From Oscillospiraceae bacterium (GTDB lineage Bacteria > Bacillota_A > Clostridia > Oscillospirales > Ruminococcaceae), in contig JAFWUX010000004.1 of NCBI GenBank assembly GCA_017523995.1, positions 10,569 to 74,568 of the forward strand: a stretch of DNA of 64,000 nt, in the 5' to 3' direction. This document shows positions 1 to 64,000 of the stretch, one piece after another. The notes below the pieces were generated by a model. It was given only the letters and a program-made list of their open reading frames with translations, ran no database searches and had not been told where the DNA came from. The translations under genes were made by a program, and so were the position numbers. How positions within the stretch are numbered: position 1 is the first letter of the stretch; each line of letters opens with the position of its first letter.

Positions 1-673
1 CATACCGGTCATAGAACACGCCGGAATAGAGCCTTTCGTAGCGTCTGCGGATCGCCGGTGTCAGCGAGGCGTTGTCGCGCATGGTAAAATGCAGATAGAG
101 CGCGTTTTTTGCGTCCGCCTTTTTGATCCACTCCTGATAGAACCAGTGTGCAGGCGAAGCGGGATTGCACGAGAACCAGATTTTTGATCCCGGCACAGAG
201 CATCTCGCCAGCGCCTGCTCGACAAACGAGCGCGGCATCAGCGCGACCTCATCAAAGAGGACGCCCGCGAGCGTCATGCCCTGAATGAGCGCAGCAGAGC
301 TTTCGTCCTTGCCGCCGAAGCAGTAGAAGCGGTTGCATCTGCCGCCCATGCCGATCTCGACATACCCCTGCGTGCCCCGTTCCCTGACATAGAATCCGAC
401 AGCCCGCAGCAGCGCGAGCATCGGCTGCAAGAGATTACGTTTCAGGGCGGTTTTGGTCTTGCCGCAGAGCGCAAAATTCTGCTGATGGTACTTTGCCGTC
501 GCCCAGAAGACGAACCCGAGCGAGAGCGCCGTGGTCTTGCCGGAGCGCACCGCCCCGTCACAGATCACCGCATCGTAATCGCGGGTTGCAGGCGCATTCC
601 ACCAGTTCAGCACCTTACGCTGTTTCGGTGAAAACGGCACCGGCATCGCAGGCATCCCCGGAATCAAGCGCAT
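1..673 (-). CDS. terL: Phage terminase large subunit, N-terminal part (runs off the window)
   Basis: This is the ATPase motor that packages DNA into phage heads. The visible ~224 residues carry a Walker A motif (GAVRSGKTT, about residue 40) and a Walker B-like motif (GVLFDEVAL, about residue 128), then the SCNP motif of the PBSX/terminase-3 type. The frame is open to the window edge, so the nuclease half lies outside. The start ATG at 673 follows a strong GGAGGAGG site and lies inside the end of the terS gene (59-bp overlap), which indicates coupled translation. It implies a prophage or phage-derived island continuing to the left. Confidence 0.9.
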   Translation of the reverse strand, partial: MRLIPGMPAMPVPFSPKQRKVLNWWNAPATRDYDAVICDGAVRSGKTTALSLGFVFWATAKYHQQNFALCGKTKTALKRNLLQPMLALLRAVGFYVRERGTQGYVEIGMGGRCNRFYCFGGKDESSAALIQGMTLAGVLFDEVALMPRSFVEQALARCSVPGSKIWFSCNPASPAHWFYQEWIKKADAKNALYLHFTMRDNASLTPAIRRRYERLYSGVFYDRY

Positions 674-1148
674 CCACCTCCTCCGTCTGACCGCCCTGCA
701 GCGCCTGCATGAGCGCCGCCGCCGCGGCAGCAGAATCGGCAGCACCGGCGCATTCGAGCAGCTTCGTCATGGCGCTGAGCCGGTCTGCGAGCTTGATCTC
801 AATGCCGTTTTTATCGAGCTTGATGCCCGTGACATGAAAGAGATCGAGCGCGCGCAGTTCATCTGGTGAGATTTTCTCAGCAAATACGAGCTTTGCGGCA
901 TCATTTGCATCACCGAACGCGAGCCTTGCGAGCCCGGCGGTGACAAGCCCCTGCAGCGGGAGCGCGGGCTGCGCTGCAAGCTGCGAGAGATACCGCCTGC
1001 AATAGGCAGAGTGGAGCATTTTCAGCCCGTCATCTGCAGCGGTTTCCGGCGGACACCCTGCTCTGAGCGCCGCCTCCCGGACATTGCCGAGCGCGAGGTA
1101 CCAGCGGCAGAAAGCCGCACGGCATGATTTGAGTCGATCCATGTTCAT
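615..1148 (-). CDS. terS: Phage terminase small subunit
   Basis: This is the DNA-recognition partner of TerL. The ~177-residue protein begins with a helix-turn-helix-like segment (FCRWYLALGNVREAALRAG), typical of terminase small subunits, followed by a region resembling the oligomerisation core and an Ala-rich tail. The ATG at 1148 is chosen because AAAGGTGG lies 5 bases upstream; an ATG two codons downstream is also possible, and a longer reading frame to 1250 has no good ribosome site. It is the first gene of the packaging operon, directly downstream of two palindromes. The family assignment rests on motif and neighbourhood. Confidence 0.8.
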   Translation of the reverse strand: MNMDRLKSCRAAFCRWYLALGNVREAALRAGCPPETAADDGLKMLHSAYCRRYLSQLAAQPALPLQGLVTAGLARLAFGDANDAAKLVFAEKISPDELRALDLFHVTGIKLDKNGIEIKLADRLSAMTKLLECAGAADSAAAAAALMQALQGGQTEEVDALDSGDACDAGAVFTETA

Positions 1149-1217
1149 TACCACCTTTCGCGGAGTCTGATGCACGGTGAGGGAGCAGCCGGCATCTATA
1201 AAGGGTGCCAAAACGGA

Positions 1218-1245
1218 AAAAGTTGTACGTTTGCGTGCAACTTTT
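1218..1245. promoter_or_regulatory. Inverted repeat upstream of terS, probable operator
   Basis: Two 12-bp arms (AAAAGTTGTACG and CGTGCAACTTTT) separated by TTTG match at 11 of 12 positions. The site lies about 70 bp upstream of terS in the otherwise empty 1149-1449 stretch. It looks like a dimeric repressor site controlling the packaging genes. The regulator is unknown. Confidence 0.5.
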
Positions 1246-1301
1246 CGCATATCTTTTTATCATTTAACATGTTCAGTCCGGTATTCCGCACATGATATTG
1301 T

Positions 1302-1318
1302 TATATGTTCAACATATA
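1302..1318. promoter_or_regulatory. 17-bp perfect palindrome, probable operator
   Basis: TATATGTT-c-AACATATA is a perfect 8-bp arm palindrome. It lies about 150 bp upstream of terS and about 130 bp upstream of the sulP promoter, so either gene could be its target. The rest of 1319-1449 shows nothing further. Confidence 0.4.
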
Positions 1319-1449
1319 GAGATTTGCAGCACGCGCACAGACTGCTGCACAAACCCGAAAAAATCCGGCAAAAAAATACAGCATTTTCTGTCACAAGCCC
1401 GCCGGAAAATATGGATTCCTACAAAATTTGCAAATGATTGAAATTTTGC

Positions 1450-1478
1450 TTGATTCCTGCCGGATTTCGCAGTATAAT
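1450..1478 (+). promoter_or_regulatory. Sigma-70 type promoter of the SulP gene
   Basis: TTGATT (1450-1455), a 17-bp spacer and TATAAT (1473-1478). Transcription would start a few bases before the MITE that begins at 1492, so the MITE would form nearly the whole 5' leader of the SulP mRNA. Confidence 0.75.
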
Positions 1479-1491
1479 ATCAAAGCATTAA

Positions 1492-1651
1492 ATTGATGTC
1501 CCAACTATCTCTTGAAGATATCTGCTTGTCTTTTTGCCGTGATACTGCGTTAGAAATCCTTGCCCTGCGTCAGCAAGGCGGCGGCTTTCTGCCTTGTCTC
1601 ACGACAAAAATCCGGCGCATCTATTCTTCAAGATTTAATTGGTACATCAAT
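1492..1651 (+). mobile_element. 160-bp MITE-like element, copy 1
   Basis: One of four near-identical copies in this window (others at 10708, 28239 and 57241). The ends are imperfect inverted repeats: ATTGATGTCCCAA at the left matches the complement of the right end, ATTGATGTACCAA, and the match extends to TCTTGAAGA. Internal hairpins form around CCTTGC/GCAAGG. If the ends are taken as TTGATG...CATCAA, three of the copies are flanked by TA on both sides; this copy has AA on the left. There is no transposase, so it would be mobilised in trans. Confidence 0.85.
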
Positions 1652-1670
1652 ATTAGTAGGAGAGATGTAA

Positions 1671-3341
1671 ATGGAACAGTCCGCACAAAAACCGACAGCT
1701 GACAAGTTGAAACCGAAGCTTTTTTCGGTGATGAAAACCTATACGAAAGCGCAGTTCGTCAAAGACCTGATCGCCGGTGTAATCGTCGCGATCATCGCGC
1801 TGCCGCTTTCGATTGCACTCGCACTCGCCTCGGGCGTGAATCCGGAGCAGGGACTTTACACGGCAATCGTCGCCGGATTTCTGGTCTCCTTCTTCGGCGG
1901 CAGCCGCGTCCAGATCGCCGGCCCGACGGCAGCCTTCGCAACGATTGTTGCGGGCATCGTCGCCACCGACGGCATGGACGGCCTGATTCTCTCGACGGTC
2001 ATGGCAGGCATCCTGCTGATTGTCATGGGCTTCTGCCGCTTCGGCAAGCTGCTGAAGTTCATTCCGGGCACGATCACCGCGGGCTTTACGTTCGGCATTG
2101 CGGTGACAATCCTGATCGGTCAGGTCAAGGATTTCCTCGGTCTGACATTTCAGAACGCCCCGATCGAAACCGTTGACAAGGTCGCGGAGATCGTCCGATG
2201 TTTCGGCACCCTGAACGTGCAGGCGCTCCTGATCGGTCTGCTCTCGCTTGCCGTCCTGATTCTCTGGCCGAAGAAGCTCGAGAAGATTCCCGCCTCGCTG
2301 ATCGCGGTGATTCTGTGCTCTGCGGTTGTCAAGCTCGCAGGACTGCATGTCAACACCATCGGCGACCTCTACACGATTTCCAACGCACCGCCGAAGTTCG
2401 TGCTCCCGCATGTGACATTCAGCGGCATCCGCGCAATGCTCCCGAATGCGTTTACCATCGCGATTCTCGCGGCGGTGGAGTCGCTGCTTTCCTGCGTTGT
2501 CTCAGACGGCATGATCGGCTCGAAGCACCGCTCGAATATGGAGCTGATCGCGCAGGGCATCGCGAATATCGGCTCGGCGCTGTTCGGCGGCATTCCGGCA
2601 ACGGGCGCGATTGCACGAACCGCAGCAAATGTCCGCAACGGCGGCAGAACGCCGGTTGCAGGCATGGTACATTCGATTGTGGTGCTGGGAATTCTGGTTG
2701 TCCTGATGCCCTACGCCTCCATGATCCCGATGCCGACGATTGCCGCGATTCTGTTCATCGTCGCGTATAATATGTGCGGCTGGAAGAACATCCGCACGAT
2801 GCTGAAAACCGCGCCGAAAAGCGATATCGCGGTGCTCGTGACAACCATCGTGCTGACGGTTGTGTTTGATCTGGTTGTGGCAATCGGCGCCGGACTGGTG
2901 CTCGCATCGCTGCTGTTCATCAAGCGCATGGCGGATGTCACCGAGGCACACACATGGACGGATTTCGATGACGAGGAAACCGACCCCGACCACATCCGGT
3001 ACAAAAAAATTCCGGCACGGACAAAGGTCTACGAGATCAACGGACCGATGTTCTTTGCCGCGTCAGAAAAATATCAGTATATGCTGGATAACAGCGATTT
3101 TGATGTACTTGTAATCCGTATGCGAAACGTCCCCGCGATTGACGCAGCGGGCGTTGAGGTGCTCTCGGATATCGTGCGCGCCTGCCGCAAAAACGGGATT
3201 CAGGTGGTATTCTCGCATGTCAACGAGCAGCCGATGCACGCAATGGAAAAGGCAGGTCTTGCCACAGAGGTCGGCGCAGAAAACTTCTGCCCGCACATCG
3301 ACCCTGCCCTCCTCCGCGCCGCCGCGCTCGTGAAGAAGTAA
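1671..3341 (+). CDS. SulP-family inorganic anion transporter with STAS domain
   Basis: Membrane transporter of 556 residues, usual length for SulP proteins, which move sulfate, bicarbonate or related anions. Residues ~30-415 are a series of hydrophobic helices, beginning with the family pattern GVIVAIIALPLSIALALASG. Residues ~440-545 form a cytoplasmic STAS domain (RMRNVPAIDAAG). The start is set by AGGAGAG upstream of the ATG. The substrate cannot be told from sequence. The gene stands alone, with its promoter upstream of a MITE and a hairpin field downstream. Confidence 0.92.
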   Translation: MEQSAQKPTADKLKPKLFSVMKTYTKAQFVKDLIAGVIVAIIALPLSIALALASGVNPEQGLYTAIVAGFLVSFFGGSRVQIAGPTAAFATIVAGIVATDGMDGLILSTVMAGILLIVMGFCRFGKLLKFIPGTITAGFTFGIAVTILIGQVKDFLGLTFQNAPIETVDKVAEIVRCFGTLNVQALLIGLLSLAVLILWPKKLEKIPASLIAVILCSAVVKLAGLHVNTIGDLYTISNAPPKFVLPHVTFSGIRAMLPNAFTIAILAAVESLLSCVVSDGMIGSKHRSNMELIAQGIANIGSALFGGIPATGAIARTAANVRNGGRTPVAGMVHSIVVLGILVVLMPYASMIPMPTIAAILFIVAYNMCGWKNIRTMLKTAPKSDIAVLVTTIVLTVVFDLVVAIGAGLVLASLLFIKRMADVTEAHTWTDFDDEETDPDHIRYKKIPARTKVYEINGPMFFAASEKYQYMLDNSDFDVLVIRMRNVPAIDAAGVEVLSDIVRACRKNGIQVVFSHVNEQPMHAMEKAGLATEVGAENFCPHIDPALLRAAALVKK

Positions 3342-3873
3342 TGTATCTCCGATGGATCAAAAATGGGGCGCTGCCCCATACCCCGCCAAAGGGACATTGT
3401 CCCTTTGGAATCCCGTTTTTTGAAAATGCAGGCAGGTACGTGCTTTTCTATTACACCTTGATATAGGATTCTGAACAGTCTGCACAGCAATATCGTCGAA
3501 TATAAAACACGTTGCCGGAGCGTCAATACAAAAGTTTTGGTCGAGCTTTTTCAAAAGCTCGCGGGTTCTTAGGGCAGCGCCCTAAGCCGTGCTCCGCAGA
3601 GCACGGAACACCCCTGCGTCAAGAGCTCCGCAGGGGTGAATCCGATAAAACGATCCGGTGGATCGTTTTTCGGAGAGGGGCGCCCTGCGATAGAGGGCGC
3701 CCCTAAGTAAATTGCAAAGCAATTCACAGACTGCGCATCTATTTAAGATGGCAGCATTGCTGCCCCATTCCCCGCTTAAGGGATACGATCCCTTACGGTT
3801 CCCATTTTTGATGTAAAAAGCGCGCAATTACATAATTTTTGAGCATTCCAAATTACACGAAAGAGGCGTAAAT
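3342..3873. repeat. Intergenic field of consecutive perfect hairpins
   Basis: No gene is seen here. Perfect or near-perfect stems occur at 3364-3378, 3388-3406, 3543-3560, 3568-3586, 3587-3606, 3610-3637, 3647-3669, 3676-3704, 3710-3724, 3750-3764 and 3778-3794. The left element (3361-3417) and right element (3745-3811) share one layout: a GC-rich hairpin, a CCCCGC linker, an AAGGGA...TCCCTT hairpin, then a T-run. Their stem sequences differ but stay paired. The T-runs after 3406 and 3794 could also terminate transcription of the SulP gene. Confidence 0.8.
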
Positions 3874-5055
3874 ATGGCAACGCATTCCGCACATGCCGGA
3901 AGACTTCCCGTCCTTCCGAAGCCGCAGCAGTTCGGCGCGGCAGTGATGTCCTTCTGCAAGGCGCAGCCGGTTCTGGTGATCGCATTTCTTGCGGCGGTCA
4001 TCACGATGTTTCTCGTCCCGCCGGATGCAAAATATCTGGAATACTGCAACCGCACGGTTCTGATCCAGCTGTTCGGTCTGATGACAGCCGTCGCGGGCAT
4101 CCGCAGCATCGGCGTATTCGATGCGGTCACCGGGACGCTCCTGCGCAAAACGGGAACCGTCCGGCGGCTCGGCACGGTGCTGATGCTGATCTGCTTTTTC
4201 ACCTCCATGCTCGTGACAAACGATGTGGTGCTGCTGACATTTGTCCCGCTGACGCTGATGCTCCGGCAGCAGCTCGCAGACGAAAAAAGCTGCATCCTGA
4301 CAATCGTGCTGGAGACAGCCGCCGCAAATCTCGGCAGTATGCTGACACCGGTCGGCAACCCGCAGAATCTCTATCTCTACGATTATTTCCGGATCAGTGC
4401 CGGCACATTTCTGCGCGTGATGCTGCCCGCGGGCGCCGTCAGCCTGATTCTGCTTCTGCTATTCTGCCGCCTGCTCCCGAACGCCGCATGCAAGGCGCCG
4501 GAGCAGAAAACGCCGCAGATTTCGAGAACGCATGCAGCCGCATATTTTATCCTGTTCGCGCTGTGTCTCTGCTGCGTGTTCCGCCTGATTCCGGATCTTG
4601 TGCTGCTCCCGATCGTCATCCTCACCGCGCTGATCTTTGACCGCAGCCTGCTGAAAAAAGTCGATTACGCGCTGCTTGCGACATTCGTCTGCTTCTTTGT
4701 GTTTGTCGGCAACATCGGCAGAATCGGCGCCGTGCGGGATGCAGTTTCCGGCATGCTGACAGGGCATGAGCTGCTGATTCCGGCGCTGCTCTCGCAGGTG
4801 ATCAGCAATGTACCGGCAGCCGTGATGCTTGCAGGCTTTACGGATGCGGGCACATCGCTGCTGCTCGGCGTCAATCTCGGCGGACTCGGCACAATGATCG
4901 CATCGCTTGCAAGCCTGATCTCGTTCCAGTTCTACCGCAAATCCGAGGGCGCACAGACTGCACGCTATTTCCGCGTGTTCACGGTGATCAACTTCACCAT
5001 GCTCCTGATTCTGCTCCTCTTTGAATCCCTCGTGATCGGCATTGCCGCACGGTGA
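3874..5055 (+). CDS. SLC13/ArsB-like anion permease
   Basis: Integral membrane protein of 393 residues with about ten hydrophobic helices. The motif LTPVGNPQNLYLYDYF (about residues 153-168) and the paired motif VISNVPAAVMLAG (about residue 307) are the re-entrant loop signatures of the ion-transporter (SLC13, ArsB, CitMHS) superfamily. Substrates of such proteins include dicarboxylates, sulfate and arsenite, and none is indicated here. The start is supported by AAAGAGG. It lies downstream of another anion transporter but is separated by the hairpin field, so a separate transcript is likely. Confidence 0.85.
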   Translation: MATHSAHAGRLPVLPKPQQFGAAVMSFCKAQPVLVIAFLAAVITMFLVPPDAKYLEYCNRTVLIQLFGLMTAVAGIRSIGVFDAVTGTLLRKTGTVRRLGTVLMLICFFTSMLVTNDVVLLTFVPLTLMLRQQLADEKSCILTIVLETAAANLGSMLTPVGNPQNLYLYDYFRISAGTFLRVMLPAGAVSLILLLLFCRLLPNAACKAPEQKTPQISRTHAAAYFILFALCLCCVFRLIPDLVLLPIVILTALIFDRSLLKKVDYALLATFVCFFVFVGNIGRIGAVRDAVSGMLTGHELLIPALLSQVISNVPAAVMLAGFTDAGTSLLLGVNLGGLGTMIASLASLISFQFYRKSEGAQTARYFRVFTVINFTMLLILLLFESLVIGIAAR

Positions 5056-5070
5056 TTCTCAATCAAAAAC

Positions 5071-5114
5071 AAAATCCGCTGAAACATGCAGACATGCACA
5101 TTTCAGCGGATTTT
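5071..5114. terminator. Bidirectional terminator
   Basis: AAAATCCGCTGAAA pairs with TTTCAGCGGATTTT, with T-runs on both strands. It lies between the convergent permease gene and the serpin operon and can serve both. Confidence 0.85.
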
Positions 5115-5136
5115 TTTATCCTGCGTTCAGGGAGAT

Positions 5137-6660
5137 TTACTTCTGCGCCGGATTCATCACATAGCCCATGAACACGGGGATATGATGCACCTCATCCATG
5201 ATGACAAAGATGAACGGACGGTTCAGATCAACGCGCTTCGGCTCCGGCTCAACGGACGATTTTTCCAGCATTTCGACGGCGGTGACAGCCCCGGCCTTTG
5301 TGCCGTTTTCATCGAGCTGGATGAAGGTCTTGTGCAGCACTCTGCCGATGTAGGCATCGCCCTCGTTCAGTCCGGTAAAGTCTGAAAGTTTATCATCGAA
5401 AGCGGCAGGCATGCCGAGATTCTTGAGCGCACCGGAAAGCTCGGTATCATAAGCAAACTTGAACTTTGGCATTGTCGTAATCACAGGGCATTGCTGCCGC
5501 TTGTTCAGCAGCTTTTGCAGCGATTCCTGCGTCATCATGCCGATGTAATCTGCAACGGTCACGCTCTTGGATTTCTTCGGCAGGATCGCAGCAAAGCTGT
5601 AGCCGCAGTCCTTGTAATACTTGACAAAGCCGGTCGCGTACGCATCCTCAAGATAGATACCCAGCTTTGCATAGAGCATATCCGTCTCAAATGCCTCGCC
5701 GTCATACGGCGTAAACTTGCTCTTGAAAACTTCATCGGTGGTATAGGGCGTATCCCATTCCGCCTCAAACGCCAGCGCGTTGATGAGATACATGAATACA
5801 TCATCACTCGGGAATTTATCAAGCAGATTCGGGATCATTTCGTGTGTGTTCTCGTTCACCCAGCCATTGATGTCATCGAGCGTCTGCTGATTGAACGGTG
5901 CGCGGAATGCATCGGCGCCGTAGTAATTTGCATTGGTCTGCAAAAATTCCTGCGGCACGGAGATCTGCGGTGCGTCCTTGATCCAGATCGAATTTGCCGG
6001 ATAGAGCGCGGCTTTTTCTTTGTTCGGCAGCGTGTTCAGCAGGTCTTTGTAATAGGCGTTGAGATCTGCGATTTTGAGGTCACCGCCGAGGACATTCTCC
6101 ATTTCGGAGAGTGTCTGCTCTCTTGCGCCGTTTGCGGTCATGGAGAGCGCAACGGAGACTGAAAGCGGCGAAATCAGCAGATTCTTCCGCTCCTCATTGC
6201 TGCGGTCGGATTCCTTGAACAGACCTGCTGCAAATGCATACTGACTGTCTGTAAATGCTTCATCAACAGTTTTCGATTCGGCATCTGCCGCCGTGATGTC
6301 CTGCATCAGATTGACGGTCTTTCCGACCGGCGAAGGCGGCTGCTCCGGTCCGAGTGTCGGTCGCTTTTTCGCGATGTATTCGAGGATTGCGACGGTGTCA
6401 TCTTTGGTGACATCGCCGTCGCCGTTGACATCCGCGAGCTGCTTGCCTTGTGCGGAGATCACCGCTGTTTTGTCCTCGGCGGAATAGCGCGCGAGCAGCA
6501 CTGCATCGGAAACATCGACGCTGTGATCGAGGTTGACATCACCGTAATCGTAACTGTCAGCCTGCGCGGTGTCCTCGGCGGATACTGCATAAGACAGCCC
6601 TGTGCTGCCGAGCATCAGGCAGCTTGCAAAGAAAGCTGCAAAACGTCGTGCGTATTTCAT
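5137..6660 (-). CDS. Secreted dockerin-serpin, predicted P1 Lys
   Basis: Secreted serine protease inhibitor of 507 residues. A signal peptide (~1-28, AVSAED) is followed by a dockerin (~33-100) with two calcium loops (DVNLDHSVDVSD and DVNGDGDVTKDD), then a complete serpin domain (~115-507). The reactive loop hinge (NGTKAGAVTAV) is present, so inhibition by conformational change is expected. Counting from the hinge as in antitrypsin places Lys-Ser at P1-P1', suggesting trypsin-like targets. The start at 6660 has AAAGGAG upstream. It is the last gene of a three-serpin operon, 25 bp after its neighbour. The dockerin implies display on a cohesin scaffold. Confidence 0.93.
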   Translation of the reverse strand: MKYARRFAAFFASCLMLGSTGLSYAVSAEDTAQADSYDYGDVNLDHSVDVSDAVLLARYSAEDKTAVISAQGKQLADVNGDGDVTKDDTVAILEYIAKKRPTLGPEQPPSPVGKTVNLMQDITAADAESKTVDEAFTDSQYAFAAGLFKESDRSNEERKNLLISPLSVSVALSMTANGAREQTLSEMENVLGGDLKIADLNAYYKDLLNTLPNKEKAALYPANSIWIKDAPQISVPQEFLQTNANYYGADAFRAPFNQQTLDDINGWVNENTHEMIPNLLDKFPSDDVFMYLINALAFEAEWDTPYTTDEVFKSKFTPYDGEAFETDMLYAKLGIYLEDAYATGFVKYYKDCGYSFAAILPKKSKSVTVADYIGMMTQESLQKLLNKRQQCPVITTMPKFKFAYDTELSGALKNLGMPAAFDDKLSDFTGLNEGDAYIGRVLHKTFIQLDENGTKAGAVTAVEMLEKSSVEPEPKRVDLNRPFIFVIMDEVHHIPVFMGYVMNPAQK

Positions 6661-6685
6661 ATTCGACTCCTTTCCGGTATGCCGT

Positions 6686-8227
6686 TCACTGCTGTGTCGG
6701 ATCCATGACATAGCCCATGAAGATCGGCAGGTTGGTCTCATTATTCAGGATCATAAACAGGAACGGACGGTTAAGAAAGACCTCTTTTCTTTCAAGCGGT
6801 CCGCAGTTGCCCGCTATCATGACTGCTGTTACGGCAGCGGCTCTCGTGCCTTCTTCATCCACTTCGATGAAAGTCTTGTGCAGCACTTCGCTGATATAGG
6901 AATCCGGAATTGCATTCAGGTTGGTCAGATCTGCGATGCCCGGTTCAAATGCCTTTTTCAGGCCCATTGTCTGCAATGTATCCTTGAGCTTCTTATTGTA
7001 CTCAAATTTGAATTTCGGCATCAGAGTCAGGACGGTATCTTCCGATGCAGAACCGAGCAGCTTGCCGAGCGCTTCTCCGTCCAGCCCCTTGATGTACTCG
7101 GAGACTGTTGTCCCCTCATTCGGCAGCACCGCCGCGAAGCTGAATTTGCCGCCCTTATAAGGCTTGATAAAGCCGGTCGCTTTTCCGTCATCGAGATAGG
7201 TGGCTTCTACTCCGTTCATGTATTTCACTGCGACCTGCTGACCGTCCTCGCAGGTGAAATCGCCGGGATTGACGTTATAAGACTGATACTTCGTCTGCCA
7301 CTCCGCATCGAACGCTACCGCATTGATCAGATACATGATCTCCTCATTACTGATCTGTTGAATCAAGGACGGGATCATCTCCTGGGTATTGGTGTTCACC
7401 CAGCCGTTGATATCATCAACGGTTGACTGATTGAACGGCGCTTTGAAGAAATCCGCGTTGTAATAGGATTTCGTTGCCTTGAGGAATGCATCCGGCACGA
7501 TAAGGCGCTCCGCATCATCGCGCGCCCAGATCGAGTTTGCGATGTGGAGCTTTGCCTCATTTTCCGCGGTCAGATTCTTGATATAATCCGCATAGTACGC
7601 ATTGAGATTTTCAATGCCGAGATCGCCGCCGAGCACCTTTTCCATCTCGGCAAGCGTCTCACCCTTTGCGCCGTTCGCGGTCATGCCGAGCGCGAGCGAA
7701 ACCGAAAGCGGCGAGATCAGCAGGTTCTTCTGCTGCTCGTTTTCCAGACGGTGCTTGCTCTCATCAAGGTCGGTTTCGCGCAGCAGATTTGCCGCAAATC
7801 CGAGCTGCGAGCTGATGAATGCGCTGTCCGCCTTTTTGCCCGCGACTTCATCTGCATCCATGTCTGCGGTCAGGCAGACGGTCTTTCCGACCGGTGCAGG
7901 CGGCTGCTCCGCCGGACCGAGTGTCGGGCGCTTTTTCGCGATGTATTCGAGGATTGCGACGGTGTCATCTTTGGTGACATCGCCGTCGCCGTTGACATCC
8001 GCAAGCTGCTTGCCTTGTGCGGAGATCACCGCTGTTTTGTCCTCAGCGGAATAGCGCGCGAGCAGCACAACATCGGATACATCGACGCTGTGATCGAGGT
8101 TGATATCGCCGTAATCATAGCTGTCGGCGGGTGTTTCATCCGCTGCGGAAACCGCTGACGGTACGCACATGCTGCAGAGCAGCAGGCAGCCTGCAAACAG
8201 TGCTGAGATACGATTCAAATGCTTCAT
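6686..8227 (-). CDS. Secreted dockerin-serpin, predicted P1 Asn
   Basis: Protein of 513 residues: signal peptide (~1-28), dockerin (~37-103) nearly identical to that of the downstream serpin, and serpin domain (~118-513). The hinge is EEGTRAAAVTAV; hinge counting gives Asn-Cys at P1-P1', an unusual pair, although a shift of a residue is possible. The body is closest to the upstream serpin (shared IANSIWARD, NADF and SFAAVLPNEGTTV segments). It lies 16 bp after the preceding gene and 25 bp before the next, so all three are co-transcribed. The final motif LNRPFLFMI is the conserved serpin C-terminal strand. Confidence 0.93.
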   Translation of the reverse strand: MKHLNRISALFAGCLLLCSMCVPSAVSAADETPADSYDYGDINLDHSVDVSDVVLLARYSAEDKTAVISAQGKQLADVNGDGDVTKDDTVAILEYIAKKRPTLGPAEQPPAPVGKTVCLTADMDADEVAGKKADSAFISSQLGFAANLLRETDLDESKHRLENEQQKNLLISPLSVSLALGMTANGAKGETLAEMEKVLGGDLGIENLNAYYADYIKNLTAENEAKLHIANSIWARDDAERLIVPDAFLKATKSYYNADFFKAPFNQSTVDDINGWVNTNTQEMIPSLIQQISNEEIMYLINAVAFDAEWQTKYQSYNVNPGDFTCEDGQQVAVKYMNGVEATYLDDGKATGFIKPYKGGKFSFAAVLPNEGTTVSEYIKGLDGEALGKLLGSASEDTVLTLMPKFKFEYNKKLKDTLQTMGLKKAFEPGIADLTNLNAIPDSYISEVLHKTFIEVDEEGTRAAAVTAVMIAGNCGPLERKEVFLNRPFLFMILNNETNLPIFMGYVMDPTQQ

Positions 8228-8243
8228 AATAATACTCCTTTCG

Positions 8244-9779
8244 TTATTCAGGCTTCTGCGTCGGATCCATCACATAGCCGATAAACACCGGCAGTTTGTG
8301 TTCATTATCCACGATCATGAACAGGAACGGGCGATCCAGATTGACGTGCTTCGGCTCCTCCGGCATTGCCTCGTCCGCTGGGTCAATCGCTGTTACCGCG
8401 GCAGCCTTTGTTCCTTTTTCATCGACCTGGATAAAGGTCTTGTGCATCACCTTGCTGATTCTCGTGCCGGGGATCTCATTCAGTCCGGTCAGGTCTGCAT
8501 TCTCCGTAAATGCCAGATCCATTCCCATATTCTGCAGCGCTGGAACGAGCGATGTGCCGTAATCAAAGGAGAATTTCGGCAGTGTTGTGTAAACGGTGTC
8601 ATAGCTTGCGGAATTCAGCAGCTTTTGCAGCGAATCCGCATTCATATCCTTGATGTAGTCTGCAACGGTTGTGCCCTCGTTCGGCAGCACCGCGGCGAAG
8701 CTGTATTTGCCGCCCTTGTAATCCTTCATGAAGCCGGTTGCCTTGCCGTCATCGAGATAGACGCCCAGCTCATCATGCATCATGTCCGCGGTGACCTCGG
8801 TGCCGTCCGCAAGTGTGAATTTGCCCTCACGCACCTGTTCATCGAGCAGCGGCCATTCCCATGCGCCGTCAAACGCAACCGCATTGATCAGATACATGAT
8901 CTCGTCATCATAGATCTTGTCAGTCAGCTTCGGGATCATGTCCATGGTGTTCTTCTTCACCCAGCCATTGATATCGTCCACGGTGCTCTGGTCAAACGGT
9001 GCCTTGTAGAAATCAGCGTTGTAATAGGATTTTGTTGTCCTGAGGAATGCGTCCGGCACGATCAGCCGCGCTGCATTGTCGCGCGCCCAGATCGAATTTG
9101 CGATGTGCATTTCTGCGCCCTCCTCCGAGGGCAGATTCTTCACATAATCCGCATAATATGCGTTGAGATTTTCGATCGTGAGATCGCCGCCGAACAGGTT
9201 TTCCATTTCGCTGAGCGTCCCGCCCTTTGCACCGTTTGCCGCCATGCCGAGCGCAAGCGAAACCGAAAGCGGCGAGAGCATCAGATTCTTCGGTGCTTCA
9301 TTTTCCCCGCGTTCTGCGCTCTCCATGCGGTCGGTCTCGCGCAGGAGATTTGCCGTGAAACCGAGCTGCGCACGGATGAATGCGCTGTCCGCCTTTTTGC
9401 CCGCGACTTCATCCGCATTGAGATTCTCCGTCAGGCAGACCGCCTTGCTGACAGGCTCCTGCGGCTGCTGCACACCGAGTACCGAACGCTTCTTCGCGAT
9501 GTACTCGAGAATCTGCAGCGTGTCATCCTTCGTGACCTCGCCGTCGCGGTTGACATCGGCATTGCCTCTGCCCTCTGCGGAAATCTTCGCGGATTGATCC
9601 TCTGCGTTGAAGCGGGCAAGCAGCACCGCATCCGAAACGTCGATCTGCTGATCGAGGTTGACATCGCCGTAGAGCGGTTTTGCCGGCTCATCGGCGAACG
9701 CGGAAAGGGGTGTGACACAGGTCCCCGAAAGGATGCATAGCGCCATGGCAGCTGCGATGTGTTTGACTGACGTTTTCAT
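8244..9779 (-). CDS. Secreted dockerin-serpin, predicted P1 Glu
   Basis: First gene of the serpin operon, 511 residues. A signal peptide (~1-29) is followed by a dockerin (~36-102; loops DVNLDQQIDVSD and DVNRDGEVTKDD) and a serpin domain (~115-511). The hinge KGTKAAAVTAI is intact and hinge counting gives Glu-Ala at P1-P1', so the target protease should differ from those of the other two. The ATG at 9779 is preceded by GGGAGGG at proper spacing, better than the upstream in-frame ATG. A consensus promoter lies 65-95 bp upstream. Confidence 0.93.
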   Translation of the reverse strand: MKTSVKHIAAAMALCILSGTCVTPLSAFADEPAKPLYGDVNLDQQIDVSDAVLLARFNAEDQSAKISAEGRGNADVNRDGEVTKDDTLQILEYIAKKRSVLGVQQPQEPVSKAVCLTENLNADEVAGKKADSAFIRAQLGFTANLLRETDRMESAERGENEAPKNLMLSPLSVSLALGMAANGAKGGTLSEMENLFGGDLTIENLNAYYADYVKNLPSEEGAEMHIANSIWARDNAARLIVPDAFLRTTKSYYNADFYKAPFDQSTVDDINGWVKKNTMDMIPKLTDKIYDDEIMYLINAVAFDGAWEWPLLDEQVREGKFTLADGTEVTADMMHDELGVYLDDGKATGFMKDYKGGKYSFAAVLPNEGTTVADYIKDMNADSLQKLLNSASYDTVYTTLPKFSFDYGTSLVPALQNMGMDLAFTENADLTGLNEIPGTRISKVMHKTFIQVDEKGTKAAAVTAIDPADEAMPEEPKHVNLDRPFLFMIVDNEHKLPVFIGYVMDPTQKPE

Positions 9780-9844
9780 AAAAATCCCTCCCATAAAAAT
9801 GTTACCCGTTATTTTGCAGACAGCGCCCTCCTGTCCTCAATTTA

Positions 9845-9873
9845 ATCTTATCACTTCTGCACAAAAAAGTCAA
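9845..9873 (-). promoter_or_regulatory. Promoter of the serpin operon
   Basis: On the minus strand, TTGACT (9868-9873), 17-bp spacer and TAAGAT (9845-9850). Confidence 0.8.
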
Positions 9874-9987
9874 TGATGTGTACAACGAAATGCACGATGA
9901 AAAAAATTTTATATTTGGTGTAACCGTAAAACTGCACAAATCCGGACGTACTGTTTTATGCACCACGCCAGAAAACGCATGCAAAAA

Positions 9988-10020
9988 AAGCAGCCGCATC
10001 TTTCACAAATGCGGCTGCTT
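9988..10020 (-). terminator. Terminator of the small membrane protein genes
   Basis: Stem AAGCAGCCGCAT / ATGCGGCTGCTT with a run of T on the minus strand after it. Confidence 0.8.
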
Positions 10021-10052
10021 CCTGCTTTCTGCTTCATCCGAAGCGGATCATT

Positions 10053-10193
10053 TTACTTGCGGCTGTCATCCGAATCCTGCCCGGAATGCTTCTGATCCTT
10101 GCGCTTTTTCGGGCTTCCGGACACAAAGATTTCCGCAGCGATCATGCCTGCAAAACAAACCACGCAGAACACAATCAGCAATGATTTTTCCAT
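10053..10193 (-). CDS. Small single-pass membrane protein (46 aa), unknown
   Basis: The N-terminal half is a hydrophobic helix (LLIVFCVVCFAGMIAAEIF); the rest is a charged tail rich in Lys, Asp and Ser. An AGGAGG site lies at the right distance from the ATG at 10193. It overlaps the end of the frame from 10656 by 128 bp, so one of the two may be mis-delimited. A clear terminator follows. Family not recognised. Confidence 0.55.
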   Translation of the reverse strand: MEKSLLIVFCVVCFAGMIAAEIFVSGSPKKRKDQKHSGQDSDDSRK

Positions 10194-10656
10194 ATCGGTT
10201 TCCTCCTGATTCATATTGTGCAAAACTGACAAAATACAAACCGGAGAAAATCTCCTTGTGCCCGTCCTGATCGTGTATATATCGGATGATATATTTTCTG
10301 CTGAATGCGATTTCCTTTGCCGCAAAAACTGCGATCAGGAACAAGCAGCATCCGAACACAGGGACACTGGCAAAGCGGTTCAGCAGATATTGCAGGAATA
10401 AGGGATGCGTTCTTTTGCCCGCGGCATGATACGCAGCATACCGGACGGCGCCTGCCTCCGGCTCCTCCGCGTTCTGCAGGACAACAGGCAGCATCAGGTC
10501 GGCATAAGCCTGCATATATGCCGCAGCACAGGGCTTCTGTTCCCGCGCCGCCTCGAACAGCTCCGGCTGAACATTCAGCGCAGCAAGCAGCGGAAAGATA
10601 CAGAGCGCCGCAAACAGCGCTGTCATGCGTTTCCATAGGTTTCTGACCGGCGTCAA
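10066..10656 (-). CDS. Uncharacterised membrane protein, 3' end uncertain
   Basis: The frame starts at a TTG with AGAGGGG upstream (an ATG ten codons later is an alternative) and has two hydrophobic segments (~12-27 and ~95-112) around a hydrophilic, Ala/Glu-rich part, resembling a membrane-anchored extracytoplasmic domain. The last ~43 codons overlap the small membrane gene at 10053-10193 in another frame and look unlike a natural end, so a frameshift near 10200 is possible. I do not recognise the family. A MITE lies just upstream (10708-10867). Confidence 0.45.
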   Translation of the reverse strand: MTPVRNLWKRMTALFAALCIFPLLAALNVQPELFEAAREQKPCAAAYMQAYADLMLPVVLQNAEEPEAGAVRYAAYHAAGKRTHPLFLQYLLNRFASVPVFGCCLFLIAVFAAKEIAFSRKYIIRYIHDQDGHKEIFSGLYFVSFAQYESGGNRYGKIIADCVLRGLFCRHDRCGNLCVRKPEKAQGSEAFRAGFG

Positions 10657-10707
10657 CTGTATCCCCTCTTTCCTGCAAATTGCGGTTCAGCGCACTGAAC
10701 CCTTTAT

Positions 10708-10867
10708 ATTGATGTCCCAACTATCTCTTGAAGATATCTGCTTGTCTTTTTGCCATGATACTGCGTTAGAAATCCTTGCCTTGCGTCAGCAAGGCGGCGG
10801 CTTTCTGCCTTGTCTCATGACAAAAATCCTGCGCATCTATTCTTCAAGATTTAATTGGTACATCAAT
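10708..10867 (+). mobile_element. 160-bp MITE-like element, copy 2
   Basis: Nearly identical to the copy at 1492, with the same inverted ends. Taken as TTGATG...CATCAA it is flanked by TA on both sides. It lies between the divergent genes starting at 10656 and 11089. Confidence 0.85.
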
Positions 10868-10982
10868 AGTATAGCACAGGCTGGCAGATTTTTCAAGTTA
10901 ATTTGATCTGCCTGTTCTTGTGCATCCGGCATAAAATCCGGATACTGCTTTTGTGCATTCCGACAAAGCTGTAATAATGATA

Positions 10983-11011
10983 TTGACAAGTTCGTGAAAG
11001 CATGCTATAAT
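10983..11011 (+). promoter_or_regulatory. Consensus promoter of the redox/ADP-ribosylation operon
   Basis: TTGACA, 17-bp spacer, TATAAT: a perfect sigma-70 consensus. It is followed by a ~75-nt leader before the first gene. An Rrf2 regulator is encoded second in the operon and may act here. The remainder of 10868-11088 shows no gene. Confidence 0.85.
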
Positions 11012-11088
11012 TCAATCACAAGTTGAAACCGCGACGGTTACAACTTTACAAATCACAATTATCATGTTATAATCAGGAGGTACACATT

Positions 11089-11718
11089 ATGAAAATCGCA
11101 GTTGTTTGTGCAAACGGCAAGGCAGGTCAGCTGATCACGAAAGAGGCTGTAAACAGAGGATTTGACGTTACAGCAGTTGTCAAGGGAGAGAACAAGTCCG
11201 CTGCTCAGAACGTGATCGTGAAAGACCTGTTCGACCTGACCGCAGCAGACCTTGCAGGCTTTGACGCAGTTGTGGACGCATTCGGCGCGTGGACACCTGA
11301 GACACTTCCGCAGCATTCCGCATCTTTGAAGCACCTCTGTGATGTTCTTTCGGGAACTGACACAAGACTGCTCGTTGTCGGCGGTGCAGGCAGCCTGTAT
11401 GTGAACGCAGAACATACCGCCTGCGTTTCTGACGGCGCTGATTTCCCCGAAGCGTTCAAGCCGCTGGCTTCTGCTATGGCAAAGGCGCTGGGCGAACTCC
11501 GTCAGAGAAATGACGTCAAATGGACTTACATCAGCCCTGCGGGCGACTTTCAGGCGGACGGCGAGCGCACCGGCAAGTACATTCTCGCAGGCGAGGAGCT
11601 GAAGCTCAACTCGAAGGGCGAGAGCATTATCAGCTATGCTGATTACGCAATTGCTATGGTCGATGAGATCGAAAAGGGCGGTCACATCGGGCAGCGAATC
11701 AGCGTGGTAAGAGAGTAA
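11089..11718 (+). CDS. NAD(P)-binding oxidoreductase, NmrA/YwnB-like
   Basis: Protein of 209 residues with an N-terminal Rossmann strand and nucleotide loop (KIAVVCANGKAGQLI), acidic second-strand region, and the short atypical SDR layout of NAD(P)H-binding proteins of the NmrA group (VVGGAGSLY; TYISPAGDF). Such proteins reduce small substrates or sense NAD(P)H. AGGAGG precedes the ATG at 11089. It is followed after 16 bp by an Rrf2 regulator; the same pair (ywnB-ywnA type) is found in Bacillus, which suggests stress-induced redox function. Confidence 0.82.
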   Translation: MKIAVVCANGKAGQLITKEAVNRGFDVTAVVKGENKSAAQNVIVKDLFDLTAADLAGFDAVVDAFGAWTPETLPQHSASLKHLCDVLSGTDTRLLVVGGAGSLYVNAEHTACVSDGADFPEAFKPLASAMAKALGELRQRNDVKWTYISPAGDFQADGERTGKYILAGEELKLNSKGESIISYADYAIAMVDEIEKGGHIGQRISVVRE

Positions 11719-11734
11719 AGAGAGATGATAGTCT

Positions 11735-12172
11735 ATGCAGATCACAAGTAAATTCACGGCGGCGGTGCATATCCTCACCTGCATTTCGGTCTTTGACGGA
11801 CAGATGCGCGTGACGAGCGATGTGCTCGCGGGCAGTACGGGCGTCAACGCGGTCATTGTGCGCAATGTGCTGTCGCAGCTCAAAGCGGCGGGAATCGTCG
11901 AGACCCGTCAGGGCAGCGGCGGTGCGCATCTCGCAAAACCGCTCGATCAGATCACGCTGTATGATATTTACAAAGCAGTGGACTGCACAGACGATGACGG
12001 ACTTTTCCGGTTTCACGGCAGCCCCAATCCGGAATGTCCCGTCGGGCGGAATATCCACAGGGTTATGGACGGCAAACTTGCGGCTGCACAGCGGGCGCTG
12101 GAAACCGAGCTGAAAGGTACAACACTTGCGGAAGTGGTCGCCGAAACACAGAAAATCATCGACGCAGAATGA
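11735..12172 (+). CDS. Rrf2-family transcriptional regulator
   Basis: Protein of 145 residues with an N-terminal winged helix (QITSKFTAAVHILTCIS...VNAVIVRNVLSQLKAAGIV) and the wing GSGGAHLAKP, which identify Rrf2. The usual three-cysteine iron-sulfur cluster of IscR-like members is not complete: only the cysteines in DCTDDD and NPECPVG are in the region, so it may sense redox state by thiols. Probably regulates this operon. Start supported by AGAGAGATGA. Confidence 0.85.
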   Translation: MQITSKFTAAVHILTCISVFDGQMRVTSDVLAGSTGVNAVIVRNVLSQLKAAGIVETRQGSGGAHLAKPLDQITLYDIYKAVDCTDDDGLFRFHGSPNPECPVGRNIHRVMDGKLAAAQRALETELKGTTLAEVVAETQKIIDAE

Positions 12173-12224
12173 ATCAGGCGTGTGCGGACGGCTTGTCGGC
12201 ACACGCTTTCCATAGGAGGACAGG

Positions 12225-12845
12225 ATGACAGCGATTGAATATCTGAAATTTATCGCGGACGAGATACACTCCACTGTCGTCGCGACAGTGGACGGAGACG
12301 GTCTGCCCGTTACCTGCGTGATCGACATGATGCACGCGGATGAAAACGGTCTCTTTTTTCTCACTGCAAAGGGCAAGGATTTCTATCGGCGGCTGAAGGA
12401 CAGGGGCTATCTTGCACTCTCCGGCAAAAAGGGCGCGGATACCATGCACTGCACCGCGGTTTCCGTCCGCGGAAAGGTGCGGGAGATCGGGGCGGAGATG
12501 CTCCCTTTGCTGTTTGAAAAAAATCCCTATATGCTGGAAATATATCCCACCGAAGAAAGCCGTAAGGCACTCACGGTATTTCAGATATACGAGGGCAGCG
12601 GCGAGTGGTTTGACCTCTCAAAAAAGCCCATCGAGCGGGACAGCTTTTCGTTCGGCGGCGCGGAACAGCGGGCAAGCGGATACTATGTGACCGATGCCTG
12701 CCTCAGCTGCGGCGCATGTCTCGCGGACTGCCCGCAAAGCTGTATTGATCTGACCGGAGACAAAGCCGTGATCCGGCAGGAGAACTGTCTGCACTGCGGA
12801 AACTGTGCGGCGGTCTGTCCTGCGGGTGCTGTCAAAAGGAGATGA
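12225..12845 (+). CDS. Pyridoxamine-phosphate-oxidase-fold flavoprotein fused to a 2x[4Fe-4S] ferredoxin
   Basis: The first ~140 residues have the flavin-binding split-barrel (PPOX) pattern (STVVATVDGDGLPVTCVIDMM). The last ~50 residues hold two ferredoxin motifs, CLSCGACLADC and CLHCGNCAAVC, each closing with CP. The protein would pass electrons between iron-sulfur clusters and FMN in the cytoplasm; the substrate is unknown. AGGAGG precedes the ATG. It lies in the operon with the macrodomain gene, whose ribosome site overlaps its last codons. Confidence 0.85.
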   Translation: MTAIEYLKFIADEIHSTVVATVDGDGLPVTCVIDMMHADENGLFFLTAKGKDFYRRLKDRGYLALSGKKGADTMHCTAVSVRGKVREIGAEMLPLLFEKNPYMLEIYPTEESRKALTVFQIYEGSGEWFDLSKKPIERDSFSFGGAEQRASGYYVTDACLSCGACLADCPQSCIDLTGDKAVIRQENCLHCGNCAAVCPAGAVKRR

Positions 12846-12849
12846 TTGA

Positions 12850-13614
12850 ATGAACAAAGCAGAAGAACTGATCCGCTTTCTGCTCGCAGAGCGAAAGGAA
12901 CTCCGCGGAGCGGAAATCCCCGAAACCGAAGCCGAACAATTCAGGATGTACAGGAGCCTTGTCAACATCCGCCCTGCCGTCAAAGCGGACGAGGAATATT
13001 TACAGGCGGAGGACGCCTATCTCACGGCGCTGACCGCGCAAAAGGGCATCACGGATATTGCTGACCTGACCCCCGCTGAGGAGGGCATCTATCTCTGGAA
13101 AGGCGACATCACCACGCTGAAATGCGGCGCGATCGTCAACGCGGCAAATTCCGGCATGACGGGATGCTGGCTGCCGTGTCACAGCTGCATTGACAACTGC
13201 ATCCATACATTTGCAGGTGTGCGGCTGCGGTACAAATGCGCGCAGATCATGGAGGCGCAGGGACACGAGGAACCGACCGGCAGGGCAAAGATCACGCCCG
13301 CCTACAATCTGCCCTGCGGCTATGTGATTCACACCGTCGGCCCGATTGTGGACGGGCAGCTCACGGAGACGCACTGCAGACTGCTGGAAAGCTCCTACCG
13401 GAGCTGTCTCGAAATCGCTGTGCAGAATCATGTGCAGTCCATCGCGTTCTGCTGCATTTCGACCGGCGTGTTCGGTTTTCCGCAGCAGGAGGCGGCAGAG
13501 ATTGCCGTGCGCACTGTCAGAGACTTCCGCAGAACGCACGGTATACAGGTCATTTTCAATGTGTTCAGGGAGGACGATCATGAGATTTACAAGAGACTGC
13601 TCGGCGGAACCTGA
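12850..13614 (+). CDS. Zinc-dependent macrodomain ADP-ribosyl hydrolase (Zn-Macro)
   Basis: Removes ADP-ribose from proteins. In the 254 residues, an N-terminal helical extension (~1-75) precedes a macrodomain with the ligand motifs GDITTLKCGAIVNAAN and CCISTGVFGFP. The insert GCWLPCHSCIDNCIHTFAG has the Cys/His pattern of the zinc-binding macrodomains found next to SirTM sirtuins. AAGGAG precedes the ATG. The gene overlaps the sirtuin gene by 35 bp, so the writer (SirTM) and the eraser are translated together. Confidence 0.9.
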   Translation: MNKAEELIRFLLAERKELRGAEIPETEAEQFRMYRSLVNIRPAVKADEEYLQAEDAYLTALTAQKGITDIADLTPAEEGIYLWKGDITTLKCGAIVNAANSGMTGCWLPCHSCIDNCIHTFAGVRLRYKCAQIMEAQGHEEPTGRAKITPAYNLPCGYVIHTVGPIVDGQLTETHCRLLESSYRSCLEIAVQNHVQSIAFCCISTGVFGFPQQEAAEIAVRTVRDFRRTHGIQVIFNVFREDDHEIYKRLLGGT

Positions 13615-14425
13615 CCGCCTGAAATATGAAATCGAAACCGCGGATGCAATCGTTGTCGGTGCAGGCGCAGGACTTTCCACCGCCGCAGGCTTCACCTATT
13701 CCGGCGCGCGCATGCAGCAGTACTTCGCGGATTTCGTCGAAAAATACGGGTTCAGGGATATGTACACCGGCGGATTCTATCCGTTCCCGACGCCCGAAGA
13801 ACAGTGGGCGTACTGGTCGCGCTATATCTATATCAACCGCTATATGGATGCGGACAACGGCACATACAAGCGGCTGTTTGAGCTGCTGAAAGACAAGGAT
13901 TATTTTGTCCTCACGACAAATGTCGATCACCAGTTTCAGAAGGCTGGCTTTGACAAACACCGCCTGTTCTATACGCAGGGCGACTACGGTCTCTGGCAGT
14001 GCAGCGAACCCTGTCACCAAAAGACCTATGACAATGAGGAGACTGTCCGCGCGATGGTTGCGCAGCAGAAGGATATGCGGGTTCTCGCAGAGCTTGTGCC
14101 GCACTGCCCTGTCTGCGGCAAGCCCATGAGCATGAATCTCCGCGCCGATGATACCTTTGTCGAGGACGAGGGCTGGCACGCCGCTGCGGAACGGTACGAG
14201 GAATTTCTCCGCCGTCATGAGGGGATGCATGTGCTGTATCTGGAACTGGGCGTCGGCATGAATACGCCGGCAATCATCAAATTCCCGTTCTGGCGCATGA
14301 CCTATGACAACCCCGATGCGGTCTATGCCTGCGTGAATTTCGGCGAGGCATATGTGCCCGAACAGATCAGAAAACAGAGCATCTGCATCAACGGGGATAT
14401 TCACGATGTGCTGTGCAGGCTTTGA
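13580..14425 (+). CDS. SirTM-type sirtuin, predicted protein ADP-ribosyltransferase
   Basis: Sir2-fold protein of 281 residues. The NAD motif GAGAGLSTAAGF is present; the catalytic region reads TTNVDHQFQKAGF...YTQGDYG, where the HG of deacetylating sirtuins is replaced by QG. That substitution and the adjacent zinc macrodomain are the marks of SirTM enzymes, which ADP-ribosylate a lipoyl-carrier protein in staphylococci and streptococci. A zinc ribbon (CSEPC...CPVC) is present. ATG at 13580 has GGGAGG upstream. No GcvH-like or lipoate ligase gene is in the operon, so the target is open. Confidence 0.88.
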   Translation: MRFTRDCSAEPDRLKYEIETADAIVVGAGAGLSTAAGFTYSGARMQQYFADFVEKYGFRDMYTGGFYPFPTPEEQWAYWSRYIYINRYMDADNGTYKRLFELLKDKDYFVLTTNVDHQFQKAGFDKHRLFYTQGDYGLWQCSEPCHQKTYDNEETVRAMVAQQKDMRVLAELVPHCPVCGKPMSMNLRADDTFVEDEGWHAAAERYEEFLRRHEGMHVLYLELGVGMNTPAIIKFPFWRMTYDNPDAVYACVNFGEAYVPEQIRKQSICINGDIHDVLCRL

Positions 14426-14447
14426 TACAGAAAAGATATAAAAATAT

Positions 14448-14483
14448 AAGCCGCTCCAATCAACGCCAATTGGAGCGGCTTTG
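14448..14483 (+). terminator. Terminator of the SirTM operon
   Basis: Stem of AAGCCGCTCCAAT with its complement, followed by TTTGTTTT. It is the first part of the direct repeat described next. Confidence 0.8.
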
Positions 14484-14783
14484 TTTTATATTCACCCGCA
14501 AAACGCAAGAGCGCTTTTGAAATTAGAAATGAGAAATTAGAAATGAGAAATTGCGGTATCGCCTGCGGCGATGATTTTTATAAAAAGTGAAATGAGAGAT
14601 TACCTGCCCGTTCCGCTGTTGACCTCCTATCGCAAATCGGAGCTGCTTTGTTTTATTTCAGCATAAATATGGGCGGATGGAGCTGTGAAGAACAAGTGAA
14701 TCGTGAATAGTGAAAAGTGAAAAATGAATAACAAAATGGGGTATGGGGGAAACGCCCCCATTCTCAATCCGTCGGAGATACCT
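14448..14783 (+). repeat. Long intergenic direct repeat, left copy
   Basis: About 336 bp nearly identical to 16511-16865. It contains the terminator, a block of GAAATTAGAAATGAG repeats (14518 onward), the hairpin ATCGCC-tgc-GGCGAT, and a GGGG...CCCC hairpin. No gene is visible in it. Together with the right copy it flanks the SUKH gene. Confidence 0.85.
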
Positions 14784-14799
14784 TTCCCCCTTCCGGTGA

Positions 14800-14828
14800 T
14801 TGACTTTCCGGCGCGGCTCTGGTATAAT
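14800..14828 (+). promoter_or_regulatory. Promoter of the SUKH-domain gene
   Basis: TTGACT, 17-bp spacer, TATAAT, located just past the left direct repeat and 52 bp before the start codon. Confidence 0.8.
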
Positions 14829-14879
14829 AACCGGTAGCGGACAGAACGCCGCAATCAAAATGCACAGAGGTGATGCAGC

Positions 14880-16469
14880 ATGAAACTGTTTGAATCATTA
14901 TTCGGACATAAACCGGAAATCAGCACGCCGGAGCAGACGCCGCCAAAGCCTGCATGGCAAAATCTGCCTGCGGATTTTACAGTGACCGATCCCGCCTCCG
15001 CAAGGCTGTTCTTCATGGCGTGCGCGGGCGATGCGGAGATCATGACCGGGCATTTTCCGCAGAATGTTTATAAGGATTTCAAATCAGTTGCGGATTATCC
15101 GATGCTCTGCAGCTTTACAAAATCCTATGCGCTGAAAAAGTTTGACAGCATCCTGCACGGTGCGGAAACACAGGTGCAGGCGGTGATGCAGGACGTATTT
15201 CATGTTGCGCGATACTGGGGCATGGATTTCTACGATCCGGAAATCATTGAAAAGCTGACCGCCGTCATCAGTTTTTGCGGCGAGAAAAAGCTCCGCACCG
15301 GCGACCTCTGGCTCAAGCACTATCTGAGCCGGTACAACAACAGCGGCAGGGAGATCATGAAGGTATATGACCTTGTCCATGTGACCGATGCCTATCTTGC
15401 GCAGAAATATCCGGACAACACCGATTATTACATCGGCGAGATCATAAAACTTTGCAGCACATTAAAGGGGCTGATGCTTGAGGCTGCAGAGCCCGATCCT
15501 GCATGCTCAATGGAATTTGCACTTGCCGAAGATCAGGATATTGACCGCATCCTCGCGGAATTTTCGGCAATCCACAACGGCAGCGCCGGTCACATCAAGG
15601 GCATGATTCACCAGCTCAACTGTGTCTACGGCGTCCGGACACCTGCTTTCTTCCTCACCGCCGCAAGTGACGCTGTCAATTCCGGCAGCAATCATTCGTG
15701 GGATACATTCCGGTTTGCGGTTGTGTTTGCGCAGGAGAATGTGACAGCCGTGTTTGAATGCTGGCGCGATCAGAACGGGTATTTCTATCCGGAGAGCAGA
15801 TTCCGGAAACAGTATCCGATTCTGGAGCAGTATCAGAAGGCACTCGCAAAGGCAATCGCATTCTACAGAAACCGCGAGGCTGCTGAGGCATTCCGGAGTC
15901 GGATTGAAGCCGAAAATCCGGCATTCCGCTTCTCCGATGTTTTCTTTGCGCGGCGCGATCAGCTCTGCAAACGCTACGGCGAATGCTTCACCGCACTGCG
16001 CACGCGCATCCGTGACCAGTCAATCAGCGGGACACTGACAGAGCTGCTCGATGCCTGTGAGATCGTTTCCCCGATCATCGGCATTGATCAGACCGAATTT
16101 TGTGAGCCTGCAGCGGAACAGGATATCCGCGAATGTGAAGCGCGGACGGGCGTTACCATTCCGCAGCCGATGCGTGAATTCCTGATGTTCTCGAACGGCG
16201 CGAGCCTGTTTGAAAACTCCACACGAATCTGGGGAACCTCTGAGATCGGCAAATATACGCTCGACGGCTACGATGACGAAAATGCCGCGGTCTATCTGCC
16301 GATCGGTGATTTTATCGGGGACGGCACGCAGTTCGTGCTCAGCAAAGAGACCGGCGAGATCGGCGAATACGATCACGAAACCGGCGAAGTGGAACTATAC
16401 GGAGACTTTGAAGATTTCCTCAGTGAGATCATGGATTTCCATTGCAGTGATTATGCAGACATCGTCTGA
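14880..16469 (+). CDS. Protein with C-terminal SMI1/KNR4 (SUKH) domain
   Basis: Cytoplasmic protein of 529 residues without a signal peptide. Residues ~400-520 match the SUKH pattern: an acidic ECEARTGVTIPQPMREFLMFSNGASLF start, then IGDFIGDGTQFVLSKETGEI and an acidic end. SUKH proteins are often immunity proteins against toxins or scaffold-like factors. The first ~380 residues are alpha-helical, and I do not recognise them. AGAGGTG precedes the ATG. It has its own promoter and is bracketed by direct repeats, so it forms a self-contained cassette. No toxin gene lies beside it. Confidence 0.72.
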   Translation: MKLFESLFGHKPEISTPEQTPPKPAWQNLPADFTVTDPASARLFFMACAGDAEIMTGHFPQNVYKDFKSVADYPMLCSFTKSYALKKFDSILHGAETQVQAVMQDVFHVARYWGMDFYDPEIIEKLTAVISFCGEKKLRTGDLWLKHYLSRYNNSGREIMKVYDLVHVTDAYLAQKYPDNTDYYIGEIIKLCSTLKGLMLEAAEPDPACSMEFALAEDQDIDRILAEFSAIHNGSAGHIKGMIHQLNCVYGVRTPAFFLTAASDAVNSGSNHSWDTFRFAVVFAQENVTAVFECWRDQNGYFYPESRFRKQYPILEQYQKALAKAIAFYRNREAAEAFRSRIEAENPAFRFSDVFFARRDQLCKRYGECFTALRTRIRDQSISGTLTELLDACEIVSPIIGIDQTEFCEPAAEQDIRECEARTGVTIPQPMREFLMFSNGASLFENSTRIWGTSEIGKYTLDGYDDENAAVYLPIGDFIGDGTQFVLSKETGEIGEYDHETGEVELYGDFEDFLSEIMDFHCSDYADIV

Positions 16470-16510
16470 TGCAAACCAACAATGATTTGCAAAATAAATC
16501 CGGTAAGATG

Positions 16511-16546
16511 AAGCCGCTCCAATCAACGCCAATCGGAGCGGCTTTG
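16511..16546 (+). terminator. Terminator of the SUKH-domain gene
   Basis: Same stem as the one at 14448, with one base difference (AATCGGAGC in place of AATTGGAGC), and the same TTTGTTTT tail. Confidence 0.8.
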
Positions 16547-16865
16547 TTTTATATTCACCCGCAAAACGCAAGAGCACGAGTGAAATTAGAAATGAGAAAT
16601 TAGAAATGAGAAATTGCGGTATCGCCTGCGGCGATGATTTTTATAAAAAGAGAGATGAGAGATTTCCTGCCCGTTCCGCTGTTGACCTCCTATCGCAAAT
16701 CGGAGCGGCTTTGTTTTATTTCAGCATAAATATGGGCGAATGGAGCTGTGAAGAACAAATGAATCGTGAAAAGTGAAAAATGAAAAACAAAATGGGGTCT
16801 GGGGATAATATCCCCAGTGGGGGTATGGGGGCAACGCCCCATTCTCAATCCGTCGGAGACACCTC
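16511..16865 (+). repeat. Long intergenic direct repeat, right copy
   Basis: Matches 14448-14783 throughout, with an extra ~20-30 bp in the G/C hairpin near 16800 (GGGGATAATATCCCC). It ends 3 bp before the stop codon of the convergent dockerin gene. Confidence 0.85.
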
Positions 16866-16868
16866 TCA

Positions 16869-19142
16869 TCATCCTGCGGAAAGCTCCGTGCCGCCCCATT
16901 CCACAACTGCAAACCCTGTCCGTTCAAAGGTGCTGAGCTGCTGCGGCGCGATCTCGACCGCATGCTCCAGCGGCAGATACACCATGAACACGCGGCATAT
17001 GCTGTCCGGCTCCGGCGTGATGTGCAGCTTTGCAGTATCGGTATAGGCTGCACCCTGGAATGTGATAAGATTATACGGATTGTGCTCCATGCGCGGCAGC
17101 CAGTAGACGATAAACTCATTTCGCTCCGATTCCGTCAGTCCCATTTCGGTGAGCGCGCCCTTGAGGAACTGTTCGGTATCGCTGCCCGCAACGCAGAAGC
17201 CCTGCGAAAGATCAAAGGCATTGCTGCCATGCACGCTGTCCCAGAACAGATATCTGTGATGCGTGCCGTCTGCCTTGTTTGTCAGTGTGCCGTCCGGCGA
17301 GGCGGTCACATCCCATCCGTTGTGATACTTCGGGTAGGTTGTTGCAAGCTCGGATGTTGTCAGCTCCAGCTCGACATGGACATCGGTCTCCTGCTCGGGA
17401 TAGAGATAAATGACCGGTTTATCAAACGCAACATCTGCAAACCTAATGTTCGGCTCGTCGCTGTTGTCGCATTTGGTTTTGATCCAGCCGCCGTTGACAT
17501 AAACCCAGTCCTCATCGCCCTTGTTGTAGCCTCTTTCAATGAAGAATGCAAACTGCTCGAAGGTGCCGACCACCATATAATCCGTGCCGGGACCTGCATA
17601 AAGATTCAGATTGTCGCCGATCACATAGAAGCCGCTGTATTGTTCAGCAGGGGTATCCGGCTTCACGATCTCCGTATGCTGACGGAAATATTCCTTCTTC
17701 ATCATCGCGAGATCCGCTGCATTGAGGATGTTGTCGCGGCAGAAATCGGCGGCGTTCCAGTCCGTGATTTTTACATCCTGCCCGAGCAGCAGCTTTGTCA
17801 GCAGGACAATATCCGCGATCGTGAATCCGTCGCTGCCGTTGAGATCGCCGCCTGCATGCCACTTCATTTTGCAGGTCATGTAAGTCCGATACTGACCGGA
17901 TCCTTCACCCTCAAACTTTGCCCCGCTGTAATAGCCGGCATTCGACTTCGGATAGTAAAAATAGTCATCTGTCCTGGAAATGATGCGGGTAGAATCAAAT
18001 TTGGCGGGATTGGATTTGATCTGAAATGTCTCCGTGGTAATCGGATCATCCGGAGCGCCGCTGCCCGACTGCCGCATCAGAACATCCCCGCCCGAGGATG
18101 TGTCGATCAGCGCGCCGGTATCCTGATCCTGCAATGTCAGGATGAGATCGTGTTTTTTCTGCTCCGACTGGTCATAGACGAGCGTGCAGTCCTCCTTGAC
18201 CTCATATGTGCCGATGTACTGATCCGTCGGCTCCGCACCGGGCACATCTCTGCCGACCGTCCAGTTGACATACACCGTGCCGTCTGTGACAGGCAGATAC
18301 AGAATCACTGAGGATGATCCGGTGCCGTCCTCAGACCACACGCGGAACGGTTTGCAGTTCGACTCGAGCACCTGTCTGATCTCGCAGCCGTCATCGCTCT
18401 CCTGCGTCATTTTGAGGGTGTCGCCCGTGCTGCGGTTCACATCCGCGCAGTAGATGATATAATCATCAAAAACGGACGCTCTGCCGAAATCATCAAAAAA
18501 TGCATCGTATTCCGCTTTGCAGTCCGGCACCCAGCCCCAGAGACCGCTCTGATACATGTTGCCGTCTGCATTGCCGAAGCGGAACGTTTCTGTTGTCTTG
18601 TATTCGTCACCAATTTTCTCCTGCCACGCGACAGTCAGCTCCAGATCGTCCAGCACGCGGAACAGCGCCACCTCAAAGACAGGCTGCGTTTTGCGGTCTG
18701 CAAATTCCTCAAAGTATTTGTAGTCATGCGAGGGATTGCCGACGCTGTCGCAGTAATCCTCATATGCCTTGACGGCTTCTGCGTCTGCCGGATCCGGCTT
18801 TTCGGGGATTTCGAGCGCGTAGATCTTCGGCTGACTGCACGCAGGCGTATCGACCGTTGTCATGCTGCCGCCGAGCTCAAACCGGTAATCATCCGTTCTG
18901 AACTGCTGCATCCCCCGCACAAGGCAGATGACGCCGTCCGCGACATAGGATTTGCCGTGCGTGTTCCGGAACTCCATTGCAGACGCAAAATCATGCGGCA
19001 CCCAGTCCGGCAGTGTGCCGAACAGCGGATCGGTCAGGGCACCGTTTTCACCGTCCGCATCAGCAGCCTGCGCAGGCAGCATCGGGAGCATGGATGCAAG
19101 CAGCATACAGGCAGTCAGACATGCAAATCGTTTCGCTTTCAT
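16869..19142 (-). CDS. Secreted protein with internal dockerin and SH3-like module
   Basis: Large secreted protein of 757 residues. Signal peptide (~1-27, ending AQA); an N-terminal ~400-residue beta-rich region I do not recognise; a dockerin in the middle (~430-500, GDLNGSDGFTIAD and DNILNAADLA loops); a bacterial SH3-like segment (~515-575, NLYAGPGTDYMVVGTF); and a C-terminal domain starting KPVIYLYPEQETDVHVELE (~585-757). A central dockerin is unusual, as dockerins normally lie at an end. ACGGAGG precedes the ATG. It is 42 bp downstream of the DUF3021 gene and may be controlled by the LytTR protein upstream. Confidence 0.8.
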   Translation of the reverse strand: MKAKRFACLTACMLLASMLPMLPAQAADADGENGALTDPLFGTLPDWVPHDFASAMEFRNTHGKSYVADGVICLVRGMQQFRTDDYRFELGGSMTTVDTPACSQPKIYALEIPEKPDPADAEAVKAYEDYCDSVGNPSHDYKYFEEFADRKTQPVFEVALFRVLDDLELTVAWQEKIGDEYKTTETFRFGNADGNMYQSGLWGWVPDCKAEYDAFFDDFGRASVFDDYIIYCADVNRSTGDTLKMTQESDDGCEIRQVLESNCKPFRVWSEDGTGSSSVILYLPVTDGTVYVNWTVGRDVPGAEPTDQYIGTYEVKEDCTLVYDQSEQKKHDLILTLQDQDTGALIDTSSGGDVLMRQSGSGAPDDPITTETFQIKSNPAKFDSTRIISRTDDYFYYPKSNAGYYSGAKFEGEGSGQYRTYMTCKMKWHAGGDLNGSDGFTIADIVLLTKLLLGQDVKITDWNAADFCRDNILNAADLAMMKKEYFRQHTEIVKPDTPAEQYSGFYVIGDNLNLYAGPGTDYMVVGTFEQFAFFIERGYNKGDEDWVYVNGGWIKTKCDNSDEPNIRFADVAFDKPVIYLYPEQETDVHVELELTTSELATTYPKYHNGWDVTASPDGTLTNKADGTHHRYLFWDSVHGSNAFDLSQGFCVAGSDTEQFLKGALTEMGLTESERNEFIVYWLPRMEHNPYNLITFQGAAYTDTAKLHITPEPDSICRVFMVYLPLEHAVEIAPQQLSTFERTGFAVVEWGGTELSAG

Positions 19143-19184
19143 AGTGTGTTCCTCCGTTCTGTTTCAAATTGTGGATGTGGTACG

Positions 19185-19631
19185 TTATGCAGATTCCTTC
19201 TGCGATTGCTCTGTCCGGATATAGCGCTTTTTGAGCTGCTGATTCATCAGCGCGGTGTGTTTCTTGTCAATCAGATAGTGTACAAAGCAGGTGAACAGAT
19301 AAATAAAGACAACTGCAAAGAATGTCAGCAGCGCGGATACGGGCGTGATGCTGCACCAGCCGAACAGGTGAAGCATCAACAGCGTGATTCCGTAGATCGC
19401 CAGAAAATGCACGATCCAGAGCACCCACGAGAGCCGGACGCTTTTGGTATCCAGACAGATCAGGGCGGCAGAGGGCAGCGCGGTGATCAGACCGCTCAGC
19501 AGAATCTGCCACAGCATGGCACTCTCAGGCTGCGTGCCGGATACGGTCAGAAAAATCGCCGCCGCGATCAGCACCGCGGTTGTGATGTCCACAAAATAAT
19601 GCAGCAGCGAGATCAGAAACTCTTTGATCAT
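19185..19631 (-). CDS. DUF3021-type four-helix membrane protein
   Basis: Protein of 148 residues with four hydrophobic helices (~12-30, ~42-60, ~68-90, ~98-118) and a basic C-terminus. Such proteins are regularly encoded right after a LytTR regulator and are thought to modulate it at the membrane. The ATG overlaps the stop codon of the LytTR gene (ATGA). Confidence 0.82.
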   Translation of the reverse strand: MIKEFLISLLHYFVDITTAVLIAAAIFLTVSGTQPESAMLWQILLSGLITALPSAALICLDTKSVRLSWVLWIVHFLAIYGITLLMLHLFGWCSITPVSALLTFFAVVFIYLFTCFVHYLIDKKHTALMNQQLKKRYIRTEQSQKESA

Positions 19632-20080
19632 GATTCCACCTCCTCAAGCCCGAGCCGGATTTTCAGATGATGCACATACTGCCGCGAAATGACGATCTTT
19701 TCGCCGTTTTTCAGATGTGCCTCCAGTCTGCCGCTGAACAGCGGGGAGAGATACTCAATCTTCTCCATGTTGACGATCATCGACTTGGAACATCGCACAA
19801 AATCCAGCGCGCCGAGCATCGTTTCCAGCTCATAGAGCTTATATTTGACTTCGTAAACCGCGGAATGATAATAGGCAAACACGCGGCTTTCATTCGCCTC
19901 AAAATAGAATACGTCCTGATAGTTCAGCCGCACGATCTTCCCTTCGAGATATCCCGTGAGCTCGGTGTTTGCGGTCTGAAAGGCGCACAGCATGGCAATC
20001 AGCCGCTGATCCGGCGAGGCGCACCGGACAATCACCGCATCCTCCTCATCGGGCTGCGGGGTTTCTATGATGATTTTCAT
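19628..20080 (-). CDS. LytTR-domain DNA-binding protein
   Basis: Protein of 150 residues without a receiver domain. The C-terminal ~100 residues are a LytTR domain (IVRLNYQDVFYFEANESRV... DFVRCSKSMIVNMEKIEYLSPLFSGRL...ISRQY). It forms the well-known one-component pair with the downstream membrane protein. Likely targets are its own operon, including the dockerin protein at 16869. Confidence 0.88.
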   Translation of the reverse strand: MKIIIETPQPDEEDAVIVRCASPDQRLIAMLCAFQTANTELTGYLEGKIVRLNYQDVFYFEANESRVFAYYHSAVYEVKYKLYELETMLGALDFVRCSKSMIVNMEKIEYLSPLFSGRLEAHLKNGEKIVISRQYVHHLKIRLGLEEVES

Positions 20081-20110
20081 GTTCAGTGATCAGCCTCCGC
20101 TTCTGCAGTT

Positions 20111-20902
20111 TCAGATTCCGTCAGAATCCAGCGTCAGTGTGCCGCCGTGCCGCAGCTGATAAACGGGCACGCGGTTCTTCATTGCATCCGCAAATTCAGC
20201 CGGATCCGCCTCCGTGCTGAACGGCGGAAAGGTATCATCAAAATGTGTGAGCAGAATCGCTTTCGGTTGCAGCCGCGCGCAGATCTCCGAGGCGGTCTCA
20301 CAGAGCGCGCCGAATCCCTGATACGGGAACAATGCGAGGTCAGCACCCGCCGGATAATCCGTATCGGCGGCAAGCGCAAGGCTGCCGAGAATCAGAATCC
20401 GCCTGCCGTACACCTCAATGAGATAGCAGAGCGACTCGTGCTTTTCGCGGCATCGGGCGATTGTCCGCAGCTTTTTGAGAATCCCGCGGCGGTTTTGCAG
20501 GACGCGCCTGCTGCAGATCGTTTTCAGGATATCCCCCGCCCCGAGCCGGATGTGACTGCCTTTCAATGCGGTGATCCGGAACGCACCGGCAGCAAATGCA
20601 TCCCCCGCCGCAATGCGGTGCAGATGCGCCGCTGCAACGCCCATTCTGCGCAGGCTGCGATACGGCGCGTTTGTGCATGAAATCCGCGTATCTGCGCGCA
20701 CAAGCGCCGGAATGCTGCTGATGTGATCGAAATGCCCGTGCGAAACAAGGATCCGGCTGCATCCGGAAAAGGCATCCGGCGCGACCGTGACACGGCTCTC
20801 CGGAAACGGGTAAAAGGGGTCGATCAAAAGCTGCGAATCCCCTGCCACAATCCGCACCGATGCCGTGCCGTACCATGTAATCCTGATTTTGTTCTGCTGC
20901 AT
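20111..20902 (-). CDS. Metallo-beta-lactamase-fold hydrolase
   Basis: Protein of 263 residues with the metal-binding motif SHGHFDH (about residues 54-60), a later glycine-rich GSLALAADTDYP segment in place of the usual GD ligand, and LLTHFDD near the end. The layout resembles the UPF0173/UlaG-like branch of the fold. The substrate is unknown. It is the first gene before LytTR (30-bp gap), so it may share that transcript. The ribosome site is weak (GGAAAGAG). Confidence 0.78.
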   Translation of the reverse strand: MQQNKIRITWYGTASVRIVAGDSQLLIDPFYPFPESRVTVAPDAFSGCSRILVSHGHFDHISSIPALVRADTRISCTNAPYRSLRRMGVAAAHLHRIAAGDAFAAGAFRITALKGSHIRLGAGDILKTICSRRVLQNRRGILKKLRTIARCREKHESLCYLIEVYGRRILILGSLALAADTDYPAGADLALFPYQGFGALCETASEICARLQPKAILLTHFDDTFPPFSTEADPAEFADAMKNRVPVYQLRHGGTLTLDSDGI

Positions 20903-20951
20903 ATGCGATCAGCTCTTTCCAATGTTTACAGATATCCTGCTCCTATCTTAT

Positions 20952-20980
20952 ATCATAGCACAACCGGATTCCGCTGTCAA
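20952..20980 (-). promoter_or_regulatory. Promoter of the MBL-LytTR-DUF3021 operon
   Basis: Minus strand: TTGACA (20975-20980), 17-bp spacer, TATGAT (20952-20957). Confidence 0.75.
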
Positions 20981-21018
20981 TGCAACTTACCCTAAAAATA
21001 ATACAACTTAGCGGGCAG

Positions 21019-21312
21019 GCGGGCAGTGCCCGCATCCATTTTGCTAAAGGTCTGTTTTGTGTTTGCTGGATTCATCTTCTGTTTATGAATCAATCAAAGT
21101 TGGCTGTGCCTGCCTCCATTTTGCGCGGGCAGTGGCGGGCAGTGCCCGCCTCCATATTGCTAAAGGTGTGTTTTGTGTTTGCTGGTTTCATCTTCTGTTT
21201 TTGAATCAATCGCAGCGGGCAGTGCCCGCTTCCATTTTGCTAAAGGTCTGTTTTGCGTTTGCTGGTTTCATCTTCTGTTTTTGAATCAATCAAAGTTGGC
21301 TGTGCCTGCATC
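21019..21312 (+). repeat. Tandem ~80-bp repeats with GGGCAGTGCCC hairpins
   Basis: Units begin near 21019, 21135 and 21215, each with GCGGGCAGTGCCCGC-like hairpin, then CCATTTTGCTAAAGG and a stretch ending TTGAATCAATC. The first interval is longer because of a degenerate half unit, and a partial unit ends at about 21312. Related hairpins occur at 23771 and 63890. No gene is supported. Confidence 0.75.
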
Positions 21313-21428
21313 CGATTTTTCATAGCTGACAAAGAACCATTTATAAGATCATCCGCGCAGCGGATACCGCAATTTCTAATTTCTATTTTCTCATTTCTAA
21401 TTTCAAAAGCGCTCTTGTGTTTTGCGGG
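21304..21428 (-). repeat. Dispersed hairpin repeat, inverted copy
   Basis: Reverse complement of the motif block in 14497-14580 and of 25098-25265: TTTCTAATTTC tracts with the hairpin ATCCGC-tgc-GCGGAT. It ends inside the GH3 promoter. Confidence 0.75.
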
Positions 21429-21443
21429 AGAATATGCTACAAT
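21415..21443 (+). promoter_or_regulatory. Promoter of the GH3 gene
   Basis: TTGTGT, 17-bp spacer, TACAAT. The -35 box and part of the spacer are supplied by the dispersed repeat. Confidence 0.65.
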
Positions 21444-21478
21444 AGAAGAAGCAACGCTTCGTGAAAGGGAGGATTTCA

Positions 21479-23770
21479 ATGGATATCAGAAAAATAATTG
21501 CGGAAATGTCGCTGGAGGAGAAAGCATCCTTTGTCTCCGGCGCAACCGCATGGACAACGGATGATCTCGAACAGGCGCACGGTGTGCCCGCCATATTCAT
21601 GTGCGACGGTCCGCACGGACTCCGCAAGCAGGATCTTTCGCTGAACCGTCAGGCGGATATCTATGTCTCGATTGACGCGGTCTGCTTTCCGACCGCCTGC
21701 GCGACCGCCGCATCCTTTGACCGTCAGCTGATGGAGAACATGGGCACTGCACTCGGAAAAGAGTGTCAGGCGGAGGATGTTGCCGTGATCTTAGGTCCTG
21801 CGGTCAATATCAAGCGCTCGCCGCTCTGCGGAAGAAACTTTGAGTATATCTCCGAGGACCCTTATGCAGCAGGCGAACTCGCTGCAAGTCTGATCGGCGG
21901 CATTCAGTCGCAGCATGTCGGAACGTCGATCAAGCATTTTGCTGCGAACAACTACGAAACCGAGCGCATGTATGCGTCATCAGAAGTCGATGAACGCACC
22001 CTGCGCGAAATCTACTTCCCCGCGTTTGAAACTGCGGTCAGGAAGCAGCAGCCGTGGACGGTGATGTGCTCCTACAACCGCCTCAACGGCGTATATGTTT
22101 CGGAGAATGAATGGCTCCTGACGCAGGTGCTCCGGAAGGAATGGGGCTTTGAAGGGCTGGTCATGTCGGACTGGGGCGCCGTCGCTGACCGCGTAAAGGG
22201 CATCCTTGCCGGACTCGATCTCGAAATGCCGGAATCCAATCACACGAATGATGCGCTGATTGCGGAAGCAGTCAAGAGCGGCGCGCTGCCGATTGAAAAG
22301 CTTGATCTCGCCGTGGAGAATATCCTCCGCATTGTGGAGCGCTTTACCGCAAACCGGCAGACCGAAATCTTCGACCGCGATGCCGATCATGAGAAATCCG
22401 TCCGCACCGCAGAGGAATGCATCGTGCTGCTGAAAAATGACGGCAGCGTGCTCCCGCTGCAACAGGAGGAGCATATCCTGTTTGTCGGCGGTTTTGCGGA
22501 AACACCGCGTTTTCAGGGCGGCGGCAGTTCGCATATCAATGCGCATAAAGTTGTATCCGCTAACGCTGTTGCAGCGGATTACGGGCACATCAGCTATGCA
22601 GAGGGCTTTCCGGCGGACAGCGATGCCCGTGACGAAGCAGCCATGCAGGATGCCCTCCGCAAAGCCGCATCGGCGGATAAAATCGTGGTGTTTGCAGGTC
22701 TGCCGGATTCTTATGAATCGGAGGGATTTGACCGCACGCATATGGATCTGCCGCAGGTGCAGAATGAGCTCATCAGCCGCCTGACCGAAACCGGAAAGCC
22801 GGTCATTGTGGTTCTGCATAACGGATCGCCGGTCACAATGCCGTGGGTCGATCAGGTGCAGGGCATTGTGGAGGCATATCTCTGCGGCGAGGGCGTCGGA
22901 GAAGCTGTGATGAATATTATCTACGGCAGAGTGAACCCCTCCGGCAAGCTTTCCGAAACCTTCCCGCGCCGTCTGGAGGATACCCCCTGCTATCTCAATC
23001 TGGATGTCAGGGAACACAAGATGCGCTATGCGGAAGGCGTGTTCGTCGGATACTGCTACTATGACACCAAGAAAATGGATGTGCTGTTCCCGTTCGGATA
23101 CGGTCTCAGCTATACTTCGTTTGCCTACAGCAATCCGCGGGTGATTGCGGGCGGCTGCGAATCTGCCGCGGGAGAGACCGCTGAAATCCATGTGCAGGAC
23201 GGCGCGGATGTCCTTGTCGATATCACGAACACCGGCGCAATGGCGGGCAAGGAAATCGTGCAGCTCTATATCGCCGATCACACCGGTCAGGCGCAGCGTC
23301 CGGTTCATGAGCTCAAAGGCTTTGAAAAGGTTGCGCTGCAGCCCGGCGAGACTAAGACCGTCCGGTTTCATCTGGATCAGAGATCGTTTGCGTACTTCTC
23401 CGAACGCATCCATGACTGGTATGCGCCGAACGGCAGCTATACCATCGAGATTGCGCAGTCCTCGCGGGATATCAACTGCAGGATCGCCGTACAGCTGACG
23501 GGCTCTGAACAGATCGCGCCCGTGCTTGATGCGGATGTGCAGATCGGAGAACTGCTCGCATATGATAAGCTGCACGATGCAGCGCTCGAACTGCTGCAGG
23601 ATAAAATGTTCGCATTTGCAGGCGTGGAGCGCGAAGAAGATATGACGCCGCTCGACCGCGCCATGATTCAGTATATGCCGCTCCGCACGCTGAGAAGCTT
23701 TATCGGATGCAGCAACGAGGAAGTGAACGCAATCGTTGCAAAGCTGAAAGAAATCGCCTGGGAATCATAA
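21479..23770 (+). CDS. Glycoside hydrolase family 3, beta-glucosidase-like, cytoplasmic
   Basis: Enzyme of 763 residues without signal peptide, so it acts on imported oligosaccharides. It has the (beta/alpha)8 domain with the nucleophile region LVMSDWGA (Asp near residue 231), the alpha/beta sandwich with the likely acid/base motif ESEGFDRTHMDLP (Glu near residue 414), and a C-terminal fibronectin III-like domain (GKEIVQLYIAD...ELKGFEKVALQPGE). An extra ~80 residues follow. The ATG at 21479 is preferred over an upstream GTG because AAAGGGAGG lies just before it. Exact sugar specificity is not readable. Confidence 0.93.
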   Translation: MDIRKIIAEMSLEEKASFVSGATAWTTDDLEQAHGVPAIFMCDGPHGLRKQDLSLNRQADIYVSIDAVCFPTACATAASFDRQLMENMGTALGKECQAEDVAVILGPAVNIKRSPLCGRNFEYISEDPYAAGELAASLIGGIQSQHVGTSIKHFAANNYETERMYASSEVDERTLREIYFPAFETAVRKQQPWTVMCSYNRLNGVYVSENEWLLTQVLRKEWGFEGLVMSDWGAVADRVKGILAGLDLEMPESNHTNDALIAEAVKSGALPIEKLDLAVENILRIVERFTANRQTEIFDRDADHEKSVRTAEECIVLLKNDGSVLPLQQEEHILFVGGFAETPRFQGGGSSHINAHKVVSANAVAADYGHISYAEGFPADSDARDEAAMQDALRKAASADKIVVFAGLPDSYESEGFDRTHMDLPQVQNELISRLTETGKPVIVVLHNGSPVTMPWVDQVQGIVEAYLCGEGVGEAVMNIIYGRVNPSGKLSETFPRRLEDTPCYLNLDVREHKMRYAEGVFVGYCYYDTKKMDVLFPFGYGLSYTSFAYSNPRVIAGGCESAAGETAEIHVQDGADVLVDITNTGAMAGKEIVQLYIADHTGQAQRPVHELKGFEKVALQPGETKTVRFHLDQRSFAYFSERIHDWYAPNGSYTIEIAQSSRDINCRIAVQLTGSEQIAPVLDADVQIGELLAYDKLHDAALELLQDKMFAFAGVEREEDMTPLDRAMIQYMPLRTLRSFIGCSNEEVNAIVAKLKEIAWES

Positions 23771-23864
23771 GCAGGCAGTGCCTGCACCCGATCGGCTGAA
23801 GTCCGAATTGTTCATCTGCAAAGACAAAATTCTGTTTCCCGATCGTAGAATCTGTGTACATGAA

Positions 23865-23905
23865 AAAGCCGCTGAAACTGGCATGACGCCCGTTTCAGCG
23901 GCTTT
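23865..23905. terminator. Bidirectional terminator between GH3 and feoB remnant
   Basis: AAAGCCGCTGAAAC pairs with GTTTCAGCGGCTTT; T-rich on the plus side, A-run on the other. Confidence 0.8.
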
Positions 23906-23941
23906 GTTACAGTATGAATATCCGTCAGAGACATTTGCAAA

Positions 23942-24488
23942 TCAGATGAACAGACTTGCAATGTGATACACAATGCAGGAGAGAATCAGCGCATTGCAGA
24001 TGTAGAACAGCGCGACTCTGACCGTCCACTTGAGCGAGTGGGATTCCTTGTAGGTTGTCGAGAGCGCCATCAGGCAGGGAATATTGAATGTTGTGGCGAA
24101 CATGAACGCAAGCGCCTCCGCAGGCTGGATGACCTGCGTCATCGCAGTGCCGAGCATTGCGGTATCCGCCTTTGCCGTCTTTGCAAAGAAGGCTGCCTCC
24201 ATCAGCGAATTGCTGCCCATGAAAACCGCGTTCAGGGTACCGAGCACCGCCTCCTTTGCAAATGCGCCGCTGACAAACGCCATGAAGGTCTGCCAGCCCA
24301 TGCCGAAGAAGCGCGTGACCGGTTCCATAAACGTGCCGACGCGGTACAGCAGGCTGTGATCAACGTTGCCGTCCTTGCTGAACGAGAGCACATAGAACAG
24401 AATCGAAACGAGCGTGACCGGTCAGGTTGTTGTAGATCGTGGATTTGCCGGAGTTCGGCTGTCCCAGAAGTGCAATCCGGTTACTCAT
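23942..24488 (-). pseudogene. feoB: feoB remnant: ferrous iron transporter with internal deletion
   Basis: FeoB normally has over 600 residues with an N-terminal G domain and a membrane part. Here the start (ATG 24488, MSNRIALLGQPNSGKSTIYN, the G1 loop) is fused after ~24 codons to the C-terminal ~155 residues of the membrane domain (GWQTFMAFVSGAFAKEAVL), in another frame. The junction is near 24416-24425 at ACCGGT. About three quarters of the gene is missing, so no Fe(II) transporter can be made. Either recent decay or a misassembly would explain it. Confidence 0.88.
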
Positions 24489-24705
24489 CGCTGCTCCACC
24501 TCGATTCGTTCCGCATCTGCGCGGTTCAGCGAGATCAGCGTCTCGCGCAGATAGATCAGCAGCGGCATTTTTTGTCATTGCGCACTGTCTGAAAGCGTGT
24601 CCCCTCCGTGATGCCGATTGCGGTGATGCGATTCATGAAATGATCGTCACCGCCCAGCGATTTGATGCGCCCCTGCATATCCGCAGGTGTTTCCGTGAGC
24701 TTCAT
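24485..24705 (-). pseudogene. feoA: feoA remnant with a one-base frameshift
   Basis: FeoA is the small SH3-like partner of FeoB. The ATG at 24705 has GAGGAGG upstream, and the first part (MNRITAIGITEGTRFQTVRN) is typical. At a run of six A (24568-24573 on the complementary strand) the frame breaks; with one more A it would continue as KMPLLIYLRETLISLNRADA and end overlapping the feoB start. A homopolymer sequencing error is possible, but the neighbouring deletion in feoB favours real decay. Confidence 0.85.
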
Positions 24706-24754
24706 ATCGTTCCTCCTCAATCTATTCCGCAGACATATGTCTGACAGGATCTGT

Positions 24755-24772
24755 AGTTAGTTTGGACTAACT
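24755..24772. promoter_or_regulatory. Metal-regulator-like operator upstream of feoA
   Basis: AGTTAGT-ttgg-ACTAACT is a perfect 7-bp-arm palindrome 50 bp upstream of feoA, resembling DtxR/MntR-family sites. A second perfect palindrome, CAGACATATGTCTG, lies at 24730-24743. Iron-dependent repression is inferred. Confidence 0.55.
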
Positions 24773-24827
24773 TTTGACAAAGAGAAATCGGCGCAGTGCC
24801 GATTTCAGGTTTGATCTGTGATTGCTC

Positions 24828-25019
24828 TCACTCCATGCCGCAGAGCCACTTCCAGCCCTTTGCAAAAAAGGTGTTGATCGTCTCCGCATAATGCATCGCT
24901 TCTGCGCGCGGGAACATTGTGCTGTATGCCTGCGGGAATACGAAGAAAAACAATCCCACCACCGCATTGAACACCGCACACATCACGATGCCGTCTAAAA
25001 TCGTTCTTGCAATATTCAT
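24828..25019 (-). CDS. Small membrane protein (63 aa) upstream of feoA
   Basis: One or two hydrophobic segments (ILDGIVMCAVFNAVVGLFFFVF) followed by a short polar region and an aromatic end (FFAKGWKWLCGME). GAGGAGG precedes the ATG at 25019, and a good promoter lies upstream. It is transcribed toward feoA, 122 bp away, with the palindromic operator in between. Family not recognised. Confidence 0.6.
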   Translation of the reverse strand: MNIARTILDGIVMCAVFNAVVGLFFFVFPQAYSTMFPRAEAMHYAETINTFFAKGWKWLCGME

Positions 25020-25061
25020 ATGTCCTCCTCTATCAGTTAGCATATGCAAACTTACAACCAT

Positions 25062-25090
25062 ATTATAACACATTTTACCATGAAATGCAA
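25062..25090 (-). promoter_or_regulatory. Promoter of the small membrane protein gene
   Basis: Minus strand: TTGCAT (25085-25090), 17-bp spacer, TATAAT (25062-25067). Confidence 0.75.
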
Positions 25091-25097
25091 GACGAGA

Positions 25098-25265
25098 GAA
25101 AAATTAGAAAGTAGAAATTAGAAATGAGAAATGAGAAATTGCGGTGCCGCCTGCTGCGGCAGATTTGAAATCGTGAGGAGATAGGAGTGAGAAGATGCGG
25201 TATCCGCTTCGCGGATGATTTTATAACCGGTTCTTTGGCAGCTGTGGAAAATCGGATGCGGGCAA
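25098..25265 (+). repeat. Dispersed hairpin repeat, direct copy
   Basis: GAAATTAGAAATGAG tracts followed by two hairpins, TGCCGC...GCGGCA and ATCCGC-ttc-GCGGAT, then a segment also present inverted at 21304-21340. No gene is seen here. Confidence 0.75.
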
Positions 25266-25297
25266 AAATGAGCCTGATGAAAAATCAGGCTCATTTT
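25265..25297 (-). terminator. Terminator of the GDSL hydrolase operon
   Basis: AAAATGAGCCTGAT pairs with AATCAGGCTCATTTT around a GAAA loop. Confidence 0.8.
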
Positions 25298-25304
25298 GTT
25301 TAGA

Positions 25305-26624
25305 TTATGATTCGGCGGTTTCTTCTGCGGCAGGCTGCTCCGTTTCGGCTGCAGCGGTTTCCGCGGGTTCCGCAGTGGTTTCAGCCGGTTCTGCAACGGT
25401 CTCAGCGGGCTCCGTTGTGCTTTCCGTTGCCGTTGTGACCTCTGCGGCATCCGGATCCACATCCACAATCGTGACGATTGCTTCTGTCTCCGGCAGCGTC
25501 TCCTCCGGCAGATCGTCAGAAAGTGCTGCGGGGGCTGCACGCATGACCGTATTGCGCATCATCCGGCTGTTCTCGATCTCCCTGATCTTGGCATTGACGC
25601 ATCTTGCATACGCCTTTGCGCCGTTCTCATTCGGGTGGATCGAATATGCGCTGACAAATCCCGTCTGCTCCAGATCCTGATCCTGCTTGGTCAGGATGAT
25701 GCTGTTGATCCATGCATCATCGGAATATGCCTGATGTCCGCCGCCCTGATCGAACTCGGCTTCGACATCGACAAAGTGAATCTGCATGCCCTCAGACTTG
25801 CACTCATTGACAATATCCGCAATCCGATTGTTGAACTTTGTGACATTCTGGTTGACAATGGTCGCTTCCTTCTCGCTGATCAGAACGCCCTTTCCTTCCT
25901 TATCCAGCAGCTTCGGATAGCCTGCTACGATGATCTCCGCCTGCTGACCGGCGCGTGCTTCGACATCCTTATAAACACGCTTGATATTGGCGCGGGTTGT
26001 GCCGAACTGCTCCCAGATGCTGTCAATCTCCTTTTCCAGCTTGAGCTTGCCGCTGCCGAAGTGCAGATAGGTGCTGCCGGTTGCGCATGTTGTGATGATA
26101 TCCGCAAAGCCGACATCGTTTCCGCCGATCGTCATGGTGACATAATCGACATCCCCGCTGACCTTGTTGAACACATCAATCTGCTTCGGGAGCTGATAAG
26201 TGGTTTTCATTGTCTTGAACAGCGAGACTCTCTTGGAGGTTTTCTTCTCCTGCGTCTGTTTGCTGATATGTTTGGTTTCCGCACCGGAGGCTGCTGCAAA
26301 ATACCATTTGCAGTTTGCAGCATTGCGCTCTCTGACATTGTAGCTGTTCATGGTGCCCGAAACACCGGAGAACGAAAGCAGTCCCGGCCAGCTTTTCTTC
26401 GAGCGGTGTGCAAGCCAGTCCTCATCATAGACGCGCTGCTCCCACGGCTTTTCCTGACCGTAGAATGCAGGGATGCCCTCTCCGGCTGAATAGGAATCGC
26501 CGAGCGAAACAACGATGAGCGGATCGCTGCTTGCGGATGCACCGACACCGGCGGGCAGAACCGCGCCGAGTGTTGTACACGCGAGCAATGCAGCTGCGAT
26601 TTTGGTTAACAAGCGTCTCTTCAT
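25305..26624 (-). CDS. Secreted SGNH/GDSL hydrolase with Thr/Glu/Pro-rich tail
   Basis: Secreted esterase-like enzyme of 439 residues. Signal peptide (~1-30); block I GDSYSAGEG (~42-50, catalytic Ser), block III IGGNDVGF (~168-175) and block V SIHPNENGAKAYA (~340, catalytic His) give the full SGNH triad. The last ~70 residues are a low-complexity tail with repeated PAET/TAEPAE units, likely a wall-spanning or glycosylated region. The substrate may be a polysaccharide ester or lipid. The start overlaps the stop of the upstream gene (ATGA), so the two are coupled. Confidence 0.9.
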   Translation of the reverse strand: MKRRLLTKIAAALLACTTLGAVLPAGVGASASSDPLIVVSLGDSYSAGEGIPAFYGQEKPWEQRVYDEDWLAHRSKKSWPGLLSFSGVSGTMNSYNVRERNAANCKWYFAAASGAETKHISKQTQEKKTSKRVSLFKTMKTTYQLPKQIDVFNKVSGDVDYVTMTIGGNDVGFADIITTCATGSTYLHFGSGKLKLEKEIDSIWEQFGTTRANIKRVYKDVEARAGQQAEIIVAGYPKLLDKEGKGVLISEKEATIVNQNVTKFNNRIADIVNECKSEGMQIHFVDVEAEFDQGGGHQAYSDDAWINSIILTKQDQDLEQTGFVSAYSIHPNENGAKAYARCVNAKIREIENSRMMRNTVMRAAPAALSDDLPEETLPETEAIVTIVDVDPDAAEVTTATESTTEPAETVAEPAETTAEPAETAAAETEQPAAEETAES

Positions 26625-27847
26625 GAATTGATTACCTCCTCAAATGTAAGTGTGTCGAGTTTGTTGCTTGTTATTTGATCCACAACCCTTAAGAGGACTG
26701 CGGAATCTTTCGGAATGGTGGTGTAGAATTGATTGCCCATTTCAGTATAGCTTGTCAGCGTTTCTGTTTCCGAGACCAGCACCTGCACTTTCAGATCGGA
26801 CTCCAGATTATAGGAAACAGGATTCGCCGCGATCATCCGCCCGACGATAAACACCGTCCAGACAGAGCTGTCCGCCGCGACATAATAGGTCTGATACATT
26901 GGGTGCTTTGCATCGGAATCCGGAGACGCCTCCGCTTCATCCGTATAGGTGCCGTCCATGTTGTAATCGTAGGTTACCGGATACTCCGCAAACCCGCGCT
27001 CCGACAGAAAGCGGATCACCTCCTGTTCGGTAAAGACCTCCGCGGTTTCATCCGCTGCGTCCACGGAGATGACCTGCTCGGAATTATCCGCATAGTATTC
27101 CGCGACGGCAGCCTGCATGTCCTCGGCTTCCTTGGAATATGTGATCTCCGCTGTCAGCGTATACGGCGTGCCGTCTGCGGTGAAATGCTCACTGACGGAA
27201 AACGATTTTACCTCTGCTTCGGCTGCCGAAACCTCCGCTGCGGGGTACAGCGCACCTGCCGCCGCGATGCAGAGGATCACGGCAAGCTGCCTGCTCTTTC
27301 GTTTTTTGATCACAACCGACACAACACCGGCGGCGCCTGCCGCTGCACCGAGGATCAGAAGCCATGTGCTGAGACTGAGCCCCTTTTTCTCCTGCGTGCT
27401 GCCGACGGTCTGCACGGACTGTGTCTGCGCGGATGTGGTCTGTGTCTGCGGCGGCTGCGTTGTATCCGCGGCTTCTGTGACGGTCTCCTGTGCAGCAGTT
27501 CCGGTTTCTTCTGCGGCGTCCGGCTCCGGCTCAAGAATCAGCTCCGCGGAAATCGAACCGCCCGCCTGTATGTATGTTGACCGCAGCACACTGCCGCTGC
27601 CCTCCGCAAGCCGGTAATGCGCCGGAATCGCGCTTTTGACAGTGATATCCGTGAGATCGCTGCCGCTGTTGTTTGCAACACGGACCGCGACTTTGATCTG
27701 TTCTCCGGCGCCGTATTCGGCTTTATCGGCGGAAACATTCAGCGTGACGCCGTCCTCTGTCTGCTCCGCTGCACCGGCATGCGCGGTCATCAGGCAGATG
27801 CTCACGGCGCCGGCAAAGAGTGCTGCCATGATTCGTTTGTGTTTCAA
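26621..27847 (-). CDS. Secreted/membrane surface protein coupled to the GDSL hydrolase
   Basis: Protein of 408 residues starting at a TTG with AGGGAGAG upstream, which adds the basic LKHKRI needed for a signal peptide. Residues ~25-110 form a beta-rich domain (VSADKAEYGAGEQIKVAVRVANNSGSD cut short here as an NEW/CARDB-like fold), then a Thr/Gln/Pro linker, a transmembrane helix (STWLLILGAAAGAAGVVSVV, basic end), a second hydrophobic stretch with an Ala-rich cleavage-like site, and a ~190-residue domain I do not recognise. It seems anchored twice in the membrane. It precedes and overlaps the hydrolase gene. Confidence 0.65.
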   Translation of the reverse strand: MKHKRIMAALFAGAVSICLMTAHAGAAEQTEDGVTLNVSADKAEYGAGEQIKVAVRVANNSGSDLTDITVKSAIPAHYRLAEGSGSVLRSTYIQAGGSISAELILEPEPDAAEETGTAAQETVTEAADTTQPPQTQTTSAQTQSVQTVGSTQEKKGLSLSTWLLILGAAAGAAGVVSVVIKKRKSRQLAVILCIAAAGALYPAAEVSAAEAEVKSFSVSEHFTADGTPYTLTAEITYSKEAEDMQAAVAEYYADNSEQVISVDAADETAEVFTEQEVIRFLSERGFAEYPVTYDYNMDGTYTDEAEASPDSDAKHPMYQTYYVAADSSVWTVFIVGRMIAANPVSYNLESDLKVQVLVSETETLTSYTEMGNQFYTTIPKDSAVLLRVVDQITSNKLDTLTFEEVINS

Positions 27848-27925
27848 ATCATCTCTCCCTTTATAAAAAGCTTTGCATATATGAATGATCAGATTCAATC
27901 GTGAACGGAATGATGACCCACAGAT

Positions 27926-27954
27926 ACTATACCATATTTGCAGGGCTTTGTCAA
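27926..27954 (-). promoter_or_regulatory. Promoter of the surface protein/GDSL operon
   Basis: Minus strand: TTGACA (27949-27954), 17-bp spacer, TATAGT (27926-27931). Confidence 0.8.
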
Positions 27955-28020
27955 GGCGGGAAGCCGCCGGAAACGAAATGATAAATCCGCAATCCGTCAC
28001 GCCTATGAGCCAATCGGATA

Positions 28021-28049
28021 TTGCATTCTGCGGAGCGGTGCGGTATACT
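28021..28049 (+). promoter_or_regulatory. Promoter of the small membrane protein truncated by a MITE
   Basis: TTGCAT, 17-bp spacer, TATACT, 61 bp before the ATG at 28110. Confidence 0.65.
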
Positions 28050-28109
28050 GGATGCAACACGGCGCGGCTTTTCTGTCCGCAGTGCAGATCAGAAAACGGA
28101 GGACGGCAC

Positions 28110-28262
28110 ATGAAAAAAGATATCTCCCACCCGTATCTGCTGCTGATATCCGGCATCCTTTTGACAATCATCGGAATCCGGATAATCGTGTTCGGCGTTT
28201 CGTATGCATCTCCGCACGATTACGGCATCAACGCATATATTGATGTCCCAACTATCTCTTGA
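28110..28262 (+). CDS. Small membrane protein whose end is supplied by a MITE
   Basis: Fifty residues with one hydrophobic helix (LLLISGILLTIIGIRIIVFG). GGAGG precedes the ATG. The last codons and the stop codon (IDVPTIS, stop) lie inside the MITE starting at 28239, so the original C-terminus is probably lost. It may be a disrupted gene, although a short single-pass protein is still encoded. Family not recognised. Confidence 0.55.
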   Translation: MKKDISHPYLLLISGILLTIIGIRIIVFGVSYASPHDYGINAYIDVPTIS

Positions 28263-28398
28263 AGATATCTGCTTGTCTTTTTGCCGTGATACTGCGTTAG
28301 AAATCCTTGCCTTGCGTCAGCAAGGCTGCGGCTTTCTGCCTTGTCTCACAACAAAAATCCTGCGCATCTATTCTTCAAGATTTAATTGGAACATCAAT
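28239..28398 (+). mobile_element. 160-bp MITE-like element, copy 3
   Basis: Same sequence class as the copies at 1492, 10708 and 57241; flanked by TA on both sides when the ends are taken as TTGATG...CATCAA. It has GGAACATCAA at the right end instead of GGTACATCAA. It interrupts the 3' end of a small gene. Confidence 0.85.
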
Positions 28399-28415
28399 AA
28401 AAACCGCAGAAAATA

Positions 28416-28455
28416 AAAAAGGATATGCCTTCCGTTCGGAGGACATATCCTTTTT
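28416..28455. terminator. Bidirectional terminator
   Basis: AAAAAGGATATG pairs with CATATCCTTTTT, with a second inner stem. It lies between the MITE and the convergent PurA-like gene. Confidence 0.85.
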
Positions 28456-28479
28456 GTTGCATGCGTTTGAATGATCGCA

Positions 28480-29676
28480 TCAGGATGCCGCTTTTACCGC
28501 CGCAGGCTGAGAGATCACATCCGCAGCCGTTTCGCCGCTGACCTTGTACAGCATATCTGCTGCTGCCGCTTCGGCGAGATCCGCAGGCTGCAGCGTCCCT
28601 GCCGGACAGAGCACCAGACCGTTTGTCATATCCAGATGCGTGACGGCAACCGAGATGCGTTCACCCGCTGCGGTGTACCGTTTGTCCAGCGCGAGCGATG
28701 CCGCGAACGCAGGGAGATCGAACCAGCCGTACCGGAACACGCCCTGAAATTCATTCGGTGCGTTGGTCTTGTCATAGAGACCGTATGCCGCAGCCATATC
28801 GCCGGATTCCGTGTCCAGTCTGCCTGCGCCGTGACGGGTGAAAAACGATCTTGTCACATAGCAGACTTCCGTCTCGCGCTTTTCGAGCCTGTCAAGGATT
28901 GCGCGGATATTTTTCATGCCCGTGCTCGAAGGCGTCAGGTGCGGGAAGTAGTCCGTTCTGTCCTGATCGAGCAGAAGCCCCTGCGCGCCCTCAAAGACAG
29001 CCGTACCGTATGCTTCGATGATCTGTTCATCCGCGGCGGTGCACATGGCAGCCATCGCATACAGGTCATCAAGATAGTTTTCTGTCAGGTTCTCATTTGC
29101 AAGGATGTCCGCGAGTTCTGCTTTCGCGGCACCGGTGATGCCAAGTGCTTCTGCACGCTGCATGCAGTATTGTTCATTGATCCGGCGAACCGCACGCCGC
29201 AGCGTATCGCGGTCCGCTTTCAGCACAGAGTCATAATCCAGTGCGTACCGCTCATCCCTGCAGCGGACAATTGTCTCGAAGATGCCCACGCCGCAGCTGC
29301 CGTGACGGTTGTCTCCGCGCACGGTCTCGACAAACTGATTCAGCAGCATATCACAGGGCAGTGTGACCTTGCAGCGGCGGTCGATGAACACGTTTCCGAT
29401 GTCAGCCCCGAGTGTCAGCCGTTCCTTGGAAAAAAGCATCGGGTTCAGAATGAAATATTCGGAAAGATACGTATCTGCGCCGGAAAAGCTGCCCGAGCCG
29501 ATGTGGGAGAACACATGGCGTTTTCCATCTGCCGTGCAGACGGTATGCCCTGCCTGTGCGCCGCCGTTGCTTCTGATATTGATCACGCTGTCACCTGTGC
29601 GGCAGAAAAAATCTGTCATCAGGCCTTTGCCTTCGTCGCCAAAATTTGCACCGATTACCGCATATGCTTTTTTCAT
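28480..29676 (-). CDS. Divergent adenylosuccinate synthetase-like enzyme
   Basis: PurA joins IMP and aspartate with GTP. This 398-residue protein keeps the GTP loop GANFGDEGKG (~8-17), the AGHTV motif (~42), and a substrate loop FFTRHGAGRLDTE (~290), but is shorter than the usual ~425-430 residues and many conserved positions differ (for example THLDMTNGL for the KLDVLDGL-type guanine motif). It is the third gene of an operon with a VWA protein and a J-domain protein (9-bp gap to the VWA gene). It is therefore likely to be a specialised paralogue acting on another nucleotide or ligand. GAGGTGAG precedes the ATG. Confidence 0.8.
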   Translation of the reverse strand: MKKAYAVIGANFGDEGKGLMTDFFCRTGDSVINIRSNGGAQAGHTVCTADGKRHVFSHIGSGSFSGADTYLSEYFILNPMLFSKERLTLGADIGNVFIDRRCKVTLPCDMLLNQFVETVRGDNRHGSCGVGIFETIVRCRDERYALDYDSVLKADRDTLRRAVRRINEQYCMQRAEALGITGAAKAELADILANENLTENYLDDLYAMAAMCTAADEQIIEAYGTAVFEGAQGLLLDQDRTDYFPHLTPSSTGMKNIRAILDRLEKRETEVCYVTRSFFTRHGAGRLDTESGDMAAAYGLYDKTNAPNEFQGVFRYGWFDLPAFAASLALDKRYTAAGERISVAVTHLDMTNGLVLCPAGTLQPADLAEAAAADMLYKVSGETAADVISQPAAVKAAS

Positions 29677-29685
29677 ATTCTCACC

Positions 29686-30594
29686 TCAGAACCGGATGAT
29701 GCTGTTCAGAATATTTCGCTTCCGTGCCGGAAGACCGCCGAGCGCATTCCGGACAGCAAGCTGTGTATTGCCGTCCCACGAGTTGATGATATCCTCTTTG
29801 TCTCTGCCCGCAACGCATTCCAGCAGCGAGACGATGATCTCGGGGATTGCGTTGACATCCGTCACGGAGATTGCACGTTCGCCCATGAGTTCGCGCCACT
29901 TCGGCAGCTTAACCGTGCTCTCGCTGCGTCCGTCCATGACCATGAGGTGGAAGACATCGTAACGTCTGCTGACCTGTGCAAGCAGCGCTTCGGTGTTGAT
30001 ATCCTCGCTGACACGGTCGCCGAAGACCTTTTCGATCTCCCGGACAAGCAGCTGTTCCGGATAGCCGTCATCGCCGAGCGTGAAGATGACGCCCTTCTGC
30101 TGCCGCTTTTCCCATGCATCGGTTTTGGTTTTGTTCGCGGCAAGATACCAGACCAGCGGATAGCTCTCAAAGTTGTTTCCGCCGCCGCCCTGCTCGAACC
30201 ACAGTTCCGTCAGCTGGCTTGCAATGCGGATATCGGATTCAAACTGCGTGACCTGCAAAGGCGAACGGTCGCATCTGGAATCACCGACTGCGCAGAACAT
30301 GATCTGCGGGCCTTCCACCGGCTGGCGTTCGATGATATCCTTGACCATTTCGCCGAGGCGCTGCGCTGTGACATTCAGCAGATCGCTCATAGAACCGGTC
30401 ACATCCAGACCGATGATGATCGGCGTGGTGACGGGGTGATCTGCCGAATCAAGGCTTTCTCTGCATTTGATTTTCCGCGGATCGTATTTGTCATCGATTT
30501 TGGTTGCGCTGTAAATATCATTGACCCGCTTGCCGCTGATTCTTGCAGACGAATATTTTTTCCAGTCTGCTGCGCTCCATGCACCGTATCCCAT
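29686..30594 (-). CDS. VWA-domain protein of the PurA-like/J-domain operon
   Basis: Cytoplasmic protein of 302 residues with no signal peptide. The von Willebrand A domain (~58-275) starts with PIIIGLDVTGSMSD, a MIDAS variant (DxTGS instead of DxSxS), with later TLGDDGYPEQL supplying an acidic site. The N-terminus (~1-55) carries conserved aromatic and basic residues. Cytoplasmic VWA proteins of the TerY type act as metal-dependent assembly platforms with kinase-like partners, which fits the pseudokinase-like neighbour upstream. AGGAGG precedes the ATG. Confidence 0.85.
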   Translation of the reverse strand: MGYGAWSAADWKKYSSARISGKRVNDIYSATKIDDKYDPRKIKCRESLDSADHPVTTPIIIGLDVTGSMSDLLNVTAQRLGEMVKDIIERQPVEGPQIMFCAVGDSRCDRSPLQVTQFESDIRIASQLTELWFEQGGGGNNFESYPLVWYLAANKTKTDAWEKRQQKGVIFTLGDDGYPEQLLVREIEKVFGDRVSEDINTEALLAQVSRRYDVFHLMVMDGRSESTVKLPKWRELMGERAISVTDVNAIPEIIVSLLECVAGRDKEDIINSWDGNTQLAVRNALGGLPARKRNILNSIIRF

Positions 30595-30647
30595 AATCGT
30601 ACCTCCTAAAAATTCATGATATTGCAGCCTGTGTTTTCAGCGGGCTG

Positions 30648-31625
30648 TTAAACAGCCTCAGAAATATCAGGCAGTCTGACGTTCATTTGTGTGAATCTTC
30701 TTCCGCCGAAGCCTTCAAAGATCACCTGTTCCCATTTTTCCATTTCTTCATTTGCCGAGCCGCTGCAGATGCTCTCAGCAAAATCCTGCACTGCTTTGGG
30801 TGCATCGTCGGGGAATATGCGCCTTGCAATCGCTTTGACGCATTCAAGGTCGGTGATATGACATGCAGTTCCGTCTGTCTTTGTCAGAGCGGAAAGGCAG
30901 TCATATACGGTGGACTGCACGCCTGTCATTCTGCGCCCCTCCCTTGCTGCGAACCACCAGCCGCCGCCGACCCGCACGGTATGCTCCGCGGGGTCAATCA
31001 GGAGATTTTCCTCCGCGAGGCAGTTCCAGACGATTCCTTTCACCTCTGCGTAACAGCAGATGCCCAGAAGCCGCGAGATGATCCATGCGGCGTGCCGGCT
31101 GTCAAGCTTTCCGCCGTAGAAATCCAGCACCCGCGAGAGCGGAAGTTCGCCGGTTCGCTTGCAGGTCTCAATGAGGAGTCCGTCCTCGGTGCGGATCACC
31201 TGCGTGACCACCGGCAGGAATGCCTCCGCCTGCGCAAGAATCTGCTGCGGAAGATACTCTCTGAAAAACAGATCCGACCTTGCTTCGGAGCGGGTGAAGC
31301 AATCCACAAACTCCTCTTTCATCAGGAACCAGACCGCGTTTTCGCCGATATATTCCGTGCCGTATTCCTGTGTCAGCGCCATGAGATACCGGATCCCGAT
31401 TGCGCGGCTGCCGCACCGGAACAGTTTTTCCTGCGCGGTGTGCGCTTTTTTCAGTTTCCGGTACAGCTCGTTGATATAAGCGGAAACCTCCGGCGCACGC
31501 GGATCGCTGCATTTGTCCGGATGATATTTCAGCATCAGCGCAAGATAGATCGGCTGCGCAAGTGCCGGATCCTCAGGGAAAACATCCTTGCAGCATTTGC
31601 ATTTCAGAATGTCGGATATATCCAT
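30648..31625 (-). CDS. J-domain protein fused to a degenerate kinase-like domain
   Basis: Protein of 325 residues. The N-terminal ~65 residues form a J domain with the HPDK motif (MLKYHPDKC), preceded by a CKCC motif. The middle (~150-270) resembles the C-lobe of a protein kinase (LLGICCYAEVKGIVWNCLAEENLLID) but the catalytic HRD and DFG are replaced (WNCL, GGG), so it should be a pseudokinase. A J domain would recruit Hsp70. The ATG at 31625 follows GGAGGGGAG, and a promoter overlapped by an NrtR-type palindrome lies upstream. First gene of the operon. Confidence 0.78.
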   Translation of the reverse strand: MDISDILKCKCCKDVFPEDPALAQPIYLALMLKYHPDKCSDPRAPEVSAYINELYRKLKKAHTAQEKLFRCGSRAIGIRYLMALTQEYGTEYIGENAVWFLMKEEFVDCFTRSEARSDLFFREYLPQQILAQAEAFLPVVTQVIRTEDGLLIETCKRTGELPLSRVLDFYGGKLDSRHAAWIISRLLGICCYAEVKGIVWNCLAEENLLIDPAEHTVRVGGGWWFAAREGRRMTGVQSTVYDCLSALTKTDGTACHITDLECVKAIARRIFPDDAPKAVQDFAESICSGSANEEMEKWEQVIFEGFGGRRFTQMNVRLPDISEAV

Positions 31626-31641
31626 TGCATCTCCCCTCCTT

Positions 31642-31652
31642 GTGATAGAATC
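31642..31652. promoter_or_regulatory. Candidate NrtR half-site in the J-domain gene leader
   Basis: GTGATAGAATC, the exact reverse complement of the site at 31775-31785, lying 17 bp upstream of the J-domain start codon. Confidence 0.5.
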
Positions 31653-31701
31653 AAAATGATACGAACGGTGTCTAAAAAATGAACCGTGCTGATATCGTTT
31701 T

Positions 31702-31718
31702 GTTAGTATCATAATAAC
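31702..31718. promoter_or_regulatory. Candidate NrtR operator over the J-domain operon -10 box
   Basis: GTTAGTATCATAATAAC is palindromic at all but one pair of positions (apart from the centre) and overlaps the -10 box of the operon promoter, as expected for repression. Confidence 0.55.
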
Positions 31719-31739
31719 ATTATCAAGCGGGTTTGTCAA
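31711..31739 (-). promoter_or_regulatory. Promoter of the J-domain/VWA/PurA-like operon
   Basis: Minus strand: TTGACA (31734-31739), 17-bp spacer, TATTAT (31711-31716). Confidence 0.8.
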
Positions 31740-31774
31740 GCGTTTCGAGGTGAATTCTGTGTTATGCACAATTA

Positions 31775-31876
31775 GATTCTATCACGTTGATATTATCTAT
31801 GTGCAGCGTGTACAAACTTCCCGCAGATATTGACATTCGGGGCAAAGATGTGTTATGATGAATCAGATACTATCAC
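31775..31876 (+). promoter_or_regulatory. Candidate NrtR half-sites at its own promoter
   Basis: GATTCTATCAC (31775-31785), a related GATATTATC (about 31789) and GATACTATCAC (31866-31876) occur in the same orientation. The last falls just past the -10 box of the regulator gene, a position that would give autorepression. Confidence 0.5.
31830..31859 (+). promoter_or_regulatory. Promoter of the NrtR-type regulator gene
   Basis: TTGACA (31830-31835), 18-bp spacer, TATGAT (31854-31859). Confidence 0.7.
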
Positions 31877-31887
31877 TGGAGGTTCCT

Positions 31888-32697
31888 ATGAATTACGATA
31901 TTACAAAGTATGACAGACCGTCCGTCGCTGCCGATATTGTTGTATTTACCGTCCGCAAGGGCGAAAGCGAAAGCTACCGTCACCTTTCAAAACCCGTGCT
32001 TTCGGTGCTGCTTGTCCGGCGCACCGAAGAACCTTTTGAAAATATGCTCGCGCTCCCCGGCGGATTCTGCTGCCGCGAGGAGACAATCGAGGAAACTGCG
32101 TTCCGGAAGCTGAAAGAGAAAACCGGCGTGGACAGTCCGCCGCTTTCGCTGCTGTGCAATCTCTCCAAGCTCGGCAGAGATCCGCGAGGCTGGATCATCT
32201 CCTGCTGCTACTGGACTGTCATTGCGCACAACAGGGCAGCGCTCGGCAAAAACGCGGAATGGTTCGCGGTCTCGCTGAATGAGGACGGCGGAAAATATAC
32301 GCTGACCCTGACCGATGACAACGGCAGAGCATTTGTATCCGAGGTGCGGATTCATAATCCCAACGAGCTCTATAACCAGTCCGCAGAAGCCGAGATTCCG
32401 AAGAACAGTCTTGCGTTTGACCACGCCGAAATCATCGTCAACGCTCTGCTGAAGCTGCGCAGCAGTCTCGAAAAGCCCTATGCCGCGTTCAGACTTCTGC
32501 CCGAACGGTTCACGCTGACCGATCTGCAGCAGGTCTATGAAGCAATCCTTGACAGGAAACTGATCATGGCGAATTTCAGGCGCAAAATCACGCCGTATGT
32601 CGCGGAGACAGGCGGAATCGAGGGCGGCGCAGGACACCGTCCCTCTAAGCTTTTTGCGCCGAAGAAAGCGGCAGCCGATCCCGACTCCCCGCTCTGA
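31888..32697 (+). CDS. NrtR-type NUDIX/winged-helix regulator
   Basis: Protein of 269 residues. The N-terminal ~160 residues are a NUDIX fold (LALPGGFCCREETIEETAFRK) in which the catalytic RExxEE signature is degraded (RKLKEK), so it should bind rather than cleave ADP-ribose-like ligands. The C-terminal ~100 residues form a winged helix (FRLLPERFTLTDLQQVYEAI...RKITPYV), the NrtR arrangement. NrtR repressors control NAD synthesis and recycling and are released by ADP-ribose. The start is set by CTGGAGG before the ATG at 31888. It is divergent from the J-domain/VWA/PurA-like operon and shares repeated sites with it. Confidence 0.88.
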   Translation: MNYDITKYDRPSVAADIVVFTVRKGESESYRHLSKPVLSVLLVRRTEEPFENMLALPGGFCCREETIEETAFRKLKEKTGVDSPPLSLLCNLSKLGRDPRGWIISCCYWTVIAHNRAALGKNAEWFAVSLNEDGGKYTLTLTDDNGRAFVSEVRIHNPNELYNQSAEAEIPKNSLAFDHAEIIVNALLKLRSSLEKPYAAFRLLPERFTLTDLQQVYEAILDRKLIMANFRRKITPYVAETGGIEGGAGHRPSKLFAPKKAAADPDSPL

Positions 32698-32745
32698 GCT
32701 GGAACAGAAGGTCATGGGCGGCAGCTGCTGTCCGATCAATCGCTC

Positions 32746-32774
32746 TTGACAAATGCCCGATCCTCTGCTATAAT
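32746..32774 (+). promoter_or_regulatory. Consensus promoter of the TetR gene
   Basis: TTGACA, 17-bp spacer, TATAAT. Confidence 0.85.
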
Positions 32775-32778
32775 AATG

Positions 32779-32808
32779 AAGCGACCGAATTTTACATTTT
32801 GGTCGCTT
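32779..32808. promoter_or_regulatory. TetR-type operator
   Basis: A 30-bp inverted repeat with AAGCGACC and GGTCGCTT as outer arms lies over the transcription start. It probably serves autoregulation by the TetR protein encoded 33 bp downstream. Confidence 0.7.
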
Positions 32809-32840
32809 TCAAAAACGAAACAGGTCGCAAGGAGGATAAC

Positions 32841-33431
32841 ATGTCACCGAAAATATTTTCGATCTCCGAAAAAGAACAGCTCAGGGAAACAATGTTTTAC
32901 GCCGGACTGGAGCTTTTGAAGGAACACGGCATGACGCATATGTCCGTTGAGAAGATCACCGCCGCTGCCGGAATCGGCAAAAGCACATTCTACAATTTCT
33001 TCCTTTCCAAAGAGGATTTTGTTCTGCAGCTCATTGATTTCAACCGCAGCCGTTTCTGGAAAGCCGTCGCGGAAATGCGCGGCGCACGCGAAAAGCTCAC
33101 TGCAGAGGAGAGCAAACAGGTGCTGACGGCGATCATCAACAATAACAACAGCGTGTATCAGTATCTCACGCCGGAGGATGAGGAAAAACTCGCGGCGGCA
33201 AGTCCTGACCGGATGACTGCCGATCTTGAGGAGGAGACCGAAATGCTCCGGCGGCTGTTTGCGATGTTTGACAATGTGCGGGAAGATGTCGATTATGCGG
33301 TGGTATCGAATCTGCTGAAGATTCTTGCGCTCACCGCAGAGCACCGCGCCGTCCTGCACGGGAGCGCTTATCAGCGTACACAGGACAAGCTGTTCCGTCT
33401 GCTGTTCGACTGCGTTTTTGAGGAGGCGTGA
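32841..33431 (+). CDS. TetR-family repressor
   Basis: Protein of 196 residues. The N-terminal helix-turn-helix (MSVEKITAAAGIGKSTFYNFF, about residues 33-53) is typical of TetR, followed by a helical ligand domain that gives no hint of ligand. AAGGAGG precedes the ATG. It is followed after one base by the remnant of an ABC exporter, which was presumably its target along with itself. Confidence 0.9.
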   Translation: MSPKIFSISEKEQLRETMFYAGLELLKEHGMTHMSVEKITAAAGIGKSTFYNFFLSKEDFVLQLIDFNRSRFWKAVAEMRGAREKLTAEESKQVLTAIINNNNSVYQYLTPEDEEKLAAASPDRMTADLEEETEMLRRLFAMFDNVREDVDYAVVSNLLKILALTAEHRAVLHGSAYQRTQDKLFRLLFDCVFEEA

Positions 33432-33432
33432 C

Positions 33433-34147
33433 ATGAAACAATCCGCAAAGAAAAAAGAGGGCATTGCCCGTCTGATTGAGTTAGCATCTGCTAACAAATG
33501 GCGGATGGCCGCCGCATGTACTTTGTCCGTGCTGTCAAGCGTGTGCCGGATTGTGCCGTTTTTCACGATCTACAAGGTGCTGCAAACACTGATCCGCTGC
33601 TATGCATCCGGAACGGCGTTCACATTTGCAGGCGTCAAAGGGCTCGTGCTGATCACTGCCGTGAGTGCCGTGTTCTACGGCGTTTTCGCCTATGCTTCGG
33701 CGATGCTCTCGCACGGGGCTGCGTTCGATATCCTCTATGAACTGCGCATGAATCGAGAATCTATCGTCCAGCATTGTCGCGAACGGCGCTGTCATTCTGA
33801 TCCGTTTGCTCATTGCGCTGATCGTGCTGAGCATCTTCAATGTGAAAATGACGCTGGCGATGTTCATTGTGATCCCATTGGCAATTCCGTTTGCGGTTAT
33901 CAGCTATCAGCGGGTGGCGCACACCGGCGCGGAGCTGATCGCAATCCAGCAGCAGACGGCGGCGAATGTGATCGAATACGCCGGCGGCATCACCACGCTG
34001 CAGGCCTATGACCGGACAGGCAGTGCGTTCACGGAGCTGAAAAACAGCTTTGCAAAAATGCGGGATGATTCCAAACGGCAGGAGAAGGCAGGCGGCGCGG
34101 TGTCAATGTGCGGCAGGAAGTCAAACGAAATATGCGGACAATCATAA
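33433..34147 (+). pseudogene. Broken ABC exporter, membrane domain remnant
   Basis: The first ~105 codons give the N-terminal membrane part of an ABC exporter (LSSVCRIVPFFTIYKVLQTL...YELRM). At about 33750 the frame is lost; another frame continues with later parts of the same domain (ENLSSSIVANGAVILIRLLI ... LAMFIVIPLAIPFAVISYQR ... YAGGITTLQAYDRTG), as expected after an out-of-frame internal deletion. It stops at 34147 with no ATPase domain. The layout recalls IrtAB-type or multidrug half transporters. It cannot make a working transporter. Confidence 0.8.
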
Positions 34148-34196
34148 AGCCGCGCCGCTGTCTGGATCTGAGAATCATTCGGAGGAGGAAACTGAA

Positions 34197-34697
34197 ATGC
34201 TTTTGACTGTTTTTCTGGCGCTCGTCTTCTGCGCCGCAATCTCACTGATGCTGCTTTCTGCAGTGGCATTCATTCAAAATAACCGGTTCTTTTCATCGGC
34301 GCCGAAAGAGGCGCAAGCGTTGCTGAAGCCAAGAGATACAGAACTGTTCTACGGTGCCAGAATCATCGGGTGGACGCTGATGATCTTCAGCCTGCTGATG
34401 ATCGCAGGTGTCGGCGTGATTTCGATCTGGGACGGTTTCCGGAGCGGCTATACATTCCGGCAGTTTTTCCTGCGTTTCGTTACGATCTTTACCGTTTACA
34501 AGCTCTATGACATGATCTGCTTTGACTGGTTTCTGCTCTGCAAATTCAGATTCTTCCAGCATTATTATCCGGAAGTAGCGCCTGTTTATAACGGCAGAAA
34601 ATATGGCTATAACATCAAAAGTCAGCTATTGAAGCTGCTTGTCATTTTCCCTGCGGCATCTGCACTGGCAGCGTGGATCTGTACGCTGTTCCGTTGA
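34197..34697 (+). CDS. Membrane protein of unknown function (166 aa)
   Basis: Four hydrophobic segments (~1-25, ~53-75, ~92-112 and ~145-163) and a conserved-looking aromatic block (YDMICFDWFLLCKFRFFQHYY cut to its core: CFDWFLLC). GGAGGAGG precedes the ATG at 34197. It follows the broken exporter by 49 bp and may have shared its transcript. I do not recognise the family. Confidence 0.7.
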   Translation: MLLTVFLALVFCAAISLMLLSAVAFIQNNRFFSSAPKEAQALLKPRDTELFYGARIIGWTLMIFSLLMIAGVGVISIWDGFRSGYTFRQFFLRFVTIFTVYKLYDMICFDWFLLCKFRFFQHYYPEVAPVYNGRKYGYNIKSQLLKLLVIFPAASALAAWICTLFR

Positions 34698-34856
34698 TTT
34701 GACAGTGCAGAGGCACACACGCGCACACTTACCGATCCCGTCTGATTCAGTCATCAGGCGGGATTGCTGCTTTCTGCACATTCGGATAAAATCCGGATTT
34801 TTCCGCCTGCGCTTCAAAGTGATGGCAATACAGCAGAAAGCGGACATTTTCGCCCA

Positions 34857-34885
34857 TTGACTGCCGTATCAATTTATAGTACAAT
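34857..34885 (+). promoter_or_regulatory. Promoter of the zincin-dockerin gene
   Basis: TTGACT, 17-bp spacer, TACAAT. Confidence 0.75.
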
Positions 34886-34956
34886 GAGGGCAGACGGTTC
34901 CGGAGCTCAGGCAGATCAATGAGCCGTCATTTGGGGATAAAACGGGGAGGATTATC

Positions 34957-37608
34957 ATGAGGAGAAAAAAAGCGGCAGCACTGCTGACTGCCGGTATCAC
35001 GGCAGTTTCCATGCTTCAGATGTTTCCGGCAGACATATCCGCGGAGGAGGCGTATCTGATCCGCGATAAATGGGGCTACTGCCAATCTGCGCATTATGCA
35101 GAATCCGAGCATTTTGTCATCTTCTACGGCGATCATGACACAACGGGACTGGTCAACGATCAGTTCCTGAAACGGAACCTTGCTGACTACGAGACGCTGT
35201 GGAAATGCTACGGCGAATATCTCGGTATGCAGAATATGAATGTCGATGTCTACGGCAAGAGCACACAGAAATACAAGACAAATGTCTACCTGACGAACAC
35301 CGGACTGAGCCAGTATCCCGAAGGCTGGGCGTTCATGAGTTCAGAGGACGGCTACGGCATCGAGATTATCAGTCCGGAAGCCATGCAGGATGAACTGACA
35401 ATCGCGCATGAATTCGGGCATGTTGTCACGATGCAGCAGAAGGCATGGGTCGATCAGGAGATCACCGGTGCGTGGTGGGAACCGCTCGCAAACTGGTTCC
35501 GCGAGATGTATCTGATGAGCGATTATTATACGGGCAGCACCAAAACATGCTGGTTTGAACCGTATATCCGCAATATGAGCCTTTCGTTTCCGCACGGCCG
35601 CGATTATTACGAGGTCTGGCCGTTCCTTGTCTATCTGGAAACGAATCCCGACGGTCTGCCGGGGCTCGGACAGTTTACGGTTCGGCGCATGATCTCTGAG
35701 GCTAAGCAGAATGAATATCCGTTTGATACAATCGCGCGGCTTTCCGGCATGGATGCGCAGACGCTGTTCGGACACTATGCAAAGCGCATGGCGACCTTTG
35801 ATCTCGGCATGAAAGAAGCGTATCAGCAGGAGTTTCAGCAAAAGCTGAAAGACAGCCCGTATTACCGGAACCTGTTTTATACGGTCTTGCAGGACTGCGG
35901 CACAGGCTGGCTCCAGTCGCCGCAATGGGAGGCGCCGATGCAGGGCGGCATCAATATCATTCCGCTGACGGTCACCGGCAAACAGATCAAAGCGGAGCTG
36001 CGCGGGCTTTCCGATGATGCAAATGCGGCATGGAAAGCGTGCATCGTCACGGTCGATGCAAACGGAAAAGAGCATTACTCCGATCTCTTTGACAGCGGCG
36101 AATCTGCTGCTGTTTCTGCGGAAAACATCACGCAGGCATATCTGACCGTCTCCGCGATGCCGAAAACGCTTTACCGCGTGAACGCATTTCACAAGGAAAA
36201 GGATTCGTCCTATAAGGACGGCGACGAACGCAGACGATACCCCTATGAGATCAAACTGGACGGCGCATCCGTGCAGCAGTCCGGCGGATATTCCAAAGGC
36301 AAAGGACATGTCCATGCAAACGGCGGCGGCTGGGTTGCAGATACGGCGCGCGTTTCGGATTCGGTCTATGTCGGGCCGGACGCAATGGTGCTCGGTGCAG
36401 CAAATATCTCCGGCAATGTCCGCATCACGGATCATGCGATTGTCACGGGCAATACGATCATCAAGGACAACGCCGTGATTGCCGACCATGCGGTTGTGCA
36501 CGGCGGCGGCTGGGTCTATGTCAACGAATGGAAAACCGGCAATGTCGAAATCAGCGGGAATGCCGTTGTCAGCGGCAGCGCGGTTGTGACAGGTATGTGC
36601 AAAATCTCCGGCAGCGCGAAAGTCACGCAAAAAGCATATGTCTGCGAAGCGGTGACGGTCACAGACAACGCGGTCATCAAAGGCAATGCGTATGTCTACG
36701 GCAGCGGTGCGTATTCCGGTCAGGCAATCGCAGACGGCGACTATGCAAATGCCGAGACCAAAACCGGCGGTGTCGGCTTTGGCTGGCTCGATGACAACGG
36801 CTGGTATCAAACTGCTGACGGCTATCTTGCAGACTATGATTTCTCGGAGCCGACAAACTTCTGGGCGAAGGATCAGTCAACCGCAACAAACGCACGGCAG
36901 AACGGCGCAGAATGGGCTGCAGAACGAACCTCGGCAAAAGGCGTCCTGAACTTTGACGGCTCAGATGACTGTCTGCTGCCGGATACAAGTCTGCTTCAAA
37001 CCGACAGCCTGCAAATCAGTTTTGCTGTTCTCCCGAACGGCGGCGTGAATCAGGAGCTGCTCCGTTTCGGCGATGACAAAGCATATCTTGCATTCACGCC
37101 GGAAAATGCCGAAGGAAACGCCGTGCTGACGATCACCGACGGCAAAACATCCGGAACGCTCTCTGCTCCGGCACTGCCGCGGGGCGAATGGAGCAAAGTC
37201 TCAGTGCATCTGATGAACGGCAAAGCCGCGCTGCACATCAACGGCGAAGTTGCCGACAGCAAGAGCATTTCGCTGACGGCGCTCGATGTCATGTGCGCAT
37301 CGCAGGATGATCAGGCAGTCATCGGAAAAGGATTCAAAGGCGCCCTCGATTATCTCCGGTTCAGCTTCAAACCGGCCGCCGAACCGACGGTTACATATAC
37401 CGGAAAGGAAGCACCGAAGATTACCGCACTCAGGGGCGATATCAACAAGGACGGAAAATGCGACAAAGCCGATGCCGTACTGCTTCTGCAGTATCTGCTG
37501 ACTGCTGAAACGGCGCTTCCGGACTGGAATGCCGGTGATCTGGACAATAACGGCAGGCTCAATGCAAATGATCTCACCTTGCTGAAAGGTCTGCTTCTTA
37601 ATCCGTAA
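34957..37608 (+). CDS. Secreted HEFGH zincin-like protein with beta-helix, LamG-like module and dockerin
   Basis: Secreted multidomain protein of 883 residues. Signal peptide (~1-29); a DUF6055-like domain with a zinc-protease motif AHEFGH (about residue 150) and a downstream Glu in WWEPLANWF; a beta region (~320-430); a left-handed beta-helix of hexapeptide-type repeats (~450-600, such as GNVRITDHAIVTGN); a LamG/concanavalin-like domain (~640-810); and a C-terminal dockerin (~825-882, DINKDGKCDKAD and DLDNNGRLNAND). It may process or bind plant cell wall glycoproteins as a scaffold-borne protease. GGGGAGG precedes the ATG. Confidence 0.85.
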   Translation: MRRKKAAALLTAGITAVSMLQMFPADISAEEAYLIRDKWGYCQSAHYAESEHFVIFYGDHDTTGLVNDQFLKRNLADYETLWKCYGEYLGMQNMNVDVYGKSTQKYKTNVYLTNTGLSQYPEGWAFMSSEDGYGIEIISPEAMQDELTIAHEFGHVVTMQQKAWVDQEITGAWWEPLANWFREMYLMSDYYTGSTKTCWFEPYIRNMSLSFPHGRDYYEVWPFLVYLETNPDGLPGLGQFTVRRMISEAKQNEYPFDTIARLSGMDAQTLFGHYAKRMATFDLGMKEAYQQEFQQKLKDSPYYRNLFYTVLQDCGTGWLQSPQWEAPMQGGINIIPLTVTGKQIKAELRGLSDDANAAWKACIVTVDANGKEHYSDLFDSGESAAVSAENITQAYLTVSAMPKTLYRVNAFHKEKDSSYKDGDERRRYPYEIKLDGASVQQSGGYSKGKGHVHANGGGWVADTARVSDSVYVGPDAMVLGAANISGNVRITDHAIVTGNTIIKDNAVIADHAVVHGGGWVYVNEWKTGNVEISGNAVVSGSAVVTGMCKISGSAKVTQKAYVCEAVTVTDNAVIKGNAYVYGSGAYSGQAIADGDYANAETKTGGVGFGWLDDNGWYQTADGYLADYDFSEPTNFWAKDQSTATNARQNGAEWAAERTSAKGVLNFDGSDDCLLPDTSLLQTDSLQISFAVLPNGGVNQELLRFGDDKAYLAFTPENAEGNAVLTITDGKTSGTLSAPALPRGEWSKVSVHLMNGKAALHINGEVADSKSISLTALDVMCASQDDQAVIGKGFKGALDYLRFSFKPAAEPTVTYTGKEAPKITALRGDINKDGKCDKADAVLLLQYLLTAETALPDWNAGDLDNNGRLNANDLTLLKGLLLNP

Positions 37609-37633
37609 CAGGAATGTCACTGCGTCCTGAAAC

Positions 37634-37663
37634 AAAGCAGCGCCCCGCTTGGAGCGCTGCTTT
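37634..37663 (+). terminator. Terminator of the zincin-dockerin gene
   Basis: AAAGCAGCGC pairs with GCGCTGCTTT, followed by TTTTT. Confidence 0.8.
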
Positions 37664-37727
37664 TTCTTCATATGTGCGATGTTGCTTCGCTGATAAAATG
37701 TGATATCATACCTTCGTGCGCATCGGC

Positions 37728-39929
37728 TCAGAGTGTGATCAGCCTTGCGATGGCGCGCAGGATCATCACAACATCCTCGGAATCGGGCAGACCGGAGCTG
37801 TTGACATCCGCGTTCTTCATGCCGGCCTGCTTCACAACAACATTCGGGTCCTCGGCAAGCAGCCTTGCAAGGATCACCGCGTCACTGACATCGACCATGC
37901 CGTCACAGTTGACATCACCTGTTTTTTCTTCCGCCTGCGGACTGCTGATAGCAGTGAAACGCCGTCCGTATTTCTTTGCATAGGCTTCGACCGCCGCACC
38001 GCCTTTGCTGCAGATCGTACCGTCAAAGATATATTCGGTTTCACCGTCAGCCGCAGATTCCGTGCGGTTGCTGATCGTCGCAGCACCTGCCGCTTCATCA
38101 TAGATCACGCAGTCCGGATTCAGAATCGTGACCGCGGATAGCTGCCCGCACGCCGCAAATGCCTCTGCACCGATTGCCGCGATATTCTCCGGCAGTGTGA
38201 TCTGCTCCAGCGAACTGCAGCGGAAAAATGTCCGGTCTTTGATCTCAGTGACACCCGCCGGAATGTTGATCTCCTGCAGAGCTGCGCACTGACTGAACGC
38301 ACCGGCGCCGATCTCCTTGAGCTGCTTCGGCAGATTCACGGTATTCAGATTCGGGCATGCACTGAACGCCTCCTGCCCGATGCTTTTGACGCTCGCCGGA
38401 ACCGTGAGGCTCGTCAGATTCCGGTTGCCGCTGCATGCAAACGCCTCAATTCTTGTCACGCCGTCCGGCACTGTCACATCATATGCTGTTGTCCGCGCAC
38501 AGACAAGCACACGGTTGATGATCAGAAGCAGGCTTTCGTTCATCCGGTCTTCCAGCCATGCCGTACCGGTGAATGCATCCTTTCCGAAGGACGTGACGCT
38601 CTCCGGAATGATCATCCGGCTGAGATTTTTGCAGCCGTAAAATGCGCGCGTGCCGATGCCTGTCACGCCGTCCGCGATCTCGGCCTTTCGGATCGCATCC
38701 AGATAATCTGCATAGGGCGGTGCGTCCTCATAATCGCCCATGTTTCCCGTGCCCGTAATTGTCAGGATGCCCTGACTGTCAAGCGACCATGTCACGTTGT
38801 CACCCGCTGCACCGCATGCGCCGGATGCGACCGGTTTTGCACCGAGGTCAAAGAAATCCCGCCCGTATGTTTCTGCATAGGCTTCGACCGCTGCGCCGCC
38901 ATAGCTATATATCGTACCGTTGAAGAAATAGCGGTTCGCCGCTCCGGTCACGCGCTCATAGCCGTTGCTGATCGTCGCGCCGTTTGCGAAATTCTCCTGA
39001 ATCACGCAGTCCGGATTCCGGATGATGATGCGCGCGAGGGATTTGCAGCAACTGAACGCATCTGCGCCGATACTTTTGACACTCGCCGGAAGGTCAATGA
39101 TTTCCAGCTGATCGCAGTCTGCAAAGGTGGCGGTCGCAATGCTCTCCACGCCTTCCGGAATGCGGATATCCTGCAGGTTTGTGCAGCTGCGGAAGGCGCT
39201 GCTGCCGATGCTTTCCACGGTTTCCGGCAGCGAAACCGTTTCCAGTTCTCGGCATTGATAAAAGGCGGCTGCCCCGATTGCGGTCAGACCTTCCGGCAGC
39301 GTCACATGCTTCACAGTCTGGCTGCACCCGGAGAATGCCGATGCCCCGATTTTTGCAATGCCGTCCGGAACGGTGAGATCCGGCTGCTCCGTCCTGACGG
39401 AAAGCAGAATCCGGTTGACGATCAGGAACGGGCTTTCCGCAAGCCGGTTCTCCATCCACGGTGTACCGGAAAACGCATTCTGCCCGATATCCGTGACGCT
39501 CTCCGGAACGGTGAGCTCCGCGAGACTTGTGCAGCCTTCAAATGCACACGCTGCAATCGCCGTGACGCTTTCCGGAACGGTGATTTCTGTCAGAGCCGTG
39601 CATCCGGCGCATGCATACATACCGATGCCTGTCACGCCGTCTTCAAAGACAACGCTCCGGATATCCTGCAGATACGCTGCATAAGGGGCTGTGCTTTTGT
39701 GTGTGATCTGACTGAGCTGCCAGTCCTTCATATCGCCCGCGCCGGAAAAAGTCAGTGTGCCTGCGCTGTCCAGCGTCCATGTGAGGCTGCCTTCCTCTGC
39801 GCCGCAGTCGCCGGATGCGATATATGCCTGCGGTTCTCCGTCCGCAGCAGCGGGAACGCCCGTTTGCAGCAGGCTGAGTGCCGCAGCCGCGGCAGCAGCG
39901 ATGCTTCTGTAGAATCCTGTCTGTTTCAT
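37728..39929 (-). CDS. Secreted BspA-type leucine-rich repeat protein with C-terminal dockerin
   Basis: Secreted protein of 733 residues. Signal peptide (~1-30); two homologous modules (~40-360 and ~370-640), each starting with an ASGxCGA...TW.LDS.G.LT.(S/T)G.G(D/N)M segment and continuing with BspA-like leucine-rich repeats (LTVPESVTDIGQNAFSG type), then a shared linker (YSYGGAAVEAYAETYGR); and a dockerin (~650-733, DVNCDGMVDVSD). The repeats suggest adhesion to protein or glycan. It lies 42 bp after the anti-sigma-like gene, so it belongs to the sigma operon. AAGGGGG precedes the ATG. Confidence 0.9.
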   Translation of the reverse strand: MKQTGFYRSIAAAAAAALSLLQTGVPAAADGEPQAYIASGDCGAEEGSLTWTLDSAGTLTFSGAGDMKDWQLSQITHKSTAPYAAYLQDIRSVVFEDGVTGIGMYACAGCTALTEITVPESVTAIAACAFEGCTSLAELTVPESVTDIGQNAFSGTPWMENRLAESPFLIVNRILLSVRTEQPDLTVPDGIAKIGASAFSGCSQTVKHVTLPEGLTAIGAAAFYQCRELETVSLPETVESIGSSAFRSCTNLQDIRIPEGVESIATATFADCDQLEIIDLPASVKSIGADAFSCCKSLARIIIRNPDCVIQENFANGATISNGYERVTGAANRYFFNGTIYSYGGAAVEAYAETYGRDFFDLGAKPVASGACGAAGDNVTWSLDSQGILTITGTGNMGDYEDAPPYADYLDAIRKAEIADGVTGIGTRAFYGCKNLSRMIIPESVTSFGKDAFTGTAWLEDRMNESLLLIINRVLVCARTTAYDVTVPDGVTRIEAFACSGNRNLTSLTVPASVKSIGQEAFSACPNLNTVNLPKQLKEIGAGAFSQCAALQEINIPAGVTEIKDRTFFRCSSLEQITLPENIAAIGAEAFAACGQLSAVTILNPDCVIYDEAAGAATISNRTESAADGETEYIFDGTICSKGGAAVEAYAKKYGRRFTAISSPQAEEKTGDVNCDGMVDVSDAVILARLLAEDPNVVVKQAGMKNADVNSSGLPDSEDVVMILRAIARLITL

Positions 39930-39971
39930 GATATTTCCCCCTTTCAGGTTTCTGCAATCATGTGTATCTGC

Positions 39972-41084
39972 TCAATCCGTTTCTTCGGTGAACACAAGCT
40001 GATCGCCGTTCAGTTCGATGCTTCCTCTTTCCTTCGGCGCACCGTGATATTCAGAACCCGGCGGATAGAAAATCCTGCGCGTGACGCTCCATTGCGCCGT
40101 GCCGTCCGCATCCTGCTCGAGGTTCAGATTATACATATAGAACCCGCCGACAGAAAGATCGCCCTTTTCGCCAAGTTCATAGGTTGTCTGCGTGCGGTGC
40201 TCATAGACATACACCGTGCTGTCAAGATACGGTTCGTAATATGCATCGGAAAATGTCTGGATACAAATCTCCGGCAGACCGTCACCGTTGAGATCATCTG
40301 CAAGGACTGCGGTGATCGGGCTGCCTTCACAGATCAGCTTTGTTTCCCCGTCCGCTGTCACCCAGAGGCGGTCCGGCAGTTTCTCGTATGCATAATACCG
40401 CTCCAGCGTGAACTGCACATCCGGAAAGGCATCCAGTGTCTTCCGGTACAGCTGACGCTGCGGCGAATCGAAAGAAGAATACAGAATCCTGCAGACGTCC
40501 GGCGGGGGCGCGGTCTGAGCGGAATCGGCTGTTGTCACGGTTGTGACGGCTGCTGACACCGTCTCTGCCGCAGTTGTTTGCATCGCTGTTGCTGTTGTTC
40601 CGGCAGATGGCTGCGCAGCCTTTGTGTCTGCATTTGTCAGAGCGGCTGCCGCAGTCTGTGTCACCGCTGCGGTCTGCATCGCAGCGGTTGTGAGGGCAGC
40701 CGTTGTCCGCGCTGTTGTCAGATCGGATCCGGCGGCGGTCGATGCAGAAGATATCTGCGTTCCGGCGATCACCGGCAAGGCAGTCGGTTCTGTTGTCTGC
40801 GGCGTGCCGGAAAATTCGGTATACTCTGCCGGTTTGCTGCCGCGCATGATCAGATATCCGAAGCCGACTGCAAACAGCAGGCAGGCTGCCGCAACAGCAG
40901 CCGGAACGATGCGGGAGACCCGGACAGGCTGCACTGCGGAAACCGGCTCCGGCAGATCATACTGCAGCGCCGTTCCGTCCGCCGGCAGCTCCGGTTCGTC
41001 TGCACCGGTCAGATCATCCATGCATGCACCGATCATGTCAGCAGGGACATTTCCGAGTGCTTTCATTATATCCAATGCAATCAC
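39972..41084 (-). CDS. Membrane anti-sigma-like protein with extracellular sensor domain
   Basis: Protein of 370 residues starting at a GTG that overlaps the stop of the sigma gene (GTGA), preceded by GAAAGGAAGG. The cytoplasmic ~60 residues (IALDIMKALGNVPADMIGACMDDL) would bind the sigma factor; a transmembrane helix (IVPAAVAAACLLFAVGFGYL) leads to a Thr/Ala-rich linker of ~100 residues and a ~140-residue external domain with an FG-GAP-like calcium motif (DDLNGDGLPEICI). The anti-sigma role is inferred from position and topology; no recognised anti-sigma motif was seen. Confidence 0.72.
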   Translation of the reverse strand: MIALDIMKALGNVPADMIGACMDDLTGADEPELPADGTALQYDLPEPVSAVQPVRVSRIVPAAVAAACLLFAVGFGYLIMRGSKPAEYTEFSGTPQTTEPTALPVIAGTQISSASTAAGSDLTTARTTAALTTAAMQTAAVTQTAAAALTNADTKAAQPSAGTTATAMQTTAAETVSAAVTTVTTADSAQTAPPPDVCRILYSSFDSPQRQLYRKTLDAFPDVQFTLERYYAYEKLPDRLWVTADGETKLICEGSPITAVLADDLNGDGLPEICIQTFSDAYYEPYLDSTVYVYEHRTQTTYELGEKGDLSVGGFYMYNLNLEQDADGTAQWSVTRRIFYPPGSEYHGAPKERGSIELNGDQLVFTEETD

Positions 41085-41641
41085 AGCAATCCTTCCTTTC
41101 TGAGATATTCTTTCAGCTTCTCCCTTGTCCGGAGCAGATCCATTTTCACTGCACTGACGCTCATGCCGTATTTCTGCGCAATCGCCTGCACGGATTCCGA
41201 CATAAAATACCGCAGCAGAAAAATGTTCCGTTTCCGCTCCGGCAGCGCCTGAAGCCATGCGGTCAGGGCGGCAGTCAGCTCGCGCTGTTCGACCTGATGC
41301 TCAACCTGCTCGCCGGATGGAATGATCTCCGCCAGTTCATCCAGCGCCGCACAAAACTGCGTGCCGCCGCGCTTTTGCCTGTGCGCTTTTTCATAGCGGT
41401 CGATCGCGGTACAGCGGACGAGTGAAGCAAGATATGCAGGCAGATGTTCCGGACAGTTCGGGGGGATTGAATTCCAGACATCCAGCAGCATATCACTGAC
41501 GCATTCCTCTGCATCCTCACGGCTTCCGGTCATGCGGTACGCGATCTGATAACACATTGCGCCGTACTGCGCCCGAATGATCTGCAGCGCGGATTCATCC
41601 CGCTTTTGCAGCAGTGACAGGATCCGGTCATCATCGTGCAT
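41081..41641 (-). CDS. ECF-type RNA polymerase sigma factor
   Basis: Protein of 186 residues. Sigma region 2 (YQIAYRMTGSREDAEECVSD...LDVWNSIP) and region 4 (LPERKRNIFLLRYFMSESVQAIAQ...) are both clear, with the short linker of ECF factors. The ATG at 41641 is chosen for its AAAGGGGGTGA site. It heads an operon with a membrane anti-sigma-like protein and an LRR-dockerin protein, so its regulon likely includes surface proteins. Confidence 0.92.
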   Translation of the reverse strand: MHDDDRILSLLQKRDESALQIIRAQYGAMCYQIAYRMTGSREDAEECVSDMLLDVWNSIPPNCPEHLPAYLASLVRCTAIDRYEKAHRQKRGGTQFCAALDELAEIIPSGEQVEHQVEQRELTAALTAWLQALPERKRNIFLLRYFMSESVQAIAQKYGMSVSAVKMDLLRTREKLKEYLRKEGLL

Positions 41642-41719
41642 TGCTTCACCCCCTTTGTACATATAGTCGGCATTTTTCTGCTTTGGTCACTTAAAAATTC
41701 AAATTTTATTCTATCCATA

Positions 41720-41748
41720 TTATAACCGGTATAAAGGTGAAATGCAAG
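41720..41748 (-). promoter_or_regulatory. Promoter of the sigma operon
   Basis: Minus strand: TTGCAT (41743-41748), 17-bp spacer, TATAAT (41720-41725). It resembles the housekeeping consensus rather than an ECF site. Confidence 0.75.
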
Positions 41749-41814
41749 TATCAGCACTGCGGCTGCCGATTTTTCGGGGTGAAGGCTTTTCACGCAGTGA
41801 AGCAATAAATGACT

Positions 41815-41843
41815 TGACGCTGCCCTGTTCATGTGATATAATC
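41815..41843 (+). promoter_or_regulatory. Promoter of the MutS-like gene
   Basis: TTGACG, 17-bp spacer, TATAAT. Confidence 0.8.
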
Positions 41844-41871
41844 ATATCAATTTTACAAGCGGAGGTACATC

Positions 41872-43548
41872 ATGCAGCACATCAGCCTGTTAGCGCCGGA
41901 TGAATCCGGCAGCTGTTTTCATATCACAGAACGCACCGCCGCCGATCTCAGCCTTGACTTTCTCAGCGGCAATATCACAAAAAATGCAGCAGAGCAAACG
42001 GTCATCCGGCGCATCCTGCTGAACATGCCGGTCGATCCGGCGATCACGCGCTACCGCCATGCCGTCTACACAGAACTGCGCAGCGATCAGACCTTCTGCA
42101 CAGAGCTGTTCAAAGTCTGCGATTCGCTGCGCTTCTCTTTCAATGACCGCCCCGTGATGATCGGCGGACAATCCTCGATCTGGGAGCTGGTTCAGCGGTT
42201 CCGTGCGATTGAGCATTATATCCGCTCCGTCATGAAGCTGCGCGATCTCTTTGCGGGGCGCACATTTCATTCCGAAGGCTTGCAGCGCTTTGCCGCCTGC
42301 ATCGAAACAATCAGCAAAGACAGCGGATTTGATGAACTGCTCAAGGATATCTCCGCGCTCGATGATGATGTTTACAGCATCCGCAGCATCACGCTCGGCA
42401 TCAATCTCGATCCCAATTATAATGCGGCGGAAGTCGGCATTGTCTCGCTGAACCGCTTTTCCTACAGGGAGCAGAGCGCCCTGCAGAATTTCATAGCATT
42501 TCACCGCAGGGACCGTGTCTCCGACCGCGACCTCTATCCCTTTTCAATGGAAGTGCATTCCAACGGCTGGGACTGGTTCGAGAAGCACTGCCCCGATATC
42601 CAGACACCGCCCCGTCCGGAGGATACCGCGCTCAGGGATAATCTGACCGTCATCGTGGAGCGCATGCTGCCCGTGCTGACCGGAAAGCTGAAAAAAGTGC
42701 TGGATAAATATGTCCATATCAGCGGCAGAATGCTCGCGGACCTTGCCGATGAACTGCTGTTTTATCAGCGCTTCATCGGCTTTGAGCAGAAGCTGCAGGA
42801 GCACGGATTCCCCTGCTGCAGCGGCACCGAATCGCCGGATGACACGATGCTGCATGATTTCTATAATGTGCGGCTCGCGCTGGTTTCAATGGAAGGCAAG
42901 CTTGCGGAAACCGTAGTCTGCAATGATGCCGCATTCACTGATGACCAGACTGTGCAGATTCTGACCGGACCGAACAGAGGCGGCAAAACAATCCTGACAC
43001 AGGGCATCGGGCTTGCATTCCTGCTCTATCAGAGCGGCGTATTTGTTCCGGCATCTGCGGCAAAAATCCACCGCTGCGACGGCATCTTCTCGCATTTTCC
43101 CGTCGAGGAGGAACGCACGGTCTCCCTCGGCAGGCTCGGCGAAGAAGCCGCGCGCTGCAGGGAAATCTGCAAACAGGCAACTGCCGAAAGCCTGCTGCTG
43201 TTCAACGAATCCTTTGCGACAACCAGCCATACCGAATCGCTGTATATCGCAGAAGATGTGCTGAAATATCTCTGCCGCATCGGTTCGCGCACCATTTTCA
43301 ATACGCATATGCATGAGCTTGCTGAGCACTGCGACCGCCTTTCCGATGCTGCGGATACCCGCTGCAGGGCATGCAGTATCGTCATGGAAAACGGCGCGGA
43401 CAACCGGTATAAAATCAGCCGCAGAAAGCCCGACGGCAAAAGCTATGCCCGTTCCATCGCGGAGCAATACGGCATTACATTTGAGCAGCTCTGCAGCGAA
43501 CTTGAAAGCGGTCACGAAATCTGTCAAAGAAGGGATGATGCTCTGTGA
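41872..43548 (+). CDS. MutS-related ATPase without mismatch-recognition domain
   Basis: Protein of 558 residues with a MutS core (lever/clamp helices ~60-340) and a C-terminal ATPase. Walker A is GPNRGGKT (near residue 365) in place of GPNMGGKS; Walker B reads LLLFNESFATTSHTE where MutS has LIDEIGRGTST; and TIFNTHMHELAEH corresponds to the TH-HEL motif. It lacks the N-terminal mismatch-binding domain and the Smr nuclease domain of MutS2, so it is not a canonical repair protein. Such stand-alone MutS-like proteins occur in clostridia with unknown roles. GGAGG precedes the ATG. Confidence 0.85.
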   Translation: MQHISLLAPDESGSCFHITERTAADLSLDFLSGNITKNAAEQTVIRRILLNMPVDPAITRYRHAVYTELRSDQTFCTELFKVCDSLRFSFNDRPVMIGGQSSIWELVQRFRAIEHYIRSVMKLRDLFAGRTFHSEGLQRFAACIETISKDSGFDELLKDISALDDDVYSIRSITLGINLDPNYNAAEVGIVSLNRFSYREQSALQNFIAFHRRDRVSDRDLYPFSMEVHSNGWDWFEKHCPDIQTPPRPEDTALRDNLTVIVERMLPVLTGKLKKVLDKYVHISGRMLADLADELLFYQRFIGFEQKLQEHGFPCCSGTESPDDTMLHDFYNVRLALVSMEGKLAETVVCNDAAFTDDQTVQILTGPNRGGKTILTQGIGLAFLLYQSGVFVPASAAKIHRCDGIFSHFPVEEERTVSLGRLGEEAARCREICKQATAESLLLFNESFATTSHTESLYIAEDVLKYLCRIGSRTIFNTHMHELAEHCDRLSDAADTRCRACSIVMENGADNRYKISRRKPDGKSYARSIAEQYGITFEQLCSELESGHEICQRRDDAL

Positions 43549-43721
43549 AATATACGATCGAGCCGGATCTATACTGGGCGGCACAGGCGTTAAAAGAATA
43601 TCTGAATATTCCCCGCAGGCAATGTAAGCATTTTGCAAATGATCGAGTCTGCGTTGAAAACAGACGTTTTCCGCTCTTGCTTTTTGCTGCGGGATATGCT
43701 ATAATGATCTCAGCAGGCTGA
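43545..43721 (+). CDS. Possible small protein overlapping the MutS-like gene end
   Basis: A GTG overlapping the upstream stop (GTGA) opens a 58-codon frame beginning VKYTIEPDLYWAAQALKEYL, with a hydrophobic end. The first half looks protein-like; the second half holds the promoter of the next gene, so it may be the truncated start of a lost second gene. No family recognised. Confidence 0.3.
   Translation: MKYTIEPDLYWAAQALKEYLNIPRRQCKHFANDRVCVENRRFPLLLFAAGYAIMISAG
43677..43705 (+). promoter_or_regulatory. Promoter of the flavin reductase gene
   Basis: TTGCTT, 17-bp spacer, TATAAT. Confidence 0.75.
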
Positions 43722-43759
43722 AACACTGCCTGCAATATCATAGCAGCGGAGGTATTCAA

Positions 43760-44341
43760 ATGAGAAAGAATTTAGGCGTACAGCCCGCACTGTTCCCGAT
43801 GCCTGTTGTGATCATCGCGGCATACGGCGCGGACGGAACCGTCTGCGCAATGAACGCAGCATGGGCACAGATCTGTGATATGGACAAGATCGCCCTGTTC
43901 ATTGATGCGGACCACAAAACAACAAAGAATATCATGGAAACAAAAGCCTTCACCGTCAGCATTGCCGATGTGCCGAACATGGAGAGCGCAGATTTCTTCG
44001 GAATCGCAACCGGCAACAAAATGCCCGACAAATTTGATCGCTCCGGCTGCCATGCGGTCAGGAGTGAATTTGTGAATGCGCCGGTCATCACGGAATATCC
44101 GGTTGCGCTGGAATGCGAGTTCCTTGAGGAGATCAACACCGAGAATATGCACGCAATTGTGGGCAAAATCGTGAATGTCAGCGCGGAGGAAAGCGTCATC
44201 GGCGACAAGGACAAGATCCTGCCGGAGAAGGTCAATGCGCTCATTTTCGATCAGTACAGAAGCGGCTATTTTGCCGTCGGCGAAAAGGTCGGTCAGGCAT
44301 GGAACGCAGGCGCCGGACTGATGAAGAAGGCTGCAGAATAA
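43760..44341 (+). CDS. Flavin reductase-like FMN-binding protein
   Basis: Protein of 193 residues with the flavoredoxin/flavin reductase split-barrel pattern: PMPVVIIAAYGADGTVCAMNAAW, KTTKNIMETKAFTVSIAD, then an ALECEFLEEI strand and EKVNALIFDQYRSGYFAVG near the end. Such cytoplasmic proteins bind FMN and pass electrons or reduce free flavin. GGAGG precedes the ATG; monocistronic with a terminator behind it. Confidence 0.88.
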   Translation: MRKNLGVQPALFPMPVVIIAAYGADGTVCAMNAAWAQICDMDKIALFIDADHKTTKNIMETKAFTVSIADVPNMESADFFGIATGNKMPDKFDRSGCHAVRSEFVNAPVITEYPVALECEFLEEINTENMHAIVGKIVNVSAEESVIGDKDKILPEKVNALIFDQYRSGYFAVGEKVGQAWNAGAGLMKKAAE

Positions 44342-44366
44342 TCCGCGAATCAACCATACAAAACAG

Positions 44367-44394
44367 AATCAGCGCCCTGAGCGGGGCGCTGATT
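44367..44394 (+). terminator. Terminator of the flavin reductase gene
   Basis: AATCAGCGCCC pairs with GGGGCGCTGATT, followed by ATTTTGG. Confidence 0.75.
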
Positions 44395-44493
44395 ATTTTG
44401 GCATCAGTCAGAATGCAGGCTGGGTTATTCCACGGTAAACGTCACATTCCAGCTAATGCATTTTATTTTTCACAATTCTATCACAGTATCTGG

Positions 44494-44522
44494 TTGATTT
44501 TTGCAGCGGAAACCGTTATAAT
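44494..44522 (+). promoter_or_regulatory. Promoter of the HD-domain gene
   Basis: TTGATT, 17-bp spacer, TATAAT. A leader of about 120 nt follows (44523-44648), containing the hairpin GTTCC...GGAAC. I do not recognise a riboswitch class in it. Confidence 0.7.
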
Positions 44523-44648
44523 AAGTAAGAGTGTGCATACCGCACCCCAGCATTTTAATGAATACGGCAGAGGGCAGATGTGCAGAATCCGGCTTGTTCC
44601 CGTGAGCAGGAACAGGCAGAAAACATCCCCGGTTTATGAGGTGTTATC

Positions 44649-45305
44649 ATGACTTACGAAGAAATCAGGAAAGTGGAAGAAATCAATATCTACATCAGGC
44701 AGGCGGACGAATCATTGCAGGCGCTCGGCTACACCGAGCACAGCTTTGCCCATGTCACCTGTGTTGCAGAGCGCGCCGGATATATCCTTGAGACACTCGG
44801 GTTTCCGGCGCGGACAGTGGAGCTTGCGAAAATCGCAGGCTATCTGCATGACCTCGGCAATCTGATCAACCGCGTCGATCACAGTCAGTCCGGCGCAATC
44901 ATGGCGTTCAGAATCCTCGATCACATGCATTTTCCGCCCGAGGAAATCGGGCAGATCGTCTCCGCAATCGGCAACCACGATGAAGGCTTCGGCGTTCCGG
45001 TCAGCGCACTTGCTGCCGCTCTGATTCTTGCAGATAAAAGCGATGTGCGGCGCAACCGCGTCAGAAATCAGGATGTGTCTACATTTGATATTCATGACCG
45101 CGTCAATTATTCGGTCACAAAATCGGAACTCAAAATCAATGAGGCACATACAATCATCAAGCTCAAGCTGCATGTCGATACCAGATACAGCTCCGTGATG
45201 GATTACTTTGAAATCTTCCTGCAGCGCATGATCCTCTGCAGAAAAGCTGCGGATAAGCTCGGGCTGGAATTCAAGCTGATCATCAATGAGCAGCAGCTGA
45301 TCTGA
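44649..45305 (+). CDS. HD-domain phosphohydrolase
   Basis: Protein of 218 residues with the metal ligands H (EHSFAHV), HD (GYLHDLGN), a following HSQSGAIMA helix, NHDEG and D (ADKSDV), the order of an HD-superfamily phosphohydrolase. The target is probably a nucleotide or second messenger, but nothing fixes it. GAGGTG precedes the ATG. The next gene, a lipoprotein, follows after 84 bp with a small hairpin (GGCTGAA...TTCAGCC) in between. Confidence 0.88.
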   Translation: MTYEEIRKVEEINIYIRQADESLQALGYTEHSFAHVTCVAERAGYILETLGFPARTVELAKIAGYLHDLGNLINRVDHSQSGAIMAFRILDHMHFPPEEIGQIVSAIGNHDEGFGVPVSALAAALILADKSDVRRNRVRNQDVSTFDIHDRVNYSVTKSELKINEAHTIIKLKLHVDTRYSSVMDYFEIFLQRMILCRKAADKLGLEFKLIINEQQLI

Positions 45306-45389
45306 CAGACAGCCGTTTATATTCATCTGTTCGCTAAAAAATCAATCGGCTGAAAGGATACTTCAGCCCGAAAACAGGAGGACTCCATT

Positions 45390-46301
45390 ATGAAAAAATC
45401 AATGATCGCGCTCTCGCTTCTTGCATCTGCGCTCCTGCTCGCATCGTGCGATACGCCTGATGTCAGTTCGACTGCATCCGCGCCGGATTCCACTGCGGAG
45501 CAGACAACCGCCGTCACCGAATCCACAGACACCGCTGAAACAACCGCGGAAACCGCTGCAGAATCCGTCACGGAGCTGACCGCCGCAGCAGCCGAATCCA
45601 AAACCACTGCCGCTGTCACCGAAATGCAGGGCGCGCCGGATAACGATTTCACATCCATTGCGGGCGTCTGGTATATTGACGGCGACCCGACGACTGCCTC
45701 TATCAAGATTAACGCGGACGGCACATTCAAATCCTACTACGCATCCGGCAATCTGGAAAACGAGGGCACAATCCGCCGCGAGAGCGAGGAGATCGAAGGC
45801 ACTACCAATTACTGGTACAATCTCTATGACCAAAACGGCGAATATATCATGGGCTTCCTCGATACCGGCAGCAACACAGATCTCTATGTCGGCAACGGCG
45901 CAACACCGCACTTTCAGAAATTCGGCGAGGGCGGTCTTGCCGATGACGGCCGCGGTCCGGGCGAAGAATTCGTCGGCAGATGGAACTGCGACCGCGCCTA
46001 TCTGACGATCACACAGAACTCCGATACCGAGTTTCATGCGGTGGTCAAATGGGGCTCCAGTGCATCCTCACATGTGGAATGGGATTACCCGCTGACCTAT
46101 CAGGGCGGAAAGCTCGTCTGCAGCGGCAAGGCAAGCAAGACCTATGTGGAATATCCTGCACCGGATGCGGAACCGGATAAAACCGTGGAATACACCGACG
46201 GCAGCGGCGAATTTGTCATGCAGGGTGCAGGCGTTGTCTGGAACGATCTGACCGAACACAGCGGCGACGAAATGGTCTTCCAGACTGCACCGGAGGAATA
46301 A
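45390..46301 (+). CDS. Secreted lipoprotein with Thr/Ala/Glu-rich linker
   Basis: Lipoprotein of 303 residues. The signal peptide ends in the lipobox LASC (cysteine 20), followed by a ~65-residue Thr/Ala/Glu/Ser linker and two lipocalin-like or beta-barrel-like repeats (GVWYIDGDPTTASIKINADG... and GRWNCDRAYLTITQNSD...). This is a common surface lipoprotein layout in Ruminococcus; function unknown. AGGAGG precedes the ATG. It lies 85 bp before the ABC permease gene and may be part of the same unit. Confidence 0.8.
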   Translation: MKKSMIALSLLASALLLASCDTPDVSSTASAPDSTAEQTTAVTESTDTAETTAETAAESVTELTAAAAESKTTAAVTEMQGAPDNDFTSIAGVWYIDGDPTTASIKINADGTFKSYYASGNLENEGTIRRESEEIEGTTNYWYNLYDQNGEYIMGFLDTGSNTDLYVGNGATPHFQKFGEGGLADDGRGPGEEFVGRWNCDRAYLTITQNSDTEFHAVVKWGSSASSHVEWDYPLTYQGGKLVCSGKASKTYVEYPAPDAEPDKTVEYTDGSGEFVMQGAGVVWNDLTEHSGDEMVFQTAPEE

Positions 46302-46386
46302 TCAAAGCATCCGATCGGGAACCGGAAGGCTCCCGATTCGTTCAACAATCGAACTACACGATCCAATATAGCAGGAGGCAGACTGC

Positions 46387-48798
46387 ATGTACTTCAAAAT
46401 GCTGAAGCATGATCTGACACGGAAAAAGGGACTGAACATCATCCTCTTTCTGTTTATGACATTCGCGTCATTGCTGGTATTCGTCGGAGCCGTTCAGATC
46501 ATCTCCAATCTGACACACCGCAAAACCGCAGAAACACTCTGCCGCACCTCAGATATGCTGCTGGTGCCCGGCCAGAACAACCTGACAATCGAAGAACAGG
46601 AGCAGGCGCTGGAACGGCTGCTCGCACCGGACGAAAATGTCATTGACTGGAGCACGGAAAAGATGCTCCGCATCGGATCGGCTGCAATGGATTATCCGGA
46701 TCATGATGAGAAGGAAAAACCGGTCTATACCTACAAATATCAGTTTCTTTCCGCAATGCCGAAGGAACATGATCTGGTCTATGACCTCGCGGATCAGCCG
46801 TTCTATGTCCCGAACGGCAGCATCGCCATACCGGTCAGCGTCAGCGCTCTGACGGGCACCGGAATCGGCGATACGATCCGCTATACATCGCCCTACGGCA
46901 ACACCTATGAACTGACCGTCAGCACGATTTTCAAGGATAACGCCCTGCCACTCACCATACGCTTCATTGTCTCGGATGCAGACTATGCGGTGCTTGCCGC
47001 CGATGCGGTCCGGAGCCCTGCAATGTTCTGCATCCGGATGCAGAGCAGCTCCTATGATGACATCGACAGCCTGCTCCGCTCCATTGAGGATGAGGTGGAT
47101 GCATATGTACTTGCAGATGCCTTCTCCGTCAGCGACGATGATGTCATGATGAAGATTATCTCCGTCTTCATTGTCATCATCAGCGTGTTCCTCATTCTCA
47201 TCATCCTGATGACGATTCGCTTCACGATGATCGCGGAGCTGAAAGAGGAGGAAAAAGAGATCGGCATGATGAAAGCCCTTGGTGTCGATTCGCTTTCATT
47301 CCGGTGGATGTTCGCCGCGCGCTACACCGCATTTGCGATCATCGGCGGCATCATCGGCATTGCGGCGGGCATTCCCCTCTCCGGCATCGTCATCGGCACA
47401 TTCGGTCCGAATGCGATTCTGCCGGAGCGCTGGGAGATGTATCTGACCGGTTTTCTCTGCGTGGCAGGCATCATCGCGGTGATGATTCTGTTCTCGCTGC
47501 TGGTCATGCGGCGGATTCAGAAAATCTCCGTCATCGAAGCGCTGCACGGCGAAAACCGCGGCGAGCGCTTCTCCGGCAATGCCCCGATCTTCCTGCACAG
47601 GCGCAAAAAAATGAGCGTGCCGATGTTCCTTGCGCTGAGCGACCTGCTCGGGCGGCTCAAGCGTTATCTGTTCCTCATCATCGCATATACGCTCGGCACG
47701 GTGATCATGCTGCTGCCCTATAATGCGCGCAACAGCGTCATTACGCCCTCATATGCAAAAGTCTGGCTCTACCAATCCTACGATTTCCAGCTGAATCTCA
47801 CGAAAGAACAGCGGGATGAACTCTACAAAATCTGCGAAAAAACCGGCAAGGATACCTATACGATCCTGAATGAGCAGATCGCCGAAGCAGGCATTCCTGC
47901 ACACATCGACACCTGCTGTTACGGCGACGGATATGTCATGCTCAATGATAACCGCAAGGCATTCGATGTCTTCTGGAAAGAGAGCTTCGCAGAGCAAATC
48001 ACCTACCAGAAGGGCGGGCGCGTCCCGACCAATGAAAATGAGGCGGCGATGAGCGCCTTTACCGCCAACCGTTACGGCATTGTGCCCGGTATGAAGGTCA
48101 AAGCGATCATCAATGAACAGAATGCCGACAGAACCTATCCCGAGGAGCACGAGCGTGAGCTGACGATCACGGCGCTCTATGACAAAATGGAAACCGGCAT
48201 GCCGTCGCTCATCCTCTGGGACGGCTACAAGGACGGCTACAGCTATACCGAAAAAGAGACGGGCTTCGTGATCGACGCGCCGGAAAGCGAACATCCCGCC
48301 GTGATTGCGCAGCTGCGCGATCTCTACGGCGCCGCACAGGTCTATGATGCACAGGAAGCAATCGAACGCGATCTCAGCGATTTTGACAGTCTGTTCAAGA
48401 CGCTCAAGCTCGTTGTCAGCATTGCGGTGTTCTTTATCCTCTCGCTGATAACCTATCTCTATGAGAATGTCTTTCTCTCGGAGGAGGTGCCGGAAATCGC
48501 CCTGCTCAAGAGCACAGGATTCCGGAACAGCGCAATCCGGCGCTGGCATCTGCTGCGGATGCTCTGCATCACGCTGATCTCCGTCGTACTCGGCGAAATC
48601 ATCTTCTGGACATGCGGCACGCCGTTCTTCCGGTTCTTCATGCGGCAGTATGAGGTCACGGGGATGCGGTTCCTCTTTGAATTTCCGGTGAGTTTCCTCG
48701 TGATTCCGGCGGCTGTGATTCTCACGGTGCTGCTCGTCACGGGACTGACACTGACAAAGATCCGCCGCATCGACATCCGCAGAATCAACGAAGAATAA
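46387..48798 (+). CDS. FtsX/MacB-type ABC transporter permease
   Basis: Permease of 803 residues with an N-terminal helix (~15-40), a periplasm-like outer domain, an FtsX core of three helices (~250-380; ELKEEEKEIGMMKALGVDS), a central helix, a second outer domain (~460-670) and a second FtsX core (~680-795; PEIALLKSTGFRNSAIRRWH). This two-core layout is that of Firmicutes peptide-sensing or lipid/antibiotic exporters. The ATPase gene follows after 13 bp. AGGAGG precedes the ATG. Confidence 0.92.
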   Translation: MYFKMLKHDLTRKKGLNIILFLFMTFASLLVFVGAVQIISNLTHRKTAETLCRTSDMLLVPGQNNLTIEEQEQALERLLAPDENVIDWSTEKMLRIGSAAMDYPDHDEKEKPVYTYKYQFLSAMPKEHDLVYDLADQPFYVPNGSIAIPVSVSALTGTGIGDTIRYTSPYGNTYELTVSTIFKDNALPLTIRFIVSDADYAVLAADAVRSPAMFCIRMQSSSYDDIDSLLRSIEDEVDAYVLADAFSVSDDDVMMKIISVFIVIISVFLILIILMTIRFTMIAELKEEEKEIGMMKALGVDSLSFRWMFAARYTAFAIIGGIIGIAAGIPLSGIVIGTFGPNAILPERWEMYLTGFLCVAGIIAVMILFSLLVMRRIQKISVIEALHGENRGERFSGNAPIFLHRRKKMSVPMFLALSDLLGRLKRYLFLIIAYTLGTVIMLLPYNARNSVITPSYAKVWLYQSYDFQLNLTKEQRDELYKICEKTGKDTYTILNEQIAEAGIPAHIDTCCYGDGYVMLNDNRKAFDVFWKESFAEQITYQKGGRVPTNENEAAMSAFTANRYGIVPGMKVKAIINEQNADRTYPEEHERELTITALYDKMETGMPSLILWDGYKDGYSYTEKETGFVIDAPESEHPAVIAQLRDLYGAAQVYDAQEAIERDLSDFDSLFKTLKLVVSIAVFFILSLITYLYENVFLSEEVPEIALLKSTGFRNSAIRRWHLLRMLCITLISVVLGEIIFWTCGTPFFRFFMRQYEVTGMRFLFEFPVSFLVIPAAVILTVLLVTGLTLTKIRRIDIRRINEE

Positions 48799-48811
48799 GA
48801 GGAGGCACGAA

Positions 48812-49570
48812 ATGGATACTCTGATTTCAGTCAACAATCTTTGCAAAACATATAAAACCAGCAAACAGGAAAACACCGTCCTGAACGGCGTCAGCTTCGA
48901 CATGCAGCCCGGCGAATTCATCTCGATCATGGGACCCTCCGGCAGCGGCAAATCCACCTTGCTTTACACCGTCAGCGGCATGGATACGGTCACATCCGGC
49001 TCGGTCTCCTTCCGCGGCAGAGAGCTCTCCGGCATGCATCAAAAGGAGCTTGCGCAGATTCGGCTGAAGGAGATGGGTTTCATCTTCCAGCAGATGTATA
49101 TGATGAAAAAGCTCTGCATCTTCGATAATATCGTGCTGCCTGCCTATCAGGCGGGCGCGGCGCGTGCAGAGGCAAACAGCCGCGCGGAGGCACTGATGCA
49201 GCGGCTCGCAATATCAGATACCGCAAAGCATGAGATCACGGAGGTCTCCGGCGGCGAACTGCAGCGCGCCTGCCTGTGCAGAGCACTCATCAACGAGCCG
49301 CAGATTCTTTTTGCGGATGAACCGACCGGCGCACTCAATTCCAAGGCGGCTGCGGATGTCATGCGCGAGCTCGTCAATGTATGGCGCGGCGGCACCGGCA
49401 TCCTCATGGTGACGCACAGCGTCCGCGTGGCTGCGATGAGCGAACGTGTGCTCTATCTCGTGGACGGCACGGTGCAGGGCGAAATGCAGCTCGGCAAGCT
49501 GGCGAAAGATGCCGACACCGCCGAACGTGAGCAGCGTCTCAGCGCATGGCTCATGGAGCGCGGCTGGTGA
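48812..49570 (+). CDS. ABC transporter ATP-binding protein (MacB/LolD type)
   Basis: Protein of 252 residues with Walker A GPSGSGKST, signature SGGELQRA and Walker B ILFADEPTGAL, characteristic of the family that pairs with FtsX-like permeases. It would power the permease encoded just upstream. AGAGGAGG precedes the ATG. The lipoprotein gene downstream starts 10 bp later. Confidence 0.95.
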   Translation: MDTLISVNNLCKTYKTSKQENTVLNGVSFDMQPGEFISIMGPSGSGKSTLLYTVSGMDTVTSGSVSFRGRELSGMHQKELAQIRLKEMGFIFQQMYMMKKLCIFDNIVLPAYQAGAARAEANSRAEALMQRLAISDTAKHEITEVSGGELQRACLCRALINEPQILFADEPTGALNSKAAADVMRELVNVWRGGTGILMVTHSVRVAAMSERVLYLVDGTVQGEMQLGKLAKDADTAEREQRLSAWLMERGW

Positions 49571-49580
49571 GGTGCGGCAT

Positions 49581-50966
49581 ATGAAAAGACGATATATCCT
49601 TGCCGCGGCTGTCATGCTGCTGCTCACCGGCTGCGGCAGTCAGCGCACCGGATACGAAAATTTCACCGCACCGGAGCAGGGCGCAAGCACGCTCAAACCC
49701 GTCTCGGATATCTATACCGAACGGCATTATGAGGGCGTCGCGCCGACAGCCGAGAAAACGCTCGAAACCGTCACAACCGGCGGCGGTGCATGCGTGATCG
49801 AACGCAAAAACAGCTATTATGACATCACGCTCGATTATGACAAGGGCAGCCCCGACAAAATCGGTGCTGCATATGCAGAGGCAATCAAAAAGGTGCGTCC
49901 GGATTATGCCGCAATCACAGAGCCCTATCTCTACGAGAATATCAAGGCGGCGTTTCCGAATCTCGCCGGAGACTACAGCGCCGTGCAGAAGCGCACGGAT
50001 GCGATTTTCGGGACGCTGCGTGAATCCTATCAGCAGGAGCTCCGCGGATTCGCGGCGGAAATCACCGGTGATACTGCGGGCTTCTCCGAGGACGGCATTC
50101 TCTCTGCGGAGGAGGCAATCCTGATGCAGCTGATTCCGGATGTCCTGCGCGGTACGGCTTGCAGCGGCATCACGGCATCCGGCAGCGCGACTGCATCCGG
50201 TGAACGCATCACATGCCGCGTGCTGGAATGGCAGCTCGGCAGCGAAAATCAGATTTGTGCCACACACACGCTCCTGCACATGAAGCACGGCGATGAGAGC
50301 TTTACCTCGGTCAATCTGCTCGGTTTCCTGACCATCCTCACCGCAATCAATGATGAGGGCGTGATGATGAGCATTCTCGATGTCGGCAGCAAAAATGAGG
50401 TGCCGTATACAACTGCGGATAAACGCAGCTACACCTACGATATCCGCTATGCGCTTGAACATTACGGCAAGGCGCGCGAGGCGGCTGCCTATCTGCGGGA
50501 CAATGCAGCGCACTATCCCTATTGCGTGAACGTCCTCTGCACCGATGCAAAGGACGCCTGTGTCGCGGAGCTCTGCGTCGATCCGGAGGAGGGCACACCG
50601 CTCCTGCGGGACGAAAACACGCCCCTGCATGACGGGCTCAAATGGGATGATCCTGCGTATATCTGTGTGGTCAACTCCTTTGCAGCAAAGGGCAATGCCG
50701 ATCAGCTGACGCACACTTCGGGCAATGTCATCCGCTGGAACCGCTATCTTGATCTGTTCGGCGGTCAGCGCGGTCTGACGCTCGGCGGATTCAAAGAGCG
50801 CATGACAGCTGAGCAGACCGACAATGAACTCGTGCGCATCCGCAGCGAAAGCGTGGTGCATATGGTCATCGCGGATTATGACACGCACAGCCTGCAGGCA
50901 ATCCTCACCGGCACAGACGGCGTTGCGGACAATCCGGCGTTCATTGACCTCGGCAGCTGGGAGTGA
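49581..50966 (+). CDS. Lipoprotein with C45/choloylglycine-hydrolase-like amidase domain
   Basis: Protein of 461 residues. Signal peptide with lipobox LLTGC (cysteine 18). The C-terminal ~270 residues start with GTACSGITASGSATASG followed by RVLEWQLG, the pattern of Ntn-type linear amide hydrolases (acyl-CoA:6-APA acyltransferase, peptidase C45), in which the Cys is the nucleophile, here the Cys of TACSG. An N-terminal ~180-residue helical region precedes it. Presumably it acts outside the membrane, cleaving or acylating the substrate handled by the ABC exporter of the same operon. GAGGTG precedes the ATG. Confidence 0.8.
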   Translation: MKRRYILAAAVMLLLTGCGSQRTGYENFTAPEQGASTLKPVSDIYTERHYEGVAPTAEKTLETVTTGGGACVIERKNSYYDITLDYDKGSPDKIGAAYAEAIKKVRPDYAAITEPYLYENIKAAFPNLAGDYSAVQKRTDAIFGTLRESYQQELRGFAAEITGDTAGFSEDGILSAEEAILMQLIPDVLRGTACSGITASGSATASGERITCRVLEWQLGSENQICATHTLLHMKHGDESFTSVNLLGFLTILTAINDEGVMMSILDVGSKNEVPYTTADKRSYTYDIRYALEHYGKAREAAAYLRDNAAHYPYCVNVLCTDAKDACVAELCVDPEEGTPLLRDENTPLHDGLKWDDPAYICVVNSFAAKGNADQLTHTSGNVIRWNRYLDLFGGQRGLTLGGFKERMTAEQTDNELVRIRSESVVHMVIADYDTHSLQAILTGTDGVADNPAFIDLGSWE

Positions 50967-51035
50967 ACGGATTTGGCGGGTGATATCTTTGCTGATCATC
51001 GAAGATATCAGAATCATAGAAAAAATTGTACAAGC

Positions 51036-51067
51036 AAGCCTGTCTGACCGAGATGTCAGACAGGCTT
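51036..51067 (+). terminator. Strong hairpin after the ABC operon
   Basis: AAGCCTGTCTGAC pairs perfectly with GTCAGACAGGCTT, but no long T-run follows, so termination may be weak. Confidence 0.6.
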
Positions 51068-51171
51068 CTGCTCATGTGCAGTTCTGGCGCCGGTGTATAT
51101 AATCAGAACGATTATCAATATCCCGCTTGTATGAGCATGACACACAACAGATCGAATCGGCAATCTGCCTC

Positions 51172-51200
51172 TTGACATCTCATACTTTAAAGTTTATAAT
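51172..51200 (+). promoter_or_regulatory. Consensus promoter of the glycan island
   Basis: TTGACA, 17-bp spacer, TATAAT. Confidence 0.85.
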
Positions 51201-51557
51201 GTAATTACAAGCGGAATTCAGATTTCGATTTGATCGGACACAGTAAACAAAGTGATGCAGCCATCACTTCTCAGCATGCTAAAAGATTGGCGTGTATTAT
51301 AAGTGTCCAATGTCCGGCCGCAGTTTCTTGCGTTTGTATATCCCTATATTTCAAGCTTAGTTTCTTGATGAATAAGAAGACATTGCTTTTCACAGGATGT
51401 ATCATAGGTGATATAGGGCTTTCGCGGATACAATAATACTTGATCCGCTGAAATGGAATCGTCCGTATGAAAAATGGCGATTATCGTTAAACATTATGAA
51501 CGGGCAAATGACTAAGGATGAGACTTCCAAATACAGTTCATTCCGGAGGGGGTACAA
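51201..51557 (+). other. Long AT-rich leader before LicD, no gene seen
   Basis: About 350 bases between the promoter and the first start codon. Reading frames here are short and lack good start sites. A decayed gene or an attenuator-like leader is possible; I recognise neither. Confidence 0.5.
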
Positions 51558-52385
51558 TTGAATACTGTCGAAAAAACTTTCGATCATGATGATTTAAGGC
51601 GTCTGCAACTAATTGAATTGGAAGCACTGAAGGAAATTGATCGGATTTGCAGAAAAAACAATATTAATTATTCATTAATGGAAGGGACTTTATTAGGGGC
51701 TGTCAGGCATAGGGGGTTCATTCCTTGGGATGATGATATTGATATCGCATTGCTTAGAAATGATTATAATAAATTAAAAATGATATGTGAAAAAGAGCTG
51801 GATTCACCGTTTCACTGGCAGAGTCAAGAGTCAGAAAGCAACTGGTATCGTTTGTATGCCAAAATAAGAGTGAATGGCACTGAATTCAGAGAACTTGCCC
51901 ATTGCCAACATCATATTCATCATGGAGTATATATAGACATATTCATATTGGATCATATACCAGATAGCAGACTAATGAGAAAAATACAAAGGCTAAAGTA
52001 TCGGTTTTATAATGTAGGATTATCAGCAAAATATATAAACTTAGACTGTCGAAATGGCTCCAAAAAAGCAATTGCCAGAATTATGAGAATATTATATGCT
52101 CCTTTCTCCTTATCCTTTCTTTACGCAAAAGCCAATCAATGTTGTCAAGAGTATAACATAAAACCATGCAAATCCGTAACCAACTTTTGTAGTGCATATG
52201 GGGAAAAAGAGATTTTTCCAACACATTATTTTACAGAAACGATAGATATTCCTTTTGAAGAGACCATATTGAAATGCAGCAAATACTATGATAAAATATT
52301 AACTCAATTATATGGGGAATATATGAAACTGCCGCCGCTTGAAGCAAGAAAACCCCGCCATCAAATCATTTCCTATCATTTCTAA
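51558..52385 (+). CDS. LicD-family phosphotransferase
   Basis: Protein of 275 residues. The N-terminal nucleotidyltransferase core has YSLMEGTLLGAVRHRGFIPWDDDID (the G-H-G-F-I-PWDDDIDI pattern; quoted in part: GFIPWDDDID), which defines LicD proteins that place phosphocholine or similar phospho-groups on surface glycans. It starts at TTG 51558 with GGAGGGGG upstream. The gene is AT-rich and unlike its surroundings. It heads a three-gene glycan set with two glycosyltransferases. Confidence 0.9.
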   Translation: MNTVEKTFDHDDLRRLQLIELEALKEIDRICRKNNINYSLMEGTLLGAVRHRGFIPWDDDIDIALLRNDYNKLKMICEKELDSPFHWQSQESESNWYRLYAKIRVNGTEFRELAHCQHHIHHGVYIDIFILDHIPDSRLMRKIQRLKYRFYNVGLSAKYINLDCRNGSKKAIARIMRILYAPFSLSFLYAKANQCCQEYNIKPCKSVTNFCSAYGEKEIFPTHYFTETIDIPFEETILKCSKYYDKILTQLYGEYMKLPPLEARKPRHQIISYHF

Positions 52386-52451
52386 ATTCACAGTTGTTAT
52401 GCTCTCTTTCATCTTACAGAGGTAATTATTTAATTTGGCATGGTGAGTAAC

Positions 52452-53654
52452 ATGAAAAAAGTATTGTTTATATTAAAATCAATAACCACGCAAAACAGGC
52501 AAAACGCGTTATGTGTTGAAAAAGTTGCAGAGCATTTAAAATCCTATGGTATTTCTGTAGAATACCTCAGTTGGGAGTTAACCCCGGTCACTGATTATTC
52601 AAAGGATATCCACATAGTTGTAGAAGACGATAAAAGAAGCGGCATTGCGAATTGGGGCAGAAAAATCACCAAGGTGATATGCACACCAATTGAAAATTTA
52701 TCCGCTGAAAAAAAGCTTTATCATCGCCTTGTTGCATTATACAGCAGCAACCAATACGATGCTGTAATTGCTGTAATCAACCCTCCCGAAAACGCAGAAG
52801 CAGTATATATGGCAAAAAAGAAATTCCCGAAAATGCATACAATTTTGTATGAGCTTGATCCCAATTCCAGCCGTCATAAGGTTTGCAGAAATGCAAAAGA
52901 AAAAATATGGCGTTTGAGGAGCATGAAATGGGAAAGAAAAATATACCGTTCTTTTGATCATATTCTTCATATGGCATCACATGAACGGCATTATTCATCG
53001 CAATATTTTGCCGAGTTTCAGAATAAAACAATCTATCTCGATATTCCGAATTTCGAGCCGATTGATGTCGGAATTGATAACAAATTACATACGCCGCTGC
53101 GGCTGCTTTATTGCGGTGCCTTTTATCCCCGAATGCGGGAGCCGTATTATATGTTCAGACTGCTTGAAGAAGTAAGCAAAACAGTCCCGCTGACGCTTGA
53201 TATCTATACCGGAAATTCTATGCGTGATGAATTAGAAGCATTATCACGAAAAAATAATTTTTTAAGATTGCATAAAGAAGTATCGCAGGAAGAATTAAAT
53301 TCAATCATTGGTTCTTCCGATATTTTAATAAGCGTTGGAAACAAAAACACGGATTTTCTTCCTTCTAAAACACTCATGTATATGGGAACTTCAAAACCAA
53401 TCATTCATTTTTATTTTGATTCAGATGATGTTTCTTTGCGGTATTTCAGCTGCTATCCTGCTGTACTGAGTATTCCGGAGAAAAAAGAGAACGAGCCCGA
53501 GATTGTGAAACAAATCATTGCGTTTATTGCGCGGGTATGTAACGGCATACCGGTTGATCAGAATTTGCTGCGAAGCTGCTTATACAGAAACACGCCTGAA
53601 TACTCAGCGAAACAGATTTACGAGTTGATTAACAATGAATCCGAGAAACAATAA
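52452..53654 (+). CDS. Glycosyltransferase, GT-B fold
   Basis: Protein of ~400 residues. The N-terminal KKVLFILKSIT strand and the C-terminal part (LRLLYCGAFYPRMREP ... LRLHKEVSQEELNSIIGSSDILISVGN ... PSKTLMYMGTSKPIIHF) form the two Rossmann halves of a GT-B glycosyltransferase. The P-S-K-T-x-x-Y segment is typical of nucleotide-sugar binding in capsule-type enzymes. The ATG at 52452 is preferred to 52440 because GGTGAG lies just before it. AT-rich as its neighbours. Sugar and acceptor unknown. Confidence 0.82.
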   Translation: MKKVLFILKSITTQNRQNALCVEKVAEHLKSYGISVEYLSWELTPVTDYSKDIHIVVEDDKRSGIANWGRKITKVICTPIENLSAEKKLYHRLVALYSSNQYDAVIAVINPPENAEAVYMAKKKFPKMHTILYELDPNSSRHKVCRNAKEKIWRLRSMKWERKIYRSFDHILHMASHERHYSSQYFAEFQNKTIYLDIPNFEPIDVGIDNKLHTPLRLLYCGAFYPRMREPYYMFRLLEEVSKTVPLTLDIYTGNSMRDELEALSRKNNFLRLHKEVSQEELNSIIGSSDILISVGNKNTDFLPSKTLMYMGTSKPIIHFYFDSDDVSLRYFSCYPAVLSIPEKKENEPEIVKQIIAFIARVCNGIPVDQNLLRSCLYRNTPEYSAKQIYELINNESEKQ

Positions 53655-53778
53655 GTTCTCCCAACATTAAGCAATCATTCTAAAATGATTTTGTGCTTGC
53701 GTATTCGGGAGAAATGTTCTTTTCATTTCCGTTGTTTATCTTTGTTATTTTGAATTGATACAAAAGGAGATGTGTGAA

Positions 53779-54996
53779 ATGAGGATTGCAGCAATCAATA
53801 CACTTCCGAATGGAAGCACGGGTACAATCATGCGGGGAATCTTAGATACCGCAAAAGAAAAGATGACGATAGAGTACATTTCATTTTATGGTAATTGGAA
53901 GGGTTGTCCCCAGACATACGCCGACAGCCTGCGATACGGTTATAGAATGGAAAACCTGTTCAATGCAGCAGTTTCAAGACTCACAGGATTTCATAATGTG
54001 CTTTCGATCTTTGGAACATTGTCTTTAATAAAAAAGATAGATGCTTTTATGCCGGATATCATCCATTTACACAACCTTCATTTATGGACAATCTGTTTGC
54101 CGCTTTTATTCCATTACATAAAAAAGCAGAAGATAAAAACCATATGGACATTACATGATTGCTGGTCATTTACCGGTCAATGTCCATATTTCGATATAGC
54201 AAAGTGCGATAAGTGGAAAACAGGCTGTCATGATTGTCCTCAGATACATGTTTATCCTTCATCAAAGGTAGACCGGACACGCACAATGTGGAAATTAAAA
54301 CGCAAGTGGTTTACCGGCGTTGAAGATATGACCATTGTTACTCCGTCCGAATGGCTTGCCGGTCTGGTGCGGCAATCCTATCTCAAGGAATATCCGGTAA
54401 AGGTTATTCACAACGGCATAGATCTTAATGTGTTTCAACCAGTCGAAAGCGATTTCCGTCAACAGCATCATTTAGAGAACAAATACATTCTTCTTGGTGT
54501 TGCTTTCGGCTGGGGAAAGCGAAAAGGACTGGATGTGTTCATTGAACTATCCAAAAGGCTGGATGAAAGATTTCAAATCGTGCTTGTCGGGACGAATGAT
54601 GAAATTGATAAGCAGTTACCTGCTAATATCATTTCGGTTCATAAGACAAATAATCAGAAGGAATTAGCAGAAATATACTCTGCGGCAGATTTATTTGTAA
54701 ACCCGACAAGAGAGGAAGTTTTAGGATTAGTGAATATAGAATCACTTGCTTGTGGTACACCAGTCCTGACTTTTAAGACAGGCGGCAGTCCCGAAATACC
54801 GGATGATAAAACAGGCTATGTAGTCGATGTTGATGACATTGATGAGATGGAAAAGCAAATCATTAGAATTTGTACAGCGAAAATATTTTCGACAGACGAT
54901 TGTTTGAAAAGGGCGAAGGCGTTTGACTCGGTAAAAAAATTTCAGGAGTACATTGGCTTGTACTGCCAATCACCGCAGAAAGATAAAGCGATGTAA
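53779..54996 (+). CDS. Family 4-like glycosyltransferase
   Basis: Protein of 405 residues of the WcaL/WcaC-like type. Features: MRIAAINTLPNGSTGTI start, DIIHLHNLHLWTI, TLHDCWSFTGQCPYF with a cysteine cluster (CDKWKTGCHDCPQ), VIHNGIDLNVF, and the GT4 donor-site motif NPTREEVLGLVNIESLACGTP (EX7E; quoted part: EEVLGLVNIESLACG). It should add a sugar from a nucleotide donor to a surface glycan. AAGGAG precedes the ATG at 53779. Confidence 0.9.
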   Translation: MRIAAINTLPNGSTGTIMRGILDTAKEKMTIEYISFYGNWKGCPQTYADSLRYGYRMENLFNAAVSRLTGFHNVLSIFGTLSLIKKIDAFMPDIIHLHNLHLWTICLPLLFHYIKKQKIKTIWTLHDCWSFTGQCPYFDIAKCDKWKTGCHDCPQIHVYPSSKVDRTRTMWKLKRKWFTGVEDMTIVTPSEWLAGLVRQSYLKEYPVKVIHNGIDLNVFQPVESDFRQQHHLENKYILLGVAFGWGKRKGLDVFIELSKRLDERFQIVLVGTNDEIDKQLPANIISVHKTNNQKELAEIYSAADLFVNPTREEVLGLVNIESLACGTPVLTFKTGGSPEIPDDKTGYVVDVDDIDEMEKQIIRICTAKIFSTDDCLKRAKAFDSVKKFQEYIGLYCQSPQKDKAM

Positions 54997-55096
54997 TGGT
55001 TGGAGTTCCGATTATTCATCATCGAACGGCAACTCAGGGAGACCGGCGTGCCGGATGACATCAGTCAGCCCAATCAGCATATATACTGTATACAAC

Positions 55097-55132
55097 ACAC
55101 CCCGAAACGGTCACAGGATCGTTTCGGGGTGT
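55097..55132. terminator. Bidirectional terminator
   Basis: ACACCCCGAAACG pairs with CGTTTCGGGGTGT, followed by TCTTTT. A closely related hairpin is at 63256. It separates the glycan island from the convergent kinase gene. Confidence 0.8.
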
Positions 55133-55163
55133 TCTTTTGCAGATATCTGCATGTTCCGCGATT

Positions 55164-56501
55164 TCACAAGCGGCTCTCCGCTGCGGCAGCCGGATCGGCA
55201 TTCAGCTGGATTGCAACGGTCGCAACCGCCTTGCCGCCCTCATAGCGCAGGGAATATTCGCCGTCATATTTTTCGCAGATGCTCCGGATAATCGCCTTGC
55301 CGTAGCCGTGGCCTGCCTCAGTTTTGGTGCTCTCCTCACCGGCAGGCGGTCTGGAACAGGTATTGACACAGCGGATTACGAAACAGCCGCTCCGGATGCC
55401 GCTCTTGAGTGTAATCTGCGTCTGCTCCGGATGCTTCTCCTGCAAGCAGCTTTCCGCCGCGTTATCAAACAGATTCGACATCAGGCTGCAGAGATCGTAG
55501 TCATCGAACGGCAGACCGCCGCAGTCCCGCAGCACAATCTCGGTCGGGATTGCCTTATAGCGCTCATCATCAAGCTTGATGCTCAGCACCGCATTCAGTG
55601 TGCGGTTCTCACAGTAGTTCGGCGTGCGGGTATCATCGAGCCGCTGCTGAATCGTCTCGATCATCCGCTCGGCATTCTCCTGCCCGTCCGGATCGCGCAT
55701 CAGCAGGGAAACGGTCTGAATCTGCGCCTGCATATCATGCCGCAGCTTTGAAATCTCCGTGAACTTGCTCTCCGCAAGCTTATAATACTGCTCGTTGTTG
55801 TCCATCTGCAGCCGGAGTGTTTTGAGCTTCTCCGCACTCCGGAGCAGCTCGCGCCGGTTCAGCATGTTGTAATACTGGATCACAAGCAGGATGCAGAGCA
55901 TCGTCTGGAATGCAAGCTGCAGCAGCACGCCGACCTCTGTCAGCGCCTCGCTGACAAAGTACAAATAGCCGCAGAGGAACGCGAAATGTCCGCAGACAAA
56001 CCCGACGATCAGCGACATATCGCGCAGAATCTTCAGGTTCCGCCGCACCGCGCAGATCAGCATGATAAATACCAGCATGAAGACGTCGATAATCAGAATG
56101 CGGGCGGCTGCGATCTGTGTACAGTTCGGATCGGTGTTCGCCATCGTGATGAGATCCGTATTCGTCAGCGCGGAAAAGAACAGTGACACCAGCGTTTCCG
56201 TCACGGTCTGCACCGTCAGGAATCCGATGAACATCAAAGCTTTGCGCAGCAGCGTGTCCTCATACCAGAACAGCACAGGGATTTCCGCCAGCAGCAGCAC
56301 GATATGCGGAAACAGAGAATTCATCGCATTCGGGCCGAACGGCAGAAACGCGATATGCACCGCAGAAATACAGGCAAAATAAAACCCGACTGTAAACCAG
56401 TAGCTTTTTTTTGGCTTGCTGATGTGGTGATAGAAAAAGGTGTAAATGATCATCTGCTCCAGCAGGGTCAGATAATAGGTCGCTTCACTCGTAAATGTCA
56501 T
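55164..56501 (-). CDS. GHKL-type membrane sensor histidine kinase (AgrC/BlpH-like)
   Basis: Protein of 445 residues with six or seven transmembrane helices in the first ~220 residues, a coiled dimerisation helix with the phospho-acceptor SKLRHDMQAQI (~250), and a GHKL ATPase (MSNLFDNAAESCL N box; GHGYGKAIIRSICEKYDGEY G box). This is the family that senses peptides and pairs with LytTR regulators. GGGAGG precedes the ATG at 56501, which overlaps the stop of the regulator gene. Confidence 0.9.
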   Translation of the reverse strand: MTFTSEATYYLTLLEQMIIYTFFYHHISKPKKSYWFTVGFYFACISAVHIAFLPFGPNAMNSLFPHIVLLLAEIPVLFWYEDTLLRKALMFIGFLTVQTVTETLVSLFFSALTNTDLITMANTDPNCTQIAAARILIIDVFMLVFIMLICAVRRNLKILRDMSLIVGFVCGHFAFLCGYLYFVSEALTEVGVLLQLAFQTMLCILLVIQYYNMLNRRELLRSAEKLKTLRLQMDNNEQYYKLAESKFTEISKLRHDMQAQIQTVSLLMRDPDGQENAERMIETIQQRLDDTRTPNYCENRTLNAVLSIKLDDERYKAIPTEIVLRDCGGLPFDDYDLCSLMSNLFDNAAESCLQEKHPEQTQITLKSGIRSGCFVIRCVNTCSRPPAGEESTKTEAGHGYGKAIIRSICEKYDGEYSLRYEGGKAVATVAIQLNADPAAAAESRL

Positions 56502-57202
56502 AGGCTTCCTCCCAGATAGTCTCCCCAGCACTTCCGCACGGTCTGAAAGCGGCTCTGACTGATCGGCAGCTCCCTGCCGCTGCGCAGGATCAGTGCATAG
56601 CGCCGGATTGAGGTGATCTGATGCAAATTCACGTAAATGCTCTGATGACAGCAGACAAACGCATGTTCAAGCTGCGGCGCAATCTCCGAGAGCTTTCTGC
56701 CGTAGCTCTCCGCAAGAACCTGCCCCTCCGTATCAAAGACGGTCAGCCGCCGCCGGATGCTTTCGATGTATGAAATCTGCTCAAACGCGATTGTCCGGAT
56801 CGTATTTTTGCCGGTCGGGAGTGTGAGGTTCCCCTGCCTGCCCGATTTCTGACGGAGAATCTCAAGCACATTCCGGACACGCTCCTGTGTCGGCGGCTTG
56901 AGCAGCAGCGCCGTCGGAGAAGCCGCGAAAATCTCCTCGCAGTAGCGGATATGTCCGGTATAAAAAATCAGCGGAATCTGCGGATATGCCCGCTCAAACT
57001 CCTTTGCAAACGAAATGCCGCTGCTGTCCTCTGCAAGCTCAATATCGAGAAACAGTGCCGCATACGGCACATTTTCCGCAAGCTGCATCGCCTCTGCACC
57101 GCTGAGCACCGTGTCGGTTCCGCAGTCCGTCACAGCCTGCAGAATCTCAGCAAGCGCCCGTGCATCCGCCGGCGTGTCATCGCAGATCAGAAATCGCTGC
57201 AT
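56498..57202 (-). CDS. LytTR response regulator
   Basis: Protein of 234 residues: a receiver domain (~1-115; ICDDTPAD acidic pair, phospho-acceptor in FLDIELAED, Lys in LLLKPPT) and a LytTR DNA-binding domain (~130-234; RTIAFEQISYIESIRRRLTV...FVCCHQSIYVNL...). It pairs with the GHKL kinase (ATGA overlap). It lies divergent from the large cohesin-dockerin gene, which may be a target. ATG at 57202 with AGGAAG upstream. Confidence 0.92.
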   Translation of the reverse strand: MQRFLICDDTPADARALAEILQAVTDCGTDTVLSGAEAMQLAENVPYAALFLDIELAEDSSGISFAKEFERAYPQIPLIFYTGHIRYCEEIFAASPTALLLKPPTQERVRNVLEILRQKSGRQGNLTLPTGKNTIRTIAFEQISYIESIRRRLTVFDTEGQVLAESYGRKLSEIAPQLEHAFVCCHQSIYVNLHQITSIRRYALILRSGRELPISQSRFQTVRKCWGDYLGGSL

Positions 57203-57240
57203 TCGACTTCCTACGCCCCTTTCAATCATTTGTGAAACCT

Positions 57241-57401
57241 ATTGATGTCCCAACTATCTCTTGTAGATATCTGCTTGTTTTTTTTGCCGTGATACTGCGT
57301 TAGAAATCCTTGCCTTGCGTCAGCAAGGCTGCGGCTTTCTGCCTTGTCTCACGACAAAAATCCTGCGCATCTATTCTTCAAGATTTAATTGGTACATCAA
57401 T
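57241..57401 (+). mobile_element. 161-bp MITE-like element, copy 4
   Basis: Matches the copies at 1492, 10708 and 28239, with a substitution (CTTGTAGA for CTTGAAGA) and a lengthened T-run. TA flanks both TTGATG...CATCAA ends. It lies between the divergent LytTR gene and the cohesin-dockerin gene. The rest of 57402-57571 holds the promoter and nothing else recognisable. Confidence 0.85.
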
Positions 57402-57497
57402 ATTATAGTATACCATATCCGCGGGCAAATGGCAAGCGGGATTCAGCATGCATCATTTTAAATTATGCGGTAAAACGTTTGAATTTTGCGGTCATGA

Positions 57498-57526
57498 TTG
57501 CAGTTTTCCCGCACGGGGGGTATAAT
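57498..57526 (+). promoter_or_regulatory. Promoter of the cohesin-dockerin gene
   Basis: TTGCAG, 17-bp spacer with a G-run, TATAAT. Confidence 0.7.
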
Positions 57527-57571
57527 CAGAACGGTATCGCATACCAAAAAAATCAGAAAGGAAGATTTGGA

Positions 57572-60500
57572 ATGAGAAAACGATTGAAGCAAATGCGCAA
57601 AACGGCAGCATTTCTGCTTGCGGTTGTCATGACGGCAGGCGGAATCCCCTCCGGAATGCTGACTGCGTTTGCCGCAGAGACACCCCCCGCAGCATCAGGC
57701 AGCACTGACAGTGAAAAGACGGCAGGCACCCTGATCTCGGCGGCAAGGACATGGGGCAATCCCGGCGGGCAGGCGAAGCTCACGCTTTCGATGGAGAACA
57801 ATCCCGGCATTGTCGGTCTGACCCTGCAGATCATCTATGACACCGCCGTGATGTCCGTCGCAAAAGCGGAAAACGGAACTGCCGTCAAGGGTGACAACAT
57901 CCAGTTTACGCCGCCAAACAGCGGAAACAATTATGTCTGGAACGGCGTTTCCATGAAGCCCGATGAAATCAGCGACGGCAATCTGCTGACACTGACCTTT
58001 GACGTCAAAGAGGGCGCAAAGCCCGGAGATTATCCGGTTGTGGTGTCCTGCGTCGATGCGATCGACAACAACCTCAAGCCGGTGTCTGTCACGGTCAGCA
58101 GCGGCTCTGTCTCCGTGATCGACTATATCCCCGGCGATGCCACGGGAGACGGCAGAATCGCAATGAACGATCTTGTGATTCTGACGCAGTACATTGCCGA
58201 CGGCGGATACAATCCGAACGGCTACGCGGCAAAGATCAACGAGGCTGCCTGCGACGTCAACGCCGACAGACAGATCACCGTGCTCGACTCCGTCATTCTC
58301 GCAAGATTTATCGCCGACCGCTGCATGACCAATCCCAACGGCTACAACATCACGCTGCTGCCGGCGCCGTTCAGCTGCAAGCACGCAGATGTCAGGCATG
58401 TTGAGGCGGTGAAGGCAGCATCCTGTCAGGAAAGCGGCAATATCGAATACTGGTTCTGCGAGGACTGCAGCAAGTATTTCAGCGATGAGGCATGCAATAC
58501 CGAAATCACCAAAGAAGCGACCGTCACCAAGGGCGAGCACAACGTCGTCATTGATGCTGCCGTCGCGCCGACCGCCGAGAAAACCGGTCTGACCGAAGGC
58601 GCGCACTGCAGCGTCTGCAACGAGATTCTCACAAAGCAGGAGACCATTCCGAAGCTGAAAGAGAACGGCGACTACGCCATCACATACAACATCGCAGGCA
58701 GCGATACCTATCTTGCTAAGGCAGAGATCCAGAACCCGAATCCGAAGTCATATTCGACCGGTGATACATTCCGCCTGAAGGAGCTTGAGGTTCCCGGCTA
58801 CACCTTCGAGGGCTGGTATGACGGTCAGGGCGCAAATGCGGCGAGAATTGCCTCGATCAAGGCAGATGACAGCGGCGACATCATGCTCTATGCACACTGG
58901 TCGGTCAACAATTACACGGTGACACTGGACAGCGATACCAGTCTGCCGAATTACAAGCAGGAGCTCACCAGCCTTTCCTATACCGTTGACAAGGGCACCG
59001 TGCTCCCGAACATGTCTCTGAACGGCTACTATTTTGTCGGATGGGCAAATGAAGACTGTGAGATCATCAAGAGCATTGAGCCGGGCACGGTCGGCAATAT
59101 CAAGCTTCATCCGATCTGGACAAGCCGCCGGAATTCCACGCACCCGAATAATTATCAGGCGGAAGGTCCGGTCTCCGTCACGGAATGGGATGACGAAGAC
59201 GGCAATGCCAACATCAGCTTTATTTACAATATCGGTACAATCGAAAATGTCCCGCTGTACCCGATCGGCAACTGGATGAACAGCACTGCGGTCAAACAGA
59301 CCGAAATCAAGACCGTGCAGGATTCCATCTCCAACGAGTGCGCAAAGAGCTATGTGCAGGCGGTATCGGAAGCGACAACCAATTCCGCTTCTATGACGCT
59401 CTCGAAAGAATGGAACGAGACCATCGACAACAGAGTCATTGACTCAAGCTCCGTATCTCAGGAACAGCGGCAGGCAGCCGAACGGTATTTTGAAGATAAT
59501 AACGAATACTGCATCAGCTCCGGCACGGGCGGCAATCACACCTTCACCACCTCGGACGGCATCTCCAACAAGGTGAGCATCGGCTCCAAGCTCGGCGCTG
59601 AAATCGGTGCAAATATCCCGCTTGGCGGCGAAGCCGCACTGACGCCGAAGCTCTCCGGCGAGATCAGCAGCGGCGTTGAGCAGGGCTGGACGCACAACGA
59701 TACCCTGAGCCAGTCCTACTCGTGGAATACGAATACCAGCCAGAAAATGAGCCAGAAAAACGGCGGCAGCCAGTCCTTCTCCAATGCGATCACCCAGTCT
59801 CTCTCGCACACCAGCGAATACGGACGCCTTGTTTCCAATACCGAAGGCACCGTGCAGACGAATGCGACTGAGCATTCGCAGTCCACAAGCAATTCCTACA
59901 GCAATACATTCGCCTACTCGACAAAGGAAGAAACGATCACAACGGTTGAGTTCCAGCTGGACAATGTACCGGAAGGCTACTATCGCCGCGTCATGGTCGG
60001 CACTGCAACGGTATTTGCAATTGTCAGCTATAACTTTGCAAACCAGCAGTTCTATGTGAACACATACTCCGTGATGGATCCGAAGTCCTATAATCCCTAC
60101 TGGGACTACAGCAACACTTCCACCACCTTTACGGATCACCAGAACGGTGTCCTGCCGTTCGCAGTTCCGTTTGCGGTCAACCAGTATATCGGCGACCTGA
60201 CCGTCAAGACAAACGGCATCACCGTGGACAAGGAAACCGGTATCGTCAACGGCTACACCGGCAAGGATACCGCAGTCATCATCCCGAAGTACATCAGCTA
60301 CAACAACGCGGACAAGACCTATACCTCGATCAAAGTCACGGGCATCGCACCGGATGTCTTCGCAGGCAACAAGGACATTCAGGCGGTGTTCCTCCCCGAT
60401 TCCGTCACAGCGATTCCGGCGGGCGCATTCAAGAACTGCACAGCGCTGGAGGCAGTCTTTGCCGAGAACATTCAGTCGATCGGTACAGCTGCATTCCAGA

Positions 60501-61786
60501 ACTGCACCGCGCTGGAAAACTATACCGTCAGCTCCTCGATCGAAAGCATCGGCAAGGGCGCGTTCGCAAACGCAGGCTATGTCACGGTCAATGCGGCAAA
60601 TGCTGCAACCGCGGCAGCAGCGTGTGAATGCGGCGCGGCATCCATCGTGCTCAATCTCAAGGACTGCACGGAGGCACTCGAAAACATGACACTGACCGTT
60701 CCGGACACCGCAAAGCTGTTCAAGCTGGAAGGCGCCGGCAAAACGCTGACCAATGTCCGGATCGTTTCGGATGCGGAATCCACCGAGATTCAGAACGTCA
60801 CCATGAACAACACCGCAGGCAGACCGCTGACAATCTCCTCGAAGTCGCTGAAAATCGGCACAACCAGAATCACTGCACCGTCGATCGCAGCGGCACTGCT
60901 CGCAGAGAATACCGCCGTCACCGCCTACGGTCAGTCCGGCATCGTGACCACCGGCGAATACGCGATTCTCTCGCGCAGTACAGCATTCAGCGGCACCGGC
61001 GATACGGATATCGCAAGACTGAATGTCACCGGCAATATCGGCGTATGCGGCACGATTGAAGGCGAGAAGCTCGTGAACTTCATCAGCGGCAAAACCGTCA
61101 AAATTGACGAGGACGAATTCGATCGCCTGCAGAACAATCAGTTTACAATCACCCTTGACGCGAAAGGCGGCACGCTCGCCTCTGACACCATGACGGCATT
61201 TACCGACACAGCGCTCGGCACACTCCCCACCCCGACGAGAAAAGCCTATACCTTCACCGGCTGGTTCACCGAATCCGGCACACAGGTCATGAGCAGCACG
61301 GTCTTTACAAAATCCGAAGACATCACGCTCTATGCACAGTGGAAGGAAAACGCATGGTCGAACTGGTCAACCGTCAAGCCCGCCGGTGACAATCTCGAAA
61401 TCGAGAGCCGTCAGGTGCTCAAGGGCTACAACATGGTCTCCTACTGGATCAAGGACAGAAACGGTTATGACAATCTCTGCTTCCGCAGCTTCTCCATTCC
61501 GGCAACCGATCCTTCCAAACCGGCAGCGGATGTTGTGTATGACTGGGGCGGCTCCCACGATTACGGTCAGCACTCGTTCGTGAATCTCGGCGGCAGCGAA
61601 AAGGAATTCTTCTCTGCCGATGTGATCAAATCCGCGATGAAACTCGCGCCCGGCGGCTGGTATAATGAGCCTTACGCGATCAACGCGGATGAAAAAGCGA
61701 CCGGATACGTTCTGAATTTCAAGGGAACAGCCTTGATCGCGTTCATCGACAGCGAGGTCTACGAAACACAGTACAGATACCGTTAA
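57572..61786 (+). CDS. Giant secreted cohesin-dockerin protein with aerolysin-like segment
   Basis: Secreted protein of 1404 residues. Signal peptide (~1-40); cohesin (~50-185, ending SVTVSSGSVSV); dockerin (~188-250, DATGDGRIAMND and DVNADRQITVLD); a Cys-rich segment (WFCEDCSKYF); InlB B-repeat-like modules (YTFEGWYDGQG...LYAHW); a ~340-residue Ser/Thr/Asn-rich region (~535-873) with alternating polar strands (AEIGANIPLGGEAALTPKLS) that resembles aerolysin/ETX-MTX2 pore formers; BspA-like repeats (~895-1000); another InlB-type repeat and an end domain. Start fixed by AAAGGAAG before the ATG. The pore-former likeness is inference; the cohesin and dockerin are clear. Confidence 0.82.
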   Translation: MRKRLKQMRKTAAFLLAVVMTAGGIPSGMLTAFAAETPPAASGSTDSEKTAGTLISAARTWGNPGGQAKLTLSMENNPGIVGLTLQIIYDTAVMSVAKAENGTAVKGDNIQFTPPNSGNNYVWNGVSMKPDEISDGNLLTLTFDVKEGAKPGDYPVVVSCVDAIDNNLKPVSVTVSSGSVSVIDYIPGDATGDGRIAMNDLVILTQYIADGGYNPNGYAAKINEAACDVNADRQITVLDSVILARFIADRCMTNPNGYNITLLPAPFSCKHADVRHVEAVKAASCQESGNIEYWFCEDCSKYFSDEACNTEITKEATVTKGEHNVVIDAAVAPTAEKTGLTEGAHCSVCNEILTKQETIPKLKENGDYAITYNIAGSDTYLAKAEIQNPNPKSYSTGDTFRLKELEVPGYTFEGWYDGQGANAARIASIKADDSGDIMLYAHWSVNNYTVTLDSDTSLPNYKQELTSLSYTVDKGTVLPNMSLNGYYFVGWANEDCEIIKSIEPGTVGNIKLHPIWTSRRNSTHPNNYQAEGPVSVTEWDDEDGNANISFIYNIGTIENVPLYPIGNWMNSTAVKQTEIKTVQDSISNECAKSYVQAVSEATTNSASMTLSKEWNETIDNRVIDSSSVSQEQRQAAERYFEDNNEYCISSGTGGNHTFTTSDGISNKVSIGSKLGAEIGANIPLGGEAALTPKLSGEISSGVEQGWTHNDTLSQSYSWNTNTSQKMSQKNGGSQSFSNAITQSLSHTSEYGRLVSNTEGTVQTNATEHSQSTSNSYSNTFAYSTKEETITTVEFQLDNVPEGYYRRVMVGTATVFAIVSYNFANQQFYVNTYSVMDPKSYNPYWDYSNTSTTFTDHQNGVLPFAVPFAVNQYIGDLTVKTNGITVDKETGIVNGYTGKDTAVIIPKYISYNNADKTYTSIKVTGIAPDVFAGNKDIQAVFLPDSVTAIPAGAFKNCTALEAVFAENIQSIGTAAFQNCTALENYTVSSSIESIGKGAFANAGYVTVNAANAATAAAACECGAASIVLNLKDCTEALENMTLTVPDTAKLFKLEGAGKTLTNVRIVSDAESTEIQNVTMNNTAGRPLTISSKSLKIGTTRITAPSIAAALLAENTAVTAYGQSGIVTTGEYAILSRSTAFSGTGDTDIARLNVTGNIGVCGTIEGEKLVNFISGKTVKIDEDEFDRLQNNQFTITLDAKGGTLASDTMTAFTDTALGTLPTPTRKAYTFTGWFTESGTQVMSSTVFTKSEDITLYAQWKENAWSNWSTVKPAGDNLEIESRQVLKGYNMVSYWIKDRNGYDNLCFRSFSIPATDPSKPAADVVYDWGGSHDYGQHSFVNLGGSEKEFFSADVIKSAMKLAPGGWYNEPYAINADEKATGYVLNFKGTALIAFIDSEVYETQYRYR

Positions 61787-61861
61787 CGAAATCTGCATAC
61801 GGCAAGGGAGCTGCATTCCGGCTCCCCTGCCGGCAACTGATAAAGCTGGAGGCGAATCTTC

Positions 61862-63226
61862 GTGAAAAAAATAATCTCGATCCTGCTTTCTGCTGTCTTG
61901 TGCGTAATCAGCATCCACGCAACCGTATTCGCAGAAGATGCGAAATCAGGCATCGTTCAGCTTGAAAGCGTGACCGGAAACGTCGGCGATACCGTCAGCA
62001 TGCAGCTGTCTGTCAAAGACAATCCGGGCATCATTTCCCTTGTGACAGATCTTTCCTATGACAGCACGGCACTGAAGCTCACAAAAGTGACAAAATCTGC
62101 GGACTTCTGGAAAGACGCAAATATGACACCGGGCGGCGATCTCACCGCGCAGCCCTTCCGCATCATCTGGTTTGACGGACTTGCAAAGACCGATTTCACC
62201 GAAAACGGCACGCTTGCAGAGATCTCCTTCGAGATTCTCAAAGCGGGCTCGCATACGGTTGAAGCCGTGATATCTGACGGCGACACATTCAACAGCCGGT
62301 TTGATCCGGTTTCGTTTACCGTCAGCAGCGGAAAGGTGGATACAGAATCCGGCGCAGCAGTGACAACAACTGCTGCCGTCACAACAACCGCCGCATCTGT
62401 GACAACTGCTCCGGTCACAACGGCAGCCGGTACCGCGGCCGTCACAACATCTGCGCCTGCAGCCGCAGAAGGCAGCGGCAGACTGACGCTGAGCAAGGCA
62501 GCAGGTCCTGTCGGCGGCACGGTCAATGTCCCGATCGGCATCGCGGATAATCCCGGATTTGTCTCGCTGGTTGCGGATATCTCCTTTGACAGCACCGCGC
62601 TGAAACTCAAGGATGTCAAAAAGGATGCAGATTTCTGGAAATCCGCAACCATGACTCCGGGCGGCGATCTCACCGCGCAGCCCTTCCGCATCATCTGGTT
62701 TGACGGCCTTGCAAAGACCGATTTCAAGGAGAACGGAACGCTTGCCGTGCTCTCGTTTGAGATTCTCAAAACGGGCTCACATGCGGTTGAAGTGACCGTT
62801 TCCGCGGACGATACATTCAATACGGCGTTCACGCCTGTTCCGGTTGCAGGCTGCACCGGAACAATCGAGACACCCTCCGTCACAACGGCGCCGGTCACAA
62901 CCGCAGCCGCATCCGTCACCACCGCAACCGAAACCGCACCGGCTGTCTCCGGTATTGCACGCGGCGATGTCAATGCGGACGGCGAAATCACCGTTGCAGA
63001 TGCCCAGATGGTTCTGAATGCATATGTCAAGGGCATGTCCGGTCAGGATAACGGTCTGACGGCAGAGCAGGCGCAGGCAGCGGATGTCAACGGGGACAAG
63101 GCAATCTCGGTTGAGGATGCACAGACAGTGCTGCTTTACTACGTCAGGAACACGCTCTCCAACACCCCGACCACATGGGAAGAGCTGCTCGGAAAGAAGC
63201 CTGCCGCAGCACGCCCCTGCAGATAA
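61862..63226 (+). CDS. Scaffoldin with two cohesins and a C-terminal dockerin
   Basis: Cellulosome scaffold protein of 454 residues, starting at GTG with GGAGGC upstream. Signal peptide (~1-24); cohesin 1 (~29-158); Thr/Ala-rich linker; cohesin 2 (~203-325), nearly identical to the first over TPGGDLTAQPFRIIWFDGLA; second linker; dockerin (~365-429, DVNADGEITVAD and DVNGDKAISVED). Cohesins bind dockerins of enzymes and its own dockerin should attach to a further scaffold, so it is an adaptor or primary scaffold. It follows the giant cohesin protein by 75 bp without a clear terminator and may be co-transcribed. Confidence 0.92.
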   Translation: MKKIISILLSAVLCVISIHATVFAEDAKSGIVQLESVTGNVGDTVSMQLSVKDNPGIISLVTDLSYDSTALKLTKVTKSADFWKDANMTPGGDLTAQPFRIIWFDGLAKTDFTENGTLAEISFEILKAGSHTVEAVISDGDTFNSRFDPVSFTVSSGKVDTESGAAVTTTAAVTTTAASVTTAPVTTAAGTAAVTTSAPAAAEGSGRLTLSKAAGPVGGTVNVPIGIADNPGFVSLVADISFDSTALKLKDVKKDADFWKSATMTPGGDLTAQPFRIIWFDGLAKTDFKENGTLAVLSFEILKTGSHAVEVTVSADDTFNTAFTPVPVAGCTGTIETPSVTTAPVTTAAASVTTATETAPAVSGIARGDVNADGEITVADAQMVLNAYVKGMSGQDNGLTAEQAQAADVNGDKAISVEDAQTVLLYYVRNTLSNTPTTWEELLGKKPAAARPCR

Positions 63227-63255
63227 CCGCGCAGACAGGCTATTTACAACCATAA

Positions 63256-63297
63256 AACAAACCCCGAAACGGTCAGATGATCGCTTCGGGGTTTGTT
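63256..63297. terminator. Bidirectional terminator after the scaffoldin
   Basis: AACAAACCCCGAA pairs with TTCGGGGTTTGTT. It lies between the scaffoldin and a convergent gene. Confidence 0.8.
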
Positions 63298-63306
63298 GTT
63301 CTCCGG

Positions 63307-63684
63307 TTATTTGGCAGAACGCCGTTCCTTCATTTCTTGATCGGTCGGGAGCCGCCAGCCGTTCTCCTCCTCCCAGATCAGGTCAACATCATCCAGATGC
63401 GCGCTCCATGCGCAGTCCGGAAGCAGCCCGGTCAGCTCGGTCAGGCAGCTGAGCCAGTGCAGGATGATCTCATAAAAGGCTTTCATCACCATCGGGATGG
63501 CGGTTGCGCCGTCCAGCACCGTATCCGGCTCGTCGAACGGCTCCGCATACAGGCAGAAATCCTGATGCTTATAATGAAACGGAAACGCCGCGCAGTATTT
63601 GTCAACAATCGACTGCACAGCAGCTTTCTCCGCATCGTCCAGCGGATGCTCCCTCTTTGCCGTGTAATAAACAGACATGCCCAT
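63307..63684 (-). CDS. Conserved hypothetical protein (125 aa)
   Basis: Small acidic cytoplasmic protein beginning MGMSVYYTAKREHPLDDAE, with many aromatic residues and a C-terminal WEEENGWRLPTDQE. GAGGTG precedes the ATG at 63684. I do not know a function for it; immunity-like proteins can have this size and composition, but nothing nearby supports that. Confidence 0.7.
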   Translation of the reverse strand: MGMSVYYTAKREHPLDDAEKAAVQSIVDKYCAAFPFHYKHQDFCLYAEPFDEPDTVLDGATAIPMVMKAFYEIILHWLSCLTELTGLLPDCAWSAHLDDVDLIWEEENGWRLPTDQEMKERRSAK

Positions 63685-64000
63685 GCATACACACCTCAAT
63701 TCTGTTTTGAAGCACACTTATCAAAACTGCTGAAGCAGCGTCCGCTTGGTATATGTCCCGATCTCCCTGCTGAATCTTGCGGGCACCTGCCTTTTGTATA
63801 TTATAGCATATTATAACGTAAAAAGCAACCGGAGAGAAGGAATCTTTTGTGAAACGGTTTTCTTGCCGGAGTGCTTTAGATCAATGCAGGCGGGCGCTGC
63901 CCGCTTATAGCAAATTAACCGTGAAATTTCAACCCTCACCGCGAAATTGCGATGTTATCAGTCGATTTCAGCGGTCAGGTCTGCTGATTGGTCAACAACC
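63685..64000. other. Intergenic end of the window, no gene seen
   Basis: Contains an AT-rich stretch (about 63795-63825) that may hold the promoter of the gene on the minus strand, and the hairpin GCGGGCGCTGCCCGC at 63890-63904, related to the tandem repeats at 21019. Confidence 0.5.

Follow-up and report, generated by a model that had tools for sequence, protein, structure and literature searches.

A conserved module of an NrtR-type regulator, a J-domain pseudokinase, a VWA protein and a PurA-like enzyme in bacteria and phages

We found that four neighbouring genes form a real, conserved module, in which an nrtR gene is divergent from an operon encoding a J-domain pseudokinase, a VWA protein and a PurA-like enzyme, and we regard it as an even call whether this is a dedicated NAD/ADP-ribose-stress module. 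In the window (the whole 64 kb stretch of DNA analysed, from a gut bacterium), the operon lies on the minus strand. The J-pseudokinase gene (30648..31625), whose product joins an HPD J domain to a catalytically dead protein-kinase fold, is followed by the gene for a cytoplasmic VWA protein with an intact MIDAS (29686..30594; D64-x-T66-x-S68 and D175) and by the PurA-like gene (28480..29676), whose product was identified using Pfam PF00709 (E = 1.8e-39), PHROG 1211 (205 bits) and an active-site comparison, and belongs to a subfamily without the aspartate-binding loop. A hairpin with a U tail 3′ of the PurA-like gene (28416..28455, minus strand; fold −21.5 kcal/mol, z = −5.26) is a probable terminator and was not picked up by the consensus scan. 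The nrtR gene (31888..32697, plus strand) encodes an NrtR-family, ADP-ribose-type repressor with a degraded Nudix box; its longest open reading frame begins at 31855.

The proposal of the initial annotation that the four genes belong together was borne out by other genomes, as the complete set was present at 36 of the 61 loci where the VWA gene has 3.5 kb or more of sequence on each side; NrtR was found at 41 of these well-covered loci and not at the remaining 20. Of 442 confirmed VWA loci, 80 were examined for neighbours. The PurA-like gene was beside VWA in 78 and the pseudokinase was present in 73, while NrtR was counted at 49, because the NrtR-profile match at one further locus (L032) is the Nudix domain of NadM and was left out. 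Furthermore, the distance trees of the VWA and PurA-like proteins co-varied (r = 0.934 over 85 members; the best of 200 permutations gave 0.128). The module is patchy, occurring in 1 of 299 genomes of the phylum and 2 of 100 of the family (the query genome is counted in both), and was also found in 21 plasmid records and in many phages. When 80 IMG/VR contigs with VWA were analysed, the VWA–PurA pair was nearly constant (78/80) and the kinase dispensable (32/80). Neighbouring frames were assigned by a greedy choice of the longest ORF, so shadow frames may occur among them. A literature search, with subscription papers largely outside it, revealed no description of the four-gene set, which is rare, conserved, common to other bacteria and phages and, as far as found, undescribed.

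We then considered how the module may be regulated. The regulator contains both a Nudix domain and the NrtR winged helix (NUDIX and PF21906 above cut-off, the latter with E = 4.9e-19), and its full-length score against the NF050029 equivalog, 112 bits, is under the cut-off of 400. Four operator-like palindromes lie in the gap between the divergent genes and none elsewhere in the window. The central one (31775..31797) has two mismatches; another (31702..31724, three mismatches) covers the −10 element of a promoter-like site for the operon (31711..31739, minus strand, TTGACA-17-TATTAT), and one with four mismatches (31852..31874) covers that of a promoter-like site for nrtR (31830..31859, plus strand, TTGACA-18-TATGAT), both promoter-like sites being consensus matches only. 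The last (31644..31666, four mismatches) adjoins the ribosome-binding site of the J-pseudokinase gene. The operator pattern was drawn from 14 Ruminococcus nrtR gaps, and these same gaps contained at least four sites each and 74 in total, compared with a mean of 0.19 and a highest count of 2 in 100 mononucleotide shuffles. Outside the set from which the pattern was drawn, four sites were found in one gap (L021) and six in another (L023). In five R. flavefaciens genomes, 18 of the 24 operator sites were at the module. Among the six others, one was just 5′ of an nrtR2–NaPRTase pair, in strain XPD3002, and one preceded a nicotinamidase-like ORF; the vicinity of the other four yielded no NAD gene. 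Four of these genomes had one NrtR and the fifth had two. The distribution of operators and the NrtR counts in R. flavefaciens thus agree with the earlier assignment of the regulator, which appears to be dedicated and of the NAD type. NrtR relatives can control other pathways, including one for arabinose, according to excerpts of one report (PMC4666351). In the viral set, all ten NrtR-profile matches were NadM Nudix domains.

NAD genes had been described as absent, and this held for the window, where the queries used found none and no protein matched the Clostridium Adps-like or Namat-like proteins at E ≤ 1, but not for all relatives. An NAD gene was found at only 3 of 80 genome loci. At L032, nadM is directly 3′ of the PurA-like gene. 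In two Clostridium operons (L036 and L044) a single row contains nrtR, Prs/Adps-like, isochorismatase-fold, Namat-like, PARG, J-pseudokinase, VWA and PurA-like genes, the additions being Adps-, nicotinamidase-, Namat- and PARG-like. The Clostridium Namat-like protein scored 616 bits with 9w5x and 484 with 9ke8, the highest score among the remaining NAMPT chains being 209, and retains Arg40, an aromatic residue at 392 and Tyr396. On viral contigs, 12 of the 13 NAMPT-family genes found sit within 1.2 kb of the VWA–PurA block. The operators before NAD-salvage genes, the Clostridium operons and the NAMPT-family genes beside the viral pair together strengthen the link to NAD/ADP-ribose that the initial annotation had drawn. 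NARP1, an NAD+ reconstitution pathway of Adps and Namat according to excerpts of its description (PMC12774641), was rejected as a fixed partner of the module. Of 21 module genomes, 2 yielded a Namat gene, and of 80 viral Namat loci, 1 had the VWA–PurA pair within 10 kb; NAD reconstitution therefore does not require the module. On two more viral contigs (L120/L241 and L123/L224), Namat and the module are both present but separated by over 10 kb.

The initial annotation had also proposed stress or defence, and the defence part was not sustained. An anti-phage or abortive-infection system, triggered by ADP-ribose and using the PurA-like enzyme to make a toxic or signalling nucleotide, would suit the patchy spread, the plasmid records and the combination of a nucleotide enzyme, VWA and a dedicated repressor. 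However, none of the four proteins had a match in PADLOC-DB 2.0.0 better than E = 0.045. We also scanned 102 neighbouring proteins from loci L021–L080 (the nearest one upstream and two downstream; 27 of 129 omitted by choice) using PADLOC and Pfam, with no control set, and among the matches listed no family occurred in more than 3 of the 102. In favour of defence, three neighbours matched a MADS defence model and two carried DUF4062, which excerpts of a preprint report as an NADase defence family. Against it, many phages themselves bear the module, some beside NAD salvage, a pattern that fits a metabolic or counter-defence role. We consider defence unlikely.

To gain insight into the enzyme, we compared the active sites of the PurA-like members. 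Asp13, Lys16 and His41, which we take to be catalytic in PurA, were retained, each in 84 of 85 members, and Gln224 and Thr239 were also kept. The Arg303–305 loop, in which Arg303 and Arg305 presumably bind aspartate, fell in a gap in 85/85, and N38Q (83/85), T129C (83/85) and V273H (84/85) were nearly fixed. The retained residues and the NAD-type regulator could be explained by a second PurA supplying AMP for NAD synthesis at low NAD+. The missing loop and the near-fixed changes argue against this, as does an ordinary purA in 14 of 14 relatives' genomes, and we consider a second PurA quite unlikely. The relatives, from which all the support on this point comes, are also consistent with the earlier expectation that the PurA-like gene is not the sole PurA. 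PHROG 1211 and some phage records (7 among the 60 matches listed) carry the PurZ-type name ‘2-aminooxy adenylosuccinate synthetase’, which would imply base modification producing 2-aminoadenine-type precursors. Yet Asp13 is present in 84/85 members where the single PurZ compared has Ser, the score to NCBIfam PurZ (NF038379) was 36.5 bits, below the 300-bit cut-off, and cellular genomes carry the gene too, in places next to NAD genes. PurZ identity was rejected, and a PurZ-like role is very unlikely. The name in these records is not backed by the active site and should be read with caution. On the best reading, that of an NAD/ADP-ribose-stress module, the PurA-like protein would be a GTP-dependent nucleotide ligase of altered specificity, served by the VWA protein and the J-pseudokinase.

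The VWA protein has the MIDAS signature of the fold (DxSxS or DxTxS) and the third-loop Asp. When PDB sequences were searched with the VWA alignment, nothing matched at E ≤ 1. The HPD J domain of the window protein, a J domain already noted in the initial annotation, turned out to be a widespread part of the module, being present in 58 of 73 pseudokinases (38 of 60 matched PF00226 at E ≤ 0.01); nine of the 73 carry a zinc ribbon and six have neither. Hsp70 recruitment, also proposed initially, gained no support beyond the HPD motif, which the nine zinc-ribbon relatives replace. TerY-P triads consist of a VWA protein, an active kinase and a PP2C phosphatase, and the VWA gene here does adjoin a kinase fold, the basis of the suggested kinship with TerY-type phospho-signalling or stress modules. 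This kinship was rejected and we regard it as most improbable: the HRD Asp was absent in 59 of 60 pseudokinases (present in one), no DFG Asp was found in columns 220–221, placed by eye, across the 60, no phosphatase was among the recurring neighbour clusters listed, and viral loci keep the kinase far less often than the VWA–PurA pair. A mycobacteriophage kinase outside the 60-member set has an Asp at the DFG place.

On the reading as a NAD/ADP-ribose-stress module, NrtR bound to the four palindromes in the divergent promoter region would hold the operon off. Cleavage of NAD+ or release of ADP-ribose would then allow ADP-ribose or a related metabolite to free NrtR, a step that we infer from membership of the NrtR family. 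The VWA metal site may grip a client, with the J-pseudokinase delivering DnaK or acting as a scaffold, as their folds, MIDAS and HPD suggest. Using GTP, the PurA-like enzyme would activate a carbonyl of a nucleotide of the purine or NAD type, to which a nucleophile, not aspartate bound as in PurA, would be joined; this would restore a damaged or depleted nucleotide or yield a new one. The module would act alongside NAD+ salvage or reconstitution, whose genes share its row in some relatives. We tentatively suggest, as a possibility only, that the PurA-like enzyme has abandoned aspartate chemistry and acts on a nucleotide derived from NAD or ADP-ribose, and that a chaperone unit formed by the VWA protein and the J-pseudokinase assembles or protects the enzyme; it could, for example, re-aminate deaminated adenine in NAD or ADP-ribose, or make a new NAD-derived metabolite. 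If true, NAD+ repair would have a further, new branch that ADP-ribose switches on in bacteria and that phages have acquired along with NAD+ salvage. The module brings an uncharacterised subfamily of enzymes, together with a pair of chaperone-like partners, into the NAD+/ADP-ribose network that bacteria and phages contest.

The module resembles several known systems in part. NrtR-controlled NAD operons, reportedly described by Rodionov et al. in 2008, share the Nudix-winged-helix repressor and divergent promoter, but target NAD enzymes, whereas NrtR here faces the J-pseudokinase, VWA and PurA-like genes. PurA has in common with the PurA-like enzyme its fold family, the P-loop GDEGKG and the catalytic Asp and His; the latter differs in lacking the aspartate loop, in an altered IMP pocket and in a shorter C-terminal part. 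PurZ is likewise a PurA paralogue occurring in phages, but that of SH-Ab 15497 has Ser at position 13 instead of Asp. TerY-P and Ter modules (the latter from excerpts of PMC7824862) also combine VWA with a kinase fold, whereas in this module the kinase is dead, a recurring phosphatase is lacking and the partner is PurA-like. NARP1-type Adps and Namat genes stand in one row with the module in the two Clostridium operons and in viral contig L188, but differ from it in how seldom the two coincide. In excerpts of Iyer et al. (2022; PMC9503650), ARG-centred systems include a Nudix transcription factor and a vWA protein proposed as a peptide-binding chaperone, in an ADP-ribose context resembling that of the module, and neither ‘adenylosuccinate’ nor ‘PurA’ occurs in the main text. 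Those systems centre on an ADP-ribosyl glycohydrolase, whereas the module described here has the J-pseudokinase and the PurA-like enzyme.

In the window, the operon occupies 31625-28480 on the minus strand and encodes, in order, a J-domain and kinase-like protein (J-pseudokinase), a VWA protein and a PurA-like enzyme, with intergenic gaps of 53 bp and then 9 bp. The J-pseudokinase start codon was placed at 31625, which differs from that of the longest ORF, and the divergent nrtR gene on the plus strand probably starts at 31888 and not at its longest-ORF start. A consensus scan identified an operon promoter candidate at 31739-31711 (11/12 match to the sigma-70 consensus, 17-bp spacer), and fold analysis revealed a strong stem-loop followed by a U tract 3' of the last gene, a structure absent from the consensus-scan listing.

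Conservation was examined by profile searches around the best 80 of 442 confirmed VWA relatives in genomes. PurA-like genes were found in 78/80 loci, always within 214 nt after VWA, pseudokinases in 73/80 and NrtR in 49/80, the last count leaving out L032, a locus whose match was NadM. The loci lacking PurA-like were L062, cut by a contig end, and L070, which was not cut; of the seven lacking the pseudokinase, L016 and L069 were at contig starts and L023, L046, L049, L066 and L067 were not. At the pseudokinase's expected place in L049 (8352-9827) we observed a 491-aa ORF on the opposite strand, without Pfam match. Among the 61 loci with 3.5 kb either side of VWA, 57 had the pseudokinase, 41 had NrtR within 7 kb and 36 had all four genes, so that the neighbourhood proposed in the initial annotation does recur elsewhere. 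NrtR_WHD was present in 19/21 module genomes. Carriers, by record title, include Ruminococcus, Lachnospiraceae, Desulfosporosinus, Clostridium, Paenibacillus, Massilia, Competibacter relatives, Acetobacter, a melainabacterium and a Treponema MAG; the module is rare, with 1/299 phylum genomes and 2/100 family genomes, the query genome counted in both. Gene-tree distance matrices correlated with r of 0.79 to 0.93 (highest permutation 0.20; NrtR set including L032). Because related organisms share history, this shows that the module genes were inherited jointly, and contact between the proteins does not follow. In the literature searched we found no published description of the four-gene set, which is undescribed there as far as we found.

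We found that the nrtR gap carried at least four copies of GWTAWTATCANNNTGATAWTAWC (up to 4 mismatches, overlapping copies counted) in 14/14 Ruminococcus loci, the window included, the pattern having been derived from those same 14 gaps. The four putative operator copies of the window all lie at 31644-31874, with none elsewhere in the 64 kb and none in five crude window shuffles. Together the 14 gaps held 74 copies versus a mean of 0.19 in 100 mono-shuffles, and two gaps outside the derivation, L021 and L023, held four and six. At 2 mismatches, 18/24 sites in five R. flavefaciens genomes were at the module, and the reversed pattern gave 0 sites. One outside site (L201) is separated by 17 bp from the probable start of a second nrtR copy, after which comes nicotinate phosphoribosyltransferase, and another (L203) stands some 120 bp ahead of a nicotinamidase-like ORF (blastp E 1e-36 to the Clostridium protein); the other 4/6 had no match to the NAD queries nearby. 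The second NrtR was recovered by profile as well; in R. flavefaciens XPD3002 (L201:4754-6848) it stands directly before the transferase gene, with one operator-like site. This operator distribution, together with the sites before NAD-type genes, suggests that the NrtR is dedicated to the module yet of NAD type, as it looks from sequence.

NAD genes were found in 3/80 genome loci by the queries used, and the same queries gave none within the window at E < 0.1. Two Clostridium loci (L036 and L044) carry a row of nrtR, ribose-phosphate pyrophosphokinase-like, isochorismatase-fold (nicotinamidase-type), NAMPT-family, microbial PARG, J-pseudokinase, VWA and PurA-like genes, and L032 has a NadM gene directly after the PurA-like gene. 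The Clostridium NAMPT-family protein scored 616 bits to 9w5x, 484 to 9ke8 and at most 209 to other NAMPT chains, and its aligned Arg40, Tyr at 392 and Tyr396 agree with Namat clamp residues named in PMC12774641; from the residue numbering, we infer that 9w5x is the Namat of that paper. Three Lachnospiraceae MAGs have a DUF4291 gene between nrtR and J-pseudokinase (L033:5032-5601, L034:8378-8944 and L035:8378-8944).

The module also occurs on mobile elements. Searches yielded plasmid copies in 21 records and phage copies in 207 by VWA (188 Mycobacterium phages) and in 224 by PurA-like, including a few ordinary PurA in bacterial-looking records. In the midpoint-rooted VWA tree, read for topology only, Vibrio and Rhizobium phage proteins nest within the proteobacterial part and the mycobacteriophage protein stands beside that of a Rhodococcus plasmid. 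The pseudokinase profile matched four of the six phage and plasmid loci inspected; those of the Vibrio and Rhizobium phages gave no match. Among the 80 retained of 124 confirmed VWA relatives in IMG/VR, PurA-like was found in 78 and the pseudokinase in 32; in L125, L126 and L127 the PurA-like gene lies some kb off or on the other side. The place just upstream of VWA in phages is often taken by the pseudokinase or by a member of one of two Met-rich families, v3 (18 of 83 phage loci, two of them named phages) and v4 (16 of 83); one scanned example of each family (L139:9151-9807 and L176:9400-9999) had no Pfam match. By eye, TROVE/Ro60-like proteins were seen in seven phage loci (L132, L133, L120, L149, L082, L142 and L162) and SPFH/band-7-like proteins in five.

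NAMPT-family genes were present in 13 viral loci, and in 12 of these the gene lies no more than 1.2 kb from the VWA-PurA block (L161 by distance to VWA, where its contig ends); we also found NadM in 10, nicotinamidase-like in 5 and Prs-like in 2, raw counts that are not independent as many of the phages are related. Ten viral NrtR profile matches were rejected as regulators; they coincide with NadM and represent its Nudix domain. One locus, L188, has Adps-like, Namat-like, VWA and PurA-like genes in a row. In the reverse direction, among 80 of 220 confirmed viral Namat loci, a Prs-like gene was found in 74 and the module within 10 kb in only one, on the same contig as L188. A candidate for an NrtR-controlled NARP1 was seen on another viral contig (L242:956-5993), where an NrtR gene is followed in turn by nicotinamidase-like, Prs/Adps-like and Namat-like genes.

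Collectively, the regulator, its operators and the genes found nearby in Clostridium, R. flavefaciens and phages place the module in NAD/ADP-ribose metabolism. The defence role raised in the initial annotation is possible; the MADS and DUF4062 neighbours that would speak for it are few and too thin a basis. Any product assigned to the PurA-like enzyme is putative, and VWA and J-pseudokinase may serve this enzyme or another client.

As to whether the PurA-like enzyme is the sole PurA, a question left by the initial annotation, an ordinary purA was also present in 14/14 module genomes of relatives (in G014 the second match comprises two pieces of one frame). We aligned 85 module enzymes with 14 ordinary PurA, E. 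coli PurA and one PurZ, comparing positions by E. coli residue, among them the guanine-binding Lys331. Asp13, Lys16 and His41 were each retained in 84/85, Gln224 in 84/85 and Thr239 in 83/85, with Asn38 replaced by Gln (83/85), Thr129 by Cys (83/85) and Val273 by His (84/85), while Arg303-Arg305 is a gap in 85/85. The Lys331 position holds His (50) or Cys (32) and Asp333 was retained in 68/85, so that GTP use is likely, not certain. The Paenibacillus sp. J5C2022 gene (L050:10980-13289) has an intein-like insert at the AGH motif (PF14890 E 4.5e-7, below its cut-off), and one 596-aa PurA-like protein (P0285) has N- and C-terminal extensions. Some phage PurA-like genes (L081, L083 and others) are labelled '2-aminooxy adenylosuccinate synthetase', probably a transferred PurZ name; the one PurZ compared has Ser at position 13, where 84/85 module enzymes have Asp.
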